Shown: positions 1 through 64,000 of the stretch, piece after piece | Layout of the letters: every line of letters begins with the position of its first letter | Numbering within the stretch: the stretch's first letter is position 1 | Assembly: GCA_001899065.1 (NCBI GenBank) | Contig: MKUZ01000030.1 | Span: forward strand, 141,521-205,520 | Direction: 5' to 3' | DNA length: 64,000 nt | Origin: Devosia sp. 66-22 | GTDB taxonomy: Bacteria; Pseudomonadota; Alphaproteobacteria; Rhizobiales; Devosiaceae | Made by a program: the position numbers and the translations under genes | Notes under the pieces: model-generated | The model's database searches: none | What the model was told of the DNA's origin: nothing | What the model saw: the letters and a program-made list of their open reading frames with translations, nothing else

Positions 1-1
1 G

Positions 2-139
2 ACCTTCGCCCAGCCGGCTGCCGAGATGGTCGACCATATCGCGGCCCTGCTCAGCGCCGACAATGCCGAGCCCGCCGAGCGCCGCGTCTTCGCCGCGACT
101 CCGGTCTGGCGCCGCACCGTCCGGCCCAACGCCCTCTAG
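2..139 (+). CDS. LacI-family transcriptional regulator, C-terminal fragment
   Basis: Open frame entering from the left window edge, 45 residues to a TAG stop. It reads as the last helix and final strands of a LacI/GalR periplasmic-binding-like domain: a helix with AAEMVDHIAALL, then the ERRVFAATPVWRRTVRP tail that resembles the usual 'R.vlpt.lvvR.S' ending of LacI proteins. The DNA-binding part lies outside the window. It lies upstream of, and in the same direction as, the transport/isomerase operon from 314, and a 16-bp palindrome between them would suit such a regulator. Family assignment rests on a short tail and is moderate. Confidence 0.5.
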   Translation, partial: TFAQPAAEMVDHIAALLSADNAEPAERRVFAATPVWRRTVRPNAL

Positions 140-161
140 CTCTGCGGCTAGTCGCCAAAGC

Positions 162-177
162 TTGCACACGTGCGCAA
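162..177. promoter_or_regulatory. LacI-type operator candidate (palindrome)
   Basis: TTGCACACGTGCGCAA is a 16-bp inverted repeat with one mismatched pair and a CG centre, the shape of a LacI/GalR operator. It lies between the LacI-like fragment and the isomerase gene at 314. Binding by that regulator is inferred. Confidence 0.4.
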
Positions 178-247
178 TGCCCGTGCATCAGGTGGTTTCG
201 TTCACTTTCCACATCGGCGCTTTCCATCTGCAACAGGAAGTGCAATG

Positions 248-276
248 CTGTGCAAAGACTGTCACAAATCTCTGGC
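248..276 (+). promoter_or_regulatory. PhoB-box-like repeat array
   Basis: Three 7-mers start exactly 11 bp apart: CTGTGCA (248), CTGTCAC (259) and CTCTGGC (270), with spacers AAGA and AAAT. The PHO box is built of CTGTCAT-like 7-mers with 4-bp, often A/T-rich spacers. The array ends 37 bp before the first gene of an operon that encodes phosphodiesterase- and phosphatase-family enzymes. The match is by eye; the third unit is weak. Confidence 0.4.
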
Positions 277-313
277 ATAGAACCGGGGAAGACAGCGCAG
301 GGAAGGAGAGCGC

Positions 314-1162
314 ATGCTGTTCAGCAACGCGCCATGCTCGTGGGGAGTCGCGTACCCGACCGGCAACAAGGTCGGTTGGCGCCAGTATCTCGATGAGGTC
401 GCGGAGGCCGGCTACAGGGGCACCGAACTAGGCCCGTTCGGCTACCTGCCCAAGGACGCCGCCCTCGTCGGCGACGAATTGGCCCGCCGCGGTCTGACCG
501 TTGTCGGCGCCACCCACGTCCACACCTTCGCCGATCCCGCGAGCCTGCCCACGCTGCTCGCCGACCTCCGCGAGGAGGGGGCGATCCTCAGGAGCCTGGG
601 GGCGCAGCATCTCGTTGTGATGGACGAGAGCAATTTCTACCCCGACGCAAAAAGTGCGCTCGATGGCGCCGCCTGGCGCAGCTTCGCCGAAGGCGTCGAG
701 ACGTCGCGCAGGCTCATCGAGGACGAACTCGGCCTCAAGGCGTCGTTCCACCCCCATATCGGCACGGCCGTGCAGTTCGAGGCCGAGATCGACCGGCTGC
801 TCGCCGACACCGGCATCGATCTGTGCTTCGATACGGGGCACCACGCTTTCTGGGGGCAGGACGCCCTGGCCTACTTCGGCAAGGTGCGCGACCGCGTCGC
901 CTATGTGCACCTCAAGAACGTCGACCCCAGGGTCCGCCAGCGCGTGCTCGATGGCGAGCTCAGTGTCGAGCGCTCCTACGGCGCCGGCGTGATGTGCCCG
1001 CTGCCCGATGGCGCGGTCGACATCCCGCAGGTCATCGCCTTCATGCACGAGACCGACTTCGACGGTCCCGTCGTGGTCGAGCAGGATCTCGCCGACAACA
1101 GCCCCGAGACGCCGCTCCAGCTTGCCCGCCGCAACCTCAGCTACCTGCGGAGCGCCGCATGA
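314..1162 (+). CDS. Sugar phosphate isomerase/epimerase, IolE-like TIM barrel
   Basis: A 282-residue xylose-isomerase-like TIM-barrel protein. The N-terminus SNAPCSWGV (residues 4-12) is characteristic of myo-inosose-2 dehydratase (IolE) and relatives, and the VVVEQD strand near the C-terminus fits a metal-binding Glu of this fold. The start is set by GGAAGGAGAG 3 bp upstream of the ATG. It is the first gene of the operon with the AfuABC-like importer, GDPD, IMPase-family and Gfo/Idh/MocA genes, so an inosose or keto-sugar substrate is plausible. Family confidence is high; whether it is a true IolE dehydratase or another isomerase cannot be settled by reading. Confidence 0.75.
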   Translation: MLFSNAPCSWGVAYPTGNKVGWRQYLDEVAEAGYRGTELGPFGYLPKDAALVGDELARRGLTVVGATHVHTFADPASLPTLLADLREEGAILRSLGAQHLVVMDESNFYPDAKSALDGAAWRSFAEGVETSRRLIEDELGLKASFHPHIGTAVQFEAEIDRLLADTGIDLCFDTGHHAFWGQDALAYFGKVRDRVAYVHLKNVDPRVRQRVLDGELSVERSYGAGVMCPLPDGAVDIPQVIAFMHETDFDGPVVVEQDLADNSPETPLQLARRNLSYLRSAA

Positions 1163-1169
1163 ACGTGGC

Positions 1170-1198
1170 GCGTCATCGGACTGTCACTGGCACGTCCT
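1170..1198 (+). promoter_or_regulatory. Second PhoB-box-like repeat array
   Basis: In the gap between the isomerase and the binding-protein gene, three 7-mers again fall at 11-bp spacing: GCGTCAT (1170), CTGTCAC (1181) and ACGTCCT (1192). The middle unit is near-perfect and the flanking ones match CTGTCAT at 5 and 4 of 7 positions. The position suits a second promoter serving the transporter genes. By eye only. Confidence 0.3.
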
Positions 1199-1292
1199 AT
1201 GCCGCGCTCCGGCGAACGAGCCGCGTTGAAAGAACGCCGCTCCACCTCTTCATCGTCAGCCTAGCCAAGACTTCAACCCCAGGGAGACACGA

Positions 1293-2453
1293 ATGAAACG
1301 TCGTGCATTTATGATCACTGCGGCCGGTGCTACAGCGGGCATGGTCCTGCTGCCGCGCATGTCCTTTGCCGTGCCGGGCCAGATCGACTGGTACACCAGC
1401 TCCGACCAGAACATCCTTGATTTCTGGACCAATGTCGTGAAGCCCAAATTCGAGGCGGCCAATCCCGGCATCACGATCAATCTCGTCGATGGCGGCGACA
1501 GCGCCGGCCTCCAGGCGATCGCCGATCGCGCCATTGCCGCGCTGGGCACCAGCAACGATCCGCAGGCCGACTTCTTCGAAGGCTTCGACTCTCGCCTGCC
1601 GGTTGGCGCGCTGGACAAGGGCCTTTGGGTGGACTTCTCCAAGGCCAATCTCTCCAACTACTCCAAGATCAATCCGCTCGCCTTCGAGATCGATCCGCAG
1701 CGCGAAAATCTGCCCTATCGCGGCTCGCAGGTGCTGCTGGCCTACGACACCACCAAGCTCCCGGCCGCCGACGCGCCCAAGACCTGGGACGACCTCGTCA
1801 CCTGGATCAAGGCCAACCCCGGCCAGTTCATCTACAACCGTCCCAACAAGGGCGGCTCGGGCGGCAACTTCGTCCGCCGCGCCGTCTATGCGGCCAATGG
1901 CAACGACACCAAGCTGTTCTCGATCGACACCTATACCGACGAGAAGGCCAAGGAACTGCTCGATCCCGCCTGGGCGATCCTCAATGATCTCGCCCCCTCG
2001 CTGATGGATGGCGGCGCCTACACTTCGGGCAACACGCAGTCGATCCAGCTGCTCGGCCAGGGCGCCGTGACCATGATCCCGGCCTGGTCCGATCAGGCCA
2101 TCCAGGCCATCTCGCAGGGCGCGCTGCCCGAGACCACCGGCCTCGTCCAGCTCACCGACGTCGGCTTCCCCGGCAACTTCTCGCGCATCACCGTGAACTC
2201 GAACGGCGTCAACAAGGACGCGGCGCTCAAGCTTGCCGACTTCATCCTCAGCGAGGAAGTCCAGGGCGCGGTCCTCACCGAACTGGGCGGCTTCCCGGCC
2301 GTGTCGTGGGATCACGTGCCCGCCGACCTCTACGAGAAGTACAAGGACGTCATCCCCGCCTCGATCCCGGTCTTCCCGGGCGGCCCGTGGGAGAAGGCGA
2401 TCAACGAGAACTGGTATCGCGCCGTGGCGCCCAACGTGGACCCCGCTTCGTGA
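1293..2453 (+). CDS. ABC transporter substrate-binding protein (AfuA/PotD-like)
   Basis: 386-residue type-1 extracellular solute-binding protein. The leader has RR followed by AFM and a hydrophobic run ending near SFA (residues 3-26), so Tat export to the periplasm is possible. The mature part starts with IDWYTSSDQ, typical of iron, polyamine and sugar-phosphate binding proteins. A good Shine-Dalgarno (CCAGGGAGAC) precedes the ATG. The stop overlaps the GTG of the permease gene, so the two are translationally coupled. The AfuA branch of this superfamily binds hexose phosphates, which agrees with the downstream phosphodiesterase and phosphatase genes. The ligand itself is inferred. Confidence 0.8.
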   Translation: MKRRAFMITAAGATAGMVLLPRMSFAVPGQIDWYTSSDQNILDFWTNVVKPKFEAANPGITINLVDGGDSAGLQAIADRAIAALGTSNDPQADFFEGFDSRLPVGALDKGLWVDFSKANLSNYSKINPLAFEIDPQRENLPYRGSQVLLAYDTTKLPAADAPKTWDDLVTWIKANPGQFIYNRPNKGGSGGNFVRRAVYAANGNDTKLFSIDTYTDEKAKELLDPAWAILNDLAPSLMDGGAYTSGNTQSIQLLGQGAVTMIPAWSDQAIQAISQGALPETTGLVQLTDVGFPGNFSRITVNSNGVNKDAALKLADFILSEEVQGAVLTELGGFPAVSWDHVPADLYEKYKDVIPASIPVFPGGPWEKAINENWYRAVAPNVDPAS

Positions 2454-3352
2454 CGGACACGCCCGCGGGGAACATCGCTCAGGCGACATCGCCCGCGGGC
2501 GACATCGTCGGCACGAGGAACAGGTGGTATCTCGGCCTGCTCCTCGTCGCCGCACCGGTGCTGCTCGTGTGCTGGCTCATCATCTATCCCATCATCGCCG
2601 CCGTCGTGCAGACGGTCTGGGTGCCGGATGCGGATGGGGTGAACCGGCTCAGCCTCGAAAGCTACCGTTTCTTCTTCTCCGACGGCTACAGCCTGGCGAA
2701 CCTGTGGATCACGCTGTGGACCACGCTGGTCTGCGCCATCCTGCTGCTGCTCATCTGCCTCCCCATTGCGCTGTACCTGCGCTTCTCGGAGGGCCGGCTG
2801 CCTGCCTATGTGCAGGCGCTCGCGATCTTCCCCATGTTCGTGCCCTCCATCATCCTGAGCTACGCCTTCATCCGCGTGCTCGGTCCCAACGGCATGCTCG
2901 ATATCCTGCTGAACGCCGCGCACCTCCCCAAGATCCGCTCGCCCTACCTCACCCCCTGGGGGCCGGTGATCGGTCTCGTCTGGGACCACATTCCACTCAC
3001 GGTTCTGATCCTGCTCTCGGGACTGGGGAACGTCTCTAACCAGTCGATCGAGGCGGCGCGCGACGTGGGGGCAGGGCGGCTCATCGTGCTGTGGCACATC
3101 ATCCTGCCGCGCATCGGCAATTCCGTGCTCGTCGCCGCCTCCTTCGCCGTGCTCGGCATCTTCTCGGCCTTCACCATCCCCTATGTGCTCGGCCCGGCCG
3201 CGCCGGAGATGATGGGGCCGTTCATGCAGCGCACCTTCCGCGAGCTCTACGACCCCACCAGCGCCATCACCCAGGCCGTCATTTCTTTCGGCTTCTGCAT
3301 CGTGTTCGGCCTGTTCTACGTCTACTCCGTCGCGAGGAACCAGCGCACATGA
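2450..3352 (+). CDS. ABC transporter permease, first subunit
   Basis: 300-residue inner-membrane permease with about six membrane segments. The binding-protein-dependent EAA loop is visible as EAARDVGAGRLIVLWHIILPR. I chose the GTG at 2450, which overlaps the previous stop (GTGA); longer reading would run through the binding-protein gene. The product then starts VTDTPAGN with a roughly 25-residue cytoplasmic leader before the first membrane helix (WYLGLLLVAAPVLLV). It pairs with the permease at 3349 and the ATPase at 4170. Confidence 0.85.
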   Translation: MTDTPAGNIAQATSPAGDIVGTRNRWYLGLLLVAAPVLLVCWLIIYPIIAAVVQTVWVPDADGVNRLSLESYRFFFSDGYSLANLWITLWTTLVCAILLLLICLPIALYLRFSEGRLPAYVQALAIFPMFVPSIILSYAFIRVLGPNGMLDILLNAAHLPKIRSPYLTPWGPVIGLVWDHIPLTVLILLSGLGNVSNQSIEAARDVGAGRLIVLWHIILPRIGNSVLVAASFAVLGIFSAFTIPYVLGPAAPEMMGPFMQRTFRELYDPTSAITQAVISFGFCIVFGLFYVYSVARNQRT

Positions 3353-4170
3353 GCACACTGGTCGACAAGCGGCGCATCGACTGGGCCGGCATCGCCTTCG
3401 CCGTCGTCCTCACGCTCGTCATCATCTTCCCGCTGATCGTCGTGGGCACATGGGCCTTCGCCAATGTCTGGCGCTATCCGGCCATCATCCCGCAGGAGTT
3501 CGGCCTGCGCTACTGGGGCACCACGCTCTCCCGGCAGGACGTGTGGACGTCGATCACCATGAGCCTCAGCCTGTCGCTGATGGTGACGCTGCTGAGTTGC
3601 ATCATCTGCCTGCCGGCCGCCTACGCCTTCGCCCGCATGAGCTTCCCGGCGCGGAACCTGCTGTTCTTCTCCTTCCTCGCCGGGCAGGCCTTTCCCAAAT
3701 TCGGTCTCCTCGTCGCCATCGCCGGCATCTTCCTCCACCTCAACCTCATCGGCAATTTCTGGGGTGTGGTGATGATCCAGCTGGTGGGCACGCTGCTCTA
3801 CATGATCTGGATCCCCGTCGCCGCCTTCCAGTCGGTGGACCGGCGCATGGAAGAAGCGGCGCGTGACGTCGGCGCGTCGCCGTTCCGTGTCTTCTGGTCG
3901 ATCACCCTGCCGCAGGCCGGCCCCACCATTGCCGCCGCGGTGCTGCTGAGCTTTGTCGGCACCTTCTACGAAACCGAGGGCGCCTGGCTCATCGGCGCGC
4001 CGGCCATCCGCACCATGCCGGTGCTGATGATCTCCTTCATCAACAACCAGCCGGTGATCCAGTACGGCGCGGTGCTGTCGGTCCTGCTGTGGATACCGTC
4101 CTTCTTTGCGATCCTGTTTGCCCGCCGGGTCGTCAATTCCAGTTCATTCGCACGGGGGTTCGGCGGCTGA
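3349..4170 (+). CDS. ABC transporter permease, second subunit
   Basis: 273-residue inner-membrane permease, PotC-like in size and layout, with six predicted membrane segments and the EAA loop EEAARDVGASPFRVFWSITLP. The ATG overlaps the stop of the first permease (ATGA), and its own stop overlaps the ATG of the ATPase (TGATG). This strict coupling shows that the four transport genes form one translational unit. It forms the heteromeric channel with the 2450 product. Confidence 0.87.
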   Translation: MSTLVDKRRIDWAGIAFAVVLTLVIIFPLIVVGTWAFANVWRYPAIIPQEFGLRYWGTTLSRQDVWTSITMSLSLSLMVTLLSCIICLPAAYAFARMSFPARNLLFFSFLAGQAFPKFGLLVAIAGIFLHLNLIGNFWGVVMIQLVGTLLYMIWIPVAAFQSVDRRMEEAARDVGASPFRVFWSITLPQAGPTIAAAVLLSFVGTFYETEGAWLIGAPAIRTMPVLMISFINNQPVIQYGAVLSVLLWIPSFFAILFARRVVNSSSFARGFGG

Positions 4171-5213
4171 TGGCTGTTCTCGAGATCCAGAACGTCACCA
4201 AGACCTTCGGCAGCGGCAGTGTCCGCGCCGTGGACGACTTCAGCCTGACCGTCGGCGATGGTGAGCTGGTCTGCCTGCTCGGCCCGTCGGGCTCGGGCAA
4301 GTCGACGCTGCTACGCATGGTGGGCGGCTTCGAGACGCCCACCGGCGGCAGCATCCGGATCGACGGCGACGACGTCACCAAAGCGCCGCCCGAGAAGCGA
4401 CCGACAGGAATGGTGTTCCAGAGCCACGCGCTCTGGACCCACATGAACGTGTTCAAGAACCTCGCCTTCGGGCTCAAGCTCCGCCGCCTGCCGCCCGAGG
4501 AGATCAAGCGCCGCGTCGAGGCCATCCTCGAGCTCGTCGGGCTTCCGGGCTATGGCACGCGCCTCACCCACCAGCTCTCGGGTGGCCAGCAGCAGCGCGT
4601 GGCGCTGGCCCGCTCGCTCGTGCTCGAGCCCAAGATCCTGCTGCTCGACGAACCCTTCGCCAGCCTCGACCAGCATCTGCGCGAGCGCCTGCGCGAGGAA
4701 GTGCGCGACATTCAGCAGCGCTTGAAGATCACGACTCTGTTCGTCACCCACGGCCAGGACGAGGCCCTCGCCATGGCCGACCGCATCGTTGTCATGCGCG
4801 ACGGCAAGATGGAGCAGGTGGCGGCACCCGATACGCTCTATCGCGAACCGCAGACGCCGTTCGTCGCCGGCTTCATCGGCACCATGAACCTTGCCGAAGG
4901 CGTCGTCAGTGACGGCACCTTCACGCGCGGCCCGTTCACCATGCCCGTGCCGGTCGGGGATGGCGCCGCCATCCTCGCCGTCCGCCCCGAGGCGCTGGGG
5001 CTGGCACCGGGCGGCATGGGCGACATCCACCGCGTCACCGATTTCGGCACGCATGGCATCGTCGACGTCGACCTCCCCGACGGCTTTCGCTTCAAGGCCA
5101 TGGTGCCCGAGGCCCGCGAATGGAAGGCCGGCCAGAAGGTCGACCTCAAGCCCCGCGCCTTCTCGGCCTATCGCGACAATGCGGTGATCTACCGGTCCCA
5201 GGCGGCATCATGA
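4170..5213 (+). CDS. ABC transporter ATP-binding protein (PotA/AfuC-like)
   Basis: 347 residues. Walker A GPSGSGKST, Q-loop in VFQSHALW, signature LSGGQQQR, Walker B ILLLDEP and the switch His in VTHGQDEA are all intact. A C-terminal TOBE-type regulatory domain follows (about residues 240-347). It energises import by the permeases at 2450 and 3349. It starts within the preceding stop (TGATG) and its TGA overlaps the ATG of the next gene, so the phosphodiesterase-family gene is coupled to the transporter. Confidence 0.88.
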   Translation: MAVLEIQNVTKTFGSGSVRAVDDFSLTVGDGELVCLLGPSGSGKSTLLRMVGGFETPTGGSIRIDGDDVTKAPPEKRPTGMVFQSHALWTHMNVFKNLAFGLKLRRLPPEEIKRRVEAILELVGLPGYGTRLTHQLSGGQQQRVALARSLVLEPKILLLDEPFASLDQHLRERLREEVRDIQQRLKITTLFVTHGQDEALAMADRIVVMRDGKMEQVAAPDTLYREPQTPFVAGFIGTMNLAEGVVSDGTFTRGPFTMPVPVGDGAAILAVRPEALGLAPGGMGDIHRVTDFGTHGIVDVDLPDGFRFKAMVPEAREWKAGQKVDLKPRAFSAYRDNAVIYRSQAAS

Positions 5214-6055
5214 GCGATCCGGTCTCGGTGACCCGCAACGGCCACCGCACCTTCTTCAAATGGCACCGCGGGCGGCGCCGCGCCGCCGACCCGGTGTTCA
5301 CCGGCCGGCGCATTCTCGAGGGCATGGCGCTCGGCGCCAGCGTCGAGGTGGACCTCGTCATCCACGGCGGCAACGGTTTCGCCGTCCTCCACGATCACGA
5401 GGAGATCGGCCGCGAGACCACCGGCACCGGCCCCTCCCGCGCGCTGGACGCCGCCCGGATGCGCGCCCTCCATTTGCGCGGCAATGATGGCCAGCCCATC
5501 GCCGACCACGTGATGCTGCTTGAAGATTTGTGCGCGCTCCTCCGCGACACCCCGCCGGCGCCCTCGGCCCTGCTGCAGCTCGACTTCAAGGAGAACCAGG
5601 GGCAGCTCGATCCCGCGACCATCGCCGCGTTCAACGCGGCGGTGACGCCGATCGCCGCCAACATGATCCTTTCCTCCGGCGAGGCGCATTCCGTTCGCGC
5701 GCTGGCCGAGAACACGGCCGGCCTTCGCATCGGCCACGACCCCTGTCACCAGGGAGCGATCGAGCGGCTGATGCATTCGCGCGATTTCGCAGGCTTCGTG
5801 GCCGGCGCCGTCGCTGACGCACCGAAGGCCGAGATGATCTATCTCGCCTACCCGCTGGTGCTCGCCGCGGCCGATGCCGGCTTCGATATCGTCGCCGCGT
5901 TTCAGGCCCACGGCCGCCGCGTCGACGCCTATACCGTCAAATCCGCCGATGCCGGTACATTGCCCATCGTGCAGCGCCTGCTCGCGCTCCGGGTCGACCA
6001 GATCACCACCGACGATCCCGAAGGGCTCGCCGCACTCATCGAGGCCAGTCCATGA
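5210..6055 (+). CDS. Glycerophosphodiester phosphodiesterase family protein
   Basis: 281-residue GDPD-type TIM barrel. The family landmarks are present in order: KWHRG (His-Arg-Gly), VEVDLV (Glu-x-Asp metal ligands) and LHDHEEIGRETTGTG (catalytic His-Asp and following loop). The family hydrolyses glycerophosphodiesters to glycerol phosphate and an alcohol. No signal peptide is seen, so it is cytoplasmic and acts on imported substrate. The ATG overlaps the stop of the ATPase gene. In pTi agrocinopine loci a GDPD-like enzyme (AccF) sits next to an importer and an IMPase-like phosphatase in the same logic, so other sugar phosphodiesters are possible substrates. Confidence 0.8.
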   Translation: MSDPVSVTRNGHRTFFKWHRGRRRAADPVFTGRRILEGMALGASVEVDLVIHGGNGFAVLHDHEEIGRETTGTGPSRALDAARMRALHLRGNDGQPIADHVMLLEDLCALLRDTPPAPSALLQLDFKENQGQLDPATIAAFNAAVTPIAANMILSSGEAHSVRALAENTAGLRIGHDPCHQGAIERLMHSRDFAGFVAGAVADAPKAEMIYLAYPLVLAAADAGFDIVAAFQAHGRRVDAYTVKSADAGTLPIVQRLLALRVDQITTDDPEGLAALIEASP

Positions 6056-6876
6056 ACTACGATGCTGTCCTCGCCGACATGGTCGCCGTCGCCCGCGAGG
6101 CCGGCGCGCTGACGCTCCGGCACTTCGCGCGCTTCCGCGACCTCGAAATCGGCATCAAGGGTCCGGCCGATTTCGTCTCCGATGCCGACCGCGAGTCCGA
6201 GCAGCTCATCCGCAAGGAGCTGTTCGCGCGCTACCCCGACTGGAGCTTCACCGGCGAGGAGTTCCCGCCCGTCGATGGCGCCGACCGTGAGCATCGCTGG
6301 CTGGTCGACCCGATCGACGGCACCACCAATTTCATCAACGGCCAGCACTACACCATCTCGATCGCGCTGCGGCGCGGCAACGCCACGGTGTGCGGCGCGC
6401 TCTACAATCCGGTGTCCGACGAGATGTTCACCGCCGTCGCCGGGCAGGGGGCCTGGCTCAATAGCGAGCGCCTCACCGTCAGCGCGCAGGCCGATGTCGG
6501 ACTGATGATCGTCGGGACGGGCCTGCCCACGCCCAACCTCTCGCTCTATCCGGGCTCCTATCAGCGCCTCGATGCCATCCGCGCGCCCATCGGCGCCGTC
6601 CGCATCGTCGGCAGCGCTGCCAATTCCTGCGCCTATGTGGCGATGGGGCGGCTCACCGGCTATTTCGAGGAAACCGGCTTTGTCGACACGGCAGCCGGCA
6701 TCCTCCTGGTCGAGGAGGCGGGCGGCATCGTCACCGACTGGTGGGGCCGCGGTCCCGAGCATTACGAGCAGACCGGCTGCCTCATCGTCGCCAACAGGGC
6801 CACCCACGCCTACCTCCTTGACAAGCTCAAGGATGTGCCGATGAAGAATGCAGCGCACCGGAAGTCGGTCGCCTAA
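6052..6876 (+). CDS. Inositol monophosphatase family protein
   Basis: 274 residues. The metal-site motifs of the IMPase/FBPase/CysQ superfamily are present: FVSDADRESEQ, GEE, WLVDPIDGTTNFINGQ and the late GFVDTAAGILLVEEAGG. The third motif has GFVDTAAG where many members have W-D-x-A-A-G. It would remove phosphate from a polyol or sugar monophosphate released by the GDPD-family protein. Its start overlaps the GDPD stop (ATGA), so both are made together. Substrate (inositol phosphate versus sugar phosphate) is inferred from context. Confidence 0.83.
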   Translation: MNYDAVLADMVAVAREAGALTLRHFARFRDLEIGIKGPADFVSDADRESEQLIRKELFARYPDWSFTGEEFPPVDGADREHRWLVDPIDGTTNFINGQHYTISIALRRGNATVCGALYNPVSDEMFTAVAGQGAWLNSERLTVSAQADVGLMIVGTGLPTPNLSLYPGSYQRLDAIRAPIGAVRIVGSAANSCAYVAMGRLTGYFEETGFVDTAAGILLVEEAGGIVTDWWGRGPEHYEQTGCLIVANRATHAYLLDKLKDVPMKNAAHRKSVA

Positions 6877-6889
6877 AGGGAATAACGAG

Positions 6890-7984
6890 ATGACGCGTCT
6901 CAAAGTTGGCATCGCTGGCTGCGGCCTGGTCACGCAGGTCGAGCACCTGCCCAATCTCATCAACCTGCCCAAGCTGTTCGAGGTCGTCGCCATCGCCGAT
7001 CCCTCGGCCACGGTGCGCGAGGCGCTGTCCGCGCGGCACGGCCTTCGCGCCTTCGAATCGGCGACCGAGATGATGACCGCCGGCCTCGACGCCATCGTCA
7101 TCGCGACGCCCGATTCCTATCACGCCGACCTCGCCGTTGCGGCGCTCGAGCGCGGCCTCCACGTCTTCTCCGAGAAGCCGCTGGCCTACAACACCGCTGA
7201 CATCGCCCGCATCATCGCGGCGCGCGACAAGGCCGGCCGCGTCATGCAGGTGGGCTACATGAAGCGCTTCGACCCGGCCTATCTGATGCTGTGCGACCTG
7301 CTGCGCACCGTCGACGGCCCGCTCCGCGCCGTCACCGTCGACGTTCTCGATTCGGGCTCCGACCCATTCGTCGCCCATCACGACATGGTGGTTGGCACCG
7401 ATGTGCCGAAGGCGCTGATCGAGGAAGGCGCCGCGCGCCGCGCCGCGCAGGTGAAAGTGGCGCTTGGTACCGACGCCGATCCGCTCGTCACCAGGGGCTT
7501 CTCGGGCCCGTACTCGTCGAGCCTCGTGCATGATCTCAACGTGGTGCAGGGCCTGCTCGATGCGGCCGGCGCCAAGATGGGCAAGCCGGTGGGCGCCGCC
7601 TTCATTGCCGGCAATTCCGGCGGCTATCTCAGCGCCAAGCTCGATCCCACCGACGGTCTCGTCACCATGACCTGGATGGCGACGCCGCGCCTCGCTTACT
7701 ATTGCGAGCGCATCAGCATGGTGTTCGACGACCGCAATTTCGAGCTGCGCTTCCCCTCGCCCTATCTCAACCATCACCTGACCGAGCTCATCGAGCGCCG
7801 CGCCAACGGCCTTGCGCTCGAGGAGATCCGCCACCGCCCGTCCTATGCCGAGCCGTTCGTCGAGGAGCTGAAGGCGTGGCACGCGGCCATCGTCGACGGG
7901 GCGCCGGTGGTCAATACCGCCGAGCAGGCCGCGACCGACATGGGCCTGTTCGCCACCTTCGCGAAGCTGGCCCTGGCCAAGTAG
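6890..7984 (+). CDS. Gfo/Idh/MocA family oxidoreductase
   Basis: 364 residues. N-terminal Rossmann fold with GIAGCGLVTQVEH (GxGxxx nucleotide loop, residues 6-18), then the family EKP motif (FSEKPLAYN) and the C-terminal beta-sheet dimerisation domain. I use the ATG at 6890 after AAAGGGAATAACGAG; an upstream in-frame ATG would overlap the phosphatase gene. Members include myo-inositol 2-dehydrogenase and sugar dehydrogenases. As the last gene of the operon it would oxidise the dephosphorylated polyol or sugar before the IolE-like enzyme acts. It converges on livF with one base between stops. Confidence 0.82.
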   Translation: MTRLKVGIAGCGLVTQVEHLPNLINLPKLFEVVAIADPSATVREALSARHGLRAFESATEMMTAGLDAIVIATPDSYHADLAVAALERGLHVFSEKPLAYNTADIARIIAARDKAGRVMQVGYMKRFDPAYLMLCDLLRTVDGPLRAVTVDVLDSGSDPFVAHHDMVVGTDVPKALIEEGAARRAAQVKVALGTDADPLVTRGFSGPYSSSLVHDLNVVQGLLDAAGAKMGKPVGAAFIAGNSGGYLSAKLDPTDGLVTMTWMATPRLAYYCERISMVFDDRNFELRFPSPYLNHHLTELIERRANGLALEEIRHRPSYAEPFVEELKAWHAAIVDGAPVVNTAEQAATDMGLFATFAKLALAK

Positions 7985-7985
7985 G

Positions 7986-8768
7986 TCAGACCGCCAGGTA
8001 TTGCTTGCGCAGGTCCTGGTCGGCGAGCACGTCCGCCGCGGCGCCGGTGAACGCCACCTCGCCCGTATCGAGGATCACCGCGCGGTCGGCGAGGCGGAGC
8101 GCTGCGATGGCGTTCTGCTCGACGATGATCGTGGTGATGCCCTGCGCCTTGATCTCGTTGAGGATCCTCTCGATCTCCTGGACGATCACCGGTGCAAGCC
8201 CCTCATAGGGCTCGTCGAGCAGCAGCAGCTTGATGTCGCGGGCGAGGGCGCGGGCAATGGCCAGCATCTGCTGCTCGCCGCCCGACAGCGTCACGCCCTC
8301 CTGCCGCCGCCGCTCGGCGAGGCGGGGGAAGTGCGAATAGATGCGCTCGAGGTCCCAGCCCTGTCCCGGCGACACCTGCGCCAGTGTCAAATTCTCCTCG
8401 ACCGTCAGCCCCTGGATGATGCGGCGATCCTCGGGCACGAGCTGGATGCCGGCGCGCGATGCCTCGAACGCCTTCATGCGATGCAGCGGCTTGCCGTCGA
8501 GCCAGATTTCGCCGGCGCGCAGCACGGGATTGTCGACCCGCGCGATGGTGCGCAGCGTCGACGTCTTGCCCGCGCCGTTGCGGCCCAGCAGAGCGAGGAT
8601 CTCGCCGTGGTGCACCTCGAGCGACACGCCCTGCACGATGTAGCTTTCGCCGTAATAGGCATGGATGTCGCGCACCGCAAAGAACGGTGCGGTGCCGGGC
8701 GCAGCGGCCGCTGCGGGCTGGGCGGGAGCTACTGCTGTCATGTCCGTGTCCATCGCGATCGCGCTCAT
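7986..8768 (-). CDS. livF: HAAT/LIV-type ABC ATPase, LivF-like
   Basis: 260 residues. Walker A GRNGAGKTS, signature LSGGEQQM, Walker B LLLLDEP and the LivF hallmark 'EDRRIIQGLTVEENL'. An unusual 28-residue Ala/Pro-rich N-terminal extension precedes FFAVRDIHAYYGES; a later Met (DTDM) could be the true start. The ATG at 8768 overlaps the livG stop (TGATG). It is the last gene of the minus-strand operon livK-H-M-G-F and works with LivG to drive import. The name marks the family; the substrate need not be a branched-chain amino acid. Confidence 0.85.
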   Translation of the reverse strand: MSAIAMDTDMTAVAPAQPAAAAAPGTAPFFAVRDIHAYYGESYIVQGVSLEVHHGEILALLGRNGAGKTSTLRTIARVDNPVLRAGEIWLDGKPLHRMKAFEASRAGIQLVPEDRRIIQGLTVEENLTLAQVSPGQGWDLERIYSHFPRLAERRRQEGVTLSGGEQQMLAIARALARDIKLLLLDEPYEGLAPVIVQEIERILNEIKAQGITTIIVEQNAIAALRLADRAVILDTGEVAFTGAAADVLADQDLRKQYLAV

Positions 8769-9553
8769 CAATGGGCCTCGAGTCGATGTGCGCCGCCGAG
8801 GTAGGCTTCCTGCACCTTGGGGCTGTTGCGAACGTCGTCCGGCAGACCTTCGGCAATGATCCGGCCGCCCGAGAGGACCGAGATCTTGTCGGCCAAGGAG
8901 AACACGACATGCATGTCGTGTTCAATGATCACCTTGGTCATGCCGCGCGCCTTGATCTTCTTGAGCAGGTCGATCGTGGTGTTGGTGTCGTGCCGGCTCA
9001 TCCCCGCCGTCGGTTCGTCGAGCAGCAGCAGCCGCGGATGCTGGATCAGGCACATGGCGAGCTCCATGCGCCGCTTGTCGCCGCGGCTCAGCGCCCCGGC
9101 ATGGCTGTCGCGCCGGTCGATGAGGCCCACATCATCGAGGATGGCCTCGGCCTCCTCGCGGATTTCCGTCTCCCGGTCGAGCGCGCGCACGATGTTGATG
9201 CGGAAGGCACCGTCGCGCTTGGCGAACGCCGGCGCCATCACGTTCTGCAGCACCGTCAGGTCGGGGAAAATCTCCGGCGTCTGGAACACCCGGGCGACGC
9301 CGAGCTGGTTGATCTGGTGCGGCTTCCTGCCGGTCAGCACCTGCCCGTCGAACACCACCGCGCCGCTGGTCGGCGCCAGCCGGCCGACGATGACGTTGAG
9401 CAGTGTCGACTTGCCCGCCCCGTTCGGCCCGATGATGGCGTGGGTCTTGCCCTCTTCCACCTCGAGGTCGATGTCCGACAGGGCATGCAGCCCGCCGAAG
9501 CGTTTGTGGACGTCGCTGACATGCAGGACGATGTTGCGTGTTGCCTCTGCCAT
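8768..9553 (-). CDS. livG: HAAT/LIV-type ABC ATPase, LivG-like
   Basis: 261 residues. Walker A GPNGAGKST, signature-region LSRGDKRRMELAM (SRGD instead of SGGQ, as is common in LivG), Walker B LLLLDEPTAGM. The ATG at 9553 is preceded by GGCGGAGTG; a GTG at 9559 is an alternative that would overlap the livM stop. The LivG/LivF pair forms the ATPase heterodimer of HAAT importers. Confidence 0.85.
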   Translation of the reverse strand: MAEATRNIVLHVSDVHKRFGGLHALSDIDLEVEEGKTHAIIGPNGAGKSTLLNVIVGRLAPTSGAVVFDGQVLTGRKPHQINQLGVARVFQTPEIFPDLTVLQNVMAPAFAKRDGAFRINIVRALDRETEIREEAEAILDDVGLIDRRDSHAGALSRGDKRRMELAMCLIQHPRLLLLDEPTAGMSRHDTNTTIDLLKKIKARGMTKVIIEHDMHVVFSLADKISVLSGGRIIAEGLPDDVRNSPKVQEAYLGGAHRLEAH

Positions 9554-9555
9554 GG

Positions 9556-10698
9556 TCACTCCGCCGGCTGGACGCGCATGGCGCCGGGGTCACGCCGCTG
9601 TGGCCGGTTGAACAGCGAAACGATGCGGCGCACGCCTTCCATCACGCCACCAGGCATGAAGATCACCACCAGCATGAACAGCAGGCCCAGCGTCAGCTGC
9701 CAGCCCTCGCCGACGAACTTGCTGACGATCGTCACCACGAAATCCTGCGCCCCTTCGGGCACCCAACTGAACACCCGGTGCAGGATCTGCTCGTTGAACG
9801 CCGAGAAGATGTTCTCGAAATACTCGATCAGCCAGGCGCCGATCACCGGCCCGACGAGCGTGCCCACGCCGCCCAGGATCGTCATCAGCACCACCTCGCC
9901 CGAGGCGGTCCACTGCATACGCTCGGTGCCGGCGAGCGGATCGGTGATCGCGAACAGTGCTCCGGCGAGGCCCGCATACATCCCCGAGATCACGAACGCC
10001 GTGAGCGCATAGGGCCGCGTGTTGAAGCCGGTGTAGTTCATTCGCGTCTGGTTGGATTTGATGGCGCGCAGCATCATGCCGAACGGCGACGAGAAGATCT
10101 TCTGCGCCACGAAGAAGGCGATGATCAGCACGACGGCGCAGAAGTAGAAGCCTTCGAGCCCGCTGAAGGCATGTCCGAACAGTCCCGCCGAGGGCAGCCC
10201 GGCGCCGCGCGGCGCCAGCGCGCTGTCGATCACGCGCGGATCGCTCAGCGTCAATTGGAGCGACGTTTCGCCATTGGTGATCGGCGTCAGCACCGAGTAG
10301 GCGAGATTGTAGCACATCTGCGCGAAGGCGAGCGTCAGGATCGAGAAGTAGATGCCCGACCGCCTGAGGCAGAGGTAACCGATGATCAGCGCGAACAGTC
10401 CCGACACGATCACCGCGAACACCATGGCGGGCAGTGCGTCCATCGTCAGCAGCTTGAACGACCATACCGCGGTGTAGGAGCCGACGCCGAGGAACGCCGC
10501 GTGCCCGAAGCTGAGGTAGCCGGTGAGCCCGAACAGGATGTTGAAGCCGATGGCGAACACCGCCGAGATCACGAACTTCTGCATCAGGGCCGGATAGGCG
10601 GCGCCGAGCGGCTGCAGCCAGATCGGCATGGCGAGCACCACCAGCGAGAAGAGCGCGAGGACGATCAGGTCGCGGCGCGGAATGGCGAACAGGCTCAT
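9556..10698 (-). CDS. livM: HAAT/LIV-type permease, LivM-like
   Basis: 380 residues with many membrane segments; [23 protein letters not shown] is the typical LivM segment (read around residues 55-77), and [13 protein letters not shown] falls in the conserved cytoplasmic loop region. It pairs with LivH, whose stop is one base away. The C-terminus [20 protein letters not shown] is a cationic cytoplasmic tail. Length is in the upper normal range. Confidence 0.86.
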
Positions 10699-10699
10699 C

Positions 10700-11728
10700 T
10701 CAGCTCTCCATCACGCCGGCGCGACCCATCAGTCCGCGCGGCCGCACCAGCAGGATAACCACCGCGATCAGGTAGATGATGATCTGGTCGATCCCCGGGA
10801 AGATCGATTTGACTTCCGTCATCGAGGCAAAGCTCTGGAGGATGCCGAGAAGGAACCCCGCCGCCACGGCGCCGGGCAGCGAGCCCATGCCGCCCACCAC
10901 GACCACCACGAAGCTCAGCACCAGGAAGTCCATGCCCTGGTGATAATTGGGCGGCAGCAATGGCGTGTACATCACGCCCGCAAGGCCCGCGACCACGGCG
11001 GCAATGCCGAACATGATGGTGAAGCGACGGTCGATGTTGATGCCGAGTAGGCCCACCGTCTCGCGGTCGGCCATGCCGGCGCGGACAACCATGCCGAAGG
11101 TGGTGAAGCGCAGGAACGCGAACACCGCGCCGATGATGCCGATCGAGAACACGAAGTAGAGCAGGCGCCACAGGGGATAGGTGAGCATGTCGGGCGCAAT
11201 GCCGATCCACACGCCCACGTCGAACGCGCCGCGCAGCGCCATCGGCATGGGCTGGCTGATCGGGTTAGGCCCGAAGATCGATTTGACGATCTCCTGGAGG
11301 ACGATCGCAAGGCCGAACGTCACGAGGATCTGCTCGGCATGCGGGCGCTTGTAGAAATGCTTGATGATGCCGCGTTCCATTGCGACGCCGACCAGCAGCA
11401 TCACCGGAATGGCGAGCAGGATCGACAGCGGCACCGAATAGTCGATGAGCACCGCGCCCCAGTCGCCGAACCAGGACTGGGCGAGCGGCGTGCGGATTTC
11501 CACCGGCGTGCCCCAGGCAGTCACCTGCGTGGGGTCCTGCACCACCGTCTCGTAGGTGATCAGCATGCGGAAGGTCACGGCGCAGAAGGCGCCCAGCATG
11601 AACAGCGCGCCATGCGCGAAATTGACGACACCGAGCGTGCCGAAGACCAGTGTCAGGCCCAGGGCGATCAGCGCATAGGCGCCGCCCTTGTCGAGGCCGT
11701 TGAGAAGTTGAGCGAGGATCGCTTCCAT
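10700..11728 (-). CDS. livH: HAAT/LIV-type permease, LivH-like
   Basis: 342 residues. Opens with [33 protein letters not shown]-type LivH sequence (residues 8-40) and carries the conserved [16 protein letters not shown] loop. An extended segment around residues 55-80 ([21 protein letters not shown]) is longer than in short LivH proteins. It is separated from the binding-protein gene by 61 bp containing a strong hairpin. Confidence 0.86.
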
Positions 11729-11747
11729 CTGGCACCACCCGTGGAGC

Positions 11748-11774
11748 GGTCCCGGCGCGTCGGGCGCCGGGACC
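11748..11774 (-). terminator. Stem-loop between binding-protein gene and livH
   Basis: An 11-bp perfect inverted repeat (arms GGTCCCGGCGC at 11748-11758 and its complement at 11764-11774, 5-nt loop) follows the binding-protein stop by 15 bp. No T-run follows on the minus strand. In binding-protein operons such hairpins usually act as partial terminators or 3' stabilisers that keep binding-protein mRNA in excess; that role is inferred. Confidence 0.6.
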
Positions 11775-11789
11775 TTGTTGCGAAAGCCG

Positions 11790-13139
11790 TCAGCACATCG
11801 CCGGAGTATCGGGGCCCAGTTCGCCGCCGAAGATCGCCGGATCGTAGGTGACGCTCTCCTTGGAGGCGGTGGCGACCACTTCGAGCAGGTCGAACGCGTT
11901 GGCCGGATTGTCCTTGCCGCGCACCGCGTACACTTCCTTGAAGCACTGGTGGTCCGAGCCGCGATAGGTGGTCGGGCCGTTGCCCATGCCGTCGAAGTCG
12001 AAGTCTTCGAGCGCCTTGATCACCTCGGGCGGGTAGAACGTGCCGGCGCGTTCGCACGCATCGGCATAGAGCAGCGTCTGCACATAGGAGGTGTGCGCGA
12101 TCTGGCTCGGCGGCTGGCCGTACTTGGCGCCGAACGATTTGGTGAAGGCCTTGCTCGCTTCGTCGGTGAGCTGCCAGTCCCAGTTGCCCGTGCCGTAGAC
12201 GCCCTTCATTGCTTCGCCCGCGCCCTTGGCCATCAGGTCCGAGACCAGCGGCAGGACGAGTTCGAGTTTCTTGCCGTTGACCTGCTTGTCCTTCATGCCG
12301 AACTGCACCGCCTGGGTCAGCGAGTTCACGCCGTCGAAGCCGTAATGGTTGAGGATCAGCACGTCGGCGCCCGAGTTGAGCACCGGGGTGAGATACTGGC
12401 TGAAGTCGCCGGCATTGACCGGCGTGCGCACCGGCGGCAGCGTCTTCCAGCCCAGCGCCTCGGTCGCCTTGATCATCGACTCTTCCTGGGTCCAGCCCCA
12501 GGTGTAGTCGGCGGTCAGGTGGTAGGCGACGCGGTCCTTGCCATAGGCTTCGCCCAGGATCGGCCCGAGCGCCACGCCCGACTGATAGGCATTGAAGAAG
12601 TGGCGGAAGCCGTAGCGCTTTTTGTCCTTGCCGGTGGTGTCGTTGGAGTGGGTCAGGCCCGCCATGTAGATGACGCCCATCTCCTGGCACAGCGCCTGCT
12701 CGGCAATCGCCACGCCCGACGACGAGCAGCCGCTGATCATTGTGGCGCCATCGCGCTCGATCATGCGGCGCGCCGTATCGCGTCCGGCGTCCGGCTTGGT
12801 CTGGTCGTCGCCGGTGACATAGGCCACCTTCTTGCCCAGGATGCCGCCCTTCAGCGTCTTCGACGAGAAGTGCGGGATCAGGCCGCCATCACCTTCTCCA
12901 TTGAGATGCTCGACGGCGAGCATAAAGGCGCGCTGCTGGTCGGCCCCCTCATCGGCATAGGCGCCGGTCAGCGGCATCACGAAGCCGAGCGTCACCGCGT
13001 CGCCGGTGGGCGCGTTACAAAATTCCTGCGCCCACGAGGTCTTAGAGAAAATCAGGGGCGAAACGCCCGTAGCCAGAATACCTGCAAGGCCGGTCTTCAG
13101 CACGCCGCGGCGGCTGAAGCCCTTGGGTGTATTGGTCAT
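11790..13139 (-). CDS. HAAT/LIV-type substrate-binding protein
   Basis: 449 residues. A Tat-type leader (FSRRGVLKTG, then LAGILATGVSPLIFSKTSWAQ) is followed by a type-1 periplasmic-binding fold: VTLGFVMPLTGAYADEGADQ, and the SGCSSSGVAIA ligand-loop. The ATG at 13139 has a near-perfect Shine-Dalgarno (AAGGAGGAGCT), so the longer in-frame upstream extension is rejected. Mature length (about 415) is longer than classical LivJ/LivK. Divergent from an ScfR-like regulator, so short-chain acyl compounds, amides or amino acids are candidate ligands. The ligand is not readable from sequence. Confidence 0.83.
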   Translation of the reverse strand: MTNTPKGFSRRGVLKTGLAGILATGVSPLIFSKTSWAQEFCNAPTGDAVTLGFVMPLTGAYADEGADQQRAFMLAVEHLNGEGDGGLIPHFSSKTLKGGILGKKVAYVTGDDQTKPDAGRDTARRMIERDGATMISGCSSSGVAIAEQALCQEMGVIYMAGLTHSNDTTGKDKKRYGFRHFFNAYQSGVALGPILGEAYGKDRVAYHLTADYTWGWTQEESMIKATEALGWKTLPPVRTPVNAGDFSQYLTPVLNSGADVLILNHYGFDGVNSLTQAVQFGMKDKQVNGKKLELVLPLVSDLMAKGAGEAMKGVYGTGNWDWQLTDEASKAFTKSFGAKYGQPPSQIAHTSYVQTLLYADACERAGTFYPPEVIKALEDFDFDGMGNGPTTYRGSDHQCFKEVYAVRGKDNPANAFDLLEVVATASKESVTYDPAIFGGELGPDTPAMC

Positions 13140-13222
13140 TAGCTCCTCCTTGAGCGGCGGGAGCCGGTGCGTTGCCGGCCCCTCAACGCGTCGCCGCACT
13201 ATCGGGGCGTCGGCAAAGCTGC

Positions 13223-13257
13223 GCAATATCTCATTGATATCGCTATACAATCTTGTA
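13223..13257. promoter_or_regulatory. Two palindromes in the divergent livK-XRE intergenic region
   Basis: GCAATATC and GATATCGC form 8-bp arms (7 of 8 pair) around TCATT at 13223-13243. TACAA-TC-TTGTA follows at 13246-13257. Both lie between two divergent genes, the natural place for an operator of the XRE regulator. Which, if either, is bound is unknown. Confidence 0.35.
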
Positions 13258-13314
13258 AATCATTGGCCTTGCACCGCTGCCGTCTTGTCAATATCGTGAC
13301 AGCAGGAGGGGACA

Positions 13315-14931
13315 ATGCGGGCGCCGATCGGCCTCAGGATCAGCTCGAAGCGGCGCGCCAGCGGCCTGTCGCAGGCCGAGCTTTCCCGCCGGGCCGGCAT
13401 CTCGGCGAGCTATCTCAACCTCATCGAACGCAACAAGCGCCATGTCGGCGGCTCGCTGCTCATCCGCCTTGCAGAGGCGCTCGAGCTCGACATCGGCGAG
13501 CTCAGCGGCGACGCCGAGCATCGCCTCATCGCCGAGGTCGAGGAAGCGCTTGCCGATCCGCTGCTGTCGGGGCTCGCCGCTCCTTCGGCGCACGACCTTG
13601 TGGCCCAACAGCCTGCCGCCGCCCTTGCTATTGCGCGCCTCCATCGGGCGTACCAGGGCGCGCAGGCCAATGCCGACGACTACGCCGACCGGCTGCGCGC
13701 CGATCCGTTGCTGGCCCAGATGCTGCACGGCGTTCTCTCGGGCATCACTGCCGTCCGGTCGAGCGCGGAAATCCTCGAAGATGTCGCCGATCTCGACGAG
13801 GCCGAGCGCCGCCACTTCATCCAATCCATCGCGCGTGGCACGAGAGGGCTGAGCGAGACCGCGCGCGGCCTCGTCGGCCAGTTCGAGGTCGATGCGAAGG
13901 CGCGTCGGCTGTCGCCCATGCGCGAGCTCGACGATCTGATCTTCGAGAACGACAACTACTTCCCCGCCCTCGAACAGGCCGCGGTGGGGTTGCGCGCCGC
14001 CATCGAGGCAGAAGGGCCGTTCGGCGAGGCGACCTTGGTCGCGATCCTCGGCCGCCGCTTCGGCATCACCGTGGAACGCAGCGCCAGCCGCGAGATCGAC
14101 GCCGTCGGCTTCCCCGGCCAGTATCGCTACGATGCTGTGGCGCGCAGTATGTGGTTCCAGACCAGCGCCGTCGCCGCCACCCGGCAGTTCCAGCTCACGC
14201 GCCTGTTCGGCGAGCTCGTCGCCTCCGCTGCCATCGAGCGTGAGGTCGGGGCCTCCGCGCTCGCCTCCACCGCCTCGCGCCGCCTCGGCTATCGCGCGCT
14301 GAGCTCCTATCTCGCAGGGGCGGTGATCTTCCCCTATGCGGCGTTCCTCGCGCAGGCCGAGGCCGTGCACTACGATATCGAGGCGCTGCAGCAGGCCTAT
14401 GGTGCGAGCTTCGAGCAGGTGGCGCATCGGCTCGTCACCCTGCGCAAGCCGGGGGAGGGCGGCGTCCCCTTCGCCTTCCTCCGCTCCGACCCCGCGGGCC
14501 GCCTCACCAAGCACTTCCCCTTGCCCGGCCTGCCGCTGCCCAGCGCCGGCCACGCCTGTCCGCTCTGGGCCATCTACGAGGCGTTCCGCACGCCCGAGCG
14601 TGCCGTGCGCCAGCTCGTGCAGTTCCCCGATGGCTCGCGCTATCTGTTCGTCGCTCGCGCCCAGGCACGCCGGCCGGCGAGCTTTTCCGACCGCACCATC
14701 CACACCTCGATCATGCTCGCCTGCGACGCCCTCCAGGCCGACCGCACGGTCTATGGCGCGGGTCTCGCCCTCGCCGATCCGGCCTTCGATGTCCCCGTCG
14801 GCCCCAGCTGCCGCCTGTGCTCGCGCCGCGACTGCGCCGAGCGGCAGGAGGAGGCGACAGCGGCCGGCGGCCTTCCCATGCCCGTCCGCGCCCCGCTCAT
14901 CGCCCGCTCATTCGATGTTGGCGAAGATTGA
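13315..14931 (+). CDS. XRE-family regulator, ScfR/short-chain-acyl type
   Basis: 538 residues. N-terminal XRE helix-turn-helix (about residues 5-65: LRISSKRRASGLSQAELSRR and SYLNLIERNKRHVGGSLL), a long central region in the position of the IrrE/ImmA-like domain, and a C-terminal DUF2083-type part with a Cys cluster (CRLCSRRDCAERQ). I see no HExxH zinc-protease motif, so it is probably not proteolytic. Relatives regulate short-chain acyl (acetate, propionate) metabolism. The start has AGGAGGGG 4 bp upstream. Divergent from the LIV operon and just upstream of a two-component system. Confidence 0.75.
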   Translation: MRAPIGLRISSKRRASGLSQAELSRRAGISASYLNLIERNKRHVGGSLLIRLAEALELDIGELSGDAEHRLIAEVEEALADPLLSGLAAPSAHDLVAQQPAAALAIARLHRAYQGAQANADDYADRLRADPLLAQMLHGVLSGITAVRSSAEILEDVADLDEAERRHFIQSIARGTRGLSETARGLVGQFEVDAKARRLSPMRELDDLIFENDNYFPALEQAAVGLRAAIEAEGPFGEATLVAILGRRFGITVERSASREIDAVGFPGQYRYDAVARSMWFQTSAVAATRQFQLTRLFGELVASAAIEREVGASALASTASRRLGYRALSSYLAGAVIFPYAAFLAQAEAVHYDIEALQQAYGASFEQVAHRLVTLRKPGEGGVPFAFLRSDPAGRLTKHFPLPGLPLPSAGHACPLWAIYEAFRTPERAVRQLVQFPDGSRYLFVARAQARRPASFSDRTIHTSIMLACDALQADRTVYGAGLALADPAFDVPVGPSCRLCSRRDCAERQEEATAAGGLPMPVRAPLIARSFDVGED

Positions 14932-14987
14932 CGAGTGTGCTCAACATGGCGGCCTTGCTCGCGGGGAGGCGGGCGAAAGGGGGGGAC

Positions 14988-15368
14988 GTGGCGGTCGACA
15001 TACTGATTGCCGAGGACGAGCCGAGCATCCTTGAATCGCTCGACTTCATCCTGCGGCGCGCCGGCTGGAGCATCGCTTCGGTCACCGATGGCGACGCGGT
15101 GCTGTCGACGCTGCGGCGCGCGCCGCCCCGGCTCGTGGTGCTCGACGTCATGCTGCCCAAGCGCTCGGGCTTTGATGTGCTGAAGCAGATCCGCGCCGAC
15201 GATGTGCTGCGCGAGCTCCCCGTGCTCATCCTCACCGCCAAGGGGCAGGCCAAGGATCGCCGCACTGCCGAGGAGCTCGGTGCCGACGGCTTCGTCACCA
15301 AGCCCTACGCCAATGCCGAGGTCATCGACGAAGTCCGGCGCCTGATCGGGGCCGTGCACACGGCCTGA
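14988..15368 (+). CDS. Receiver-only response regulator
   Basis: 126-residue CheY-like receiver with no output domain: acidic pair in IAEDEP, phospho-acceptor Asp53 in VVLDVMLPK, Thr in ILTAK and Lys in VTKPYA. I chose the GTG at 14988 after AAAGGGGGGGAC because the receiver fold starts immediately; an ATG at 14946 would add 14 residues of unlikely sequence. It lies 2 bp before the 76-residue gene and is the likely partner of the kinase at 15601. Without an output domain it must act through another protein. Confidence 0.8.
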   Translation: MAVDILIAEDEPSILESLDFILRRAGWSIASVTDGDAVLSTLRRAPPRLVVLDVMLPKRSGFDVLKQIRADDVLRELPVLILTAKGQAKDRRTAEELGADGFVTKPYANAEVIDEVRRLIGAVHTA

Positions 15369-15370
15369 TC

Positions 15371-15601
15371 ATGGATCGCAAGCTCATCAGCGCGGCCCTG
15401 TTCATCACCGTCCTGGGGACCCTGCTGCTGCTGCCCCCGCTGGCCAATGTCTTCCAGCTGCAGCGCCGCTTCCTCGGTGTGCCGGCCGAGCTGATCTACC
15501 TGTTCGCCTGCTGGGTGGCGCTGGTGGGCGCGGCATTCTGGCTGAGCCGCCGACTGCCGCACGAGCCCGAGGCGGAGCCGGGCAGTGGGGACGACGGTTG
15601 A
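15371..15601 (+). CDS. Small two-helix membrane protein
   Basis: 76 residues with two hydrophobic helices (about 7-26 and 41-59), a basic loop LQRRFLG between them and an acidic tail EPEAEPGSGDD. I do not recognise the family with certainty; the layout resembles small partner subunits of sodium/solute symporters. It is wedged between the response regulator and the SLC5-histidine kinase, and its TGA overlaps the kinase ATG (TGATG), so it is probably an accessory subunit of that sensor. Confidence 0.65.
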   Translation: MDRKLISAALFITVLGTLLLLPPLANVFQLQRRFLGVPAELIYLFACWVALVGAAFWLSRRLPHEPEAEPGSGDDG

Positions 15602-18273
15602 TGCTCTCCTCCGAATTGGTCATCGCCATCGCCATCGCCTATGTCGGGCTGCTGTTCCTCATCGCCTATGTCAGCGACCGGCGCGCCCGCCGCGGCAAGG
15701 CCGGCTTCCTCAATTCGCCCTTCGTCTACACGCTCGCCATCTCGGTCTATTGCACGAGCTGGACCTTCTATGGCGCGGTCGGCTCGGCGGCGCGCAGCGG
15801 CCTTGAATATCTCGCCATCTACCTGGGCCCCACCATCGTCTTCATCGGCTGGTGGTTCATCCTGCGCCGTCTCGTGCGCATCAGCCACAACCAGCGCATC
15901 ACCTCCATCGCCGACCTGCTGTCCGCCCGCTTCGGCAAGTCGAGCCGCCTCGCCGTCCTCATCACCATCATCGCCGTCATCGGCATCGCGCCCTATATCG
16001 CGCTGCAGCTCAAGGCGGTGACCTCGTCCATCCAGGCCATCGCCGGCGTCGGTGAATTCCCCGGCCGCACACTGCGGGGTATCGACGAGGTCGGCCTCGC
16101 CCTCGCCGTCGCCGCTGGAATGGCGCTCTTCACCATCCTCTTCGGCACCCGCAATGTCGACGCCAAGGAGCAGCATCTGGGTGTCGTCGCCGCCATCGCT
16201 TTCGAGGCCATCGTCAAGCTCGCGGCGCTCGTCGCCACCGGCATCTTCGTAGTCTATGTCGGCGGCGGGCTCCAGGCGATCTTCTCGCGCGCCGAGGCAG
16301 CCGGTCTCGACATCTATTCCATCGGCACCTTCGACGACCGCTGGATCGCCATGAATGTGCTCTCAGCCGCAGCCATCCTCTGCCTGCCGCGGCAGTTCCA
16401 GATCACCATCGTCGAGAACTCCGACGAGAACCATCTGCGCACAGCGAGCTGGGCCTTCCCCGGCTACCTGCTGCTGATGAGCCTGTTCACCCTTCCCATC
16501 GCGCTGTTCGGCCTCACCTCGATGCCGGCCGGCGCCAATCCCGACATGTTCGTGCTCACCGTGCCGCTCGCCTCCGGCCAGGAAGGGCTGGCACTGTTCA
16601 GCTTCATCGGCGGCTTCTCCTCGGCTACCTCGATGATCATCGTCGAGTCCATCGCGCTCTCGATCATGGTGTCCAACCACATCGTCATGCCGCTGATGCT
16701 GCGCTTCACGCAGGGCCGGGGCATCGGCCGCGGGCAGGGCGTGAGCTCGCTGCTGCTCAACTCGCGCCGCTTCTCGATCGCGCTGATCCTCGGCCTCGGC
16801 TTCCTCTATTTCTACTTCACCCGCAATTCCAACGCCCTCGCCCCCATCGGCCTCATCTCCTTCTGCGGCGTCGCGCAGTTCCTGCCCTCGATCATCGCGG
16901 CCCTGTTCTGGCGCGAGGCGACGCTCAAGGCCGCCACCGCGGCCGTCGCCGTCGGCTTCGTCGTCTGGGCCTGGTCGAGCTTCATGCCGTCCTTCGCCGG
17001 CTCGTCGGTCGTCGTCGCCGACATCATGGCGCACGGCCCCTGGGGCCTCACCTGGCTGCGGCCGGAGGCGCTGTTCGGCCTCGCCGGCATCGATCCCCTC
17101 GTCAATGTCGTGTTCTGGAGCCTCTTCCTCAATACCGCAACGCTGGTCGTCGTGTCGCTCCTCACCTCGCCATCGGCACTGGAACGGGTCCAGGCGGCAC
17201 TGTTCATCGACCTCTTCCGGCCGTCCACCGCGGGCAGTCCATCCGTCATTCGCGGCTCGGCCACCGCGCGCGACCTGCGTTTCGTCGCCGAGCGTGTCTT
17301 CGGCCCGGCGCGTGCCTATGCCCTGTTCGCCGGCGTTCCCGCCGTGCCGCCACCGCAATTCATCGACCGGCTCGAGCGCGAACTTGCCGGTTCCATCGGC
17401 GCGGCGTCGGCGCATGTGATGCTGAGCAAGGTTGTCTCCGGCGACGCCATCTCCATCGAGGAAGTCTTCGAGATGGCGGGCGAAACCCGCCAGGCCATCG
17501 AGTATTCGCAGGAGCTCGAGCGCACCTCGGAGGAACTCCGTTCTACGGCGGCCCAGCTCGAAAGCGCCAACCTCAAGCTGCGCGAGCTGGACGGCCAGAA
17601 GGACGAGTTCCTGAGCCAGGTGAGCCACGAGGTTCGCACCCCGATGGCGTCGATCCGCTCCTTCTCCGAAATCCTGCTCGATGACGACCTCAGCGACGCC
17701 CAGCGCCGCCGCTTCGTCTCGACCATCCACCAGGAAAGCCTGCGGCTCACCAAGCTGCTTGACGAGATTCTCGACCTCAGTGCGCTCGAGCGCGGCGAGC
17801 GGCCGTGGGACAATGTGCGGATCGATGCCGAAGCGGCGCTCGATCGTGCCATTGAAGTGTGCGCGCCGCTGGCGCAGCGTCGGCACATGCACATCGTCGT
17901 CGGTCCGCGCGCCGGCAGCGCGATCGTCGAGGGCGATACCGACCGCCTCTGCCAGGTGCTGATCAATCTCATCGTCAACGCCATCAAATACAACGATGCC
18001 GACACGCCCGTTGTCGAAGTTCGCAGCGAAGTGATCGATGGCAGTTTCGTTGTCGAGATTTCGGATAATGGCCCGGGAATCCCTGCAAATGAAGCCCAGG
18101 CGATCTTCGATATGTTCACGCGCGGCGAGCACGGACGCTCCGATGCGACGCCGGGGGCTGGACTCGGACTCGCAATATCGCGCAAGATCATCACTCGGAT
18201 GAGCGGCGCGCTCGAATTGGTGCCCCGCGACACCCGGGGCGCCCGTTTCCGCGTGACGCTGCCTGCCTGCTAG
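15601..18273 (+). CDS. SLC5 (Na+/solute symporter) domain histidine kinase, CrbS-like
   Basis: 890 residues. About 520 N-terminal residues form a multi-pass sodium:solute symporter (SLC5) domain (for example YTLAISVYCTSWTFYGAVGSA, and NQRITSIADLLSARFG). A linker with a predicted coiled coil (YSQELERTSEELRSTAAQLESANLKLRELD) leads to the kinase core: H-box His676 (SQVSHEVRTPM), the N-box region NLIVNAIKYND, then DNGPGIP and GAGLGLAIS of the ATPase. I see no PAS domain, unlike many CrbS/CbrA proteins. CrbS-type kinases sense acetate or similar solutes. The ATG overlaps the stop of the small membrane gene; a TTG three bases earlier is possible. Confidence 0.83.
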   Translation: MLSSELVIAIAIAYVGLLFLIAYVSDRRARRGKAGFLNSPFVYTLAISVYCTSWTFYGAVGSAARSGLEYLAIYLGPTIVFIGWWFILRRLVRISHNQRITSIADLLSARFGKSSRLAVLITIIAVIGIAPYIALQLKAVTSSIQAIAGVGEFPGRTLRGIDEVGLALAVAAGMALFTILFGTRNVDAKEQHLGVVAAIAFEAIVKLAALVATGIFVVYVGGGLQAIFSRAEAAGLDIYSIGTFDDRWIAMNVLSAAAILCLPRQFQITIVENSDENHLRTASWAFPGYLLLMSLFTLPIALFGLTSMPAGANPDMFVLTVPLASGQEGLALFSFIGGFSSATSMIIVESIALSIMVSNHIVMPLMLRFTQGRGIGRGQGVSSLLLNSRRFSIALILGLGFLYFYFTRNSNALAPIGLISFCGVAQFLPSIIAALFWREATLKAATAAVAVGFVVWAWSSFMPSFAGSSVVVADIMAHGPWGLTWLRPEALFGLAGIDPLVNVVFWSLFLNTATLVVVSLLTSPSALERVQAALFIDLFRPSTAGSPSVIRGSATARDLRFVAERVFGPARAYALFAGVPAVPPPQFIDRLERELAGSIGAASAHVMLSKVVSGDAISIEEVFEMAGETRQAIEYSQELERTSEELRSTAAQLESANLKLRELDGQKDEFLSQVSHEVRTPMASIRSFSEILLDDDLSDAQRRRFVSTIHQESLRLTKLLDEILDLSALERGERPWDNVRIDAEAALDRAIEVCAPLAQRRHMHIVVGPRAGSAIVEGDTDRLCQVLINLIVNAIKYNDADTPVVEVRSEVIDGSFVVEISDNGPGIPANEAQAIFDMFTRGEHGRSDATPGAGLGLAISRKIITRMSGALELVPRDTRGARFRVTLPAC

Positions 18274-18365
18274 ACCACAGGCAACCAACTTCACGTGAAT
18301 GGCGTTGCATTCAATCGACCTGTCGCGGGACGGCGCGACGGGCGCAGCGTCACCGGAGGTTCCAC

Positions 18366-19775
18366 GTGACCGTTCAGACAGAATATGCCCGTATTGAAGA
18401 TCGTATCGTCATGCTTGGCCTGGGCAGTATCGGCCAGGCCGTGTTGCCCCTGTTGCTGCGCCACCTCGATGTGCGCCCCGAACAGATCGAAGTCTTTGCT
18501 GCCGACGAACTGGGCAGGGAAATCGCCGAGGAGTATGGCCTCACGCTGCGCGTCGAGCCCGTCGGCAAGCAAAACTATCGCCAGCTTCTCGATCTCAATG
18601 CGGGATGCTTCCTGATCAATCTGTCGGTTGGCGTGTCGAGCAAGGCGCTGATTCAGCTCTGCCGCGAAACCGGTGCGCTTTACCTCGACACCTGCATCCT
18701 TCCGTGGCCCGATGAAGACAGCGCCGACCTCAGCGCCACCGAGCGCTCCAACTATGGACTGCGCGAAGAAGTCTTCGCCATGCACAAGCCCGGCACGCCC
18801 ACGGCGGTCGTCACCATGGGTGCCAACCCCGGGCTCGCTTCGGCTTTCCTCAAGAGTGCCCTCAAAAGTATGGCCGAGGACAATGAGGTGGACGTCCACA
18901 AGACGTCGACGGGCCAGGAGGACTGGGCGCGACTCGCAAGCGAGCTCGACATCAAGACCATCCATGTCGCCGAGCGCGACACGCAGACCTCGCCGCAGCG
19001 GCGCCGGCGTGGCGAGTTCGTCAACACCTGGTCGGTGCGCGGCCTCATCACCGAGGGCCTACAGCCCGCCGAGCTCGGCTGGGGCACGCATGAGCGCCAC
19101 TGGCCGCGCGACGCCGGCCGCCACAACTATGGCAGCGACGCCGCGATCTTCCTCAACCGCCCCGGTGCAGGCACGCGCGTGCGGAGCTGGACGCCGCTCG
19201 AGGGCTCCTATCACGGCTTCCTCATTACCCACGCCGAGTCGATCTCGATCGCCGAGTACCTGACGGTCAAGGAAGAGAGCGGCCGCGTCGCCTATCGCCC
19301 CACGGTCTACTACGCCTACCATCCCTGCGACGACGCCGTGCTGTCGCTGCACGAAATGGCGGGCAAGAACTGGGAGCAGCCGCGCTCGGTGCGCATCATG
19401 CGCGACGAGATCAGCAGCGGCACTGACGAGCTCGGCCTCCTGCTGATGGGCAACAAGAAGGGCGTCTATTGGTACGGCTCGCGCCTCGGCATCGAGGAGG
19501 CCCGCAGCCTCGTCGAATACAACAGCGCCACGAGCCTGCAGGTCGCCGCCGGCGTCCTCAGCGGTGTGATCTGGGCTCTCAATAATCCACGCTCGAGCAT
19601 CGTCGAGCCCGACGATATCCCCGCCGACGACATCCTCGACGTCGCCTCACCCTATCTCGGCGAGGTCGTCGGCGAATATGGCGACTGGACGCCGCTGCAC
19701 GGCCGCGAAACCTATTTCGACGAGGATCTCGATCGCAACGACCCCTGGCAGTTCAAGAACTTCCGGGTGAACTAG
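18366..19775 (+). CDS. hss: Homospermidine synthase
   Basis: 469 residues, full length for bacterial homospermidine synthase (NAD-dependent aminobutyl transfer from putrescine to putrescine). N-terminal Rossmann motif MLGLGSIGQAVLPLLLRH, then the saccharopine-dehydrogenase-like core with LDTCILPWPDED, GANPGLASAF and the GWGTHERHWP segment characteristic of the family. The GTG start has CGGAGG 7 bp upstream. It stands alone between the kinase and the DUF4185 gene. Homospermidine is the typical polyamine of many Hyphomicrobiales, which supports the taxonomic guess. Confidence 0.92.
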   Translation: MTVQTEYARIEDRIVMLGLGSIGQAVLPLLLRHLDVRPEQIEVFAADELGREIAEEYGLTLRVEPVGKQNYRQLLDLNAGCFLINLSVGVSSKALIQLCRETGALYLDTCILPWPDEDSADLSATERSNYGLREEVFAMHKPGTPTAVVTMGANPGLASAFLKSALKSMAEDNEVDVHKTSTGQEDWARLASELDIKTIHVAERDTQTSPQRRRRGEFVNTWSVRGLITEGLQPAELGWGTHERHWPRDAGRHNYGSDAAIFLNRPGAGTRVRSWTPLEGSYHGFLITHAESISIAEYLTVKEESGRVAYRPTVYYAYHPCDDAVLSLHEMAGKNWEQPRSVRIMRDEISSGTDELGLLLMGNKKGVYWYGSRLGIEEARSLVEYNSATSLQVAAGVLSGVIWALNNPRSSIVEPDDIPADDILDVASPYLGEVVGEYGDWTPLHGRETYFDEDLDRNDPWQFKNFRVN

Positions 19776-19807
19776 CGGAAAGTCGCCACAGCATTGGCAG
19801 TCGGCAT

Positions 19808-19831
19808 CCTCTCCCGCGTCAGCGGGGGAGG
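19808..19831. repeat. Intergenic palindromic element / possible bidirectional terminator
   Basis: CCTCTCCCGC and GCGGGGGAGG form a 10-bp stem (one G-T pair) with a GTCA loop, followed by a GC-rich tail (GGAGCGGCGAAGCCGG). It lies in the 100-bp gap between convergent hss and the DUF4185 gene. CCTCTCCC...GGGGGAGG hairpins of this type are common dispersed intergenic repeats in alphaproteobacteria. It may end both transcripts, although no T-run is present. Confidence 0.5.
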
Positions 19832-19875
19832 GGGAGCGGCGAAGCCGGTGGAGGGGGCGGCTCCGCACCGAGCCG

Positions 19876-20940
19876 TCAGCTCGAGGGCGTCAGCTCCGCC
19901 TTCATCACATATGTGTTGTACGGCCCAAACTGGTTCATGACATAATAGAACGTCAGTCCATCGTCCGAAATCCACGACTGCGTCATGTAGGCATTGTAGG
20001 CCTGTGCATAGTCCGAGCCGCGGGCCAGCGTCGCCGGCGCCGACCACGGCCCCTCCGGGCGGTCGGCAAACCTGATCTCGAGCTGCAGCGCCAGCTCGTT
20101 GAGCGTGGTGTACATCCACTTGCCGATGCCCTGGTTCCACACCAGCGAGCCTTCGCCCACGCCCGGCTTGATCACCTCGGCCGCCTGCGCGCGATCGGCA
20201 ACCCAGGCCGCGCCGTCCCAATATTCCCAGGCCGCATTGTCCTGCACCTTCTGCGTGTCGACGCGGCCCACCCGGGCCCCGTTGAAGCGGCCGCAGGGGG
20301 TGCCCACGGCATAGACATATCTGCCGTCCTCATTGCCCGTGCCGGCCTGCGCCGACAGTGCCAGCATGTTGAAGCTCGACTGGAAGGTGCCGAAATCGCT
20401 GACGCCCTTGTCCCAGCTCTTGCCGCCATCCGTGCTGGCGATGAAGCGCGACGAATTGCACAGCCACACCCCGCCCATGTTCGCAAAGCCATGCACCGAC
20501 ATGTAGTGGAGATAGAGCGTGTCGCCCACGGCCACCATCGCGGTCGGGATCTTGGTCTGCTCGCTCGAGAATTTGAGCATGTGCTGCCCAGGCGCCGCCT
20601 CGATCGCGGTGCCATCCTCGCCGGTGAACCAGCCCTCGATCGCAATGCCGTCCGAGGGGTCCTTGTCCGTCGTCATGGCGATCACATTGGAGCGCCAGTT
20701 GGGCCCGAACTTGGGGCAACTGTCGCCCTGCCAGCCGAACGTGTCGCCGAACGCGATGACGATCGTGCCGTCGATCTCGGCCATGGTGCCGAGGTCGGTG
20801 CCGCAGATGTCGGGTGCCTTCATGTCGACCGGGGCATTGGGTCCGGTCAGCGCTTTCACCAGCGTCGAGGTGGCCGTATAGTCCTGCGCGAGCGCAGGCG
20901 ACGATGCGATCAGCGCGAGCGCTGCGGCGAACAGTTTCAT
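19876..20940 (-). CDS. DUF4185 exported protein, GH183 endo-D-arabinofuranase-like
   Basis: 354 residues. Clear Sec signal peptide (MKLFAAALALIASSPALAQ, cleavage after about residue 18), so periplasmic or secreted. The mature part has the DUF4185 beta-propeller pattern: GTDLG (Asp49) and FGDTFG (Asp66) at the first blade, then repeated strands such as FIASTDGGKSWD and TFYYVMNQFGPYN. DUF4185 was founded as glycoside hydrolase family 183, endo-acting on D-arabinan of mycobacterial cell walls; the paired N-terminal Asp residues are candidate catalytic residues. I use the ATG at 20940, not the longer upstream frame. It sits 10 bp after the ATPase gene of the sugar-import locus. Activity is inferred from family and context. 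Confidence 0.72.
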   Translation of the reverse strand: MKLFAAALALIASSPALAQDYTATSTLVKALTGPNAPVDMKAPDICGTDLGTMAEIDGTIVIAFGDTFGWQGDSCPKFGPNWRSNVIAMTTDKDPSDGIAIEGWFTGEDGTAIEAAPGQHMLKFSSEQTKIPTAMVAVGDTLYLHYMSVHGFANMGGVWLCNSSRFIASTDGGKSWDKGVSDFGTFQSSFNMLALSAQAGTGNEDGRYVYAVGTPCGRFNGARVGRVDTQKVQDNAAWEYWDGAAWVADRAQAAEVIKPGVGEGSLVWNQGIGKWMYTTLNELALQLEIRFADRPEGPWSAPATLARGSDYAQAYNAYMTQSWISDDGLTFYYVMNQFGPYNTYVMKAELTPSS

Positions 20941-20950
20941 TGAACGATCC

Positions 20951-22069
20951 TCACGCGATGTGCTGCAGATAGTCGTCGGTCCACGCCCGCTTCGGCTGCA
21001 GCGTCTTGCCGCTGCCGTCGAACACATGCGCGAACGCATCGGGGATGTCGAAGCGCACCGTCTCGCCGGCCTTGGCCCCGAGGATGCCGCGCATCGTGGC
21101 CGTCAGCGGATCGCCGCCCGCCGTGCGTGCATGGAGCACCGTCTCGGCGCCCAGCACTTCCGTCGACGCGATCTCGGCGGCGAGCGCGCCCGAACTGCTG
21201 CCTACAAGGTGCTCGGGCCTGATGCCTACCGTCACCGCATCGCCAGCTGCCGCCTTGCCCTCGCGCGGCGACAGAGTGACCGTCGGTCCGCCCTTGTCGA
21301 GTGCGATCACCAGCCGCTCGCCACTCTCGACGATCTTGCCGGCAAAGAAATTCATCTGCGGCGCGCCGAGAAAGCCCGCCACGAACTGGTTGGCCGGCCG
21401 CGCATAGAGCTCGACCGGCGCGCCGGCCTGCTCGATCACCCCCTCACGCAGCACCACGATCCGGTCGGCCATCGTCATGGCTTCCACCTGGTCGTGCGTC
21501 ACATAGATCATCGTGGTGCCGAGCCGGCGGTGCAGCGCCGCGATCTCCGAGCGCATCTTGACGCGCAGCTCGGCGTCGAGATTGCTGAGCGGCTCGTCGA
21601 ACAGGAACACTTTCGGCTCCTTGACGATGGCGCGGCCGATCGCGACGCGCTGGCTTTGCCCGCCCGAGAGCTGGTTGGGCCGCCGCTTGAGCAGATGGCT
21701 GATCTGGAGGATATCGGCGGCCTTCGCCACCCGTGCCTTGATCTCGGCCTCCGGTGCGCGCTGGTTCTCGAGCCCGAAGCGCAGATTCTCCTCCACCGAC
21801 ATATGCGGATAGAGTGCGTAGGACTGGAACACCATCGCCATGCCGCGCGCCGCCGGCAGCAGATGGTCGCAGCGTTGCCCGTCGAGCCAGATCTCACCGG
21901 CTGAAGTCTCTTCCAGCCCCGAGATCATCCTGAGCAGCGTGGACTTGCCGCAGCCCGAGGGGCCCACAAACACCGTGAAGCTGCCGTCGGTCACGGTCAG
22001 GTCGATGCCGTGGATCACTTCCAGGTTCTGGAAGCTCTTGCGGACCTGCTTGAGTTGAAGCTCGGCCAT
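20951..22069 (-). CDS. Sugar ABC transporter ATPase, UgpC/MsmX-type
   Basis: 372 residues. Walker A GPSGCGKST, Q-loop VFQSYALYPHMSV, signature LSGGQSQR, Walker B VFLFDEPLSNLDA, switch VTHDQVEAMT, then a TOBE/MalK-type regulatory domain with VGIRPEHL. It is the only ATPase for two sets of CUT1 permeases in this locus (24648-26400 and 30542-32351), so it may serve both, as MsmX-type ATPases do. The ATG at 22069 lies 2 bp from the GH116 stop; the upstream extension of the frame falls inside GH116 and is rejected. Confidence 0.88.
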   Translation of the reverse strand: MAELQLKQVRKSFQNLEVIHGIDLTVTDGSFTVFVGPSGCGKSTLLRMISGLEETSAGEIWLDGQRCDHLLPAARGMAMVFQSYALYPHMSVEENLRFGLENQRAPEAEIKARVAKAADILQISHLLKRRPNQLSGGQSQRVAIGRAIVKEPKVFLFDEPLSNLDAELRVKMRSEIAALHRRLGTTMIYVTHDQVEAMTMADRIVVLREGVIEQAGAPVELYARPANQFVAGFLGAPQMNFFAGKIVESGERLVIALDKGGPTVTLSPREGKAAAGDAVTVGIRPEHLVGSSSGALAAEIASTEVLGAETVLHARTAGGDPLTATMRGILGAKAGETVRFDIPDAFAHVFDGSGKTLQPKRAWTDDYLQHIA

Positions 22070-22071
22070 TG

Positions 22072-24630
22072 TCAGCCCCCAATCCTGATCGATGCGCTGT
22101 CGCCCGCAGCCAGCGTGCGTCCTACCTTCGCCCTGGTCCCGGCAAACGACAGGGTATCGAGTGCCAGCGTTCCGTAGCGCACTTCGAGCGTCGCTTCGTT
22201 GCCTTTGCGCGTCACCACGCCCCAGCCGTCGCCCACCGACCACAGCCAGGTGCCGTCGCCGCCGCTCACGGGGTCGAAGCCGATGGCGCCCTTGGTCAGG
22301 TCGTAGCTCAGGCGCGACCACGCATTGACCAGCGCGAAGCTCGACATCGAGCGGGCATAGTAGCTGCCGCATTCGATGTCGTTCCACGGATTGCGTCGGT
22401 GCCCGTCATGCCGCGCCCGCGCCGAGCCGACGATGGCCAGTCCCTCGTCCACCAGTCCGTGCAGGATCATGTGCGAGGCGACCGCATATTCGATGCCGGT
22501 CCACACTTCCTCGGAATAGGGCGCCGGCACCGCCGGCTTGCTCGTTCCCTCCGGCCAGGTGGCAATCAGCACGCCGCCCTCGTCCTCATAGGCATAGACG
22601 CGGCACGGATTGAAATGGTCCGCCAGCGTCGGCCGATAGTTGTGCCGGTGGATGGCGCCGAGCGCCGCCGTCACCTTGTCCCCATCGAGGAACGCCGGCA
22701 GGCCGCAGAGGTCCGCGTGCCACTGCCCGAGGATCTGGTCGCTCGCACAGCCGTCGCCGAACTGGTACTTCATCTGGCCGTATTCGTCCGACCAGTACGT
22801 CTCCATGAAGCCGTCGGCCAGCACGCCCACCTTGCCCTCGGCATTGTGGAAGCGTTCGACCAGCGCCTTGTCGCCGAGGTCGGTCGACTGGATGAAATAG
22901 GCGCCGTTGAACAGCTCGCCGTTGAGCGCCGCCGCCCCGGCGTCGCCCATCGTGTCGAGTTCCACCGCAAACACCGCGTCGCCTGCCGCCCGCGCCATCT
23001 CGGCGCCGGCCTTCAGCGCCGCCACATACATCGTCGACAGCCACGAGTTCGGCCCGAACAGCTCCATGTCGAGCGTATGGTGCTGCCGGCCCCACAGGAT
23101 GCCGGTGCGGTCGGGGTCCCACTGGTCCGGATTGTCCGCGGACCACGCATATTCGAGCGCCGTCCGCACCTTCGGCCAGAGGCCCTTGAGCCAGTTCGTA
23201 TCGCCGGAAATCTTCCAGTCGCGATAGGTCTTGATGATCGAGCCGAACTGCCCGTCCGCGCATGGATTGAGCGGGAAGAAGCCCGATCCCAAAGGCACGA
23301 TCTGCCGGAAGGTCAGCCCGCCATTGGGCAGCTGGTTGTAGGCATAGTCGGTGTCGCGCAGCGAGCGCTCCAGCGCCGGGAACAGATAGGGCAGGGTCTG
23401 CTGGTAGTTCCACACATGCGTGCAGCTCCCCTCGCAGCTTCCATCGCCGGTGAACTGCCCCTCCCACGCCCAGAACTCGCCGTTCTCGAGCCGGATCACC
23501 GTCGCCGTGCGCAGGATGCTCATCGTGCCCTGTACGGCATCGACGATGTCGAGCGGCAGCGTCGTGCCGAACAGCGTGTCGCGGAAGGCGAAGGTCGGCG
23601 CGCGCAGCTCGTCCCAGCGCGCAAAGGCCTCGGCCAGCACCGCGGATGAATCCGTCCACTGGCTCGCATAGTAGTTGCGCCAGGTGCCGGTCTCGCCGTT
23701 CACCGCATTGGGCCGCCAGTAGACCTGCCCCACCGGGAAGTGCCACGCCATGGCGAAGCGCACGCGCCTGGTCTCGCCCGGCGCGACACGGATGCGTGCC
23801 GCGACCGTGCCGTGCTCGGGCTGGTCGAACATGTTCTTGTTGAGCCGGGGCGTCTCGTAGTGCCGCTGCGGCAGCCGTCCCGCCTGCGCGAATTCGCGCC
23901 AGAACAGATTGAGGTCGTCGAACCACTGCCCGCGGAAATGGTAGTCCATATGGTCGACATCGTCGGCATCGGTGGCGATCGTCAAGTCGCCGCGCTGCCA
24001 GTCCGGCAGCTCTTCGCGGGCCGTGAGGTGCAGTGCCTTCACCGCACCATCGTGGAACGTATGCACGCCGTTCTGGCAGCCATGGTTCCCCAGCGTGCCG
24101 CCGATCGTGTAGTCGATCGCCGCGCTGCCGGTATTGGTCACCTCGATCTCGAACATCGCCGCCGGCAGCGAGCTGTCGCGGTCGTTGGTCGGAATGAACG
24201 GGCTCCACGCCACGAGCCGCACCTGGCCGGGAAAGCGCTCGTCATGGAAATCGAGCTCGGCGACGGGGAAGCGCCCGGTGAAGGTCACCGCCTTGAAGTG
24301 CGGCACGCCAGTCAGCGTGTTGCGGTTCGCCCCCCAGCCGAAGCCGTCGAAGAAGCGCCGCGTCGTCGGCGATCCCGTCGGTACGCCCTCATACGGACCG
24401 TTCAGCACGCGCGCATCCAGCACCTTGCCGTCCTGCTCCGCCTTGATCGCGAAGTGGCTGTAGCCATTGAAGCTCTGCAGCCCCGGCCGGTTGCGGATCG
24501 ACCAGTCGACCAGCCGCCCGCTGCCCGAAATGGCGAGCCCGCCTGCGCCGATCCCGCCCAGCGGGAAGGCGATGTGGCGCGCGCGGTCGCCCCCATAGAC
24601 GAAGCGTGGGTCAGGCGCGGGGCTGGTCAT
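22072..24630 (-). CDS. Glycoside hydrolase family 116 protein (GBA2-like)
   Basis: 852 residues, no signal peptide, so probably cytoplasmic. N-terminal beta-sandwich starting near RHIAFPLGGIGAGGLAISG (residues 16-34), typical of GBA2-like proteins, and a C-terminal (alpha/alpha)6 barrel. LDMELFG (Asp521) matches the acid/base region of GH116, and CEGSCTHVWNY (Glu400) the nucleophile region; exact catalytic assignments need alignment. The family holds beta-glucosidases and, in Microbacterium arabinogalactanolyticum, an exo-beta-D-arabinofuranosidase that works with GH183 and GH172. Its position between the transporter permeases and ATPase says it processes imported oligosaccharides. ATG at 24630; the long upstream extension overlaps the permease gene and is rejected. 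Confidence 0.82.
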   Translation of the reverse strand: MTSPAPDPRFVYGGDRARHIAFPLGGIGAGGLAISGSGRLVDWSIRNRPGLQSFNGYSHFAIKAEQDGKVLDARVLNGPYEGVPTGSPTTRRFFDGFGWGANRNTLTGVPHFKAVTFTGRFPVAELDFHDERFPGQVRLVAWSPFIPTNDRDSSLPAAMFEIEVTNTGSAAIDYTIGGTLGNHGCQNGVHTFHDGAVKALHLTAREELPDWQRGDLTIATDADDVDHMDYHFRGQWFDDLNLFWREFAQAGRLPQRHYETPRLNKNMFDQPEHGTVAARIRVAPGETRRVRFAMAWHFPVGQVYWRPNAVNGETGTWRNYYASQWTDSSAVLAEAFARWDELRAPTFAFRDTLFGTTLPLDIVDAVQGTMSILRTATVIRLENGEFWAWEGQFTGDGSCEGSCTHVWNYQQTLPYLFPALERSLRDTDYAYNQLPNGGLTFRQIVPLGSGFFPLNPCADGQFGSIIKTYRDWKISGDTNWLKGLWPKVRTALEYAWSADNPDQWDPDRTGILWGRQHHTLDMELFGPNSWLSTMYVAALKAGAEMARAAGDAVFAVELDTMGDAGAAALNGELFNGAYFIQSTDLGDKALVERFHNAEGKVGVLADGFMETYWSDEYGQMKYQFGDGCASDQILGQWHADLCGLPAFLDGDKVTAALGAIHRHNYRPTLADHFNPCRVYAYEDEGGVLIATWPEGTSKPAVPAPYSEEVWTGIEYAVASHMILHGLVDEGLAIVGSARARHDGHRRNPWNDIECGSYYARSMSSFALVNAWSRLSYDLTKGAIGFDPVSGGDGTWLWSVGDGWGVVTRKGNEATLEVRYGTLALDTLSFAGTRAKVGRTLAAGDSASIRIGG

Positions 24631-24647
24631 GGAAACTCCGGAAGGCG

Positions 24648-25502
24648 TCAATTGCGGATGCCCGAGAACGTCACGCCCTGGATCACCATCTTCTGGGCGA
24701 CGAGGAAGAGCAGGACGACGGGCAGGATGGACATGCTCATGGCGGCCATCACCACCGAGAGATTGCCCTGGCTCATATAGCCGCGCAGCAGATCCATCGC
24801 GATCGGCAGCGTCATCGCCTGCTGGCTCTCGATCAGCGCACGCGGCTGGAAGTAGCTGTTCCACGCGCCGGTGAAGGTGATGATGGCGAGCGCCGCAAGG
24901 GCAGGGCGCAACTGCGGCAGCGAGATGCGCCAGAAGATCTTGAAGTAACCCGCGCCATCCATCAGCGCGGCCTCCTCGAGTTCCTTGGGCTGGCTCCTGA
25001 GGAACTGGCGCAGCATGAACACACCGAAGCTCGAGGTCAGCCCCATCAGCACGAGGCCGAGTGGATTGTTGAGCAGCCCCACCTTGGCGTAGCCCAGATA
25101 GATCGGCAGGATCGTCACCTGCGCAGGGAACATCAGCCCGATCAGCATCACGAAGAACAGGCTGTCGCGGCCGGGAAAGCGCAGCCGTGCATAGGCGAAG
25201 GCTGCTAGCGTACAGGTGACGAGCTGGCCGATCGTCACCAGCACCGCCACATAGAGGCTGTTCCAGTAGATCTTGAGGAACGGCACCGCCGAGTTGAGCA
25301 CCGTCTGGTAGTTGGAGAGATCGAGCGTGGGCGGCAGGAAGCTGGGCGGCATCTTGTAGGCCTCGGCCGCCGGCCGGAACGACATCGAGAACAGCCACAG
25401 GAACGGCATCAGCATCAGGACGCCCATCACCGTCAGCACCGCGATGATCGCGATGTCGACGTTTCGCGCTGCGCGCTTCGTCTGCATGCTGCGGGTCTGC
25501 AT
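24648..25502 (-). CDS. CUT1 sugar ABC permease, MalG/UgpE-like
   Basis: 284 residues, six membrane segments, EAA loop EEAALMDGAGYFKIFWRISLPQLRP. The first helix begins at VDIAIIAVLTVMGVLMLMPFLW, and FSMSFRPAAEAYKMPPSFLPP is the usual MalG-type loop. One base separates it from the partner permease (25504). It forms the importer with the 25504 permease and the binding protein at 26462. Confidence 0.88.
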   Translation of the reverse strand: MQTRSMQTKRAARNVDIAIIAVLTVMGVLMLMPFLWLFSMSFRPAAEAYKMPPSFLPPTLDLSNYQTVLNSAVPFLKIYWNSLYVAVLVTIGQLVTCTLAAFAYARLRFPGRDSLFFVMLIGLMFPAQVTILPIYLGYAKVGLLNNPLGLVLMGLTSSFGVFMLRQFLRSQPKELEEAALMDGAGYFKIFWRISLPQLRPALAALAIITFTGAWNSYFQPRALIESQQAMTLPIAMDLLRGYMSQGNLSVVMAAMSMSILPVVLLFLVAQKMVIQGVTFSGIRN

Positions 25503-25503
25503 C

Positions 25504-26400
25504 TCAGGCCTCCACGAGGCGGCGCGAGCCGACGAGTTGGATGATGGTGACGATCAGCACCAGCAGCATCATGACTACGGACACTGCTGCGGCATAACCG
25601 AGCTCGAATGAGCCGAAGGCTTCGTCGACGAGGTAGATCGAGAGCGAGCGCGTCGAGTCGCCCGGACCGCCGCCAGTGAGGATGGTGATCGATTCGAACA
25701 CCTGCAGCGCGCCGATCGTGGCGAACACGATGCAGAAGAACAGCACCGGCGAAATGTAGGGCAGGGTGATGCGCGAGAAGCGTCGCCAGGGCGAGGCGCC
25801 GTCCATCGAAGCGGCATCCATGATCGGCTGCGGCACGCCTTGCAGCGCGGCGACCAGGATGATCATGAAGAACCCGGTGTTCTTCCACACATCCATGATC
25901 ACGATCGAGGTCATGGCGACCTTCGATGAGGTCAGCCACGGCACCGCCGGCAGGCCCAGCACATTGAGGTAGTAATTGATCACGCCGAAATCGACGGCGT
26001 AGAAATAGCTCCACACGACCGCCACGAAGGCCGCCGAGATGATCACCGGCAGGAAGAAGGCGAGGCGGAAGAAGTAGAGCAGCCAGCCCGGCATGGCGCG
26101 GTTGAGTGCCAGCGCCAGCAGCAGGCCGACGAGCACGTTGCCGGTCACCGCGAAGAACGCGAAGCGCAGCGTGTTCCAGAAGATGGTGATCGAGCGGCTC
26201 TCGCCGAAGAAGCGCTGGTAGTTCTCGAACCACACCCAGTCGGCGCCGAAGCTGATGTCGTAATAGGTGAAGCTGAGCACGATCGTGATGGCGACGGGCA
26301 CCAGCACGAACAGCGCGTAGAGCACGAACGAGGGCACCACGAACAGATAGCCCGCGCGCATCTGTGCTTTGCGTAGATCTGACAGTCGCCGCTTGGCCAT
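25504..26400 (-). CDS. CUT1 sugar ABC permease, MalF/UgpA-like
   Basis: 298 residues. Begins MAKRRLSDLRKAQMRAGYLFVVPSFVLYALFVLVPVAIT, with a basic cytoplasmic start then the first helix; the EAA-equivalent is PIMDAASMDGASPWRRFSRITLP. The Shine-Dalgarno GGAG lies 6 bp upstream, just after a strong hairpin that separates it from the binding-protein gene. Partner of the 24648 permease. Confidence 0.88.
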   Translation of the reverse strand: MAKRRLSDLRKAQMRAGYLFVVPSFVLYALFVLVPVAITIVLSFTYYDISFGADWVWFENYQRFFGESRSITIFWNTLRFAFFAVTGNVLVGLLLALALNRAMPGWLLYFFRLAFFLPVIISAAFVAVVWSYFYAVDFGVINYYLNVLGLPAVPWLTSSKVAMTSIVIMDVWKNTGFFMIILVAALQGVPQPIMDAASMDGASPWRRFSRITLPYISPVLFFCIVFATIGALQVFESITILTGGGPGDSTRSLSIYLVDEAFGSFELGYAAAVSVVMMLLVLIVTIIQLVGSRRLVEA

Positions 26401-26417
26401 CGTGGGCTCCAGTTAGG

Positions 26418-26447
26418 TGTCCATGCCGGGCGGACCCGGCATGGACA
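26418..26447 (-). terminator. Strong stem-loop after CUT1 binding-protein gene
   Basis: A 13-bp perfect inverted repeat (arms at 26418-26430 and 26435-26447, TGTCCATGCCGGG and its complement) with a 4-nt loop, 15 bp after the binding-protein stop and before the permease. There is no T-run, so a partial terminator or mRNA-stabilising 3' hairpin is more likely than full termination. Confidence 0.65.
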
Positions 26448-26461
26448 GTCCCGGGGGAGGA

Positions 26462-27718
26462 CTACTGTGTGACGCGCTTGAGGCGCTCGAACGAGCGGGT
26501 CAGTTCCTGGTCGGCGGCAGCCACCGCGTCGGGAATGGACATCTCGTCGGTCATGATGGCCTGGAAGTAGCGCATGAAGATCTGGTCCACTTCCTGGAAG
26601 TTCGCGGGCGAGGGCACGGCCTGGGTGCTCGGCAGCGTCTCGTAGTAGAGCGGCGCGCTCGGCGGGAACTTGAGGAAGCCCTCGGTCTCCGCTGCCGACT
26701 TGCGGCCCGGCACGGCGCCGCCGAGGTCGCCCTCGGCCACCTGCGTCTCATAGGACAGCAGCTCGGTCACCAGCGCCTTGGCGAGGTCGACATTCTGCGA
26801 CTTCGACGAAATGCCGTAGGCGCCAAAGCCGATCACCGTGTTGTTGTTGACGCGGCCCGGCTGCACCGCAATGTCCATGTCGAGGTTGGACGAGATCGCG
26901 TTCTGCACGATCCAGTGGCCGCGCGAGATCATCGCGATCTGGCCGGCAAAGAACTGGTTCTCGACGCCCTCCTGGCCCACCTGCGGCGACACCTTCCGCA
27001 CATGGATCAGGTCGTAGAGGAACTGCAGCGTCTCGGCGACCTTGGGGTCGGTCATGTTCGAGGCGGTCCAGTCGGCGGTGATCGGCGAGGTGCCGTTCGA
27101 GAAGAACCACGGCATCAGGCCGAAGAAGAAGTTGGGCACTTCATAGCCGAACTGGGTGACGTTGCCGCTCGCATCGCGCTTGGTCAGCTTCTCGGCCACA
27201 TCGGCGAACTCTTCCCACGTCCAGGTCTTGCTGGGCGTGTCGATACCGGCCTCCTTGAACAAAGCACGGTTGTAGTTCGTCATGATGTTGTTCCACGTCG
27301 AGGGGATGAAGTACGTCGTCCCCTTGTACGCAGTCAGCTCGAACAGCTTCGGGTCGAAATCCTCGAAGTCGGCATTGCCTTCGATGAAGTCGGTGAGCGG
27401 GATGAACATGTCGCGCGCCGCAAAGCTCTGCAGCGTCTCGACCGCCGTGTGGTACACGTCGTACTGTTCGCCGGCATTATACTGCTGCAGCACGCGGCTC
27501 ACGAAGTCGCCCCAACCGCCGCTGATCGGATCGACGCCGAGTTCCACCTCGACATTGGGATAGTCTTCGTTGAAGCGCGCGATTGCGTCCTGCGTCGCCT
27601 TCACCTGGGCTTCGCCACCGAAGGTCATCAGGCGGAGCTTGGCGCTCACATCCGACTGCGCCCAGGCGGGCGCGACCATCGCGGTAGCGAGCAGTAGGCC
27701 CGCCAATATCTTCTGCAT
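26462..27718 (-). CDS. CUT1 sugar-binding protein (first of two)
   Basis: 418 residues, Sec signal peptide (MQKILAGLLLATAMVAPAWAQ). Mature protein starts KLRLMTFGGEAQVKATQDAIARF, the usual type-1 extracellular binding-protein opening; VEVELGVDPISGGWGDFVSRVLQQYNAGEQYDV is the first-lobe signature. It feeds the 24648/25504 permeases and is divergent from the LacI gene at 28011, with three tandem 12-bp repeats between. The ligand is probably an oligosaccharide released by the DUF4185 enzyme; this is inferred. Confidence 0.86.
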   Translation of the reverse strand: MQKILAGLLLATAMVAPAWAQSDVSAKLRLMTFGGEAQVKATQDAIARFNEDYPNVEVELGVDPISGGWGDFVSRVLQQYNAGEQYDVYHTAVETLQSFAARDMFIPLTDFIEGNADFEDFDPKLFELTAYKGTTYFIPSTWNNIMTNYNRALFKEAGIDTPSKTWTWEEFADVAEKLTKRDASGNVTQFGYEVPNFFFGLMPWFFSNGTSPITADWTASNMTDPKVAETLQFLYDLIHVRKVSPQVGQEGVENQFFAGQIAMISRGHWIVQNAISSNLDMDIAVQPGRVNNNTVIGFGAYGISSKSQNVDLAKALVTELLSYETQVAEGDLGGAVPGRKSAAETEGFLKFPPSAPLYYETLPSTQAVPSPANFQEVDQIFMRYFQAIMTDEMSIPDAVAAADQELTRSFERLKRVTQ

Positions 27719-27945
27719 AATCCTTGTCCTCCGTTCGCCGGCCCTTCCGGCATAGTTTCACCGTTCGCGAAGAACGGCGTTTCACGCGTCCTCGCGTCGA
27801 AAATGGGCGTCTCCACCCCGGACCCCGCCTAGAGCTGGCGACGGACTCGGTCGAATCTCCCGTAAGCCACTGTGATCGTTGTCAAATCTCCATCACTTGC
27901 GGGCTGGACCCGTCTTGTGGCTGGCAAAACCATAGCAACTCTGAA

Positions 27946-27981
27946 TGCATTTGCAAATCCATTCACAAATGCATTTACAAG
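27946..27981. promoter_or_regulatory. Three tandem 12-bp repeats with embedded palindromes (LacI operator region)
   Basis: TGCATTTGCAAA, TCCATTCACAAA and TGCATTTACAAG abut exactly (27946, 27958, 27970). They contain the perfect palindromes ATTTGCAAAT (27949-27958) and AAATGCATTT (27967-27976), centres 18 bp apart. The tract is A/T-rich within GC-rich DNA and lies 29 bp before the LacI start codon, in the divergent intergenic region of 292 bp (27719-28010), whose remaining part shows nothing distinctive. It is a likely operator array for the LacI protein and both CUT1 operons. Confidence 0.55.
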
Positions 27982-28010
27982 CGAACGGCGATCTGGTTAC
28001 CCCTATTGTC

Positions 28011-29015
28011 ATGAGCACCATCTCAAAGGTCGCAGAAAGGGCCGGCGTCTCCCGCACCACCGTGTCGCACGTGATCAATCACGCCGACCGCGTGTCCAAG
28101 GAATTGCGCGATCGCGTCAACGCCGCCATCGAGGAGCTCGGCTACGCCCCCAATCCGCAGGCGCAGAGCCTGCGCACCGGCCGCACCGACATGATCGCCG
28201 TGCTCATCCCCGATATCGGAAACCCGTTCTACACCGAAATCGTCAAGGCGGCGCAGGATGGCCTCGAGAAGGCCGGCCTCGAGGCGCTGGTCTACAACAC
28301 CGACGTTCCCGGCGGTCACTGGCAGACGCATGGCCGCGACTATCTGCGCCAGCTCAGCCGCAAGCGCGTCGACGGTCTCGTCGTCGGCGAGTTCGCGCTG
28401 CACGGTATGGACGAGGAGCTTGCCCGGCTCGATACGCCCACCGTGTTCATCGGCCACCTGCCCAGCAAGTCCGTCGATAGCGTGCATTTCGACGATTATG
28501 GCGGCGGCTATCTCCTGGGCGAGCACCTGGCCAGGCGCGGCCACACCCGCGTTGTCGAGGTCACCGGCCCCGCCTTCTTCAAATCCGCCATGGCGCGCGC
28601 CGACGGCTTCGAGAAGGGCCTCGCCGACAATGGCGTGCGCTTCACCACCAAACAGCGCTTCGAGGGCAGCTATCTCCCTCCGTCCGGGCAGGAGGCGGCA
28701 CGCTGGATCGCCTCGCTCACCGGCAAGGACCGGCCGACCGCCGTGTTCTTCGGCAACTACCTCATGGCCATGGGCGCCCTCGCCGAGTTTCACGACCGCG
28801 GCATCCGCATTCCCGACGACATCGCCGTCGTCATCTTCGGCGATCTGCCGCAGCTCGAATATGTTCGCCCCCGGCTCACCCGGGCGGCCGAGAATCCCGG
28901 AGTGCTCGCGCGGCGGGCCACGGAGATGCTGCTCGAACGTGTCAACGGCACGTACGACGGTCCACCACGTTCGGAGGTCATTCCCTGCCGGCTCCAGATT
29001 TTCGAGTCGAGCTGA
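28011..29015 (+). CDS. LacI-family transcriptional regulator
   Basis: 334 residues. N-terminal LacI helix-turn-helix (STISKVAERAGVSRTTVSHVIN, residues 2-23) with hinge region LGYAPNPQAQSLRTGRT, then a periplasmic-binding-like effector domain (MIAVLIPDIGNPFYTEIVKAAQ...). The ATG at 28011 is the one directly before the HTH; ATGs upstream lie within the tandem repeats. It is divergent from the first CUT1 operon and 85 bp upstream of the second, so it probably controls both, with a D-arabino-sugar as possible effector. Confidence 0.9.
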   Translation: MSTISKVAERAGVSRTTVSHVINHADRVSKELRDRVNAAIEELGYAPNPQAQSLRTGRTDMIAVLIPDIGNPFYTEIVKAAQDGLEKAGLEALVYNTDVPGGHWQTHGRDYLRQLSRKRVDGLVVGEFALHGMDEELARLDTPTVFIGHLPSKSVDSVHFDDYGGGYLLGEHLARRGHTRVVEVTGPAFFKSAMARADGFEKGLADNGVRFTTKQRFEGSYLPPSGQEAARWIASLTGKDRPTAVFFGNYLMAMGALAEFHDRGIRIPDDIAVVIFGDLPQLEYVRPRLTRAAENPGVLARRATEMLLERVNGTYDGPPRSEVIPCRLQIFESS

Positions 29016-29100
29016 GGAGGGGCCTTCCAACATCAGACGCGGCTGGCTCGGGGGAGGCGGTCGCGGGACGACGACACCAAACGCTCCAAGGGAGGAAGCG

Positions 29101-30432
29101 ATGATTACGACGTCCAACATGCCGTCGGGCTGGTCCCGGCGGTCGATCCTCAAGGCGGGCACCGCGCTCGCCGCCGCGACGGGCCTCGGCGGACTGCCGA
29201 TGCGTGCCTTCGGCCAGGACGACACGCTCCATTTCTGGCAGTTCTACGCGCCGGATGGTGGTGTGAAGCCGCAGGTCGACTGGTTCACCAAGATGGTCGA
29301 CGACTGGAATGCCAAAAGCGAGACCAAGATCACGCTCGACTACATCGTCGACTATACGAACGGCACGGCGCTGCAGACCTCGTTTGCGTCGAACCAGGGG
29401 CCGGACATCTTCCTGATCTCGCCCGGCGACTTCCTGCGTTACTACAATGGCGGCGTGCTGCTCGACCTCACGCCCCACATCGCGCCCGAAGCTCAGGCCG
29501 ACTTCCTTGAAGGGGTCATCGCCTCGCGTAAGGTGGACGGCAAGATCTATGGCATCCCCATGGAGCTTGAGCCGATGGCCTTCTACTATTCGGTCAAGGC
29601 CTTCGAGGATGCGGGTCTCAACGAGAACGATGTTCCAAAGACCTGGGACGAACTGCTCGAGATCGGCAACAAGCTGACCACGGCCGATCGCTATGGCCTG
29701 CTGTTCGAGACGACACCCGGCTACTACCAGAATTTCACCTGGTATCCGTTCATGTGGCAGGGCGGCGGCGAGTTCCAGGGCGCCGATGGCAAGAGCGCGT
29801 TCGACTCGCCGGGCGTCGTGGCGGCGTTGAAGCTCTGGCAGGACGCCATCAATTCCGGCGCGGCGCCGCGCCAGGTCAACAGCGGCGGCTGGGACGTCAC
29901 CGCCAATCTGGGGGCCGGGTACTGCGCCATGCAGAACGTCGGCATCTGGGGCATCTCGGCGATGGACAACAACGCCCCCGACGTTCCCTACGGCATCTTC
30001 AAGCTGCCGAGCCCCAAGGATGGAAAGTATGTGAGCGTCGGCGGCGGCTGGGCATTCGTCGCCAACGCCAAGGGCAAGAATCCCGAGGCCGCGGCCAAGT
30101 TCATCGCCTGGGCCCTCGGTTCGATGGAAAAGGACTCCATCCAGCGCCATGTCGATTGGTGCACCGTCGCAAAGTCCGACATGCCCACCCGAAAGAGTGC
30201 GCTGGAGCAGGGTGCGGAGGCGTTCAACAAGGGCAATCTCGGCGTCTTCAGCAGGGATATTCTGCCCGGCGTCCGTGCCGAGCCGCGCCTCCCGCCCGAG
30301 GTCTACAAGATCATCTCGGACGCTATCCAGGCAACGCAGCTTGGCGGTGCCGACCCGCAGGCGACGGCAACGGCCGCCAGCCAGCAGCTCGACGCGTTCC
30401 TTGCCACCTATAGCGGCGCACCGATGATGTGA
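29101..30432 (+). CDS. CUT1 sugar-binding protein (second)
   Basis: 443 residues. Tat-type leader (WSRRSILKAG, residues 11-20, then a hydrophobic stretch to AFGQDD). Mature start LHFWQFYAPDGGVKPQVDWF; first-lobe loop SNQGPDIFLISPGDF. The ATG follows GGGAGGAAGCG. It is not a close copy of the 26462 binding protein (Tat instead of Sec leader, different openings), so the two systems probably take different oligosaccharides. Two hairpins follow the stop before the permease genes. Confidence 0.86.
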   Translation: MITTSNMPSGWSRRSILKAGTALAAATGLGGLPMRAFGQDDTLHFWQFYAPDGGVKPQVDWFTKMVDDWNAKSETKITLDYIVDYTNGTALQTSFASNQGPDIFLISPGDFLRYYNGGVLLDLTPHIAPEAQADFLEGVIASRKVDGKIYGIPMELEPMAFYYSVKAFEDAGLNENDVPKTWDELLEIGNKLTTADRYGLLFETTPGYYQNFTWYPFMWQGGGEFQGADGKSAFDSPGVVAALKLWQDAINSGAAPRQVNSGGWDVTANLGAGYCAMQNVGIWGISAMDNNAPDVPYGIFKLPSPKDGKYVSVGGGWAFVANAKGKNPEAAAKFIAWALGSMEKDSIQRHVDWCTVAKSDMPTRKSALEQGAEAFNKGNLGVFSRDILPGVRAEPRLPPEVYKIISDAIQATQLGGADPQATATAASQQLDAFLATYSGAPMM

Positions 30433-30439
30433 GGACGCG

Positions 30440-30471
30440 GGACCGCAGCGGACGTCCAGCCGCTCCGGTCC
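30440..30471 (+). terminator. First stem-loop after second CUT1 binding-protein gene
   Basis: GGACCG-C-AGCGG pairs with CCGCT-C-CGGTCC: 11 bp with one C-C mismatch and an 8-nt loop, 7 bp after the stop. No T-run. Likely a partial terminator or stabiliser, inferred. Confidence 0.55.
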
Positions 30472-30480
30472 TCACGCAAG

Positions 30481-30502
30481 CCGGCGGGCTACGGCTCGCC
30501 GG
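30481..30502 (+). terminator. Second stem-loop after second CUT1 binding-protein gene
   Basis: CCGGCGGGC and GCTCGCCGG form a 9-bp stem (one G-T pair) with a TACG tetraloop, 9 bp after the previous hairpin and 40 bp before the permease ATG. Confidence 0.5.
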
Positions 30503-30541
30503 TACCCCCGGAACCCCATATCTCGGCCACTCAGGTCCGCC

Positions 30542-31501
30542 ATGACGATGCAATCCGCAGGAAACGCGAATTCGATAGCTACCGGCGCCGTCGCCCGGCC
30601 GCGCGCTGCCGGGCTCAGCGTCAAGCACCGCGAATGGATCGCGGGCTATCTGTTCATCGCGCCGGATTTCCTGGGGCTGGTACTGTTCATCGGCGTGCCG
30701 ATGATCCTTGCGCTGACGATGGGCTTTTTCAACGTCAACGGGTTTGGCGCCTTCACCTTCGTCGGCCTCGACAACCACAAGAAGATGCTGATCGACCCGA
30801 CGTTCTGGCAGTGCCTCAAGGTCACGTCGGTCTACGTCGTGCTCATCGTGCCGGCGCTCTATGTCAGCGGCCTCGGGCTGGCGCTGCTGGTCCAGCGCAC
30901 CAACCGGTTCAATACCGTCATGCGCGCGATGTTCTTTGCGCCGCAGATGGTGAGCCTCGTCGTCATCGCCGTGGTCTGGCAGCTCATGAGCGCCGACAAG
31001 CAGGGCATCATCGCCCGCGCATTGGCCACCATCGGCGTGACCAATCTCTCGCTCCTCGGCAATCCGAATCTGGCCCTCTACACCGTGGTTTTCGTCACCG
31101 TGTGGTTCTCCATGGGCTTTTACATGATGATCTTCCTCGGCGGCCTTCAGGATATCCCCAGGGAGTACTACGAGGCGGCCGAGATCGACGGCGCCGGCCG
31201 CGTGCAGCGCTTCTGGCACATCACGTTTCCGCTCCTGCGGCCGACGAGCTTCTTCATTCTTCTCACCTCGCTCGTCGCAGCGGTCGCGGGGTCGCAGGCC
31301 TTCGACCTCATTTACGTGATGACCAAGGGCGGACCCGCCAACGCAACACAGGTCATTGTCGTCTACATCTATCAGCAGGCCTTTCAGTTCAGCGCCTTCG
31401 GCTATGCGGCGGCGATGGCCTCGATCCTCGTGCTCATCCTGCTGCTGGTCACCGGCGTCCTCTTTCTGCTGACGCGTGGCGGGCGCTTCTCCTATGAGTG
31501 A
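30542..31501 (+). CDS. CUT1 sugar ABC permease, MalF-like (second system)
   Basis: 319 residues, six membrane segments after a cytoplasmic leader (about residues 1-35, to KHREWIAG). EAA loop YYEAAEIDGAGRVQRFWHITFPLLRP. Its stop lies inside the start of the next permease (8-bp overlap), so the two are translationally coupled. It has no ATPase of its own in the operon. Confidence 0.88.
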   Translation: MTMQSAGNANSIATGAVARPRAAGLSVKHREWIAGYLFIAPDFLGLVLFIGVPMILALTMGFFNVNGFGAFTFVGLDNHKKMLIDPTFWQCLKVTSVYVVLIVPALYVSGLGLALLVQRTNRFNTVMRAMFFAPQMVSLVVIAVVWQLMSADKQGIIARALATIGVTNLSLLGNPNLALYTVVFVTVWFSMGFYMMIFLGGLQDIPREYYEAAEIDGAGRVQRFWHITFPLLRPTSFFILLTSLVAAVAGSQAFDLIYVMTKGGPANATQVIVVYIYQQAFQFSAFGYAAAMASILVLILLLVTGVLFLLTRGGRFSYE

Positions 31502-32351
31502 GAGCACGCTGGGCGGCGGCGCGCTGCTGGGGCGCAAGCAGGTCGACACGGTCCGGCTCGTCTGGATGCTGGTGGCGCTCGTCCTCGCGCTGATGACGGT
31601 CTTCCCGCTGTTCTGGATGATCTCGATCGCCTTCAAGCCGGCCGCCGAAGTGTTCAGGCCCAACATCCTGCCGGTGGCCCCGAGCTGGGACAATTTCCTC
31701 TACGTGCTGACCGAGGTGCCGTTCCTCAAATATCTCGGCAACACCTTCTTTGTGTCCGCGGTGGTCACCGTCGTCGCCTTGTTCTTCCACACGATGGCGG
31801 GCTACGCGCTGGCGCGGCTGCGCTTCCCGGGTCGCGAGACGATCTTCATCCTCATCTTTTCGACCTTTCTCGTCTCGCTGCCGGTGATCATCGTGCCGCT
31901 CTTTATCCTGGTGCGCGCGATGGGGATGCTCAACACCTATGCCGGCATCATCGTGCCGGCGATCTTCCATGCCTTCGGTATCTTCCTGTTGCGCCAGTAC
32001 TACCTCTCGCTGCCGCGCGAACTCGAAGAGGCGGCCCGGATCGATGGTGCCGGCTATTGGCGCATCTACTGGAGCGTGGTTCTGCCCCTCAGCCGGCCGA
32101 TCCTTGCCTCGCTCGCTATCCTGTTTTTCCTCGCCAACTGGAACTCGTTTCTCTGGCCGCTGACCGTCGCCAGCAACCAGGACCTGTGGGTCGTGCAGGT
32201 TGGCATCGCCAATTTCCGCGGCCAGTACGCGACCTCCTGGCACTACATCATGGCGGCGTCGACCATCGTCGCGCTGCCCATGCTTATCCTCTTCGTGATC
32301 TTCCAGCGGCAGATCATGGATTCCATCAAGACCAGCGGCCTCAAGGGCTGA
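31494..32351 (+). CDS. CUT1 sugar ABC permease, MalG-like (second system)
   Basis: 285 residues, six membrane segments, EAA loop EEAARIDGAGYWRIYWSVVLPLSRP, and the MalG-type loop ISIAFKPAAEVFRPNILP. The start ATG at 31494 overlaps the previous gene by 8 bp; a longer start at 31476 is less likely. Followed 24 bp later by the DUF2961 gene. Confidence 0.88.
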   Translation: MSESTLGGGALLGRKQVDTVRLVWMLVALVLALMTVFPLFWMISIAFKPAAEVFRPNILPVAPSWDNFLYVLTEVPFLKYLGNTFFVSAVVTVVALFFHTMAGYALARLRFPGRETIFILIFSTFLVSLPVIIVPLFILVRAMGMLNTYAGIIVPAIFHAFGIFLLRQYYLSLPRELEEAARIDGAGYWRIYWSVVLPLSRPILASLAILFFLANWNSFLWPLTVASNQDLWVVQVGIANFRGQYATSWHYIMAASTIVALPMLILFVIFQRQIMDSIKTSGLKG

Positions 32352-32375
32352 ACGACAACCAACGGACCAAGCATC

Positions 32376-33509
32376 ATGACCACCAGCTTCAACGGCCTCG
32401 GCGTCAACCTCTCCAACATCTACCGGCTGAGCGCGGCCAGGACCCGCTCCATCTCGCCCGAGAACTTCACCGGCGAGAAGGGCAGGGGCGGCATGGCCAC
32501 CGAGGGCACCGGCGCCATTCATGCGCGTGGCCTCGGTCCCGACGGCAGCGGTCAGGGCTGGAAGGTCTCGCCCTCGATCCGCATCGAGCCGGGTGAGAAG
32601 CGCGTCCTCGCCGACATCCGGGGCATGGGCGCCATCCAGCAGATCTGGCTCACCACCGCCAACCTGCGCTGGCGCAGCCTCATCATCCGCATGTGGTGGG
32701 ACGACCAGGAGCATCCCTCGGTCGAAGCGCCGCTTGGCGACTTCTTCTGCTCGGGCTGGGGCCAGTTCGCGCAGGTCACCTCGCTCGCCGTCTGCGTCAA
32801 TCCCGGCCGCGCCTTCAACTGCTACTGGGAGATGCCCTTCCGCAAGGCGGCGCGCATCGAGATCGAGAACACCGATCCCAGCGATTTCGGCATCATCTAT
32901 TACCAGATCAACTACGCCCTCACCGACGTCCCTGAGGACGCCGCCTATTTCCACGCCAAGTTCCGCCGTACCAACCCGCTGCCCTTCGGCACCGACTACA
33001 CCATCATCGACGGTATCAAGGGGCGCGGCCAGTATGTCGGCACCTACATGGCCTGGGGCGTCAACAATGCCGGCTGGTGGGGCGAGGGCGAGATCAAGTT
33101 CTTCATGGATGGCGACAAGGCCTTCCCCACCATCTGCGGCACCGGCACCGAGGACTATTTCTGCGGCGCCTATAATTTCGACGGCGGCGTCGTCGATGCC
33201 ACCATGGACAGCCGCTACCGCGAGTTCACCACGCCCTATGCCGGCCTCCCGCAGGTGCTGCGTCCCGACGGGACGTATCGCAGCCAGACCCGCTTCGGCA
33301 TGTATCGCTGGCACCTCACCGACCCGATCCGCTTCGAATCGGACCTGCGCATCACCATCCAGGCGCTGGGCTGGCGCACCGAAAAGGCCGATCGGCGCCG
33401 CTATCTGCCGCTCCAGGACGACATCGCCTCCGTCGCTTTCTGGTACCAGACGCTGCCCAGCGTACCGTTCGAGCCGATGCCGCATCCCGATCAGCTCGAG
33501 GTTATCTAG
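32376..33509 (+). CDS. DUF2961 protein, GH172 (exo-alpha-D-arabinofuranosidase/fructofuranosidase-like)
   Basis: 377 residues, no signal peptide, so cytoplasmic. DUF2961 signature GTGTEDYFCGAYNF places Glu259 where the GH172 nucleophile sits, and Glu283 in YREFTTPYAGLPQVL is a candidate acid/base. GH172 includes alpha-D-fructofuranosidase/difructose-dianhydride enzymes and exo-alpha-D-arabinofuranosidases active on mycobacterial arabinan. Last gene of the second CUT1 operon. Together with DUF4185 and GH116 in the same locus, the D-arabinan reading is favoured over fructan. Which furanoside it cleaves is inferred. Confidence 0.82.
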   Translation: MTTSFNGLGVNLSNIYRLSAARTRSISPENFTGEKGRGGMATEGTGAIHARGLGPDGSGQGWKVSPSIRIEPGEKRVLADIRGMGAIQQIWLTTANLRWRSLIIRMWWDDQEHPSVEAPLGDFFCSGWGQFAQVTSLAVCVNPGRAFNCYWEMPFRKAARIEIENTDPSDFGIIYYQINYALTDVPEDAAYFHAKFRRTNPLPFGTDYTIIDGIKGRGQYVGTYMAWGVNNAGWWGEGEIKFFMDGDKAFPTICGTGTEDYFCGAYNFDGGVVDATMDSRYREFTTPYAGLPQVLRPDGTYRSQTRFGMYRWHLTDPIRFESDLRITIQALGWRTEKADRRRYLPLQDDIASVAFWYQTLPSVPFEPMPHPDQLEVI

Positions 33510-33602
33510 GCGGTTCCGTTCGACGAAATATGGAATAGTTCACGTAACCAAGCGGTCCGTTTGTGCTGGCGGGTAGCGGTGAAACTCCCTAAAACACTTG
33601 GG

Positions 33603-33621
33603 CATTGTCCTAGGGACAATG
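33603..33621. promoter_or_regulatory. Palindrome upstream of SARP-like regulator
   Basis: CATTGTCC-TAG-GGACAATG, a perfect 8-bp inverted repeat with 3-bp spacer, ends 25 bp before the regulator ATG. A related TTGTC/GACAA palindrome lies before the gene at 38268. Candidate operator. Confidence 0.4.
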
Positions 33622-33646
33622 TCTGGGGGCGGGTTAGGCGGTTGCA

Positions 33647-35539
33647 ATGCTGAGGCTGTTCGGGCCGACGCGTGTTATTGGGGGTTCCGGTCAAAGGCTG
33701 CCGCGCGCGGCCTTTTTGGCTGTGGCCCTGCTTGACCTCGCACCCTCCCGCGTCATGACGCGCGAAGCGCTCGCCGCCCGGCTGTGGGAAGGCGCGCCCG
33801 CCGTCAAGGCCAATGCCAGCCTCCGCACCCTTGTGTCCCGCATCCGCGCCTGGGAGCAGGGCACGTCCGACACCGTGCTCAAGGTTACGCCCTTTACCCT
33901 GGGCCGCGACGACACCACGCTGCCTTCCGACCTGTCGCGCTTCCTCGCCATCGAATCCGTCGACAGCGCCGCCAGCCTTCGGCTGCTCTCCGAGCTCTAT
34001 GCCGGCGACTTTCTCGCCGACATCGGCGATGGCGCCGAGCTCACTGCCCAGTGGCTCGCCGAACAGCGCACCTGGCTGCGCGATCGCTTCGTCAAGCTGG
34101 CGCTGGCCGGTGTGCAGCATGCGAGTGGCGAGGTTGCCCAGCAGGTGCTGCGCCGTCTCGCCGACGAGGCGCCCTATGACGACGCCGTGGCTCGCGCCTC
34201 CATGGTCGCGGCGCGCAACGATCCGCTCGAAGTCCGTGCCATCTACGACCGCTACGCGGCCCGTCTCAGCGTCGATCTGGGCAATGCTCCCGAGGCGCGC
34301 ACCGACGCGCTGCTGCGCGAGCTGACCAACGAGACGCCTGCCGCCGCGCAGTTCCGCCTCGACGAGCCGTCGCCGGCGATGGCCGTCTCCGTCGACAGCA
34401 TCCCGCGCGTTCTCATCCTGCCGCCCGCCGACTCGCCGCTTCCGGTGCCTGATCGCAAGCTGGGCGAAATGCTCATCGATGAGGTCACCCACACGCTGGG
34501 TCGGCTGCGCACCTTCGCCGTCTTTGCTCCGCACACCGCGCGGGCCCTCGCCAATTCGCCTTTCCCGTCGGGCAATCCCTATGGCGCCGACTATCTCGTC
34601 ACCGCCCGCTTCGCCCCCAGCGCGCCGGATACGCGGCTGTGCATCGCGCTCACGCGGCTCGAAACGCACGAGCAGTTGCTGAGCGAGGAGCTGCGCTTCA
34701 CGCCCGCCGATCTGAGCGCCCACCACTTCCATCTCGCCGCCGCCATCGGCACCCGCCTCGCCAGCGGCATCGAGCGCACCGAGCGCCGCGTCTACCGCAC
34801 CACGGGCTCGGCCAATGCCTATGTCCACTATCTCCTCGGCTGCGAGGATGTCCGCTCGGTCGATCTGCGCATCATCCGTCGCGCTATGAGCCACTTCCGC
34901 AAGGCGCTCAAGCTGTCGCGCGATTTTGCTCCCGCCCGGGCCATGCTCGCCCGCGCCATCAGCGTCGAGTGTCTGCTGCTCGATCGCGATGAGCGCGCCC
35001 GCATCGAGAAGGCGATTGCTCTGGCGCGTGAGGCCACCGACCTCGATCCGCTCGATCCCAACGGCCACCGCGAAGTCGGTCACGCGCTCATTTACGCCGG
35101 CGCCATCGATGAAGCCGTCGAATCGCTGCGCTCCGCCGCCCAGCTCGGCCCGCACAGCGCCGACGTCCTGTTCCAGTATGGCGATGGGCTTACGCATCAG
35201 GGGAACATCGCCGAAGCCCGCCAGGTGCTCGACAAGGCACTGGCTCTCAATCCGCTGGCGCCTGACCTCTACTACTGGGCCAGCGCCAGCGTGGACTATT
35301 TCCTGGGCGATTATGCCTCGGCATCGGCAACCGCCGGCCATATGAAGAACCGCGGCCCCGCGGCGCGCTTCATTGCGGCCGTAGAGGCCATGAACGGCAA
35401 TCTCGACGAAGCGGCGCGGCACCGCGATATCTACCTCGCCGAGCACCCGGATTTCCGGCTGGCCGACTACCTGTTCCCGTTCAAGCCGCGCGAGCTTGAA
35501 CACTATTTCGAGGGACTGCGGCGGGCCGGTTTTGTCTAA
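33647..35539 (+). CDS. SARP-like (OmpR-type winged helix/BTAD) regulator with TPRs
   Basis: 630 residues. N-terminal DNA-binding part like SARP/AfsR activators (LRLFGPTRVIGGSGQRLPRAAFLAVALLDLA then SRVMTREALAARLWEG and KANASLRTLVSRIRAWE, residues 2-75), a BTAD-like helical segment (about 105-225), a middle alpha/beta region, and C-terminal TPRs (about residues 405-560, for example AMSHFRKALKLSRDFAPARAMLARA and AVESLRSAAQLGPHSADVLFQYGDGL). SARP proteins are known mainly from actinobacterial secondary-metabolite clusters. It lies directly upstream of the small peptide/YcaO/TfuA operon, on the same strand, and is the obvious candidate activator. Confidence 0.75.
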   Translation: MLRLFGPTRVIGGSGQRLPRAAFLAVALLDLAPSRVMTREALAARLWEGAPAVKANASLRTLVSRIRAWEQGTSDTVLKVTPFTLGRDDTTLPSDLSRFLAIESVDSAASLRLLSELYAGDFLADIGDGAELTAQWLAEQRTWLRDRFVKLALAGVQHASGEVAQQVLRRLADEAPYDDAVARASMVAARNDPLEVRAIYDRYAARLSVDLGNAPEARTDALLRELTNETPAAAQFRLDEPSPAMAVSVDSIPRVLILPPADSPLPVPDRKLGEMLIDEVTHTLGRLRTFAVFAPHTARALANSPFPSGNPYGADYLVTARFAPSAPDTRLCIALTRLETHEQLLSEELRFTPADLSAHHFHLAAAIGTRLASGIERTERRVYRTTGSANAYVHYLLGCEDVRSVDLRIIRRAMSHFRKALKLSRDFAPARAMLARAISVECLLLDRDERARIEKAIALAREATDLDPLDPNGHREVGHALIYAGAIDEAVESLRSAAQLGPHSADVLFQYGDGLTHQGNIAEARQVLDKALALNPLAPDLYYWASASVDYFLGDYASASATAGHMKNRGPAARFIAAVEAMNGNLDEAARHRDIYLAEHPDFRLADYLFPFKPRELEHYFEGLRRAGFV

Positions 35540-35591
35540 GGCACCGTCCTAAGGTGGAGTGACGACGCGCGCTTTTGCGTCGCCGCGTAGT

Positions 35592-35614
35592 CTTTCAGGG
35601 TCTCACCTTGAAAG
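35592..35614 (+). promoter_or_regulatory. Hairpin overlapping the ribosome binding site of the small peptide gene
   Basis: CTTTCAGGGT pairs with ACCTTGAAAG (10 bp, one G-T pair) around a CTC loop. Its 3' arm ends in GAAAG and so covers most of the AAAGGG Shine-Dalgarno (35611-35616) of the peptide gene at 35625. Folding would mask the site, suggesting translational control. A smaller stem (CGACGC 35563-35568 with GCGTCG 35577-35582) lies just upstream and may end the regulator transcript. Confidence 0.45.
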
Positions 35615-35624
35615 GGCTACCACC

Positions 35625-35780
35625 ATGCAGATCACTTTCCCCGGCCCCGATGGCACTCCCATCACCGTTGCCGACACCCGCCGCGATCCGGTTCCGAACA
35701 AGGCCGGAAAGGCCCACACCGTTGTTCTCCCCGAGGAACGCCGCCCCGCCGGCTGGATCCTCGGGACCATGAAGGTCTGA
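35625..35780 (+). CDS. 51-residue peptide, candidate RiPP precursor
   Basis: Small ORF with AAAGGG Shine-Dalgarno 8 bp upstream of the ATG, ending 4 bp before the YcaO start codon. It has an N-terminal ITFPGPDGTPITVADTRRD part and a C-terminal RRPAGWILGTMKV; no Cys or Ser, six Thr. Direct coupling to YcaO and TfuA genes makes it a good candidate substrate, with the C-terminal 10-12 residues as possible core. I recognise no known precursor family, so the role is inferred; it could be an unrelated small protein. Confidence 0.6.
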   Translation: MQITFPGPDGTPITVADTRRDPVPNKAGKAHTVVLPEERRPAGWILGTMKV

Positions 35781-35784
35781 TCCC

Positions 35785-37017
35785 TTGCGGCCGTCCGAAC
35801 GCTCATTGCCTGAATTCGACTTCATTGCATCGGACGGCCCATCCTCTCTCGTCTACAGCGACCGCGCCTTTCCTGCCGCGGAATCGGTACGTCGGGTCTG
35901 GCCGCATCTGGCCGAGCTCGGCATCACCCGCGTCGCTCGCCAGACGGGGCTCGATCGCCTCGGCATTCCATGCTGGGCCGCGTTCCGCCCTAACTCCCGC
36001 AATCTCGCCGGTGCGCAGGGCAAGGGCCTGAGCGACGCCGCCGCCTGCATCTCGGCGGCCATGGAAGCCGTCGAGGGCGCCGTCGCCGAGAGTCCCGCCG
36101 GGCCGCGCCGCCGCGCCAGTGCCGACGATCTCACCGCCGCCGGTGTCGCCTGGTTCACTCCCGAGCGCTGGCTCCCTTATGGAACAGCGTTCGACACCAC
36201 GCGCCCCATCGCCTGGGTCGCCGGCACCGAGCTTCTCTCCGGCACGCCCTGCCTCGTTCCCCTCGACATCGTCGACATGGACGGCGAGCGGTCGGAGCTC
36301 AGCGGTGTGTGCAAGAATTCCAACGGCCTCGCCTCGGGCAACACCGTGGCCGAAGCCAGTTTCCACGCCCTGTGCGAGTTGGTCGAGCGCGACGCCACGA
36401 CGCTGTGGGGGTTCATTCCCGAGGCAGCTGCGATGGAGACCGCGATCGATCCGGCTGCCTTCGACGATCCCACCATCGACGGCCTCATGGCGCAGATCGC
36501 CGCCTCCGGCATGCGCCTCCGGCTCTTCGACCAGACCTCGGATCTGGGCATCCCCGTCGTCATGGCCGTGCTCGGCCCCGAGCGTCGCGGCGGTTTCGTC
36601 GGCGAGCTCGAAATGACAGCCGGCTACGGCGCGCATCCCGTCGCCACGCGCGCCGTCATCCGCGCCATCACCGAGGCCGCGCAGAGCCGCGTCACCTCGA
36701 TCGCCGCTTCGCGCGACGATATCCATAGCGGTGCCTTCGACCGCTCCGCCGCCGCGGTGAACCTCCGCCTCCTCGAGGCCGTACCGGTCCGCGCTGTGCC
36801 CGTCGGCTTGACGCTCGGCACCCCGCTCCCGGCACTCGCCGCGGCGATGGCCGATGCTCTCGCCACCGCCAATGTCAGTGCCACCAGCGTCGTTCTCAGC
36901 GACCCGGCCAAGCCCTATGCCGTGGTGAAGGTGCTTTCGGCCGATCTCGAGGATCGTGCCGCCAACCTCAACTGGCGCCCCGGCTGGCGCGCCTTCGACG
37001 CGGTGGCGCGGCTATGA
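35785..37017 (+). CDS. YcaO-domain protein
   Basis: 410 residues. YcaO ATP/Mg motifs are visible: GKGLSDAAACISAAMEAVEGAVAE (residues 79-102; Glu94, Glu97) and NSNGLASGNTVAEASFHALCELVERDA (178-204; Glu190, Glu198, Glu201). No proline-rich C-terminus typical of azoline-forming YcaOs (it ends WRPGWRAFDAVARL). YcaO enzymes activate backbone amides with ATP, giving azolines or, with TfuA, thioamides. No ATG lies before the fold; the TTG at 35785, 4 bp after the peptide stop, is taken as start. Its stop overlaps the tfuA-like ATG. Confidence 0.87.
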   Translation: MRPSERSLPEFDFIASDGPSSLVYSDRAFPAAESVRRVWPHLAELGITRVARQTGLDRLGIPCWAAFRPNSRNLAGAQGKGLSDAAACISAAMEAVEGAVAESPAGPRRRASADDLTAAGVAWFTPERWLPYGTAFDTTRPIAWVAGTELLSGTPCLVPLDIVDMDGERSELSGVCKNSNGLASGNTVAEASFHALCELVERDATTLWGFIPEAAAMETAIDPAAFDDPTIDGLMAQIAASGMRLRLFDQTSDLGIPVVMAVLGPERRGGFVGELEMTAGYGAHPVATRAVIRAITEAAQSRVTSIAASRDDIHSGAFDRSAAAVNLRLLEAVPVRAVPVGLTLGTPLPALAAAMADALATANVSATSVVLSDPAKPYAVVKVLSADLEDRAANLNWRPGWRAFDAVARL

Positions 37018-37736
37018 AGATCGTCTTTGCCGGCCCAAGCCTCTATGGCGCCGATTACGATGCCGGCGACGTTGTCGTCCGTGGACCGGCGCAGATGGGC
37101 GACGTCGAACGCGCCATGGCCGACGGCGCCACCGCCATCGGCCTCATCGACGGCCACTACCAGCAGGTCGGCGCCGTCTGGCACAAGGAAATCCTCCTCG
37201 CCCTTTCGGCCGGCGTCGCCGTCTATGGGGCCGCTTCGATGGGCGCGCTGCGGGCCGCCGAATGCGAAGCCTTCGGCATGGTGCCGGTCGGCAGCATCGC
37301 CCGCCGCTACTGCTCGGGCGCCCTGTTCGACGACGCCGACGTCGCCCTCACCAACGGTCCGGCCGAGCTCGGCTTTCCGCCGCTCACCGAGGCCATGGTC
37401 GATGTTGCCGCGACCCTGGCGCATCTCGCCGCCCTGGGCTTGGTCACGCCGTCCGAGGCACAGACGGTCTCCGCTGCCGCCCGCAAGACCTTCTTTGCCG
37501 ACCGCACCGTCGCCGCCGTCTTCGACCGGCTCGACCATCCCCGTGCCCCCGCCCTTCGCGGCCTCTACGACACCCACCGCGTCAGCCAGAAGACCCAGGA
37601 CGCATTGGAACTGCTGGACCTGATGAAGTCCCTCCAGCCCGGTGCGGCTGCCGCCCCGGCGGACTGGCGCTTCGCCAATTCCCCGTTCTGGACCGGCCGT
37701 GTCACGCCCCGTTCATCTTCTGTCACGTCGCTGTAA
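37014..37736 (+). CDS. TfuA-like protein
   Basis: 240 residues. TfuA-domain features: KIVFAGPSL start, then GLIDGHYQQVGAVWHKEILLALSAGVAVYGAASMGALRAAECEAFGMV (residues about 42-89), the strongest family landmark. TfuA proteins pair with YcaO in thioamidated peptide pathways and in methyl-coenzyme M reductase thioglycine formation; TfuA was named from the trifolitoxin locus of Rhizobium. Overlaps YcaO by ATGA, so a stoichiometric pair is likely. Cytoplasmic. Confidence 0.85.
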   Translation: MKIVFAGPSLYGADYDAGDVVVRGPAQMGDVERAMADGATAIGLIDGHYQQVGAVWHKEILLALSAGVAVYGAASMGALRAAECEAFGMVPVGSIARRYCSGALFDDADVALTNGPAELGFPPLTEAMVDVAATLAHLAALGLVTPSEAQTVSAAARKTFFADRTVAAVFDRLDHPRAPALRGLYDTHRVSQKTQDALELLDLMKSLQPGAAAAPADWRFANSPFWTGRVTPRSSSVTSL

Positions 37737-37783
37737 CGCCCTCGGGCCCACCTTCATTAAGGAAGACTTGATGGGACCGATTC

Positions 37784-38185
37784 ATGTCCTTGAATCAGAC
37801 AGTGCGAGGGTTGATCGACCGGCTGCCGACGCTCACCACAGAGGAGCGGTGGGTGGTGCAGGCCGTGCTCGACATGGCCGATCAGCGGTCACGCCTCCTG
37901 GGCGCGACCGAGCCGCGCGCCGAAGCGCCCGCGCCGGCCGAGCGCCGCTCGCGCAACGAACCCGCCTATTATGCCTCGCTCAGCGCCGCGCCTTACTATG
38001 TGACGACGCGCGAGCTCGAAGTGCTCGACTTGCTGTTGTCGGGGCTCTCCAACAAGGAAGTCGCCGGCAAGCTGGGGATTTCATTCAAGACAGTGCAGGC
38101 GCATCGTCAGCGCATCATGGACAAGCTCGGCGCCCGTTCGCCGATGCACTTGGCCGAGATTGTGCGAAGCGTCGGCGTTTTGTAA
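37784..38185 (+). CDS. LuxR-type (GerE helix-turn-helix) regulator
   Basis: 133 residues. The C-terminal half is a LuxR/NarL HTH: VTTRELEVLDLLLSGLSNKEVAGKLGISFKTVQAHRQRIMDKLGARS (residues 73-119). The N-terminal half (LIDRLPTLTTEERWVVQAVLDMAD and an Ala/Pro linker) has no recognisable receiver or autoinducer domain, so how it senses is unknown. 47 bp after the TfuA-like gene, same strand; likely part of the peptide locus. Confidence 0.75.
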   Translation: MSLNQTVRGLIDRLPTLTTEERWVVQAVLDMADQRSRLLGATEPRAEAPAPAERRSRNEPAYYASLSAAPYYVTTRELEVLDLLLSGLSNKEVAGKLGISFKTVQAHRQRIMDKLGARSPMHLAEIVRSVGVL

Positions 38186-38209
38186 GTAGGACTACGCACG
38201 ACTGCCTCT

Positions 38210-38224
38210 GTTGTCTCAGACAAC
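38210..38224. promoter_or_regulatory. Palindrome upstream of the 108-residue gene
   Basis: GTTGTCT-C-AGACAAC: perfect 7-bp arms around one base, 43 bp before the ATG at 38268. It shares TTGTC/GACAA half-sites with the palindrome before the SARP-like gene, though half-site spacing differs. Confidence 0.35.
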
Positions 38225-38267
38225 GATGTCATGCGAAGTGGGAGCTCAGCTTGTTCGGGGCAGCACC

Positions 38268-38594
38268 ATGATTGGTAGCTTTCTCTATTCCAGCCGCCCG
38301 CGGCCTGACGACGTTGCGATCTGGTTGCAGGATCGCGGCGCCGCCGGCAGTGCGCGCATCGTGCTGCCCGCGCGCATCGAACGCATGATGACCGAGAGCA
38401 ACTACCCGCCGCCGGCCCCCACAATGTCGATCGAGTCGGCGCTCTCCTACGGCATCTTCCTCGCCGTCCGCACCGGCACCTCGCTGGTCATCGCCGGCGA
38501 CCGCGCCGCCTGGAATGCGGACTGGGGCTATCTGACCGATCTCTCCAAATTCCCCGCCGTCGGGCTGGTGGCCCAGGACGATCAGCAGGACTGA
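38268..38594 (+). CDS. Hypothetical 108-residue protein
   Basis: Starts MIGSFLYSSRPRPDDVAIWLQDRG. I do not recognise the family. It contains no signal peptide, no Cys, and a hydrophobic strand-like segment (YGIFLAVRTGTSLVIAGD). It follows the LuxR-type gene by 82 bp on the same strand and its upstream palindrome resembles that before the SARP-like gene, so it may belong to the peptide locus. The frame could be extended upstream to 38211, but that start lies within the palindrome. Confidence 0.5.
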   Translation: MIGSFLYSSRPRPDDVAIWLQDRGAAGSARIVLPARIERMMTESNYPPPAPTMSIESALSYGIFLAVRTGTSLVIAGDRAAWNADWGYLTDLSKFPAVGLVAQDDQQD

Positions 38595-38637
38595 CAATCG
38601 CGTCGGGTCCGGTGCAGCCGTAGGCTGGCGACAACCC

Positions 38638-39468
38638 TCAGCACACCGTTTCGAACCGCTCCACGCACGTGGCGACGACCTCGTCTCCATCCCGCTTCCA
38701 CCAATTGTCGCGGCTGAAGATCTCGACCTCCTGCGGTCCGTGGTAGCCGGCCGCCTCGATCATTGCGCGGATGCCTTTGAGGTCGATCACGCCGTCGCCC
38801 ATCATGCCGCGGTCGAGCAGCAGGTCGGTGGTCGGCACCAGCCAGTCGCAGATGTGGTGCGCCAGAATGCGGTTCATCTTGCCGGCGCGCTCGATGGCGA
38901 GCGCGAGGTTGGGGTCCCACCACACATGGTACACGTCGATCGCCACGCCCACGCCGTCGCCCAGCGCCTGGCAGATGTCGAGCGCCTGGTCGATCGTGTT
39001 CACGCAGGCGCGGTCGGCCGCATACATCGGATGCAGCGGCTCGATCGCCAGTGGAACGCCGCTCGCCTTGGCATAGGGCAGCATCGCCCAGATGCCGTCG
39101 GCCACCATCTGCCGCGCGCCGGCGAGGTCGCGGCTGCCCGCGGGCAGTCCACCGCACACCAGCACCAGGCAGTCGGCGCCCAGCGCCGCCGCCTCGTCGA
39201 TGGCGCGCAGATTGTCCTCGATCGCCGCCTGCCGGCCTTCGGAATCGGCGGCCGGGAACATACCGCCGCGGCATAGCCCGGTAACACGCAGTCCGTTCAT
39301 CTGGACGATCCGCGCCGCCTCGGCGAGCCCGACCTGTTCGACCTGGTCGCGCCACGGCGAAATGGCTGTCACGCCATGCCGCAGGCAGTCATCCACCATG
39401 TCCCCGAAGCTCGACCCGTTGCGCAGGGTCGCAAGATTCATCGACAGAACGCGCTCAGGCAATTCCAT
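38638..39468 (-). CDS. Sugar phosphate isomerase/epimerase (AP endonuclease-2-like TIM barrel)
   Basis: 276 residues. TIM-barrel metal-binding pattern with AIEPLHPMY, VGVAIDVYHVWWDPN, ILAHHICDW and EVEIFS. The gene overlaps the DUF993 gene by 14 bp at its start, so both are in one operon with the Gfo/Idh/MocA gene at 40642. It likely isomerises or epimerises a keto-sugar made by the dehydrogenase. Substrate unknown. Confidence 0.78.
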   Translation of the reverse strand: MELPERVLSMNLATLRNGSSFGDMVDDCLRHGVTAISPWRDQVEQVGLAEAARIVQMNGLRVTGLCRGGMFPAADSEGRQAAIEDNLRAIDEAAALGADCLVLVCGGLPAGSRDLAGARQMVADGIWAMLPYAKASGVPLAIEPLHPMYAADRACVNTIDQALDICQALGDGVGVAIDVYHVWWDPNLALAIERAGKMNRILAHHICDWLVPTTDLLLDRGMMGDGVIDLKGIRAMIEAAGYHGPQEVEIFSRDNWWKRDGDEVVATCVERFETVC

Positions 39469-40621
39469 GCACCGCCAACACCCGCTTCATCCGTTCCACC
39501 GCCAGGGCCGGATCAGCCAATACTCTGGCTTTGTCGGCGAGGCGGAACAGTTCCGCAAGGTGCTGCAGCGACCGCGTGCTCTGCTGTCCACCGATCATAG
39601 TGAAGTGTTCCTGAAGACCATTGAGATAAGCGAGGAACACAACGCCGGTTTTGTAGAAGCGCGTCGGCGCCTTGAAGATGTGCCGGCTGAGCGGCACCGT
39701 CGGCTCGAGCAGCTCGAAGAACTCATTGCTGCTGCCGCGTCCGAGCGCCGCCAGCGCCGCCGAGGCGGCCGGCGCAATGGCGTCGAAGATACCGAGCAGG
39801 GCATGTGAATAACCCTGTGCATCGCCCGCGATCAGTTCGGCGTAGTTGAAGTCGTCGCCTGTGTACATCTTGACGCCGTCGGGCAGCCGGCGCCGCATCG
39901 CAATCTCCTTCTCCGCGCTCAGCAGCGAGATCTTGATGCCGTCGACCTTGTCGGCGTTGGCGGCGATCACATCGAGGCAGACATCCATCGCCTCTTCATG
40001 CGTGCCCTTGCCCCAGTAGCCCAGCAGCGCCGGGTCGAACATCTCGCCCAGCCAGTGCAGGACCACCGGCTGCTTCACCTGTCCGAGGATGCGGCCATAG
40101 ACCTTGGCATAGTCGTCCGGCGATGTGGCCGCCGCGGCCAGCGCCCGGCTCGCCATCAGGATCACCTGTCCGCCCTCGCCCTCGACAAAGCCCACCTGCT
40201 CTTCATAGGCGGCAATGATCCGGTCGATCGTCACTTCGGGGCCGGCCGCGAGATGATCGGTCCCCGCGCCATAGGCGATCAGCGCGTCCGGCCGCGTCCG
40301 CGCTTCCGCCTGCGCCCGCCGGATCAGCTCCTGCGCCTCCGCCCAGCCCAGCCCCATGCCGCGCTGCGCCGTATCCATCGCCTCGGCCACCCCGAGCCCG
40401 AGGTCCCACAGCCGATGCCGGAAGGCGAGCGTGCGCTCCCAGTCGATCGCCGGCGTCAGCCACGGATCGACATCGGCCAGTGGATCGGTCACCACATGCG
40501 CCGCCGCAAACGCCACTCGCGGAAACTCCGCCGCCGCATGCGTCTCGAACGGCAGCGGCGCGCCGGTAAGCGTGTAGGTCACCAGGCGCCCGTCGGGGGA
40601 GGGGAGGGCGATCTCGGTCAT
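39455..40621 (-). CDS. DUF993 protein (dihydrodipicolinate-synthase-like TIM barrel)
   Basis: 388 residues, full length for DUF993. Features: LIAYGAGTDHLAAGPEVTIDRIIAAYEEQ, VVLHWLGEMFDPALLGYWG, KVDGIKISLLSAEKE (candidate Schiff-base Lys region) and KMYTGDDFNY. Family function is not established; a class-I aldolase or dehydratase role on a keto-sugar acid is suggested by fold. ATG at 40621; the longer frame to 41860 lies inside the oxidoreductase gene and is rejected. Confidence 0.75.
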   Translation of the reverse strand: MTEIALPSPDGRLVTYTLTGAPLPFETHAAAEFPRVAFAAAHVVTDPLADVDPWLTPAIDWERTLAFRHRLWDLGLGVAEAMDTAQRGMGLGWAEAQELIRRAQAEARTRPDALIAYGAGTDHLAAGPEVTIDRIIAAYEEQVGFVEGEGGQVILMASRALAAAATSPDDYAKVYGRILGQVKQPVVLHWLGEMFDPALLGYWGKGTHEEAMDVCLDVIAANADKVDGIKISLLSAEKEIAMRRRLPDGVKMYTGDDFNYAELIAGDAQGYSHALLGIFDAIAPAASAALAALGRGSSNEFFELLEPTVPLSRHIFKAPTRFYKTGVVFLAYLNGLQEHFTMIGGQQSTRSLQHLAELFRLADKARVLADPALAVERMKRVLAVHGIA

Positions 40622-40641
40622 CCTTGCACCTTGCGCATTTG

Positions 40642-41793
40642 CTACACCCCCAGCGCTGGAATATCGATCCACCGCCGCTCCTGCCAGCTCCTCAGTCCGG
40701 CCATCGCAAGTTGCACGCCCTTGGCGCCGGCCTCGAGGCCATAGGGCCATGCGCCGTCCTCGGCGACGTGGCGCAGGAACAGTTCCCACTGCGCCTTGAA
40801 ACCGTTTTCGGCCGGCCAGTTGTTGGGCACTTCCTCCCAGCCGCCGAAGAAGTCGATGGTCTTGGGCTGGTCGGGGTTCCACACCGGCTTGGGCGTATTC
40901 ACCCGGTGCTGCGTGAAGCACTGGTGCAGCCCCGCCACCGCCGAGCCATGCGTGCCGTCCACCTGGAACGTCACGAGGTCGTCGCGCCGCACGCGCACGT
41001 CCCAGCTCGAATTGATATGCGCGACGATCCCGCCCTCGAGCTGGAACGTCGCATAGGCCGCGTCGTCCGCATCGGCCGTGTAGGTCTTGCCCTTCTCGTC
41101 GACTCTTTCGGGGATATGCGTCGCGCCCAGGCAACTCACCGCCTGCACCTCGCCGAACAAATTGTCGAGCACGTAGCGCCAGTGGCACAGCATATCGAGG
41201 ATGATGCCGCCGCCATCGGCCTTGCGGTAGTTCCAGCTCGGCCGCTGCGCCGGCTGCCAGTCGCCCTCGAACACCCAGTAGCCGAACTCGCCGCGCACCG
41301 ACAGGATGCGCCCGAAAAAGCCCGAGTCGCGCAGCATCTTGAGCTTCAGCAGGCCGGGCAGGAACAGCTTGTCCTGCACCACGCCGTGCTTGATGCCCGC
41401 GGCCTTGGCCTTCTTGGCCAGCGCCACCGCGCTCTGCAGATCGTCGCTGACGGGCTTTTCGCAATAGACGTGCTTGCCCGCATCGATCGCCCGGCTGAGG
41501 AGTTCGGCGCGCATCTGCGTGGTGCCTGCGTCGAAGAACACCGTGTCTTCGGCATTGCCCAGCGCCGCGTCGAGATCGGTCGTCCAGCGGGCGATGCTGT
41601 GCTTCTCCGCCAGCCGCCGGATCTTGTCCTCGTCGCGGCCCACGATGATCGGGTCGACCACCAGCCGGTCGCCGTTCCCCAGCGCCAGTCCGCCCTGGTC
41701 GCGGATGGCCAGGATCGAGCGCACCAGGTGCTGGTTGTAGCCCATCCGCCCGGTCACCCCGTGCATGATGATGCCAATGCGCCGCTCGGCCAT
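40642..41793 (-). CDS. Gfo/Idh/MocA family oxidoreductase
   Basis: 383 residues. Nucleotide-binding N-terminus RRIGIIMHGVTGRMGYNQH and the family EKP motif (CEKPVSDDLQ). First gene of the operon with DUF993 and the isomerase, behind a TetR-type operator candidate at 41817. It most likely oxidises a sugar or polyol with NAD(P). It is distinct from the Gfo/Idh/MocA at 6890. No dedicated transporter is adjacent. Confidence 0.82.
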   Translation of the reverse strand: MAERRIGIIMHGVTGRMGYNQHLVRSILAIRDQGGLALGNGDRLVVDPIIVGRDEDKIRRLAEKHSIARWTTDLDAALGNAEDTVFFDAGTTQMRAELLSRAIDAGKHVYCEKPVSDDLQSAVALAKKAKAAGIKHGVVQDKLFLPGLLKLKMLRDSGFFGRILSVRGEFGYWVFEGDWQPAQRPSWNYRKADGGGIILDMLCHWRYVLDNLFGEVQAVSCLGATHIPERVDEKGKTYTADADDAAYATFQLEGGIVAHINSSWDVRVRRDDLVTFQVDGTHGSAVAGLHQCFTQHRVNTPKPVWNPDQPKTIDFFGGWEEVPNNWPAENGFKAQWELFLRHVAEDGAWPYGLEAGAKGVQLAMAGLRSWQERRWIDIPALGV

Positions 41794-41816
41794 GATGTGT
41801 CTCCCCCATCCGCTTT

Positions 41817-41832
41817 GTAACTGTTTGGTTAC
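41817..41832. promoter_or_regulatory. TetR operator candidate
   Basis: GTAAC-TGTTTG-GTTAC, 5-bp perfect arms with 6-bp spacer (the flanking bases keep A/T-rich symmetry), 24 bp upstream of the Gfo/Idh/MocA start and downstream of the TetR gene stop. Its half-sites and A/T-rich core resemble TetR-family operators. Confidence 0.45.
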
Positions 41833-41882
41833 TCGTAGCGGCCGCCCCGGCAGGGGTCAAGCCGCGCCGGACTGCGGGTCAA

Positions 41883-42545
41883 TTAGCGCGGCTTGAGCGA
41901 GCTGAGCACGACATCGGAAATGTGCTCGCCCCAGCGCGCGATCTCGCCCTTGGCGAGGAGGTCGCGGCGGAACACCGTGGTCAGGGTCCAGCGGTTGGAG
42001 AGGTAGAAGAACCCCAGCGCTGCCATGGTCAGGTAGACGTCGAGTGGGTCGGCATCGGCGCGGAATACGCCCTTCTTGGCCCCGCGCTTGAGCACGTCAC
42101 GCAGCTCATCGATCAGCGGCGAGTTCATCGCCACCACGCTCTCGGAGCGCTTGAGGAACTTCGCCTTGAGCAGGTTCTCGGTGCCCAGCAGGCTCAGGAA
42201 TTCGGGGTGGTCGAGAAAGTAGCGGAAAGTGAACTGCACCAGGTCGCGCAGCCCTTCCTCCGGCTCGCGATGGGCGAGGTCGAGCTTGCCTTCCGCCCGC
42301 CGGATCGCCGCGTAGGTTTCCTCCAGCACCGCCAGGTACAGCGCCTCCTTGCCCCCGTAGTAATGATAGAGCATGCGCTTGTTGATTTTGGCGTGCGCCG
42401 CGATGGCGTCGATCCGCGCCCCGCCGAATCCCTTGTCGGTGAACTCGCGCGTCGCGGCAGCAAGAATCGCGGCCTTGGTGCCTTCCGGATCGCGGCTCGC
42501 GCCGCTCCGCTCGTTCTCAGCCCTTTGGGTCCGGCCCGCCGCCAT
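41883..42545 (-). CDS. TetR-family regulator
   Basis: 220 residues. N-terminal TetR HTH: TKAAILAAATREFTDKGFGGARIDAIAAHAKINKRMLYHYYGGKEALYLAVLEE (residues 23-76). C-terminal ligand domain helices include LVQFTFRYFLDHPEFLSLL. Transcribed towards the sugar-catabolic trio, so local repression through the operator at 41817 is likely. The ligand is unknown. Confidence 0.88.
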   Translation of the reverse strand: MAAGRTQRAENERSGASRDPEGTKAAILAAATREFTDKGFGGARIDAIAAHAKINKRMLYHYYGGKEALYLAVLEETYAAIRRAEGKLDLAHREPEEGLRDLVQFTFRYFLDHPEFLSLLGTENLLKAKFLKRSESVVAMNSPLIDELRDVLKRGAKKGVFRADADPLDVYLTMAALGFFYLSNRWTLTTVFRRDLLAKGEIARWGEHISDVVLSSLKPR

Positions 42546-42632
42546 ACGCCCTCGCTCCCCGCCGCCCTCCTATACAGGGCCATGCCGCCCATTGGAACGA
42601 ACCGTGCGCCAATCCAGTTATTTGTCGGATCA

Positions 42633-43061
42633 ATGGTCAAATCCATGTCGGAATTTTTCGCGCGCTTCTCCCATCTGGTGTCCCATCTCTCCGGCCGGCC
42701 CGCGACGTTCGTGATCGCCGTGCTGCTGGTGGTCGGCTGGGCCGTCACCGGTCCGCTGTTCGGCTTCTCCGAGACCTGGCAACTCGTCATCAACACCGCC
42801 ACCACCATCATCACCTTCCTCATGGTGTTCGTCCTCCAGAACACCCAGGAGCGGGACGGCGAGGCGGTGCAGGCCAAGCTCGACGAGCTGATCTATGCGG
42901 TGAAGGGCGCCGACAACCGCTTCGTCCAGGCCGAACGCCTGGCCGACGAGGAGCTGCACGCCCTGCGCGAAAGCCTGCTGCAGCAGTGCGAGCTCGCCAA
43001 TGACGAGATCGAACGCCGGGGTGGCGCCCACAAGCACAGGCATCACGAACAAGCGACCTGA
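42633..43061 (+). CDS. Low-affinity iron permease family protein
   Basis: 142 residues with two membrane helices (about 25-45 and 50-70) and the conserved tail FVLQNTQERDGEAVQAKLDELIYAVKGADNRFV, diagnostic of the Fe_permease family (related to yeast Fet4 segments). It ends in a His-rich stretch GGAHKHRHHEQ. Starts at 42633 or 42645 are equally possible; no strong Shine-Dalgarno is seen. Bacterial members are short and their function is largely unproven. Confidence 0.75.
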   Translation: MVKSMSEFFARFSHLVSHLSGRPATFVIAVLLVVGWAVTGPLFGFSETWQLVINTATTIITFLMVFVLQNTQERDGEAVQAKLDELIYAVKGADNRFVQAERLADEELHALRESLLQQCELANDEIERRGGAHKHRHHEQAT

Positions 43062-43125
43062 CGCCGTTCCCTTGCGCGCCGCTAGCGTCTATCAACACTC
43101 CCGCGTACACGGATGGAGGGTCACG

Positions 43126-43992
43126 ATGGTCAAGGCGGCATTCATTGGTCTGGGTGTCATGGGTTACCCCATGGCGCGCCACCTCAAGGCCAAGGGGCAC
43201 GACGTCACCGTCTACAATCGCACCTCCGCCAGGGCCGACAAATGGGTGAGCGAGAACGGCGGCACCGCCGCGCCCACGCCGCGCGACGCCGCCAAGGGGC
43301 AGGACATCGTCTTCGCCTGCGTCGGCAATGACGACGACCTCGCCCAAGTCACCATCGGCCCCGACGGCGCCTTCCACGCCATGCAGAGCGGCGCCGTCTT
43401 CGTCGATCACACGACGGCATCGGCGACCATCGCCCGCAATCTCTCCGGCGCAGCACGCGAAAAGGGCTTCGCGTTTCTGGATGCACCCGTGTCGGGCGGC
43501 CAGGCCGGGGCCGAGAACGGTCAGCTCACCGTTATGGTGGGGGGCGAACAGGCCGCCTTCGATAGAGCCGAGCCGGTGATCCAGTCTTTCGCCCGCGCTT
43601 GCCGCCTGCTCGGTCCCGCCGGTGCCGGCCAGCTCGCCAAGATGATGAACCAGATCGCCATCGCCGGCGTCGTGCAGGGGCTCGCCGAAGCCGTGCATTT
43701 CGGCAAGTCCGCCAGGCTCGACGTCGCGGCGGTGATCGACGTCATCTCCAAGGGCGCCGCGCAGTCGTGGCAGATGGAGAACCGTCACAAGACCATGCTC
43801 GCGGGCAAGTACGATTTCGGTTTCGCCGTCGACTGGATGCGCAAGGATCTGGGCATCGTGCTCGCCGAAGCCCGCGCCAATGGCAGCACGCTGCCGCTCA
43901 CCGCGCTGGTCGATCAATTCTATGCCGAAGTCCAGGCAATGGGCGGAAAGCGCTGGGATACCTCCTCGCTTCTGGCTAGATTGGAACGCTAA
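43126..43992 (+). CDS. 3-hydroxyisobutyrate dehydrogenase-family oxidoreductase
   Basis: 288 residues. NAD(P) motif FIGLGVMGYPMARHLKAKGH, substrate loop DAPVSGGQAGAENG and the catalytic-Lys segment GAGQLAKMMNQI. It belongs to beta-hydroxyacid dehydrogenases (HIBADH, tartronate semialdehyde reductase, GLYR). Start after GGATGGAGGG. It stands alone between the iron permease and the protease genes; the physiological substrate is not evident. Confidence 0.85.
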   Translation: MVKAAFIGLGVMGYPMARHLKAKGHDVTVYNRTSARADKWVSENGGTAAPTPRDAAKGQDIVFACVGNDDDLAQVTIGPDGAFHAMQSGAVFVDHTTASATIARNLSGAAREKGFAFLDAPVSGGQAGAENGQLTVMVGGEQAAFDRAEPVIQSFARACRLLGPAGAGQLAKMMNQIAIAGVVQGLAEAVHFGKSARLDVAAVIDVISKGAAQSWQMENRHKTMLAGKYDFGFAVDWMRKDLGIVLAEARANGSTLPLTALVDQFYAEVQAMGGKRWDTSSLLARLER

Positions 43993-44066
43993 TCGGTACC
44001 GAAAGCGCCCGGATTTCTCTTGGTTTGGTCGGAATTCCGGCCAACGCCCGCGCGAGGTTGGGGCGC

Positions 44067-44081
44067 GTTCAAATTGCGTTC
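44067..44081 (+). promoter_or_regulatory. LexA-box-like motif (GTTC-N7-GTTC)
   Basis: GTTC-AAATTGC-GTTC, the alphaproteobacterial SOS box pattern, 76 bp upstream of the protease GTG. About two such 8-base matches are expected by chance in both strands of a 64-kb window, so support is weak. Confidence 0.25.
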
Positions 44082-44157
44082 ATGTTGCCTCGTCATTAAG
44101 GGGCAACGTCACGCGTCGCGCCGGCCAACGGCGCCCTGACTTGGGGAGATCATCGTC

Positions 44158-45153
44158 GTGCCATCGCTCGTCAAACCGCTCACGCTCGCGGCGCTGTTTG
44201 CCGTCGCCGCAACCTCAGTCTTCGCGCAGGCTGCGCCCAACCCCTTCGACAACGTGCCCAAGGCGCGCACCGACTACGTCGCCGAGAAGGGCGATGCCAC
44301 CGATCGCATCATCGGTGGCAAGACCGCCGACGACGGCGAGTATCCCTTCCAGGTGGCGTTCCTGCGGGCCGACTACCTCACCACCGATCCCGAGAGTCAG
44401 TACGAAGCGGAGTTCTGCGGCGGCTCGCTGATCGCCCCCACCTGGGTGCTCACCGCCGCGCACTGCGTCACCGATTACGGTGAGACCATCTCGCCCGACT
44501 TCATGGTCGCCCTCACCGGCACCACCGATCTGATGGCCGGCAAGCGCGTCAAGGTGAAGTCCGTCCACGCGCACGAAAACTACAACGACTGGACCATGGA
44601 CAACGACGTGGCCCTCGTCGAGCTCGACGAGGCCGTCGACCTGCCGCCGGTCACGCTCGACCTCGACGGTGCCGATTTCGACACCGCCGTCGTCATCGGC
44701 TGGGGTCTCACCGAGGACGGCGAGTATCCGCGCCACCTGCTCGAATCCGATATCAATGTGGTGTCCAATGCCGAATGCAATGGCGGCATCAAGACCATCT
44801 ATTCCAAGGCGCTCAGGCAGGCTGTCACCGATCTGGGCAGCCAGTACGGCATCGCCCAGGCGCAGTCCGACCGCGTCGGCGACGAGCTGGCCGAAGGCAT
44901 TGCTGACCCACTGACCGAGAACATGATCTGTGCCGGCATCAAGGAAGGCGGCCGCGACTCCTGCTACGGCGACAGCGGCGGTCCGCTCATCGCCACCGTC
45001 AACGGCAAGGCCGTGCAGTTGGGCATCGTGAGCTGGGGCGAGGGCCCCGCGGATGCCGAAGTCAAATGCGGCCACGAGGACGTCTATGGCGTCTACAGCC
45101 GCGTCTCGAGCTTCAAGGATTGGATCGCGGCCAAGACGACGGCCACGAACTGA
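44158..45153 (+). CDS. Exported trypsin-like serine protease (S1)
   Basis: 331 residues. Signal peptide to about residue 23 (SVFAQ). An activation-type site RIIGG (residue 45 onwards) precedes the catalytic domain, suggesting a zymogen with a short propeptide. Triad: His102 (TAAHC), Asp150 (NDVALVE) and Ser273 (GDSGGP). Six Cys residues would form disulfides in the periplasm or outside. GTG start after CTTGGGGAG. It is followed by a second exported serine protease gene (45313), with a weak hairpin between. Confidence 0.88.
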   Translation: MPSLVKPLTLAALFAVAATSVFAQAAPNPFDNVPKARTDYVAEKGDATDRIIGGKTADDGEYPFQVAFLRADYLTTDPESQYEAEFCGGSLIAPTWVLTAAHCVTDYGETISPDFMVALTGTTDLMAGKRVKVKSVHAHENYNDWTMDNDVALVELDEAVDLPPVTLDLDGADFDTAVVIGWGLTEDGEYPRHLLESDINVVSNAECNGGIKTIYSKALRQAVTDLGSQYGIAQAQSDRVGDELAEGIADPLTENMICAGIKEGGRDSCYGDSGGPLIATVNGKAVQLGIVSWGEGPADAEVKCGHEDVYGVYSRVSSFKDWIAAKTTATN

Positions 45154-45197
45154 AGACGCGTCGCTCCGGCTTCCGGCGCGCGCTCATCGAACTTGGA

Positions 45198-45215
45198 CCG
45201 GCCGTACGCGGCCGG
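45198..45215 (+). terminator. Weak hairpin after first protease gene
   Basis: CCGGCCG-TACG-CGGCCGG, 7-bp perfect stem with tetraloop, 44 bp after the stop. No T-run, so termination is uncertain. Confidence 0.3.
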
Positions 45216-45312
45216 CCAGGGAATATTGCTCAGTGGTCAACAACTCATTGACGTCTGGGCTTTTTCCCGGTTTCCTGCCTCATCTAAAGGACAAGAAGGG
45301 AAGACGTCCGCC

Positions 45313-46335
45313 ATGCAATTCCGCACTCTGACCACCGCCATCCTGCTGGGTGTCGCTCTCGCCGCCACTCCGGCCTTCGCCCAGACGGCGGGCAATGCCG
45401 GTCCGGCCGAGATTCCGGCCACCCGCGATGCACCGTTCCAGCTTCCGGGCGACGCCAAGGCGACGCCGCCGCTGCAGATCGACTCCTCGACCCTCAGCCG
45501 CGGTCCCGCCGCGCTCGATCCGGCCGCCGCGATCGAAAGCATGGGCACCGAGACGCTCAACCGCGATGGCTCGACCGAGTCCAAGCCGGCGTCCGAGGGC
45601 CTGCGCGCCATCATCGAGCAGCAGACCGCGCCCTCCGAGACCGCCAGCACCGACCGCGTCATGGTCGGCACCGACGACCGCAAGCAGATCACCGACGCCT
45701 CGGGCTACCCCGAGCGCATCGTGGGCTGGCTGTGGTCGCAGGCGCAGGACGATTCCTGGTCGACCTGCTCGGCCACCCTCATCGGACCCTACACCGTCGT
45801 GACGGCGGCCCATTGCGTCTACGTCCATTCGGCTGGCGGCTGGATCAAGCAGATGCTGTTCATTCCCGGCCTGACCGACCCGGAGAGCGCTCCGTTCGGG
45901 ACCTTTGACTGGGAGAACATCAACATCCTCAAGGGCTACATCGACAACTACGACGGCACCAATTACGGCTCCGCCATGCCGTGGGACCTCGCCGTCATCA
46001 CGCTCCAGGAAGACGCCGGCAACCAGCTCGGCTGGCTCGGCTTCCGCGTCGACGACGCATCCGACTGGGCCGCCCGCATCATCGGCTACCCCGGCGACAA
46101 GCCGGAGGGCACGATGTGGTCCAACACCTGCAACATCAAGGCGGACCAGTTCGGCGACCTGATCTTCTGGCACGAATGCGACACCTTCGCCGGCTCGTCG
46201 GGTTCGTCCATGTGGGAAGACCAGAGCGGTGATCTCTACATCCGCGGCATCAACGTCGCCGAGGACGACAAGGTCAACTACGGCGTCCGCTTCACCGAGA
46301 GCTACTACCAGTTCATCATCGACAACTACAAATAA
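45313..46335 (+). CDS. Exported V8/glutamyl-endopeptidase-like serine protease
   Basis: 340 residues. Sec signal peptide (MQFRTLTTAILLGVALAATPAFAQ), then a roughly 110-residue propeptide-like region rich in Ala/Pro/Ser/Thr, then an S1B-type domain: His167 (VTAAHC), Asp225 (MPWDLAVI) and Ser296 (AGSSGSSMW in place of the usual GNSGSP). Four Cys in the mature domain. It ends at a strong terminator. The two adjacent genes encode distinct protease subfamilies rather than a recent duplication. Confidence 0.83.
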   Translation: MQFRTLTTAILLGVALAATPAFAQTAGNAGPAEIPATRDAPFQLPGDAKATPPLQIDSSTLSRGPAALDPAAAIESMGTETLNRDGSTESKPASEGLRAIIEQQTAPSETASTDRVMVGTDDRKQITDASGYPERIVGWLWSQAQDDSWSTCSATLIGPYTVVTAAHCVYVHSAGGWIKQMLFIPGLTDPESAPFGTFDWENINILKGYIDNYDGTNYGSAMPWDLAVITLQEDAGNQLGWLGFRVDDASDWAARIIGYPGDKPEGTMWSNTCNIKADQFGDLIFWHECDTFAGSSGSSMWEDQSGDLYIRGINVAEDDKVNYGVRFTESYYQFIIDNYK

Positions 46336-46358
46336 GAACGAAGTTCTGATTTGTCCGA

Positions 46359-46385
46359 GGGCCGCGCCGCAAGCGCGGCCCTTTT
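46359..46385 (+). terminator. Rho-independent terminator
   Basis: GGGCCGCG (46359-46366) pairs with CGCGGCCC (46374-46381) around a 7-nt loop, followed by TTTTCTATT. It is 23 bp after the second protease stop. Confidence 0.85.
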
Positions 46386-46479
46386 CTATTGCACACGACC
46401 GCCCACAACTCGGCACGACGCCAAACCGGCCTGCTCGCCCCCCTCCTGCAGTCGGCACCATCGTGCCCTATCCCCGATT

Positions 46480-46643
46480 GTCATCCCCGCGCAGGCGGGG
46501 ACCCAACTCTCGCCCCCCTTCGTCCGTCATGGCCGGGCGAAGAGCCGGCCACCCAGCCGGACGCGATGCGTGCTGGGTCCCCGGTCACGATTGATAGGCT
46601 GGACGCAATAGCGCAGCTGCGTCCCCGCCTGCGTGGAGACGAC
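46480..46643. repeat. Intergenic element bounded by 23-bp imperfect inverted repeats
   Basis: The ends at 46480-46502 and 46621-46643 are imperfect inverted repeats of 23 bp (both contain CGCAGGCGGGGAC or its complement). A nested pair, GGGGACCCAAC (46497-46507) and GCTGGGTCCCC (46572-46582), is also inverted. It lies in the 507-bp gene-free stretch 46336-46842, together with the terminator and Pho-box-like site. CATCCCCGC...GCGGGGACCCA units are familiar dispersed repeats of alphaproteobacteria; no coding capacity is evident. Confidence 0.55.
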
Positions 46644-46748
46644 ATCTGCGGGCGCCATCAGCGCGGCCCGGCAGATTCGTTCGTTCTCCCCAATGGAAAT
46701 CGTCGCAATGCTGTTATCCGAACTCGCTACGCCCAATGCTCTGGAAAC

Positions 46749-46777
46749 CTGCGACAGGGCTGTCATAATCGCCTCAG
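46749..46777 (+). promoter_or_regulatory. PhoB-box-like site upstream of 5'-nucleotidase
   Basis: CTGCGAC (46749), CTGTCAT (46760, exact consensus) and GCCTCAG (46771) at 11-bp spacing, 66 bp before the nucleotidase ATG. Only the middle unit is strong. Confidence 0.3.
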
Positions 46778-46842
46778 CGCGAGTGGGGCAGGGCCCCGGT
46801 CGCCAGGTTCCTAAGGCCTATAAAACCTCCAGGGAGACGATA

Positions 46843-48378
46843 ATGAAAACCACACTCATTGGGCTTGCCGCGGCGGCCCTGCTGGGCGTTTCGGCGACCG
46901 CCGCGCTCGCGCAGGACGCGCCGGCGCCTCAGACCGTCAACGTCACGATTCTCGCGGCCGGCGACATGGACAGCTTCGACACCGGCGTCGAGGGGCCGCG
47001 GGGCGGCTTTGCGCGCCTCAACGCGCTGGCCAAGGCCGAAAAGGCCGCCAATCCCAACATGCTTTACCTCTATTCGGGCGACCTCATCTCCCCCTCGCTG
47101 CTGTCGGGCATCGATCACGGCGCCAACACCATCGAGCTCACCAATCTGGTGCCGTTCGATGTCGCCGTGCCGGGCAACCACGAATTCGACTTCGGCCCCG
47201 ATGTGTTCCTCGACCGCCTCGGCGAGTCGGTCTTCCACTGGACCGCGGTCAACATCCGCGGTGCCGACGGCAATCCGGTTGAAGGGCTCGGCCATGAGCC
47301 CGTCATCAAGGAGATCGGCGGCGTCAAGTTCGGCATCGTGCCGGTTGCCACCGACGAGACCCCGGTTCTCGCCACGCCGGGTGACTGGACCTGGGCGCCC
47401 ACCGTCGATGCCGCGCTCGCGGGCGCCGACTGGGCGGCCGAGCAGGGCGCCGACATCATCATCGCGCTCGTCCACGCCGCGCATGCGCAGGACGAAGCCA
47501 TGTACGACAGCGGCAAGTTCGACCTCGTGCTGTCGGGCCACGACCACGACTACCGCATCCACTACAACGACATCGTGGGCTATGTGGAAACCAGCAACGA
47601 CGCCAATTTGCTGACGGCGATCGATCTCGCCATCACCGTGACGCCCGAGAACGGCGACACCAAGCGCAGCGTCACCTGGCGTCCGAACTTCCGCTTCATC
47701 GACACCGCGACGGTCACGCCGGACCCCGATACCTCGACCAAGATCGGTGAGCTGGCAACCAAGCTCGACGCCGAGCTCAATGTCGAGATCGGCTCGACCA
47801 GCGTGCCGATCAGCTCCAAGCGTGCCGTTGTGCGTGGCGAGGAATCGGCCATGGGCAACCTCATCGCCGATGCGACCCGCGCCAAGAACGGCGCCGACGT
47901 CGCCATCACCAATGGCGGCGGCATCCGTGGCGACACCGAGTATCCGGCCGGCCACGTCTTCACCCGCAAGGACATCTTCACCGAGCTGCCCTTCGGTAAC
48001 GTGACCACCGTCACCGAGATCACTGGTGCCGACCTCCTCGCCGCGCTCGAGAACGGCTTCAGCCAGATCGAGGCCGGTGCCGGCCGCTTCCCGCAGGTCT
48101 CGGGCCTCAAGGTCGAGGTCGATGCGACCAAGCCGGCAGGCCAGCGCGTCACCTCGGTGCTGATCGGCGATCAGCCGCTCGATCCGGCCATCAAGTACAA
48201 GGTCGCGACCAACGACTTCATGATGGCGGGTGGCGACGGCTACACGGCCCTGTCGAACGGCACCGTGCTGATCGACAAGTCGGCGGCCAGCCTCATGGCC
48301 TCGGACGTGATCGACTACATCACGGCGGCCAAGGAAGTGGCGCCGGCGGTCGAAGGCCGCATCGTCATCAAGAAGTAG
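46843..48378 (+). CDS. Exported 5'-nucleotidase/2',3'-cyclic phosphodiesterase family protein
   Basis: 511 residues. Sec signal peptide (MKTTLIGLAAAALLGVSATAALAQ). N-terminal metallophosphatase domain with GDMDSF, GDLISPS, GNHEFDFG (binuclear metal site) and SGHDHDY; the usual first motif 'ND.HG' is replaced by GDMDSFDTG. C-terminal nucleotide-binding domain with ITNGGGIRGD and VATNDFMMAGGDGY. It hydrolyses extracellular or periplasmic nucleotides to recover phosphate and nucleosides. Shine-Dalgarno AGGGAGA. It ends at its own terminator (48404). Confidence 0.88.
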   Translation: MKTTLIGLAAAALLGVSATAALAQDAPAPQTVNVTILAAGDMDSFDTGVEGPRGGFARLNALAKAEKAANPNMLYLYSGDLISPSLLSGIDHGANTIELTNLVPFDVAVPGNHEFDFGPDVFLDRLGESVFHWTAVNIRGADGNPVEGLGHEPVIKEIGGVKFGIVPVATDETPVLATPGDWTWAPTVDAALAGADWAAEQGADIIIALVHAAHAQDEAMYDSGKFDLVLSGHDHDYRIHYNDIVGYVETSNDANLLTAIDLAITVTPENGDTKRSVTWRPNFRFIDTATVTPDPDTSTKIGELATKLDAELNVEIGSTSVPISSKRAVVRGEESAMGNLIADATRAKNGADVAITNGGGIRGDTEYPAGHVFTRKDIFTELPFGNVTTVTEITGADLLAALENGFSQIEAGAGRFPQVSGLKVEVDATKPAGQRVTSVLIGDQPLDPAIKYKVATNDFMMAGGDGYTALSNGTVLIDKSAASLMASDVIDYITAAKEVAPAVEGRIVIKK

Positions 48379-48403
48379 ACGCCGTCGGCGTCACGGGTTA
48401 GAG

Positions 48404-48431
48404 GGGCGGCTACGGCCGCCCTTCGATTTTT
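48404..48431 (+). terminator. Rho-independent terminator
   Basis: GGGCGGC-TACG-GCCGCCC (48404-48421) followed by TTCGATTTTT, 25 bp after the nucleotidase stop and just before the kdgK Shine-Dalgarno. Confidence 0.8.
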
Positions 48432-48442
48432 GAGGAGTATCG

Positions 48443-49351
48443 ATGCCCCGGTTCGTCAGCGTCGGCGAGTGCATGATCGAAATGTCGGGCGGCGAGGACG
48501 GCCTCTACCGCCTCGGCTATGCCGGCGACACGCTCAACACCGCCTGGTATGCCCGCGCATGCCTCGGCGAAGAGTGGGACGTCGACTACGTCACCGCGCT
48601 GGGCGACGACATGTACTCCGAACAGATGGCCGATTTCTTCGACGAGAACGGCATTGGCATCGGCTACATCCAGCAGGTCGAGAACCGCCGCCCCGGCCTC
48701 TACATGATCCACCAGAAGGACGGCGACCGCCATTTCACCTATTGGCGCGGCCAGTCCGCCGCCAAGTTCATGGCCGAGGATCCCGAAGCGCTCTACGAGG
48801 CGTTCGAGGGCGCCGATATCGCCTATTTCTCCGGCATCAGCCTCGCCATCCTCGCCCCTCGCGCCCGCGGCCGGCTGATGAAGGCCATCCATCTGGCCAA
48901 AGAGGGCGGCGCCCGCGTCGCCTTCGACCCCAATGAGCGCCCGGCGCTGTGGACCTCGCCCGCCGTGATGGGCTCGACCATCTGCGCCGCCGCAATCCTC
49001 GCCGATGTGGTGCTGCCGACCTTCCCGGACGAAAAAGCGCTGTTCGGCGATGCCTCGCCCGAGGCCGTGGCTGAGCGTTACCTGAGCTGGGGTGCCGAGG
49101 AGGTCGTGGTCAAGAACGGCGCCGAGCCGGCCTTCGTCGCCTCGCGCGAGTCGCAGGGCTGGGTCGCCCCGAGGCCCGGCGCGAAGAGCGTCGATCCCAC
49201 CGGCGCCGGCGACAGCTTCAACGGCGCCTATCTCGCGGCCCGCGCCGAGGGCGCCACCCCGCTCGAAGCCGCTGCCGAAGCCCACAGCCTTGCCGCCATC
49301 GTCATCGGCCACAAGGGGGCGCTGGTCCCGCACGAAAAGCTGGCGGACTAG
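48443..49351 (+). CDS. kdgK: 2-dehydro-3-deoxygluconokinase (PfkB family)
   Basis: 302 residues. N-terminal SVGECMIEMSG and GYAGDTLNTAWYARACLG (typical of KdgK), and the PfkB C-terminal signature DPTGAGDSFNGAYLAARA with the catalytic Asp in GAGDS. It phosphorylates 2-keto-3-deoxygluconate with ATP before KDPG aldolase. Start after TGAGGAG. Its stop overlaps by 4 bp that of the convergent SDR gene. No pathway partner is next to it on the same strand. Confidence 0.78.
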   Translation: MPRFVSVGECMIEMSGGEDGLYRLGYAGDTLNTAWYARACLGEEWDVDYVTALGDDMYSEQMADFFDENGIGIGYIQQVENRRPGLYMIHQKDGDRHFTYWRGQSAAKFMAEDPEALYEAFEGADIAYFSGISLAILAPRARGRLMKAIHLAKEGGARVAFDPNERPALWTSPAVMGSTICAAAILADVVLPTFPDEKALFGDASPEAVAERYLSWGAEEVVVKNGAEPAFVASRESQGWVAPRPGAKSVDPTGAGDSFNGAYLAARAEGATPLEAAAEAHSLAAIVIGHKGALVPHEKLAD

Positions 49352-50127
49352 ATCAGCAGCGACTGCGCGCCGTCGACCCAGATCGGCGTTCCACTGATGT
49401 GTTTCGCCGCATCGGAGCAGAGGAACGCCACCGTCTTTGCGATGTCCTCCACCGTGCCTCGCTCGCCCTTGGTGAGCGGAATCGTCCCTTCCGGATAGAC
49501 CGCCGGCACTCTCGCCGCGTCGGCATTGCGCCGGAAGGTGTTCTCCCCGATGCGTGTCTGGATGCCGCCCGGACAGATCACGTTGACGCGGATCCTGTAG
49601 CGCGACAGCTCCAGAGCCAGCATCTGCCCCATCGCGAACTGCCCGGCCTTGGTCACCGAATAGGCCGTGGCACCCGCTGTCGTGAACGTCCGTGTCCCGT
49701 TGATCGACGAGATGATCACGATCGAGCCGCCATGCTCCTGCATCAGCGGCACCGCGTGATGTACGGTGAGGTAGCTGCCGCGCAGATTGACCCGGATGGT
49801 GGTGTCCCACTCGGCCGGCGTCATCTCCTCGATCGGCGCCCACATGCCGTTGATCCCGGCGTTGACAAGGACCTGGTCCAGCCGGCCGAAGCGCTGCTTC
49901 ACCTCGGCGAACGCCGTCGCCATCGCGACCTCGTCGCCGACATCGCACCGCAGCGGCAGCGCCTCGCGGCCCAGCGCGCGGATCGCGCCCGCGACCTGGT
50001 CCAGCTCCGCCTGGCGAACATCGAGGATCGCGACATCCGATCCGCTTCGCGCCAGCTCCAGCGCGCTCGCCTCGCCGATGCCCGACCCGCCCCCGGTGAC
50101 GAGCGCAACCTTGCGATCAGCCCCCAT
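49348..50127 (-). CDS. SDR-family NAD(P)-dependent oxidoreductase
   Basis: 259 residues. Classical SDR: TGGGSGIG (residues 11-18), NAG in VLVNAGING, catalytic Ser in IISSING and Tyr-x-x-x-Lys in AYSVTKAG. Convergent with kdgK. A sugar or sugar-acid dehydrogenase would fit the neighbourhood but nothing in the sequence fixes the substrate. Upstream, 9 bp away, is the DUF924 gene, so the two are probably co-transcribed. Confidence 0.83.
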   Translation of the reverse strand: MGADRKVALVTGGGSGIGEASALELARSGSDVAILDVRQAELDQVAGAIRALGREALPLRCDVGDEVAMATAFAEVKQRFGRLDQVLVNAGINGMWAPIEEMTPAEWDTTIRVNLRGSYLTVHHAVPLMQEHGGSIVIISSINGTRTFTTAGATAYSVTKAGQFAMGQMLALELSRYRIRVNVICPGGIQTRIGENTFRRNADAARVPAVYPEGTIPLTKGERGTVEDIAKTVAFLCSDAAKHISGTPIWVDGAQSLLI

Positions 50128-50136
50128 GCGCGCCCC

Positions 50137-50679
50137 TCAAAACATGCCGTCGGTACTGGCGATGTACTCTTCTTCCTCTGCCGTGCTCGTCCGTCCCAGC
50201 GCCGCATTGCGCTTGGGGAAGCGCCCGAACCGTGTGACGCAGGCGGCATGGCCCTCGGCGAATTTCAGCAGCTCGGGCGAGCCCAGCGCCATGTGCAGCC
50301 GGACCGATTCCGCCTGCACCGCCACCGATTCCGCGTGCTGGTAGGGCAGCAGCATGAACATGCGTTGCGGCATCGGCACGAAATTGTGGTGCCCGCCGGC
50401 CACCGCCTCCTGCGCCAGCGTCAGCGCCATCCGGTCACTCGCGAAGGCCTCGGCCTGGCCGCGGAACAGCTGCCGTGAGAACTGGTCGAGGACGACGATC
50501 TCCGCCAGTCGCCCTTCCGGCGTCGTGCGCCAGCGCCAGGCCTCGCCCCGCGCCACCGCGGCATGCGTCTCACCGAACTCGGCGGCGATCAGCGCGTCGA
50601 ACTCCGGCTTGGCACCGAACCAGTCCTCCTGGCCATGGTCCTCGAACCAGAACTTCAGCACGTCTTGGGCGGTCTTCAT
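50137..50679 (-). CDS. DUF924 family protein
   Basis: 180 residues, all-helical TPR-like DUF924 fold. Family landmarks: VLKFWFEDHGQEDWFGAKPEFD, VVLDQFSRQLFRG and MFMLLPYQHAES. Length matches the family. I use the ATG at 50679 directly before the conserved LKFWF segment. Function of the family is not established. Confidence 0.82.
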   Translation of the reverse strand: MKTAQDVLKFWFEDHGQEDWFGAKPEFDALIAAEFGETHAAVARGEAWRWRTTPEGRLAEIVVLDQFSRQLFRGQAEAFASDRMALTLAQEAVAGGHHNFVPMPQRMFMLLPYQHAESVAVQAESVRLHMALGSPELLKFAEGHAACVTRFGRFPKRNAALGRTSTAEEEEYIASTDGMF

Positions 50680-50738
50680 GAGAGGCGATGTTAACGGATT
50701 CGGCGCAGGAGTCATGGCCTCAGCGAGGAGCGATCAGC

Positions 50739-50954
50739 ATGAAGCTGGTGAAGTTCACCACCGACGACAATCCGGTATTCATCAACCCCGACTACGTCGT
50801 CGCCGTGAAGAAGGGCATGAAGGACACCGCCATCCAGACGCCCTCCGTCAGCTACACCGTCAAGGAAAGCGTCGAGATCGTGGTTCGTCTGCTCGGCGCC
50901 GAAGAGGTCGCGCGGGACATCACGCCCGCGCTGCCCAAGGCCATCGACCTCTAG
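50739..50954 (+). CDS. Small FlbD-like protein
   Basis: 71 residues: KLVKFTTDDNPVFINPDYVVAVKKG, then SYTVKESVEIVVRLLGAEE. The order (short strands, 'INPDYVVAV', a VKESVEEVV-type helix) resembles FlbD/SwrD, a small flagellar-associated family, but no flagellar genes are near. Good Shine-Dalgarno (GCGAGGAGCG). Its last codons overlap the end of the convergent alcohol dehydrogenase gene by 4 bp. The assignment is a structural impression only. Confidence 0.6.
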   Translation: MKLVKFTTDDNPVFINPDYVVAVKKGMKDTAIQTPSVSYTVKESVEIVVRLLGAEEVARDITPALPKAIDL

Positions 50955-51949
50955 ACGCTGATGATCGCCTTGATCAGCCCGGTACGCTCGTGCACGAGGC
51001 GCGGCAGCTCCGTCGGGACCTGGTCGAAGCTCATCGTGTGGGTCTTGAGCCTGTCGGTCGGCACCAGCCCGCGGCGGATTGACTCCATCACATGGTCGAA
51101 ATCTTCCCGCGTCGCGTTGCGCGAGGCGCGGATGGTGAGCTCGCGCCGGTGCACCTCGGCGTCGGGCCAGACGAGGTCGCCCTTGATCACGCCGACCAGC
51201 GTGTAGTTGCCGCCATTACGCGTGTGGAACAGCGAGCTGTTCATCACCTTGATCGAGCCGGTCGCGTCGAGCACCGCATCGAAGCCCGAGCGCCGGCGTT
51301 CCGCGAAGGCCGCGCCCTCGAGATCGGCGGCGAGCACCGCGTCGAAACCCATCGCCTGCGTCGCCTCGACCTTGTCCGCCGCCGCGTCGACCACCGTGAC
51401 GTCGCCGCCGGCGATCCGGGCGAATATCGCGACGCCCAGCCCGATCGGCCCGCCGCCCACCACCAGCACGCGCCAGCCCCGTTTGATCTCCGTCCGGCGC
51501 ACCGCATGCGCGCCGATAGCGAGGAACTCGGTCATGGCGGCCTGTTCCAGGGTCAGGCCCGTCGCCGGATAGAGATTGCCCGCCGGCAGCACGACCTCTT
51601 CGGTCATCCCGCCGTCGGAATGGACGCCGATCACGCTCAGCGTCTCGCAGCAGTTCGGCTTGCCCTCGAGACAGGCCGGGCACTGGCCGCAATTGAGGTA
51701 GGGGTTGATCACCACCGGATCGCCGGCGGCAAACTCAGTGCCGCTCCCGTCCAGCACCACGCCCGAGAGCTCGTGCCCCATGATGCGCGGATACTGCAGG
51801 AACGGATGGGTCCCCTCGAAGATGTGATAGTCGGTCCCGCAGATGCCGATATGGCTAATGCCCACGCGCACCCAGCCCGGCTTGGCCTGGGGACGTTCGA
51901 TGTCGATGAGCTTGAGCTGCCCCGGTTCGGGGCACGAGATGGCGCGCAT
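50951..51949 (-). CDS. Zinc-dependent alcohol/polyol dehydrogenase (MDR family)
   Basis: 332 residues. Catalytic-zinc Cys in GICGTDYHIFEG, MGHELSG, and structural-zinc Cys cluster NCGQCPACLEGKPNCC. NAD motif VVGGGPIGLG. The family includes L-galactonate/L-gulonate 5-dehydrogenase and related sugar-acid enzymes, which would be in keeping with KdgK nearby, but genes are on opposite strands. Upstream, on the same strand 48 bp away, lies the VOC gene. Confidence 0.85.
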   Translation of the reverse strand: MRAISCPEPGQLKLIDIERPQAKPGWVRVGISHIGICGTDYHIFEGTHPFLQYPRIMGHELSGVVLDGSGTEFAAGDPVVINPYLNCGQCPACLEGKPNCCETLSVIGVHSDGGMTEEVVLPAGNLYPATGLTLEQAAMTEFLAIGAHAVRRTEIKRGWRVLVVGGGPIGLGVAIFARIAGGDVTVVDAAADKVEATQAMGFDAVLAADLEGAAFAERRRSGFDAVLDATGSIKVMNSSLFHTRNGGNYTLVGVIKGDLVWPDAEVHRRELTIRASRNATREDFDHVMESIRRGLVPTDRLKTHTMSFDQVPTELPRLVHERTGLIKAIISV

Positions 51950-51997
51950 GGAATCCTCCGCGGCAGGACCATAGGTCTCGCCGCGGAGAAGGCAAGG

Positions 51998-52918
51998 TCA
52001 CTTCACGACGACTTTGACCAGATTGCCCGACGGATCGCGGGCGTCGATGCCGCCGGACGTCTCGTCGAAGCGGAAGCTGTGCGCCGCAAGCCGCGCGCGG
52101 ACATCGTCGAGCGTCTGCGCGTCGGGGACGACGATGGTGAACCAGCGCAGTCCGGCCGAGCCCGCGGGCGCCTGCGTGGCGTTGGGGCCGGCCCAGATGT
52201 TGAAGGCGACGGCGTGCGGCGTGTAGTCGAGCCCGACATCGCCCATGCCGAACGACTTGATGATGAACAGCCCGCCGAAGCCGATACCGTCACGATAGAA
52301 GGCCATCGCCTGGTGCAGGTCGTTGACGTGCACGTGCACATGGCCGATCCGCGTGCCCTCGGGCATCCGCGCTTCGATCGTGGGGTTCGCGCCGAGTTCA
52401 CCGAGCAGGTCGTCCATGTCGATCGGCTCGCGGCCGGAATGCGGCTTGCCGTCCGACGTCGTCGCATATGAACCGGATTCGGGATCGCCCAGCGTGCCGC
52501 GCCACGGCGTCTCGAAGGTGATCTCGATGCCGTTGCCGTCGAGATCCCACAGATAGATCGCCTCCGACACGAGGTGGTCGGTCGGCGCGATCCGCACGCC
52601 GCGTTGCAGCGCGCGCACCGCGAACTGCGCCATGTCCACGCGCCTGGGGACGTGGATGGCGACGTGGTAGAGGCCCGTCGTCCGCTGCACCACCGGGCGC
52701 ACCGCGCCGGTCTCGAGCACGATCAGGACCTTGCCGCCGGCTCCGAGGCGAAGCTCGTTGCCCGCCTCCGAGATGAGCTCGAGGCCGACGACGTCGCGCC
52801 AGATGGCGAGAGCCTTGTCGCGATCGGTCACGGCGATCCGGACCGGCCCGAGTGTGGTGGTCAGCGGCAAAGCGGGCTTGCTGCGAACGTCGGATTGGGA
52901 CTCGACGGGGAAGATCAT
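51998..52918 (-). CDS. VOC-family (glyoxalase/ring-cleavage dioxygenase-like) protein
   Basis: 306 residues with two vicinal-oxygen-chelate repeats. Metal-ligand regions: LYHVAIHV and GNGIEITFETPW in the first half, IGHVHVHVNDL and the final DPSGNLVKVVV in the second. Similar to CatE-type (catechol 2,3-dioxygenase-like) proteins. I choose the ATG at 52918, which has GGAGGCGAAG 2 bp upstream, over a longer frame starting near 52975. Substrate unknown. Confidence 0.78.
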   Translation of the reverse strand: MIFPVESQSDVRSKPALPLTTTLGPVRIAVTDRDKALAIWRDVVGLELISEAGNELRLGAGGKVLIVLETGAVRPVVQRTTGLYHVAIHVPRRVDMAQFAVRALQRGVRIAPTDHLVSEAIYLWDLDGNGIEITFETPWRGTLGDPESGSYATTSDGKPHSGREPIDMDDLLGELGANPTIEARMPEGTRIGHVHVHVNDLHQAMAFYRDGIGFGGLFIIKSFGMGDVGLDYTPHAVAFNIWAGPNATQAPAGSAGLRWFTIVVPDAQTLDDVRARLAAHSFRFDETSGGIDARDPSGNLVKVVVK

Positions 52919-53020
52919 CTTCGCCTCCATCAGGATACTGCGTCCCATATAGAGCGGCATGGTCTTTGGGACCATGCCACTCGGTTCGTCAGAAGCGAAG
53001 GCTTCGTTCGCTAATGCGCA

Positions 53021-53914
53021 TCAAGCGATGCGCCGCCGCCGATACTCGCTCGCCATCCAGATCACGAGGACCGCGAAGCCCAGCCCGATCCCCATCTGCG
53101 TCCAGTCCGTGTGCTGCACCATGCGGCTGATGTAGAACGACGCGTTGAACGGCTGGCTGTTCATGAACATCAGCTCGAAATCGGCTTCGTTGAGCGCCGC
53201 GTAGTTCGAGCGATAGGCGAGATACTGCCAGATATAGCCGCCGCGCGGTCCCTGGCCGAAAAACGAGATGTTCTCGATCACCGCCAGCAGGCCGGGGATC
53301 ACGAAAGCCAGCGGCATGCTCCAGCGCCCGAACACGCTCGACAATCCGCCCACCCACGCAAAGAACGGGGCGTACCACATCATGGTGAACAGCAGGATCA
53401 CCGCCCCGAACATCGTCACCTGGACAAAGCTCGCAAGGCCGTCGATCGGGTTGAGGAAGCCGATCACCGGCGCGAGGTAGGCGGCGACGTTTACCAGCAG
53501 GTAGAACAGCAGTCCGCTGACCATGCCGACGATGAGGATGATGGCGGGGAAGAACAACAGCCCCGAGAGCGTCTTGCTGCTCAGGATCTTCGCATCGCTC
53601 ACCGGCATCGACTTCCAGAACAGCATGGCATTGTTCCGCCGGTCGGCGCTGAATGCGTCGCCGAAATAGAAGAACACCGTCACCGCCGTGTAGGCCAGCC
53701 AGAGCGCGAGCAGCACCAGATAGCCGAGCTCGAAGATCTTCGCGGCGCTGAAGAACGGAAACTCTTCGAGCCCTTCGATCCGCCGCAACGTGATCGCCGA
53801 GAGACCGGAGATCGCCAGCAGCGTGAGGATGCCCAGCGGCGCCCATTGGAAGGCGACCCGGTGCTCGAGATATTCGCGGACGAACAACGCCCGCCAGGAA
53901 CTGAAAGCGGTCAT
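53021..53914 (-). CDS. ABC-2-type membrane subunit (YtrA-linked exporter)
   Basis: 297 residues with about six hydrophobic segments and a large extracytoplasmic loop between the last two (FGQGPRGGYIWQYLAYRSNYAALNEADF...). It belongs with the ATPase at 53914 (TGATG overlap) and the GntR gene at 54777, the layout of YtrABCDEF-type systems. It has no binding protein or solute loop motif of importers. The exported substrate is unknown; related systems respond to cell-wall stress. Confidence 0.78.
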   Translation of the reverse strand: MTAFSSWRALFVREYLEHRVAFQWAPLGILTLLAISGLSAITLRRIEGLEEFPFFSAAKIFELGYLVLLALWLAYTAVTVFFYFGDAFSADRRNNAMLFWKSMPVSDAKILSSKTLSGLLFFPAIILIVGMVSGLLFYLLVNVAAYLAPVIGFLNPIDGLASFVQVTMFGAVILLFTMMWYAPFFAWVGGLSSVFGRWSMPLAFVIPGLLAVIENISFFGQGPRGGYIWQYLAYRSNYAALNEADFELMFMNSQPFNASFYISRMVQHTDWTQMGIGLGFAVLVIWMASEYRRRRIA

Positions 53915-54780
53915 CAATTGGCTCCACCGTCGCGGTTCATCAGCGCCACGAAAAGGTCGGACAGGGTAGGGGTGCTGAGCGTGCCCAGCCCCTGGAGAGC
54001 AGCCTGGTCGGCGCCGTCATAGACCATCACGGTCTGGCCGAAGCGCGTCTCCGCGAACACCGGCTTGAGGGCGCGCGCGGCGTCCGCCCGGTCCTGTGTC
54101 ACGACGAGCTGCGAGAACCGCGCCGGCACATCGTCCATCGGCATATGCAGGATCAGCTCGCCATCGCGGATGAACATGATGTCGGTGAGCATGAACTCGA
54201 TCTCGTCCACCTGATGGGTGGTGATCAGCAGCGTGCGCTCCGCTGTCATGTAGTCTTCGATCAGCCGGCGGTAGAACCGCTTGCGGTAGGTGATGTCGAG
54301 GCCGAGGGTGGGTTCGTCCAGCACCAGCAGCTTGGCGTCGATGGCGAGCACCACGGCCAGGTGCAACTGCGCCAGCATGCCCTTGGAGAGGTTGCCGATC
54401 ATGGCGCCCAGCTTGACGTCGGTCCCTTCGAGGAACTTCAGCGCCTTCTCGCCCGAGAAGTTGGGATGGATGTCGGTGAGCATCTGGAACAGTTCGCGCA
54501 CCTTGAGGAAGCGCGGCAGGCTCGCCACGTCCGAAATGAAGGCGACGTCCTTCATCAGCTTGGCGCGGTGGGCGTAGGGATCGAGCCCGAGCACCTGCAC
54601 CGAGCCCTCGTAGGACGTGAGACCGAGCATGGCATTGAGCGTTGTCGTCTTGCCCGCGCCATTATGGCCGACAAGGCCGTAGATGCGGCCCGGCGGGATC
54701 TCGAAATCGAGCCCGTGCAGGATTTCGGTCTTGCCGAACTGCTTCTTGAGGGCGCGGACGGAAACGATGGAATTGCTCAT
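53914..54780 (-). CDS. ABC transporter ATP-binding protein
   Basis: 288 residues. Walker A GHNGAGKTT, Walker B LLVLDEPTLGLD, switch His in TTHQVDE; the signature reads LSKGMLAQL (SKG for SGG), common in ABC-2 exporters. The ATG at 54780 overlaps the GntR stop. It drives the 53021 membrane subunit. Confidence 0.85.
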   Translation of the reverse strand: MSNSIVSVRALKKQFGKTEILHGLDFEIPPGRIYGLVGHNGAGKTTTLNAMLGLTSYEGSVQVLGLDPYAHRAKLMKDVAFISDVASLPRFLKVRELFQMLTDIHPNFSGEKALKFLEGTDVKLGAMIGNLSKGMLAQLHLAVVLAIDAKLLVLDEPTLGLDITYRKRFYRRLIEDYMTAERTLLITTHQVDEIEFMLTDIMFIRDGELILHMPMDDVPARFSQLVVTQDRADAARALKPVFAETRFGQTVMVYDGADQAALQGLGTLSTPTLSDLFVALMNRDGGAN

Positions 54781-55130
54781 TTCTGCTCTCCCTTCAGCAG
54801 AGATTCGATGTTGAGGCCGAGCGCCTCGATCTGGGTGCGGATGCGCGGCCATTCCTCGCTGAGGAACGTCTCGCGCTCATGGGCAAGAAGCTTGTCGCGG
54901 CCGCCGGTGGCTACGAACATGCCCATGCCGCGGCGGCTTTCGACCACGCCCAGATTGACCAGGGATTCGTACGCGCGGGTGACAGTGAGCGGGTTGACGC
55001 TGAGATCGGCGGCGATCGAGCGCACCGACGGCAGCGCCTCGCCCTCCTTGGCGGCTTCACTCAAGATCATGGCGGCTATCCTCTGGCGGATCTGGACGAA
55101 GATCGGCTGTGTTTCGTTGAACGGGGTCAT
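54777..55130 (-). CDS. GntR-family regulator, YtrA type
   Basis: 117 residues: winged HTH (PIFVQIRQRIAAMILSEAAKEGEALPSVRSIAADLSVNPLTVTRAYESLVNLGVVESRRGMGMFV, residues 9-74) with a short helical tail (about 75-117) typical of YtrA. Coupled to the ATPase gene. The 22-bp palindrome at 55147-55168 sits right before the start codon, so autorepression of the exporter operon is likely. Confidence 0.88.
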   Translation of the reverse strand: MTPFNETQPIFVQIRQRIAAMILSEAAKEGEALPSVRSIAADLSVNPLTVTRAYESLVNLGVVESRRGMGMFVATGGRDKLLAHERETFLSEEWPRIRTQIEALGLNIESLLKGEQK

Positions 55131-55146
55131 CACTGCGTCCGATTTA

Positions 55147-55168
55147 GTGTGCTACATATCTAACACAC
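55147..55168. promoter_or_regulatory. YtrA-type GntR operator candidate
   Basis: A 22-bp palindrome, arms GTGTG and CACAC with an A/T-rich centre (CTACATATCTAA); outside three mismatched pairs the halves mirror each other. It ends 17 bp upstream of the GntR ATG (at 55130) and probably overlaps its promoter. Between here and manC (55245) nothing else is evident. Confidence 0.6.
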
Positions 55169-55244
55169 CAAATCGGCGAGTCAAGCCCGCTCGTCCGCTG
55201 TGCCGGCACGTCGTGGAAAACCGAGGAAACCGGGTGCGTGAGGG

Positions 55245-56672
55245 TCAGGCGCGCCCGAACTCGTCCTCGATGCGGATGATGTCGTCCTCGCCCAGATACG
55301 AGCCGGTCTGAACTTCGATCACTTCGAGGAGAATCTTGCCGGGATTGGCGAGCCGGTGCACGCAGCCGAGCGGCAGGTAGATCGACTCGTTTTCGTTGAC
55401 CATCGTCACCTTGCCGTCGATCGTCACCTCGGCGGAGCCCGACACCACCACCCAGTGCTCGGCCCGGTGGTGATGCTTCTGCAGGCTCAGCTTGGCGCCG
55501 GGCTTGACGAACAGCTTCTTCACCTGAAAGCGCGCGCCGTTGAGGATCGAAGAATAGCCGCCCCACGGACGATAGGCCGTCTTGTGGATTTCGGTGATCG
55601 CCTGCGTCTCGGGCCGTGCCTTGAGCGCCTTGACCATCGCGCCGACCTTCTGCGACTCGGACAGCCTGCCCACGAACACCGCGTCTTCGGTGGCGATCAC
55701 CGCCACGTCGTCGAGCCCTTCGATGGCCACATGCGCCTTTTCGCTATGGACCAGCGAATTTGTGGTGTTGCTCAGCGTCGCATCGCCCACGACCGCATTG
55801 TGCTGCGCGTCCTGCGGCGACACCTTCCACACCGCGTCCCAGCTCCCCAGGTCCGACCACGAGAAACTGACCGGGACGACGGCGACCTTCCGGCTCTTCT
55901 CGAAGATCGCGTAGTCGACCGAAATGTTGGGTGCCGTGGCAAAGCTCGCCTCGTCCAGGCGGACGAAATCGAGATCGGCCCTCGCGTTCTCGACAGCGCC
56001 CTGTGCCGCTTCGAAGCTCTCGGGCGACAGCGCCCGGCACTCGTCGAGGAAGCTGCCGGCGCCGAGCATGAACATGCCCGAGTTCCAGTAGAAGCCGCCC
56101 TGCCTGAGCATGGCCACGGCCCTGTCGTGGTCGGGCTTTTCGACGAAGCGTGCCACATCGCGCGTGCCGTCGCCGCGCTCGGCGCCGACTTCGATATAGC
56201 CGTATCCCGTCTCCGGCCCGGTGGGCGAAATGCCGAACGTCACGAGGCTGCCCTTGGAGGCCGCGGCAGCCGCGACGTCGACCGATGCCCAGTAGGCGTC
56301 ATCGGCGACGATGGCCGCGTCGGAGGCGAGGACGTGGATCACCGTGTCGGCGCCGCTCTGGCGTTCGGCAAACACCGCACCTGCGGCGATCGCCGCGGTC
56401 GTGTTGCGCGCCACGGGCTCGAGCAGGATGCCGGCCAGCGGGACGCCGATCTCCTGCGCCTGCTCGGCGACGACGAAACGGTAGTCCGCATTGGTGATCA
56501 CGATCGGCGCCGCATAGCGCGATGGATCGGACACACGCTTCAGCGTCTCCTGGAACAGGCTCGTCTTCCCGGTCAGCGGCAGGAACTGCTTGGGGCGCGC
56601 CGAACGCGACAGCGGCCACAGGCGGGTGCCCTGGCCACCGGCGAGGATAACGGGAACAACTGGCTGACCCAC
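55245..56672 (-). CDS. manC: Mannose-1-phosphate guanylyltransferase / mannose-6-phosphate isomerase (type II)
   Basis: 475 residues, bifunctional length. N-terminal nucleotidyltransferase: ILAGGQGTRLWPLSR and KPKQFLPL-like ARPKQFLPL, FVEKPD, and GFYWNSGMF. C-terminal type-II PMI cupin (about residues 340-475): QKHHHRAEHWVVVSG (metal His) and VTMVNENESIYLP. It makes GDP-mannose for cell-surface polysaccharide. A GTG at 56672 follows GGGAGAG, and is preferred to a longer frame. Divergent from the caspase-like gene; no polysaccharide genes are adjacent. Confidence 0.9.
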   Translation of the reverse strand: MGQPVVPVILAGGQGTRLWPLSRSARPKQFLPLTGKTSLFQETLKRVSDPSRYAAPIVITNADYRFVVAEQAQEIGVPLAGILLEPVARNTTAAIAAGAVFAERQSGADTVIHVLASDAAIVADDAYWASVDVAAAAASKGSLVTFGISPTGPETGYGYIEVGAERGDGTRDVARFVEKPDHDRAVAMLRQGGFYWNSGMFMLGAGSFLDECRALSPESFEAAQGAVENARADLDFVRLDEASFATAPNISVDYAIFEKSRKVAVVPVSFSWSDLGSWDAVWKVSPQDAQHNAVVGDATLSNTTNSLVHSEKAHVAIEGLDDVAVIATEDAVFVGRLSESQKVGAMVKALKARPETQAITEIHKTAYRPWGGYSSILNGARFQVKKLFVKPGAKLSLQKHHHRAEHWVVVSGSAEVTIDGKVTMVNENESIYLPLGCVHRLANPGKILLEVIEVQTGSYLGEDDIIRIEDEFGRA

Positions 56673-56862
56673 GCGGGCTCTCCCTTCGAAACTGGCGCAC
56701 ACTATTCGTGTCGGCTTTGTACTCGCAAGCGGTTAACCCGAGTGTCCGCATTGCAGGCAGGCGCTCATCAAAACACCGCGCGCGTGCTTGCGTTCCGCCA
56801 CCAAGCAGCCATAGTCGCTTCGTCTAACTGTCGAAAGCAATTGAAGTTTTGGGGGACCAGCA

Positions 56863-59166
56863 ATGATCAGCAACCGTGGTGGCGTGTCGTCGCGGATGAA
56901 GGCCCTTCTGGCGCTCGCGCCGATCTGCTTCCTTGGCGCCATGATCGCGTCGCCGATCCAGGCGCGCGAGAACTACGCGCTGATCGCCGCGGCCAGCGAC
57001 TACCCCAATCTCGACGAGAAGTACTGGCTGAAGGGTCCCAAGAACGACGCCGTTCTGGTGCGCGATTATCTGCTCAACGCCGCGCCGGTGAAATTCCAGC
57101 CCGACAATGTCACGACGCTGGGCTCGGGCGACGGCCTCGAGCTTGCGACGCATGACGCGATCCTGCGCGAGCTGGGTGAGATCGCCGCCAAGGCCAAGAA
57201 GGGCGACTTCGTCTTCCTGCAGTTCTCCGGCCACGGTTCTTACCAACCGGCGACCGAAGCCGATACGGCGGAGCAGGACGGGCGCGACGAGATCTTCCTC
57301 GCCGCCGACACCAAGATGGCCGATGGCCAGCCCTTCATGCCCAATGTCATCACCGACAACGAGTTCGCCGACGCCTTCACCGCGATCCGCAAGACCGGCG
57401 CGACGCTGTGGCTGGTCTTCGACTCCTGCCACTCGGGCACCATCACGCGCGGCGCTCCGGGCGAGGACGACCTCGTGATGCGCGAGATCAAGCCGGCCGA
57501 TCTGGGCATTCCCGACAGCGCCTTCGCCAGTGTCGAAGCGGATACGGATGGCGACGCCACGCGCGCCGCGCCGCTGAGCGCCGCGAGCTTCGAGGAGGAG
57601 GCCGACCTCGGCAACATGGTGGCGTTCTTCGCCGCACAGTCGACCGAGACGACCCCCGAGAAGGGCTACGAGGTGACGCTCGAGGACGGCAGCACCGTCA
57701 AGCAGAACTACGGCGTATTCACCCACACCATCTTTTCGGCGATGGCCAGGAATCCGGCCATGACCTATCGCCAGCTCGCCCAGTCCGTGCTCGCCAGTTA
57801 CGCCGCCGGCAACATGCTCAAGCCCACGCCGCTGTTCGAAGGCTCGCTCGACATGCCCATTTTCGGCAATGACGAAGTCGCCGACGTCGCGCAATGGCCG
57901 ACGGTAGTCGGTGGCGACAAGGGCCTCACCATCTCGGCCGGCCAATTGCATGGCCTCGCCAAGGGCACCAGGCTCCTCGTGCTGCCGAGCCCGGCCGCGA
58001 CCAATGAGGAAGCCATCGGCGTGCTCGAAGTGGCGAGCAACGACCAGTTGCGCTCGAAGCTCGCGCCGTCGAGCGACGATACGCACGCCAGGATCGAGCT
58101 CGCCGATGTGCCGGTGGGCGCCTATGTGCGCCTTGTCGAGACGGCCTATCCGTTCGAGCTCGTCGTCGCCAAGCCCGACCCGGCGACGGCCGATGCGGCG
58201 CAGCTCGCCGCCGTCGATGACGCGCTGGCCTCGATCCTCGGCGACGCCGAAAAACCGCTCCGCATCAAGGTCGTCGAAGCCGGCGAACCCGCCGATGTAC
58301 GGCTCGCGGTCTACACCGAAAGGCAGGTCTTCGACATGGAGGTCGAAGCCGACCGCGCGGCTGGCGCGATCACCCCGGTGAGCGCCTCGGTCGACGCCAC
58401 ATCGCTCGACGAGACGACGCCGCTGCTCTGGCTGCTGCCGACCACCGGCGACATCTCGCTCAAGCCGCAGAAGCGGTCGGCGGCCATGGATCTGGGCGCG
58501 ACCGAGGCTGGCGACTTTACCTCGAACCTGTCGCAGAACCTCGTGACGATCTTCCGCGCCACCAGCCTGTCGCGGCTGAGCCAGGTGTCGACGTTCAAGC
58601 CCAAGGACTTCACGCTGACCTTCGGCGTGCAGGCAGCGGGCGGCGAGACGATCGCCGCGCTCGAGCCCGAGCAGACGCCGATCGTGCGCCCCGGCGACCG
58701 GCTCTATGTCGACATGACCAACAAGTCGGGCAAGGCGGTCGACCTCAACGTGCTCTATGTCGACCACGACTACGGCATCACGCTGCTGTGCACGGCGCAC
58801 CTCGCCAACAACGACAAGCTGTTCCAGCCGATCGCCGACCTCAACGAGACCGACCGCGCCGCCGAGCGGATCGTCGCGGTGGTCAATGAGAGCGGCAAGG
58901 ACCTCACCGATCTGAGCTTCCTCGAGCAGCGCGGCATCGTCGTACGCACGCGTGGCGCGGAGGATACGAGCCTCATCGGTATGCTCGCCGACCTCGGCGC
59001 CGGCCAGCCGACGCGCGGCCCTGCGGCCGTGTCGACCCGCGACACCAAGCAACCGCGTGGCGCCGTGGTGATGGTGCCGGTCGAAGTGCTCGAGCCCTCT
59101 GGCGAGACGCCCGCGGCGGAGATCGCCCCGGTCGACGAGCGGGCCTCCGTGGGGTCGTGCGGCTGA
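56863..59166 (+). CDS. Exported caspase-like protein (peptidase C14 / orthocaspase)
   Basis: 767 residues. N-terminal signal sequence (LLALAPICFLGAMIASPIQA, cleavage near residue 34), then a caspase p20-like domain with His124 (FSGHGSY) and Cys189 (DSCHSG). A long central region without recognisable motifs (about 330-590) is followed by a DUF4384-like C-terminal domain (RPGDRLYVDMTNKSG, then VDHDYGITLLCT). Export means it works in the periplasm or outside, not in classical cell-death signalling. Alone between divergent manC and a gene-free region. The 190-bp upstream gap shows no clear operator. Confidence 0.8.
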   Translation: MISNRGGVSSRMKALLALAPICFLGAMIASPIQARENYALIAAASDYPNLDEKYWLKGPKNDAVLVRDYLLNAAPVKFQPDNVTTLGSGDGLELATHDAILRELGEIAAKAKKGDFVFLQFSGHGSYQPATEADTAEQDGRDEIFLAADTKMADGQPFMPNVITDNEFADAFTAIRKTGATLWLVFDSCHSGTITRGAPGEDDLVMREIKPADLGIPDSAFASVEADTDGDATRAAPLSAASFEEEADLGNMVAFFAAQSTETTPEKGYEVTLEDGSTVKQNYGVFTHTIFSAMARNPAMTYRQLAQSVLASYAAGNMLKPTPLFEGSLDMPIFGNDEVADVAQWPTVVGGDKGLTISAGQLHGLAKGTRLLVLPSPAATNEEAIGVLEVASNDQLRSKLAPSSDDTHARIELADVPVGAYVRLVETAYPFELVVAKPDPATADAAQLAAVDDALASILGDAEKPLRIKVVEAGEPADVRLAVYTERQVFDMEVEADRAAGAITPVSASVDATSLDETTPLLWLLPTTGDISLKPQKRSAAMDLGATEAGDFTSNLSQNLVTIFRATSLSRLSQVSTFKPKDFTLTFGVQAAGGETIAALEPEQTPIVRPGDRLYVDMTNKSGKAVDLNVLYVDHDYGITLLCTAHLANNDKLFQPIADLNETDRAAERIVAVVNESGKDLTDLSFLEQRGIVVRTRGAEDTSLIGMLADLGAGQPTRGPAAVSTRDTKQPRGAVVMVPVEVLEPSGETPAAEIAPVDERASVGSCG

Positions 59167-59174
59167 GCTGGAAC

Positions 59175-59210
59175 GGCGTTGCATGAGCTCAGTTTCGTCT
59201 GAGCAACGCC
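59175..59210 (+). terminator. Stem-loop after caspase-like gene
   Basis: GGCGTTG and CAACGCC form the outer stem, with an inner CTCAG/CTGAG stem and TTTCGT loop. It lies 8 bp after the stop, but lacks a T-run. Possible terminator. Confidence 0.4.
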
Positions 59211-59561
59211 CTCTAACGTGTTCGCTGCGTTGGCGAATTCGGGTCCACAGAGAAGAGTTATCCCCGTACTCCCAGGGCGGCCGTAAACTGCCCCCACTGC
59301 GCCGTCATCGAGCGACTCGAGACGAACGGGCGATGGTGCGGGGCCGGGTGGTGTGGGGGTCGCCTCGCATCAGGCGGTCGCTGTCGGTGCCCGTGGGTGA
59401 GTTTATCCTGCACCCGGGGTCCGGCGCTGCCGGAGAGCCACGACAGGCTCGACGGATTGGAGGAGGGGGTGCGTCGTCACCCCGAACGTTCCTCCCGACA
59501 GGCGTCGCGCGTCGCGGTCAAGTTGGCCGGGGCCGAAAGCGAACCACCTAACGCCCGGATC

Positions 59562-59648
59562 GCAGCGGCGAGGCGACGAGCCTCTTTGTTTGCGGACGAC
59601 CCGCGTCGGGGCCAGGCCTCGCCGCTGCAGCTCTGCTGCCTCAGGCAG
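59562..59648. other. Structured non-coding segment in a convergent gap
   Basis: Within the 544-bp gene-free stretch 59167-59710 between convergent genes, GCAGCGGCGAGGC (59562-59574) and its exact complement (59616-59628) form a 13-bp inverted repeat with a 41-nt interior that can itself fold (GCGG-ACGAC-CCGC), followed by CTGCC-TCA-GGCAG (59636-59648). No protein or known RNA family is recognised. The part 59211-59561 shows only GC-rich sequence. Confidence 0.35.
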
Positions 59649-59710
59649 GAGGCCCCCAGTTCGAACCGGAAGCCCCGCGGCCGTCCGGAGCGTCGTCTCG
59701 TGCACAGGTG

Positions 59711-60871
59711 TCAGGCGAGTACCCCATGCATCGTCATGTCGAAGATCCGCAGCGCCAGCGTCTCGTCGAGCTTGACCGGATTGGTCCCCGTCGACGGATC
59801 GGCCACCGCCATCACCGCGATCTCGCTGCGGCGATCAGCGGGCACCTTGAGATCCATCAGCGTGTGCGGAACGCCCAGCTTTTCGCGCAGGGCGAGGATC
59901 GCGGTGAGGAAGGCGTCGAAGCTGGGGGCGAGGCCGCAATAGGCGGCGAGCCGGGCGATGCGCGCTTCGATGGCGTCGCGGTTGGCGACGAGGACATAGG
60001 GCATGAACACGCCGTTCGTCATGCCGTGATGCGTATTGTAGAGCGCGCCGATCGGGTGGCTCAGCGAATGGATCGCGCCGAGCCCCTTCTGGAACGCCGT
60101 TGCACCCATCAGCGCCGCGCTCAGCATGTTGCCCCGCGCGTCGATGTCGTTGGGATCGGCGACGACTTTCGGCAGATTCTCGAACACGAGGCGCACACCT
60201 TCGGCGCCGATGCCATCGGCGAGCGGGTGGTAGCCCGGCGCGCAATAGGCCTCGAGGCAGTGGGCGAGCGCGTCGAAGCCCGTGCCCACGGTGATCATCC
60301 GCGGCATGCCCACCGTGAGCTCGGGATCGGCGATGACCAGCTTGGGCTGCATCAGCGGATGGAAGATGATCTTTTTAGTGTGGGTCGCCTCGTCGGTGAT
60401 GACAGAAGCGCGGCCGACTTCGGAGCCGGTGCCCGCGGTGGTGGGCACCGCGACGATGGGCAGGATCGCCTTGCTGTCGGCGCGCGTCCACCAGTCGCCG
60501 ATGTCCTCGAAGTCCCACAGGGGCCGGGTCTGGCCGGCCATGAAGGCGATGGTCTTGCCCACATCGAGCCCCGAGCCGCCGCCGAAGGCGATGACGCCGT
60601 CATGCCCGCCGGCTTTGAGCACGGCGACGCCCGCATCGACGTTCGAGCCAGGCGGATTGGGCTGCACGTCGGAGAACACGCCGAAGGGGACACCCGCATC
60701 GCGCAACAGCTTCAGCGTGTTCTGCGTGACGGCCAGATTGACGAGCCCCGCATCGGTAACGAACAGCGGGTTCTTGATGCCGACGGCCTTGAGCGCCTCG
60801 GGCAGCTCGGCGATGCGGCCGGCACCGAAGCGCACGGCGGTGGGGTAGTTCCAGTTCGAGCGGATGGCCAT
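59711..60871 (-). CDS. Iron-containing alcohol dehydrogenase (group III)
   Basis: 386 residues. NAD-binding GGGSGLDVGK, PTTAGTGSEVG, and metal ligands in GTGFDALAHCLEAY and SLSHPIGALYNTHHGMTNG. Last gene of the operon permease-GS-like-ALDH-ADH, 7 bp after the aldehyde dehydrogenase stop. It probably oxidises the alcohol group of a gamma-glutamylated amino-alcohol. This is inferred from operon context; the family acts on many alcohols. Confidence 0.87.
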   Translation of the reverse strand: MAIRSNWNYPTAVRFGAGRIAELPEALKAVGIKNPLFVTDAGLVNLAVTQNTLKLLRDAGVPFGVFSDVQPNPPGSNVDAGVAVLKAGGHDGVIAFGGGSGLDVGKTIAFMAGQTRPLWDFEDIGDWWTRADSKAILPIVAVPTTAGTGSEVGRASVITDEATHTKKIIFHPLMQPKLVIADPELTVGMPRMITVGTGFDALAHCLEAYCAPGYHPLADGIGAEGVRLVFENLPKVVADPNDIDARGNMLSAALMGATAFQKGLGAIHSLSHPIGALYNTHHGMTNGVFMPYVLVANRDAIEARIARLAAYCGLAPSFDAFLTAILALREKLGVPHTLMDLKVPADRRSEIAVMAVADPSTGTNPVKLDETLALRIFDMTMHGVLA

Positions 60872-60878
60872 GGTGGTC

Positions 60879-62261
60879 TCAAACGATCTTGAGGTGGAAG
60901 GATTTGGGCTGCGTGAGGTTGTGGTAACCGATCTCGCTCAGCGCGCCGCCCTTGCCGGTGTCCTTGACGCCGGTCCAGACGAGGGCGGGGTCGAGGTAGT
61001 CGCAGCGATTGGCGAACACGGTACCGGTTTCGACGCGGGCGCCGAGCTTCGCCACCTCGTCGAGGTCCTGCGACCAGATCGACGCCGTGAGGCCGTAGGG
61101 GCTGTCGTTCATCAGCGTGACGGCTTCGTCGTCGTCCGCCACCTTCATGATGCCGACAACCGGCCCGAAGCTCTCCTCGCGCATCACCGCCATCTGGTGG
61201 TTGACGTCGACAAGCACTTCCGGCGCGAGATAGGGCGAGGCCGGCTTGTCGAGGTCGTGCTTCGTATTGAGCAGGGCGCGCGCTCCCTTGCGCCGCGCTT
61301 CCGCGGTCTGCTCGCGCACGAGGTCGGCGAATTTCGGCGCGGCCATGGGCCCGACGACGGTGGCGGCATCGAGCGGATTGCCGAGCGTCCAGCCCCTGGC
61401 GTTCTCGACGAAACCGTCGACGAAGCGGTCATAGACCTCGGCGTGCACATAGATGCGCTCGACGCCGCAGCACGACTGGCCCGAATTGAAGAACGAGCCG
61501 TCGACAAGGTTCTCGACCGCATTAGCGAGGTTGGCGTCGGCGCGGACATAAGCCGGGTCCTTGCCGCCGAGCTCGAGGCCGAGCGTGGCGAAGGTGCCGG
61601 CGGCGGCGCGCTCGATACGGCGGCCGCCTTCGACCGAGCCGGTGAAGTTGATGTGGTCGATCTGGCCCGAGCCGATCAGCGTCTCGGTATCGGCGTGGTT
61701 GAGAACGAGGTTCTGGAACAGCCCCTCCGGCAGTCCGGCGGCCCGGAACGCTTCGGCGAAGCGCTCGCCCACGAGCAGCGTCTGGCTCGCGTGCTTGAGG
61801 ATCACGGCGTTGCCGGCCATGAGGCCGGGAACGATGGAATTGACGGCGGTGAGAAACGGATAGTTCCACGGCGCAATGACCATCACCGTGCCGAGCGGCT
61901 CGCGGGCGATCCAGCGCTTGAAGCCGTCCTTCTCGGGCCGCATGGACGGCGCGAGGCTCTCCTCGGCGATCGCGATCATGTGGCGCGAGCGCTCCTCGAC
62001 ACCGCGCCGTTCGCCGCCACAGCGGACCGGGCGGCCCATCTGCCAGGCGAGTTCGGGGACGATCTCCTCGTTCCTCGCCAAAAGCGCGTCGACGAAGTGC
62101 TCGAGGAACTTGGCGCGCTCGCGCACCGTGACCTCGCCCCAGGCCCTGCGCGCGGCCTTTGCCTTCGCGACCGCCGCTTCGATCTCCGTGCCGGTCGCGA
62201 CCGGCCGTTCGGCGTAGACGCTGCCGTCGATGGGAGAAATGATCTTGACCGTTTCGGCCAT
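60879..62261 (-). CDS. Aldehyde dehydrogenase family protein
   Basis: 460 residues. NAD-binding Rossmann domain, LELGGKDPAYV (catalytic Glu region), catalytic Cys in FFNSGQSCCGVER and the late EESFGPVVGI motif. Between the GS-like and alcohol dehydrogenase genes, so probably oxidises the aldehyde formed by the latter to a gamma-glutamyl amino acid. Start ATG at 62261. Confidence 0.88.
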   Translation of the reverse strand: MAETVKIISPIDGSVYAERPVATGTEIEAAVAKAKAARRAWGEVTVRERAKFLEHFVDALLARNEEIVPELAWQMGRPVRCGGERRGVEERSRHMIAIAEESLAPSMRPEKDGFKRWIAREPLGTVMVIAPWNYPFLTAVNSIVPGLMAGNAVILKHASQTLLVGERFAEAFRAAGLPEGLFQNLVLNHADTETLIGSGQIDHINFTGSVEGGRRIERAAAGTFATLGLELGGKDPAYVRADANLANAVENLVDGSFFNSGQSCCGVERIYVHAEVYDRFVDGFVENARGWTLGNPLDAATVVGPMAAPKFADLVREQTAEARRKGARALLNTKHDLDKPASPYLAPEVLVDVNHQMAVMREESFGPVVGIMKVADDDEAVTLMNDSPYGLTASIWSQDLDEVAKLGARVETGTVFANRCDYLDPALVWTGVKDTGKGGALSEIGYHNLTQPKSFHLKIV

Positions 62262-62292
62262 GTGACACCTGTGGGGAAGAGTTGCGCGGTGT

Positions 62293-63651
62293 TTACGACC
62301 TCTCGAACCCGCGCTTCAACTCCCAATCGGTGACGCGGCGGTCGTATTCGAACTGCTCCCACTCGGCGGTGTGGACATAGTGATCGATCGCCGGCTGACC
62401 CAGCGCCGTGGCGAGCATCTTCGATTTGCGCAGTGCCGCAATGGCGTCGCGCAGCGTCTTGTGCACTTCGCGCAGCTTCTTGCCGGAATAGGCGTCGCCG
62501 GTGAACACCGGCTCGAGCTCGAGTTTTTGCTCGATGCCCGCGAGGCCGGCGGCGATGAGGGCGGCGAAAGCGAGATAGGGGTTGAGGTCGGCGCCGCCGA
62601 TCCGGCACTCGACGCGCACCCCCTTGCTGTTCTCGCCGCACAGCCGGAAGCCCGCCGTACGATTGTCGCGGCTCCAGATCGCCTTGGTGGGCGCGAAGGT
62701 GCCGGCCTGGAAGCGCTTGTAGGAGTTGATGTAGGGCGCGAGGAAATAGGTGATGTCGCCGGCATAGGTGAGCAGACCCGCCATGTAGTGCTTCATCAGC
62801 GGCGACATGCCGAGCGCATCCTTGCCGTCGACGAACGCGTTCTTGCCCGCCTTGGCGAGCGACATGTGGATGTGGCTCGACGAGCCGGCGAGGCCGAAAT
62901 CCCATTTGGCCATGAAGGTGACGGCCTTGCCCTGCTGCCAGGCGATCTCGCGGGTGGCGTTCTTGATGACGACATGGCGGTCGGCCATGGTGAGCGCGTC
63001 GGCGTAGCGGACGTTGATCTCTTCCTGGCCCGGGCCCCACTCGCCTTTGCTGTTCTCGACCGGAATGCCGGAGGCCGTGAGCTGCTTGCGCAGGGCGCGC
63101 ATCACGCCTTCTTCCTTGGTGGTCTGGAAGATGTGGTAGTCCTCGATGTAGTAGCCCGCCGTCCTGAGATTGCGGTGGCCCTTCTCGTGGATGGTCCGGT
63201 AGTCCTCGTCGAACAGGTAGAATTCGAGCTCCGACGCGAAATTGGCCGTCAGCCCCAGTCTGTCGAGCCGCGCGAGCTGTGACTTCAGCACGGCGCGCGG
63301 CGAATGCGGGACCGGCTCGTGGTGGTGGTCGAGCACGTCGGCGATGACAAGCGCCGTGGCGTCGAGCCAGGTGCACTTCATCAGCGTGCTGAGGTCGGGC
63401 TTCATGACGAAGTCGCCATAGCCCTTCTCCCAGCTCGCCGCCGCATAGCCGGGGACCGGTTCCATGTCGATGTCGTCGGCCAGCAGATAGTCGCAGCCAT
63501 GCGTCTCGTCGATGGCGCTGTCGAGGAAGAACTCGGCCTGGAAGCGCTTGCCGATCAGCCGCCCCTGCATGTCGACGAACGCGACGAGCACGGTGTCGAT
63601 GGCGCCGCTTTGAACATCGGCCTTGAGCTGGGCCAGCGTGTAGGCGGCCAT
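62293..63651 (-). CDS. Glutamine synthetase-like gamma-glutamyl-amine ligase
   Basis: 452 residues; GS beta-grasp domain (VDMQGRLIGKRFQAEFF) and catalytic domain with ELEFYLFDED, GPGQEEINVRYADALTMADRHVVIKN, GSSSHIHMS (metal/His site) and NRTAGFRLCG. Longer and different from GlnA class I; similar to PuuA and GlnA3/GlnA4-type ligases that attach glutamate to amines. The ATG at 63651 follows CCAGGGAG. Operon neighbours (APC permease, ALDH, Fe-ADH, no gamma-glutamyl hydrolase in the window) suggest ethanolamine or a similar amino-alcohol. Confidence 0.85.
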   Translation of the reverse strand: MAAYTLAQLKADVQSGAIDTVLVAFVDMQGRLIGKRFQAEFFLDSAIDETHGCDYLLADDIDMEPVPGYAAASWEKGYGDFVMKPDLSTLMKCTWLDATALVIADVLDHHHEPVPHSPRAVLKSQLARLDRLGLTANFASELEFYLFDEDYRTIHEKGHRNLRTAGYYIEDYHIFQTTKEEGVMRALRKQLTASGIPVENSKGEWGPGQEEINVRYADALTMADRHVVIKNATREIAWQQGKAVTFMAKWDFGLAGSSSHIHMSLAKAGKNAFVDGKDALGMSPLMKHYMAGLLTYAGDITYFLAPYINSYKRFQAGTFAPTKAIWSRDNRTAGFRLCGENSKGVRVECRIGGADLNPYLAFAALIAAGLAGIEQKLELEPVFTGDAYSGKKLREVHKTLRDAIAALRKSKMLATALGQPAIDHYVHTAEWEQFEYDRRVTDWELKRGFERS

Positions 63652-63688
63652 GACGGAACTCCCTGGAGCTTTGGTTTGAAATAGGAAC

Positions 63689-63712
63689 GGGCCGCGGTCG
63701 TTGCCGCGGCCC
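63689..63712 (-). terminator. Hairpin after APC permease gene
   Basis: GGGCCGCGG and CCGCGGCCC, a 9-bp perfect stem with 6-nt loop, 12 bp after the permease stop on the minus strand and followed there by GTTCCTATTTC. Possible attenuating terminator before the GS-like gene. Confidence 0.55.
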
Positions 63713-63723
63713 ATAGGCTCGGC

Positions 63724-64000
63724 TTACGCCTTGTTTTTGTGTTCGAGCGCGAACTCTTCCTCGGGCGAGAGGATGAGCTTGTTGCGGCCGATCAGTGCGA
63801 AATAGGCGATGCCCACGGCGCACCAGACGATCACCCAGATGACCCCGCGGAAGAAGTTGGGGTCCTGCACCTGGTAGAACAGGGTCACCGCCGCGATGAT
63901 CACCGTCAGCAGGGCGCCGGGGATGCCCACCGGCGAGCGGAACGGCCGCTCGATATTGGGCAGGTTGCGGCGCAGGATGATGAAGCTCACCGCCTGCATG
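63724..64000 (-). CDS. APC-superfamily amino acid/amine permease, C-terminal part
   Basis: The window edge cuts this gene; the C-terminal 92 codons are seen. SFIILRRNLPNIERPFRSPVGIPGALLTVIIA is the typical APC/EutP-like late loop and helix, followed by a final helix (FRGVIWVIVWCAVGIAYFALI) and a charged tail. It is the likely uptake system for the amine used by the downstream GS-like, ALDH and ADH enzymes. The true start lies beyond position 64000. Confidence 0.75.
   Translation of the reverse strand, partial: MQAVSFIILRRNLPNIERPFRSPVGIPGALLTVIIAAVTLFYQVQDPNFFRGVIWVIVWCAVGIAYFALIGRNKLILSPEEEFALEHKNKA

Follow-up and report, generated by a model that had tools for sequence, protein, structure and literature searches.

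A candidate locus for D-arabinan utilisation in an alphaproteobacterium of the Devosia group

Genes and features of the locus

The DNA analysed here, hereafter called the window, is a 64,000-nucleotide stretch from Devosia sp. 66-22. Positions 19876 to 33509 carry a cluster of 11 genes that brings together glycoside hydrolases of families GH183 (DUF4185), GH116 and GH172 (DUF2961), two CUT1 importers, one ATPase and a LacI-family regulator. The features, with the evidence for each in brackets, are as follows.

19876..20940, minus strand: GH183 (DUF4185), candidate endo-D-arabinanase of 354 aa (Pfam; residues; Sec signal peptide)
20951..22069, minus strand: MalK/UgpC-type ABC ATPase, 372 aa (Pfam; sole ATPase in the locus)
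22072..24630, minus strand: GH116, candidate exo-beta-D-arabinofuranosidase of 852 aa (Pfam; residues; no signal seen)
24648..25502, minus strand: CUT1 permease of MalG/UgpE type, importer 1 (Pfam)
25504..26400, minus strand: CUT1 permease in the MalF/UgpA position, importer 1 (sequence, place, hydrophobic segments)
26462..27718, minus strand: solute-binding protein SBP1, importer 1 (Pfam; Sec signal)
27946..27981, no strand: putative operator block, TGCATTTGCAAATCCA palindrome plus 12-bp repeats (alignment of GH183 loci)
28011..29015, plus strand: LacI-family regulator, 334 aa (Pfam; LacI tree)
29101..30432, plus strand: solute-binding protein SBP2, importer 2 (Pfam; Tat-like signal)
30542..31501, plus strand: CUT1 permease, importer 2 (Pfam)
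31494..32351, plus strand: CUT1 permease permB2, importer 2 (sequence, place, hydrophobic segments)
32376..33509, plus strand: GH172 (DUF2961), candidate exo-alpha-D-arabinofuranosidase of 377 aa (Pfam; residues; no signal seen)

The genes listed in the initial annotation, including both importers, the ATPase and the regulator, all proved to be real and to sit where it placed them. Pfam scores reach 238 bits for DUF4185 (cut-off 39.5), 175 for the GH116 N-terminal domain, 131 for the DUF608 catalytic domain and 331 for DUF2961, and the ABC ATPase, both solute-binding proteins, LacI and one permease of each importer likewise exceed their cut-offs. The remaining two permeases (25504..26400 and 31494..32351) were assigned outside Pfam by sequence, place and hydrophobic segments. 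Refined starts lie at 20940 (GH183), 22069 (ATPase), 24630 (GH116), 28011 (LacI), 29101 (SBP2) and 31494 (permB2); for LacI, 28011 was preferred over 27945 because the longer reading frame would cross the operator. The three hydrolase families and a sugar importer therefore share one locus. No D-arabinose isomerase or kinase of the Microbacterium-type PUL was found by Pfam among the scanned locus genes.

Signatures of the enzymes, importers and operator

The best PDB match of the GH183 protein is EndoMA1 (E 1e-39; 35.5% identity). Residues D49, D66, E263 and R218 correspond to EndoMA1 D33, D51, E243 and R198, so that the catalytic D/D/E set is retained, including both aspartates whose loss would have spoken against the assignment. 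Three of eight listed active-site positions are changed relative to EndoMA1 (W138 to F, P141 to G and L292 to A). The protein is a candidate endo-D-arabinanase.

For GH116, the match to ExoMA2 scores 421 bits versus 69 for the best beta-glucosidase, a verdict drawn from bit scores. Residues E390, D521, H405 and R442 are equivalent to ExoMA2 E431, D557, H446 and R483, which supplies the nucleophile, acid/base, His446 and Arg483 equivalents of GH116 subfamily 4. These four key residues (the catalytic pair plus the Araf-specific His and Arg) are retained in the window and in 17 other aligned GH116 proteins, whereas beta-glucosidases carry Asp and His in place of His and Arg. Bit scores and residues thus place the enzyme with ExoMA2 rather than with the beta-glucosidases, and it is a candidate exo-beta-D-arabinofuranosidase.

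The GH172 protein matches ExoMA1 with 424 bits versus 132 for alphaFFase1, and both catalytic Glu residues are present. A comparison of 81 rows from 80 loci gives it the equivalent of ExoMA1 Asn253, which blocks fructose, in place of FFase Gly299. In a tree of 34 rows (from 19 of the 80 relative loci plus 15 others), the ExoMA1 side, which includes the window protein, is parted from the alphaFFase1 side at 100/100, with ExoMA1 itself on a long branch (96/65) and a warning from the tool that long branches meet. The fructofuranosidase clade is accordingly not where this candidate exo-alpha-D-arabinofuranosidase falls. Its 80 close relatives (64-90% identity) span many phyla; within the available flanking DNA, which reaches at least 5 kb on both sides in just 52, GH183 was found in none of the 80 loci and GH116 was not found in 78. 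Taken alone, GH172 is therefore weak evidence for D-arabinan, and a clade this widespread without GH183 may have a broader role. In genome G009 there is a GH32 gene one gene away from an alphaFFase1-like GH172.

Export was judged from visual inspection and a simple scan of hydropathy. GH183 begins with a Sec-type signal, MKLFAAALALIASSPALA-Q, SBP1 has a Sec signal, SBP2 has a Tat-like, twin-arginine start, and no signal was seen in GH116 or GH172 by these means, in agreement with the proposal of an exported GH183 and two cytoplasmic exo-enzymes. GH183 is probably periplasmic. The genome's two secretins both score under the type II cut-off, and no outer-membrane importer was found within the locus. 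As the sole ATPase of the locus, the MalK/UgpC-type protein probably serves both importers. PDB searches with SBP1 and SBP2 return oligosaccharide binders of many kinds that name no ligand, although the arabino-oligosaccharide binder 6rjy is within the best five matches of both.

The operator block (TGCATTTGCAAATCCA with 12-bp repeats) is present in all eight aligned GH183 loci, in altered form in genomes G015 and G837. A putative operator, TTTGCAAA, lies beside the LacI genes of loci L012, L013 and L117 and of the GH172-only loci L014-L017; it occurs in none of six GH116-only modules, and none was seen at L018 or L109.

Distribution and probable modular history

GH183 occurs in 9 of 136 Devosiaceae genomes, six of which, our own included, share the same 11-gene order. 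Its recurrence in five further genomes of the genus is more than chance would give. Elsewhere the GH183 locus lacks importer 2 (G004 and G837, the latter with a DgGH172c-like GH172) or is split across contigs (G003). Among 19 same-genus genomes, GH116 and GH172 are both present somewhere in the genome in 8/8 with GH183 versus 2/11 without it (one-sided Fisher p = 6e-4, uncorrected for kinship). In plasmids, eight records carry GH183-like genes (best 31% identity) and five carry GH116-like genes, with no record common to the two lists.

Parts of the locus also occur separately, as stand-alone GH116 modules (L103, L110-L113 and L118) and stand-alone GH172 modules (L012, L013, L018, L109 and L117), and locus L056, from Armatimonadetes, has a GH116 match (34%) adjoining a GH172 match (67%). 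In the LacI tree, the window regulator groups with those of L012, L013, L014-L017, L109 and L117, and hence with most stand-alone GH172 modules. These patterns suggest that the locus probably arose by the joining of a GH116-plus-importer module with a GH172-plus-importer-plus-LacI module and the addition of GH183, with LacI probably having come along with the GH172 module. This history is not clean, because no operator appears at L018 or L109 and the L018 LacI falls, on a long branch, with the regulators of GH116 modules.

Proposed function, source of the polymer and known systems

We consider it likely that this is a LacI-controlled locus for the utilisation of D-arabinan derived from other cells. 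The families together with the catalytic and specificity residues support the D-arabinan assignment of the initial annotation, and the sequence-based tests devised against it left it standing. Exported GH183 would cut the alpha-D-Araf chain internally, and the two importers, probably with one common ATPase, would take up oligosaccharides, with a presumed pairing of importer to cargo. In the cytoplasm, GH116 would remove beta-D-Araf ends and GH172 would trim alpha-D-Araf residues to yield D-arabinose, while LacI would control the locus through a presumed ligand. No catabolic enzyme was found within the locus, and a FucI-family isomerase is absent from the 19 genomes, our own included. The polymer, of which the walls of tuberculosis-type bacteria are the best-known source, could come from mycomembrane Actinobacteria (arabinogalactan and lipoarabinomannan) or from further alphaproteobacteria, for instance Devosia that make D-arabinan.

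The mycobacterial origin named in the initial annotation survives as one possible source. That imported fragments of specifically mycobacterial-type arabinogalactan or lipoarabinomannan (LAM) are the substrate is a serious possibility, if short of an even chance: the same three families degrade mycobacterial LAM and arabinogalactan in Microbacterium (PMC10509167), and a GH116 in the same operon points to beta-D-Araf ends, a feature of LAM but not of the all-alpha polymer reported from Devosia submarina. However, repeating-unit NMR could overlook terminal beta residues in that polymer, and GH116 modules are also found on their own without GH183, so that the enzyme may have other beta-D-Araf glycans as targets. 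D-arabinan moreover exists in Devosia itself, since the D. submarina cell wall contains ->2)-a-D-Araf-(1->5)-a-D-Araf-(1-> (PMC8707391), and Devosiaceae relatives carry operons resembling the D-arabinose donor pathway. Alphaproteobacteria may therefore be the source of the food. We tentatively entertain, as a somewhat slighter prospect, that the substrate is a D-arabinan, or a glycan bearing D-Araf, from other alphaproteobacteria, sister Devosia included. UbiA-GtrA-DprE1-DprE2 clusters, accompanied by another two or three related proteins, occur in G844, G876 and G825. Gene sets of this kind contain or adjoin GH183 in Tateyamaria, where two genes intervene, and in Indioceanicola, where it is the direct neighbour. 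DprE1-like genes (E 1e-60 or better) are found in 43 of 385 alphaproteobacteria. Against this, it is not obvious what a beta-specific GH116 would act on in the published polymer, and the tested DprE1- and DprE2-like proteins score under NCBIfam equivalog cut-offs, so some may make other pentofuranoses. Eight of the further operon proteins gave no PDB profile matches up to E 10, two (L104; L137:12864-14282) had no Pfam match, and four have 6-9 hydrophobic segments each; from place and topology, our guess is that they are glycosyltransferases.

Two other readings fare worse. In mycobacteria, GH183 enzymes have a proposed role in modifying or degrading the cell's own wall (PMC10115798), and the locus could similarly recycle a D-arabinan made by its host. 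This is disfavoured and improbable, given that DprE1, the sole marker searched, has no strong match in the genome (best 49 bits; none at E 1e-60), and that LacI and the importers point to catabolism. DprE1-like genes were found in 17 genomes, and the nine Devosiaceae genomes with GH183 all lie outside that group, although P = 0.29 under independence means that this non-overlap is no proof of exclusion. Misassigned enzymes acting on fructans or beta-glucosides are highly improbable: GH172 does include difructose anhydride enzymes and GH116 beta-glucosidases, and G009 offers the GH32 neighbour noted above, but the fructose-gating Asn, the ExoMA1-side placement, the His and Arg of GH116, the bit scores and the presence of GH183, with no GH32 found in the locus, led us to reject both substrates.

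Returning to utilisation of D-arabinan from other cells, it is possible, though we would not lean on it, that the polymer is native to alphaproteobacterial surfaces rather than peculiar to mycobacteria, made by some Devosiaceae with the UbiA-GtrA-DprE1-DprE2 operon and membrane proteins and eaten by other Devosia with this locus. If so, producers and consumers of one rare sugar polymer would form an economy within a single bacterial family. An orphan structure, the D. submarina D-arabinan, is tied to candidate biosynthesis and degradation genes of the same family, and the question of which organisms outside Actinobacteria produce D-arabinan and which consume it becomes directly testable. The locus might also be a source of new enzymes that cut the wall glycans of mycobacteria.

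The UbiA, DprE1-like, DprE2-like and GtrA genes of the relatives resemble the decaprenylphosphoryl-D-arabinose (DPA) pathway and pentofuranose three-component systems (PMC11127046) and noeCHOP of Azorhizobium (PMC2443382); these are biosynthetic and reside in other genomes, whereas the host has no strong DprE1. Mycobacterial GH183 belongs to the same family as ours, but PMC10115798 proposes own-wall modification or degradation rather than an import locus. The initial annotation took a transport-linked set in a Gram-negative bacterium to be new; an ABC-linked set is published for Microbacterium arabinogalactanolyticum (PMC10509167) and a Gram-negative one for Dysgonomonas gadei (PMC10115798), and what stands is that we found no report of an ABC-linked D-arabinan set from an alphaproteobacterium in the open-licence literature. 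The D. gadei PUL shares GH183 and GH172 with ours, and a GH116 gene is noted in PMC10509167, but it is a Bacteroidota locus, the importers here are of ABC type, and the tree puts the window GH172 on the ExoMA1 side, apart from DgGH172c. The Microbacterium PUL is alike in its signal-bearing GH183, signal-less GH172 and GH116, SBP-type ABC importer and active-site residues. It has four GH183 enzymes versus one here, whereas the Devosia locus is alphaproteobacterial, has two importers without isomerase or kinase, and was seemingly built from two separable modules. If our reading is right, the breakdown of D-arabinan reaches into the alphaproteobacteria, where its architecture is different, modular and ABC-based.

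Gene organization and predicted enzymes of the locus

The locus at 19876-33509 is real and conserved, and most likely serves D-arabinan degradation. Its 11 genes form two divergent groups, each of which includes one CUT1 importer (importer 1, SBP1-permA1-permB1; importer 2, SBP2-permA2-permB2):

within 19876-33509, minus strand: SBP1-permA1-permB1-GH116-ATPase-GH183
within 19876-33509, plus strand: LacI-SBP2-permA2-permB2-GH172

The neighbouring saccharopine-dehydrogenase-like and TPR-repeat genes show no link to sugar use. Neither a D-arabinose catabolic gene nor an outer-membrane importer was seen in the locus, and a FucI-family isomerase was found in none of 19 genomes. Elsewhere in the 4.36 Mb genome, two more GH172 copies (on contigs C22 and C20; 71% and 60% to the window GH172) lie near other transporter genes.

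The initial annotation assigned the three hydrolases to D-arabinan-active kinds, and the comparison with enzymes of Microbacterium arabinogalactanolyticum favours each assignment at the level of candidate activities. The DUF4185 protein had been called a GH183 enzyme. Its top PDB matches are both entries of EndoMA1, whose residues D33, D51, E243, R198 and Y293 are conserved and whose W138, P141 and L292 are changed (the roles of these active-site positions are given in section 8 of PMC10509167). For GH116, the proposed β-D-arabinofuranosidase rather than β-glucosidase identity agrees with the presence of the nucleophile, the acid/base, His446 and Arg483 of ExoMA2 (37% identity); according to section 9 of the same source, the last two residues distinguish ExoMA2 from the β-glucosidase TxGH116, which carries Asp and His instead. 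The GH172 protein, likewise predicted to be of arabinofuranosidase rather than fructose type, shows 58% identity to ExoMA1 across an alignment of 349 columns, falls on the ExoMA1 side of the tree and carries Asn where the fructose enzyme carries Gly.

Distribution and modular composition

Of 136 Devosiaceae genomes, nine score above the Pfam cut-off for GH183 and a tenth has a fragment. In wider samples, this threshold was passed in 3 of 385 alphaproteobacteria (the own genome plus two whose partial matches scored 54 and 47 bits) and, among 398 Pseudomonadota, in the own genome only. Six of the nine Devosiaceae (own, G010, G011, G014, G015 and G017) retain the full 11-gene order, and the G011 locus holds an extra GH172 of the type of DgGH172c from Dysgonomonas gadei (PMC10115798). 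The G003 locus is split across contigs. Importer 2 is dispensable, since G004 and G837 lack it; the GH172 of G837 groups with DgGH172c. GH183, GH116, importer 1, the ATPase, LacI and some GH172 occur together in all eight genomes whose contigs permit the test. In a sister genus (L010, 1456-1662, in G035), what looks like a remnant matches the C terminus of the window GH183 over 75 residues (54%).

The constituent parts also occur separately. Within the stretches examined, a module of SBP1-permA1-permB1-GH116-ATPase with a LacI of a different kind stands alone in G008, G010, G011, G013, G014 and one Sinorhizobium plasmid, on which the SBP gene is split in two; its GH116 is 61-63% identical to that of the window. 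In G008, a phage-type integrase (L110:5263-6501) adjoins the module, with a D5-type primase further on, which suggests mobility. The GH172 module is found by itself in G008, G012 (at a contig edge), Kaistia, Bauldia and Mesorhizobium. Another gene found repeatedly alongside the GH172 module, and also close to the GH116 paralogue module, encodes an ADP-ribosylglycohydrolase-family protein of ~698 aa, which could be a further furanoside hydrolase:

L109:5719-7815, ADP-ribosylglycohydrolase-family protein
L013:3381-5486, ADP-ribosylglycohydrolase-family protein
L112:15057-17138, ADP-ribosylglycohydrolase-family protein
L113:277-2358, ADP-ribosylglycohydrolase-family protein

When the modules joined, control probably passed to the LacI of the GH172 module, because the window LacI groups with regulators of GH172 loci and because of where the operator occurs. 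In the LacI tree, the window protein clusters with those of L012, L013, L014-L017, L109 and L117, and the GH116-module regulators fall apart from it; support is 87/98 at the fork that joins the 17 rows and reaches 100/100 at forks within it. The exception is the Mesorhizobium LacI (L018), a long branch placed with the GH116 side. Operators resembling TGSATTTGCAAATSCA, with two mismatches or fewer, are found beside LacI in L012, L013, L014-L017 and L117, and are absent from L018, L109 and all six GH116-only modules. The mean number of such matches was 0.1 in windows simulated from dinucleotide make-up (20 simulations). An operator block occupies the divergent gap in all eight aligned fused loci.

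GH172 as a marker of D-arabinan use

GH172 on its own proves little about D-arabinan use. The best 80 of at least 586 relatives from a scan of genome contigs (64-90% identity) belong to Bradyrhizobium, Chloroflexota, Planctomycetota and other taxa; Devosia sp. Root413D1 (90%) is the closest named relative among the matches listed. Within the stretches examined, none of these 80 loci holds GH183 and two (L011 and L056) hold GH116. Because ten-kilobase flanks stop short of GH183 in a fused locus such as L011, missing SBP1 and GH116 is a better sign than missing GH183. The Asn is no marker of D-arabinan loci either: of 81 rows, 69 conserve it, and the others have Asp (8), Gly (2), Cys (1) or a gap (1).

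Two other regions combine these families. In an Armatimonadetes MAG (L056, 7540-11080), a GH116 (34%) that retains all four key residues adjoins, in divergent orientation, a 67% GH172; the pair of exo-enzymes is present again in a distant phylum, here lacking importers of the window type. GH116, a GH172 like the fructose-type αFFase1, GH32 and an ExoMA1-side GH172 share one region of G009 (L108, 5297-17718), possibly a fructan counterpart of the window locus.

Source of the substrate and relation to known systems

As the source of the substrate, mycobacterial-type walls are slightly favoured over alphaproteobacterial D-arabinan. A cell-wall-associated polymer, ->2)-α-D-Araf-(1->5)-α-D-Araf-(1->, is described from Devosia submarina (Kokoulin et al. 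2021, PMC8707391), but GH116 calls for β-D-Araf and this polymer is all α. DprE1-like genes (E 1e-60 or better) occur in 17 of 136 Devosiaceae, none of which carries GH183. Nine regions with DprE1-like genes were opened, of which seven belong to these 17 genomes and two to different families within the order, and eight (L131-L134, L136-L138 and L140) combine UbiA, DprE1-like and DprE2-like genes, the DprE2 match of L132 ending at a contig edge; no DprE2 was seen in the L139 region.

In G844, G876 and G825 (L136, L137 and L138), genes for two or three related proteins come after UbiA-GtrA-DprE1-DprE2, making these sets candidate D-arabinan synthesis operons. All three further proteins tested in G876 are polytopic, and the group gave no Pfam match (one protein scanned) and no PDB match (profile of the group); a new membrane glycosyltransferase family is possible. 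The UbiA protein of G876 carries a HAD domain, in which it resembles a fused enzyme described in PMC11127046. The sugar made by these gene sets is uncertain because the DprE1- and DprE2-like proteins, where tested, score under the NCBIfam DprE1 and DprE2 cut-offs, and the DprE2-like proteins of L104 and L137 instead pass the threshold set for a general SDR model. Similar genes were proposed to make a D-arabinose precursor in Azorhizobium (PMC2443382).

On two alphaproteobacterial plasmids, GH183 lies two genes from a UbiA/DprE1-like/DprE2-like set (Tateyamaria omphalii, L104, 2064-13011) or adjoins one (Indioceanicola profundi, L105, 7827-13659). This placement suggests trimming during synthesis, and both may be gene clusters for D-arabinofuranan biosynthesis that include an endo-enzyme of their own.

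Our searches of open-licence papers found no published alphaproteobacterial enzyme set of the kind encoded at 19876-33509, and the locus is a known type of system in a new form.
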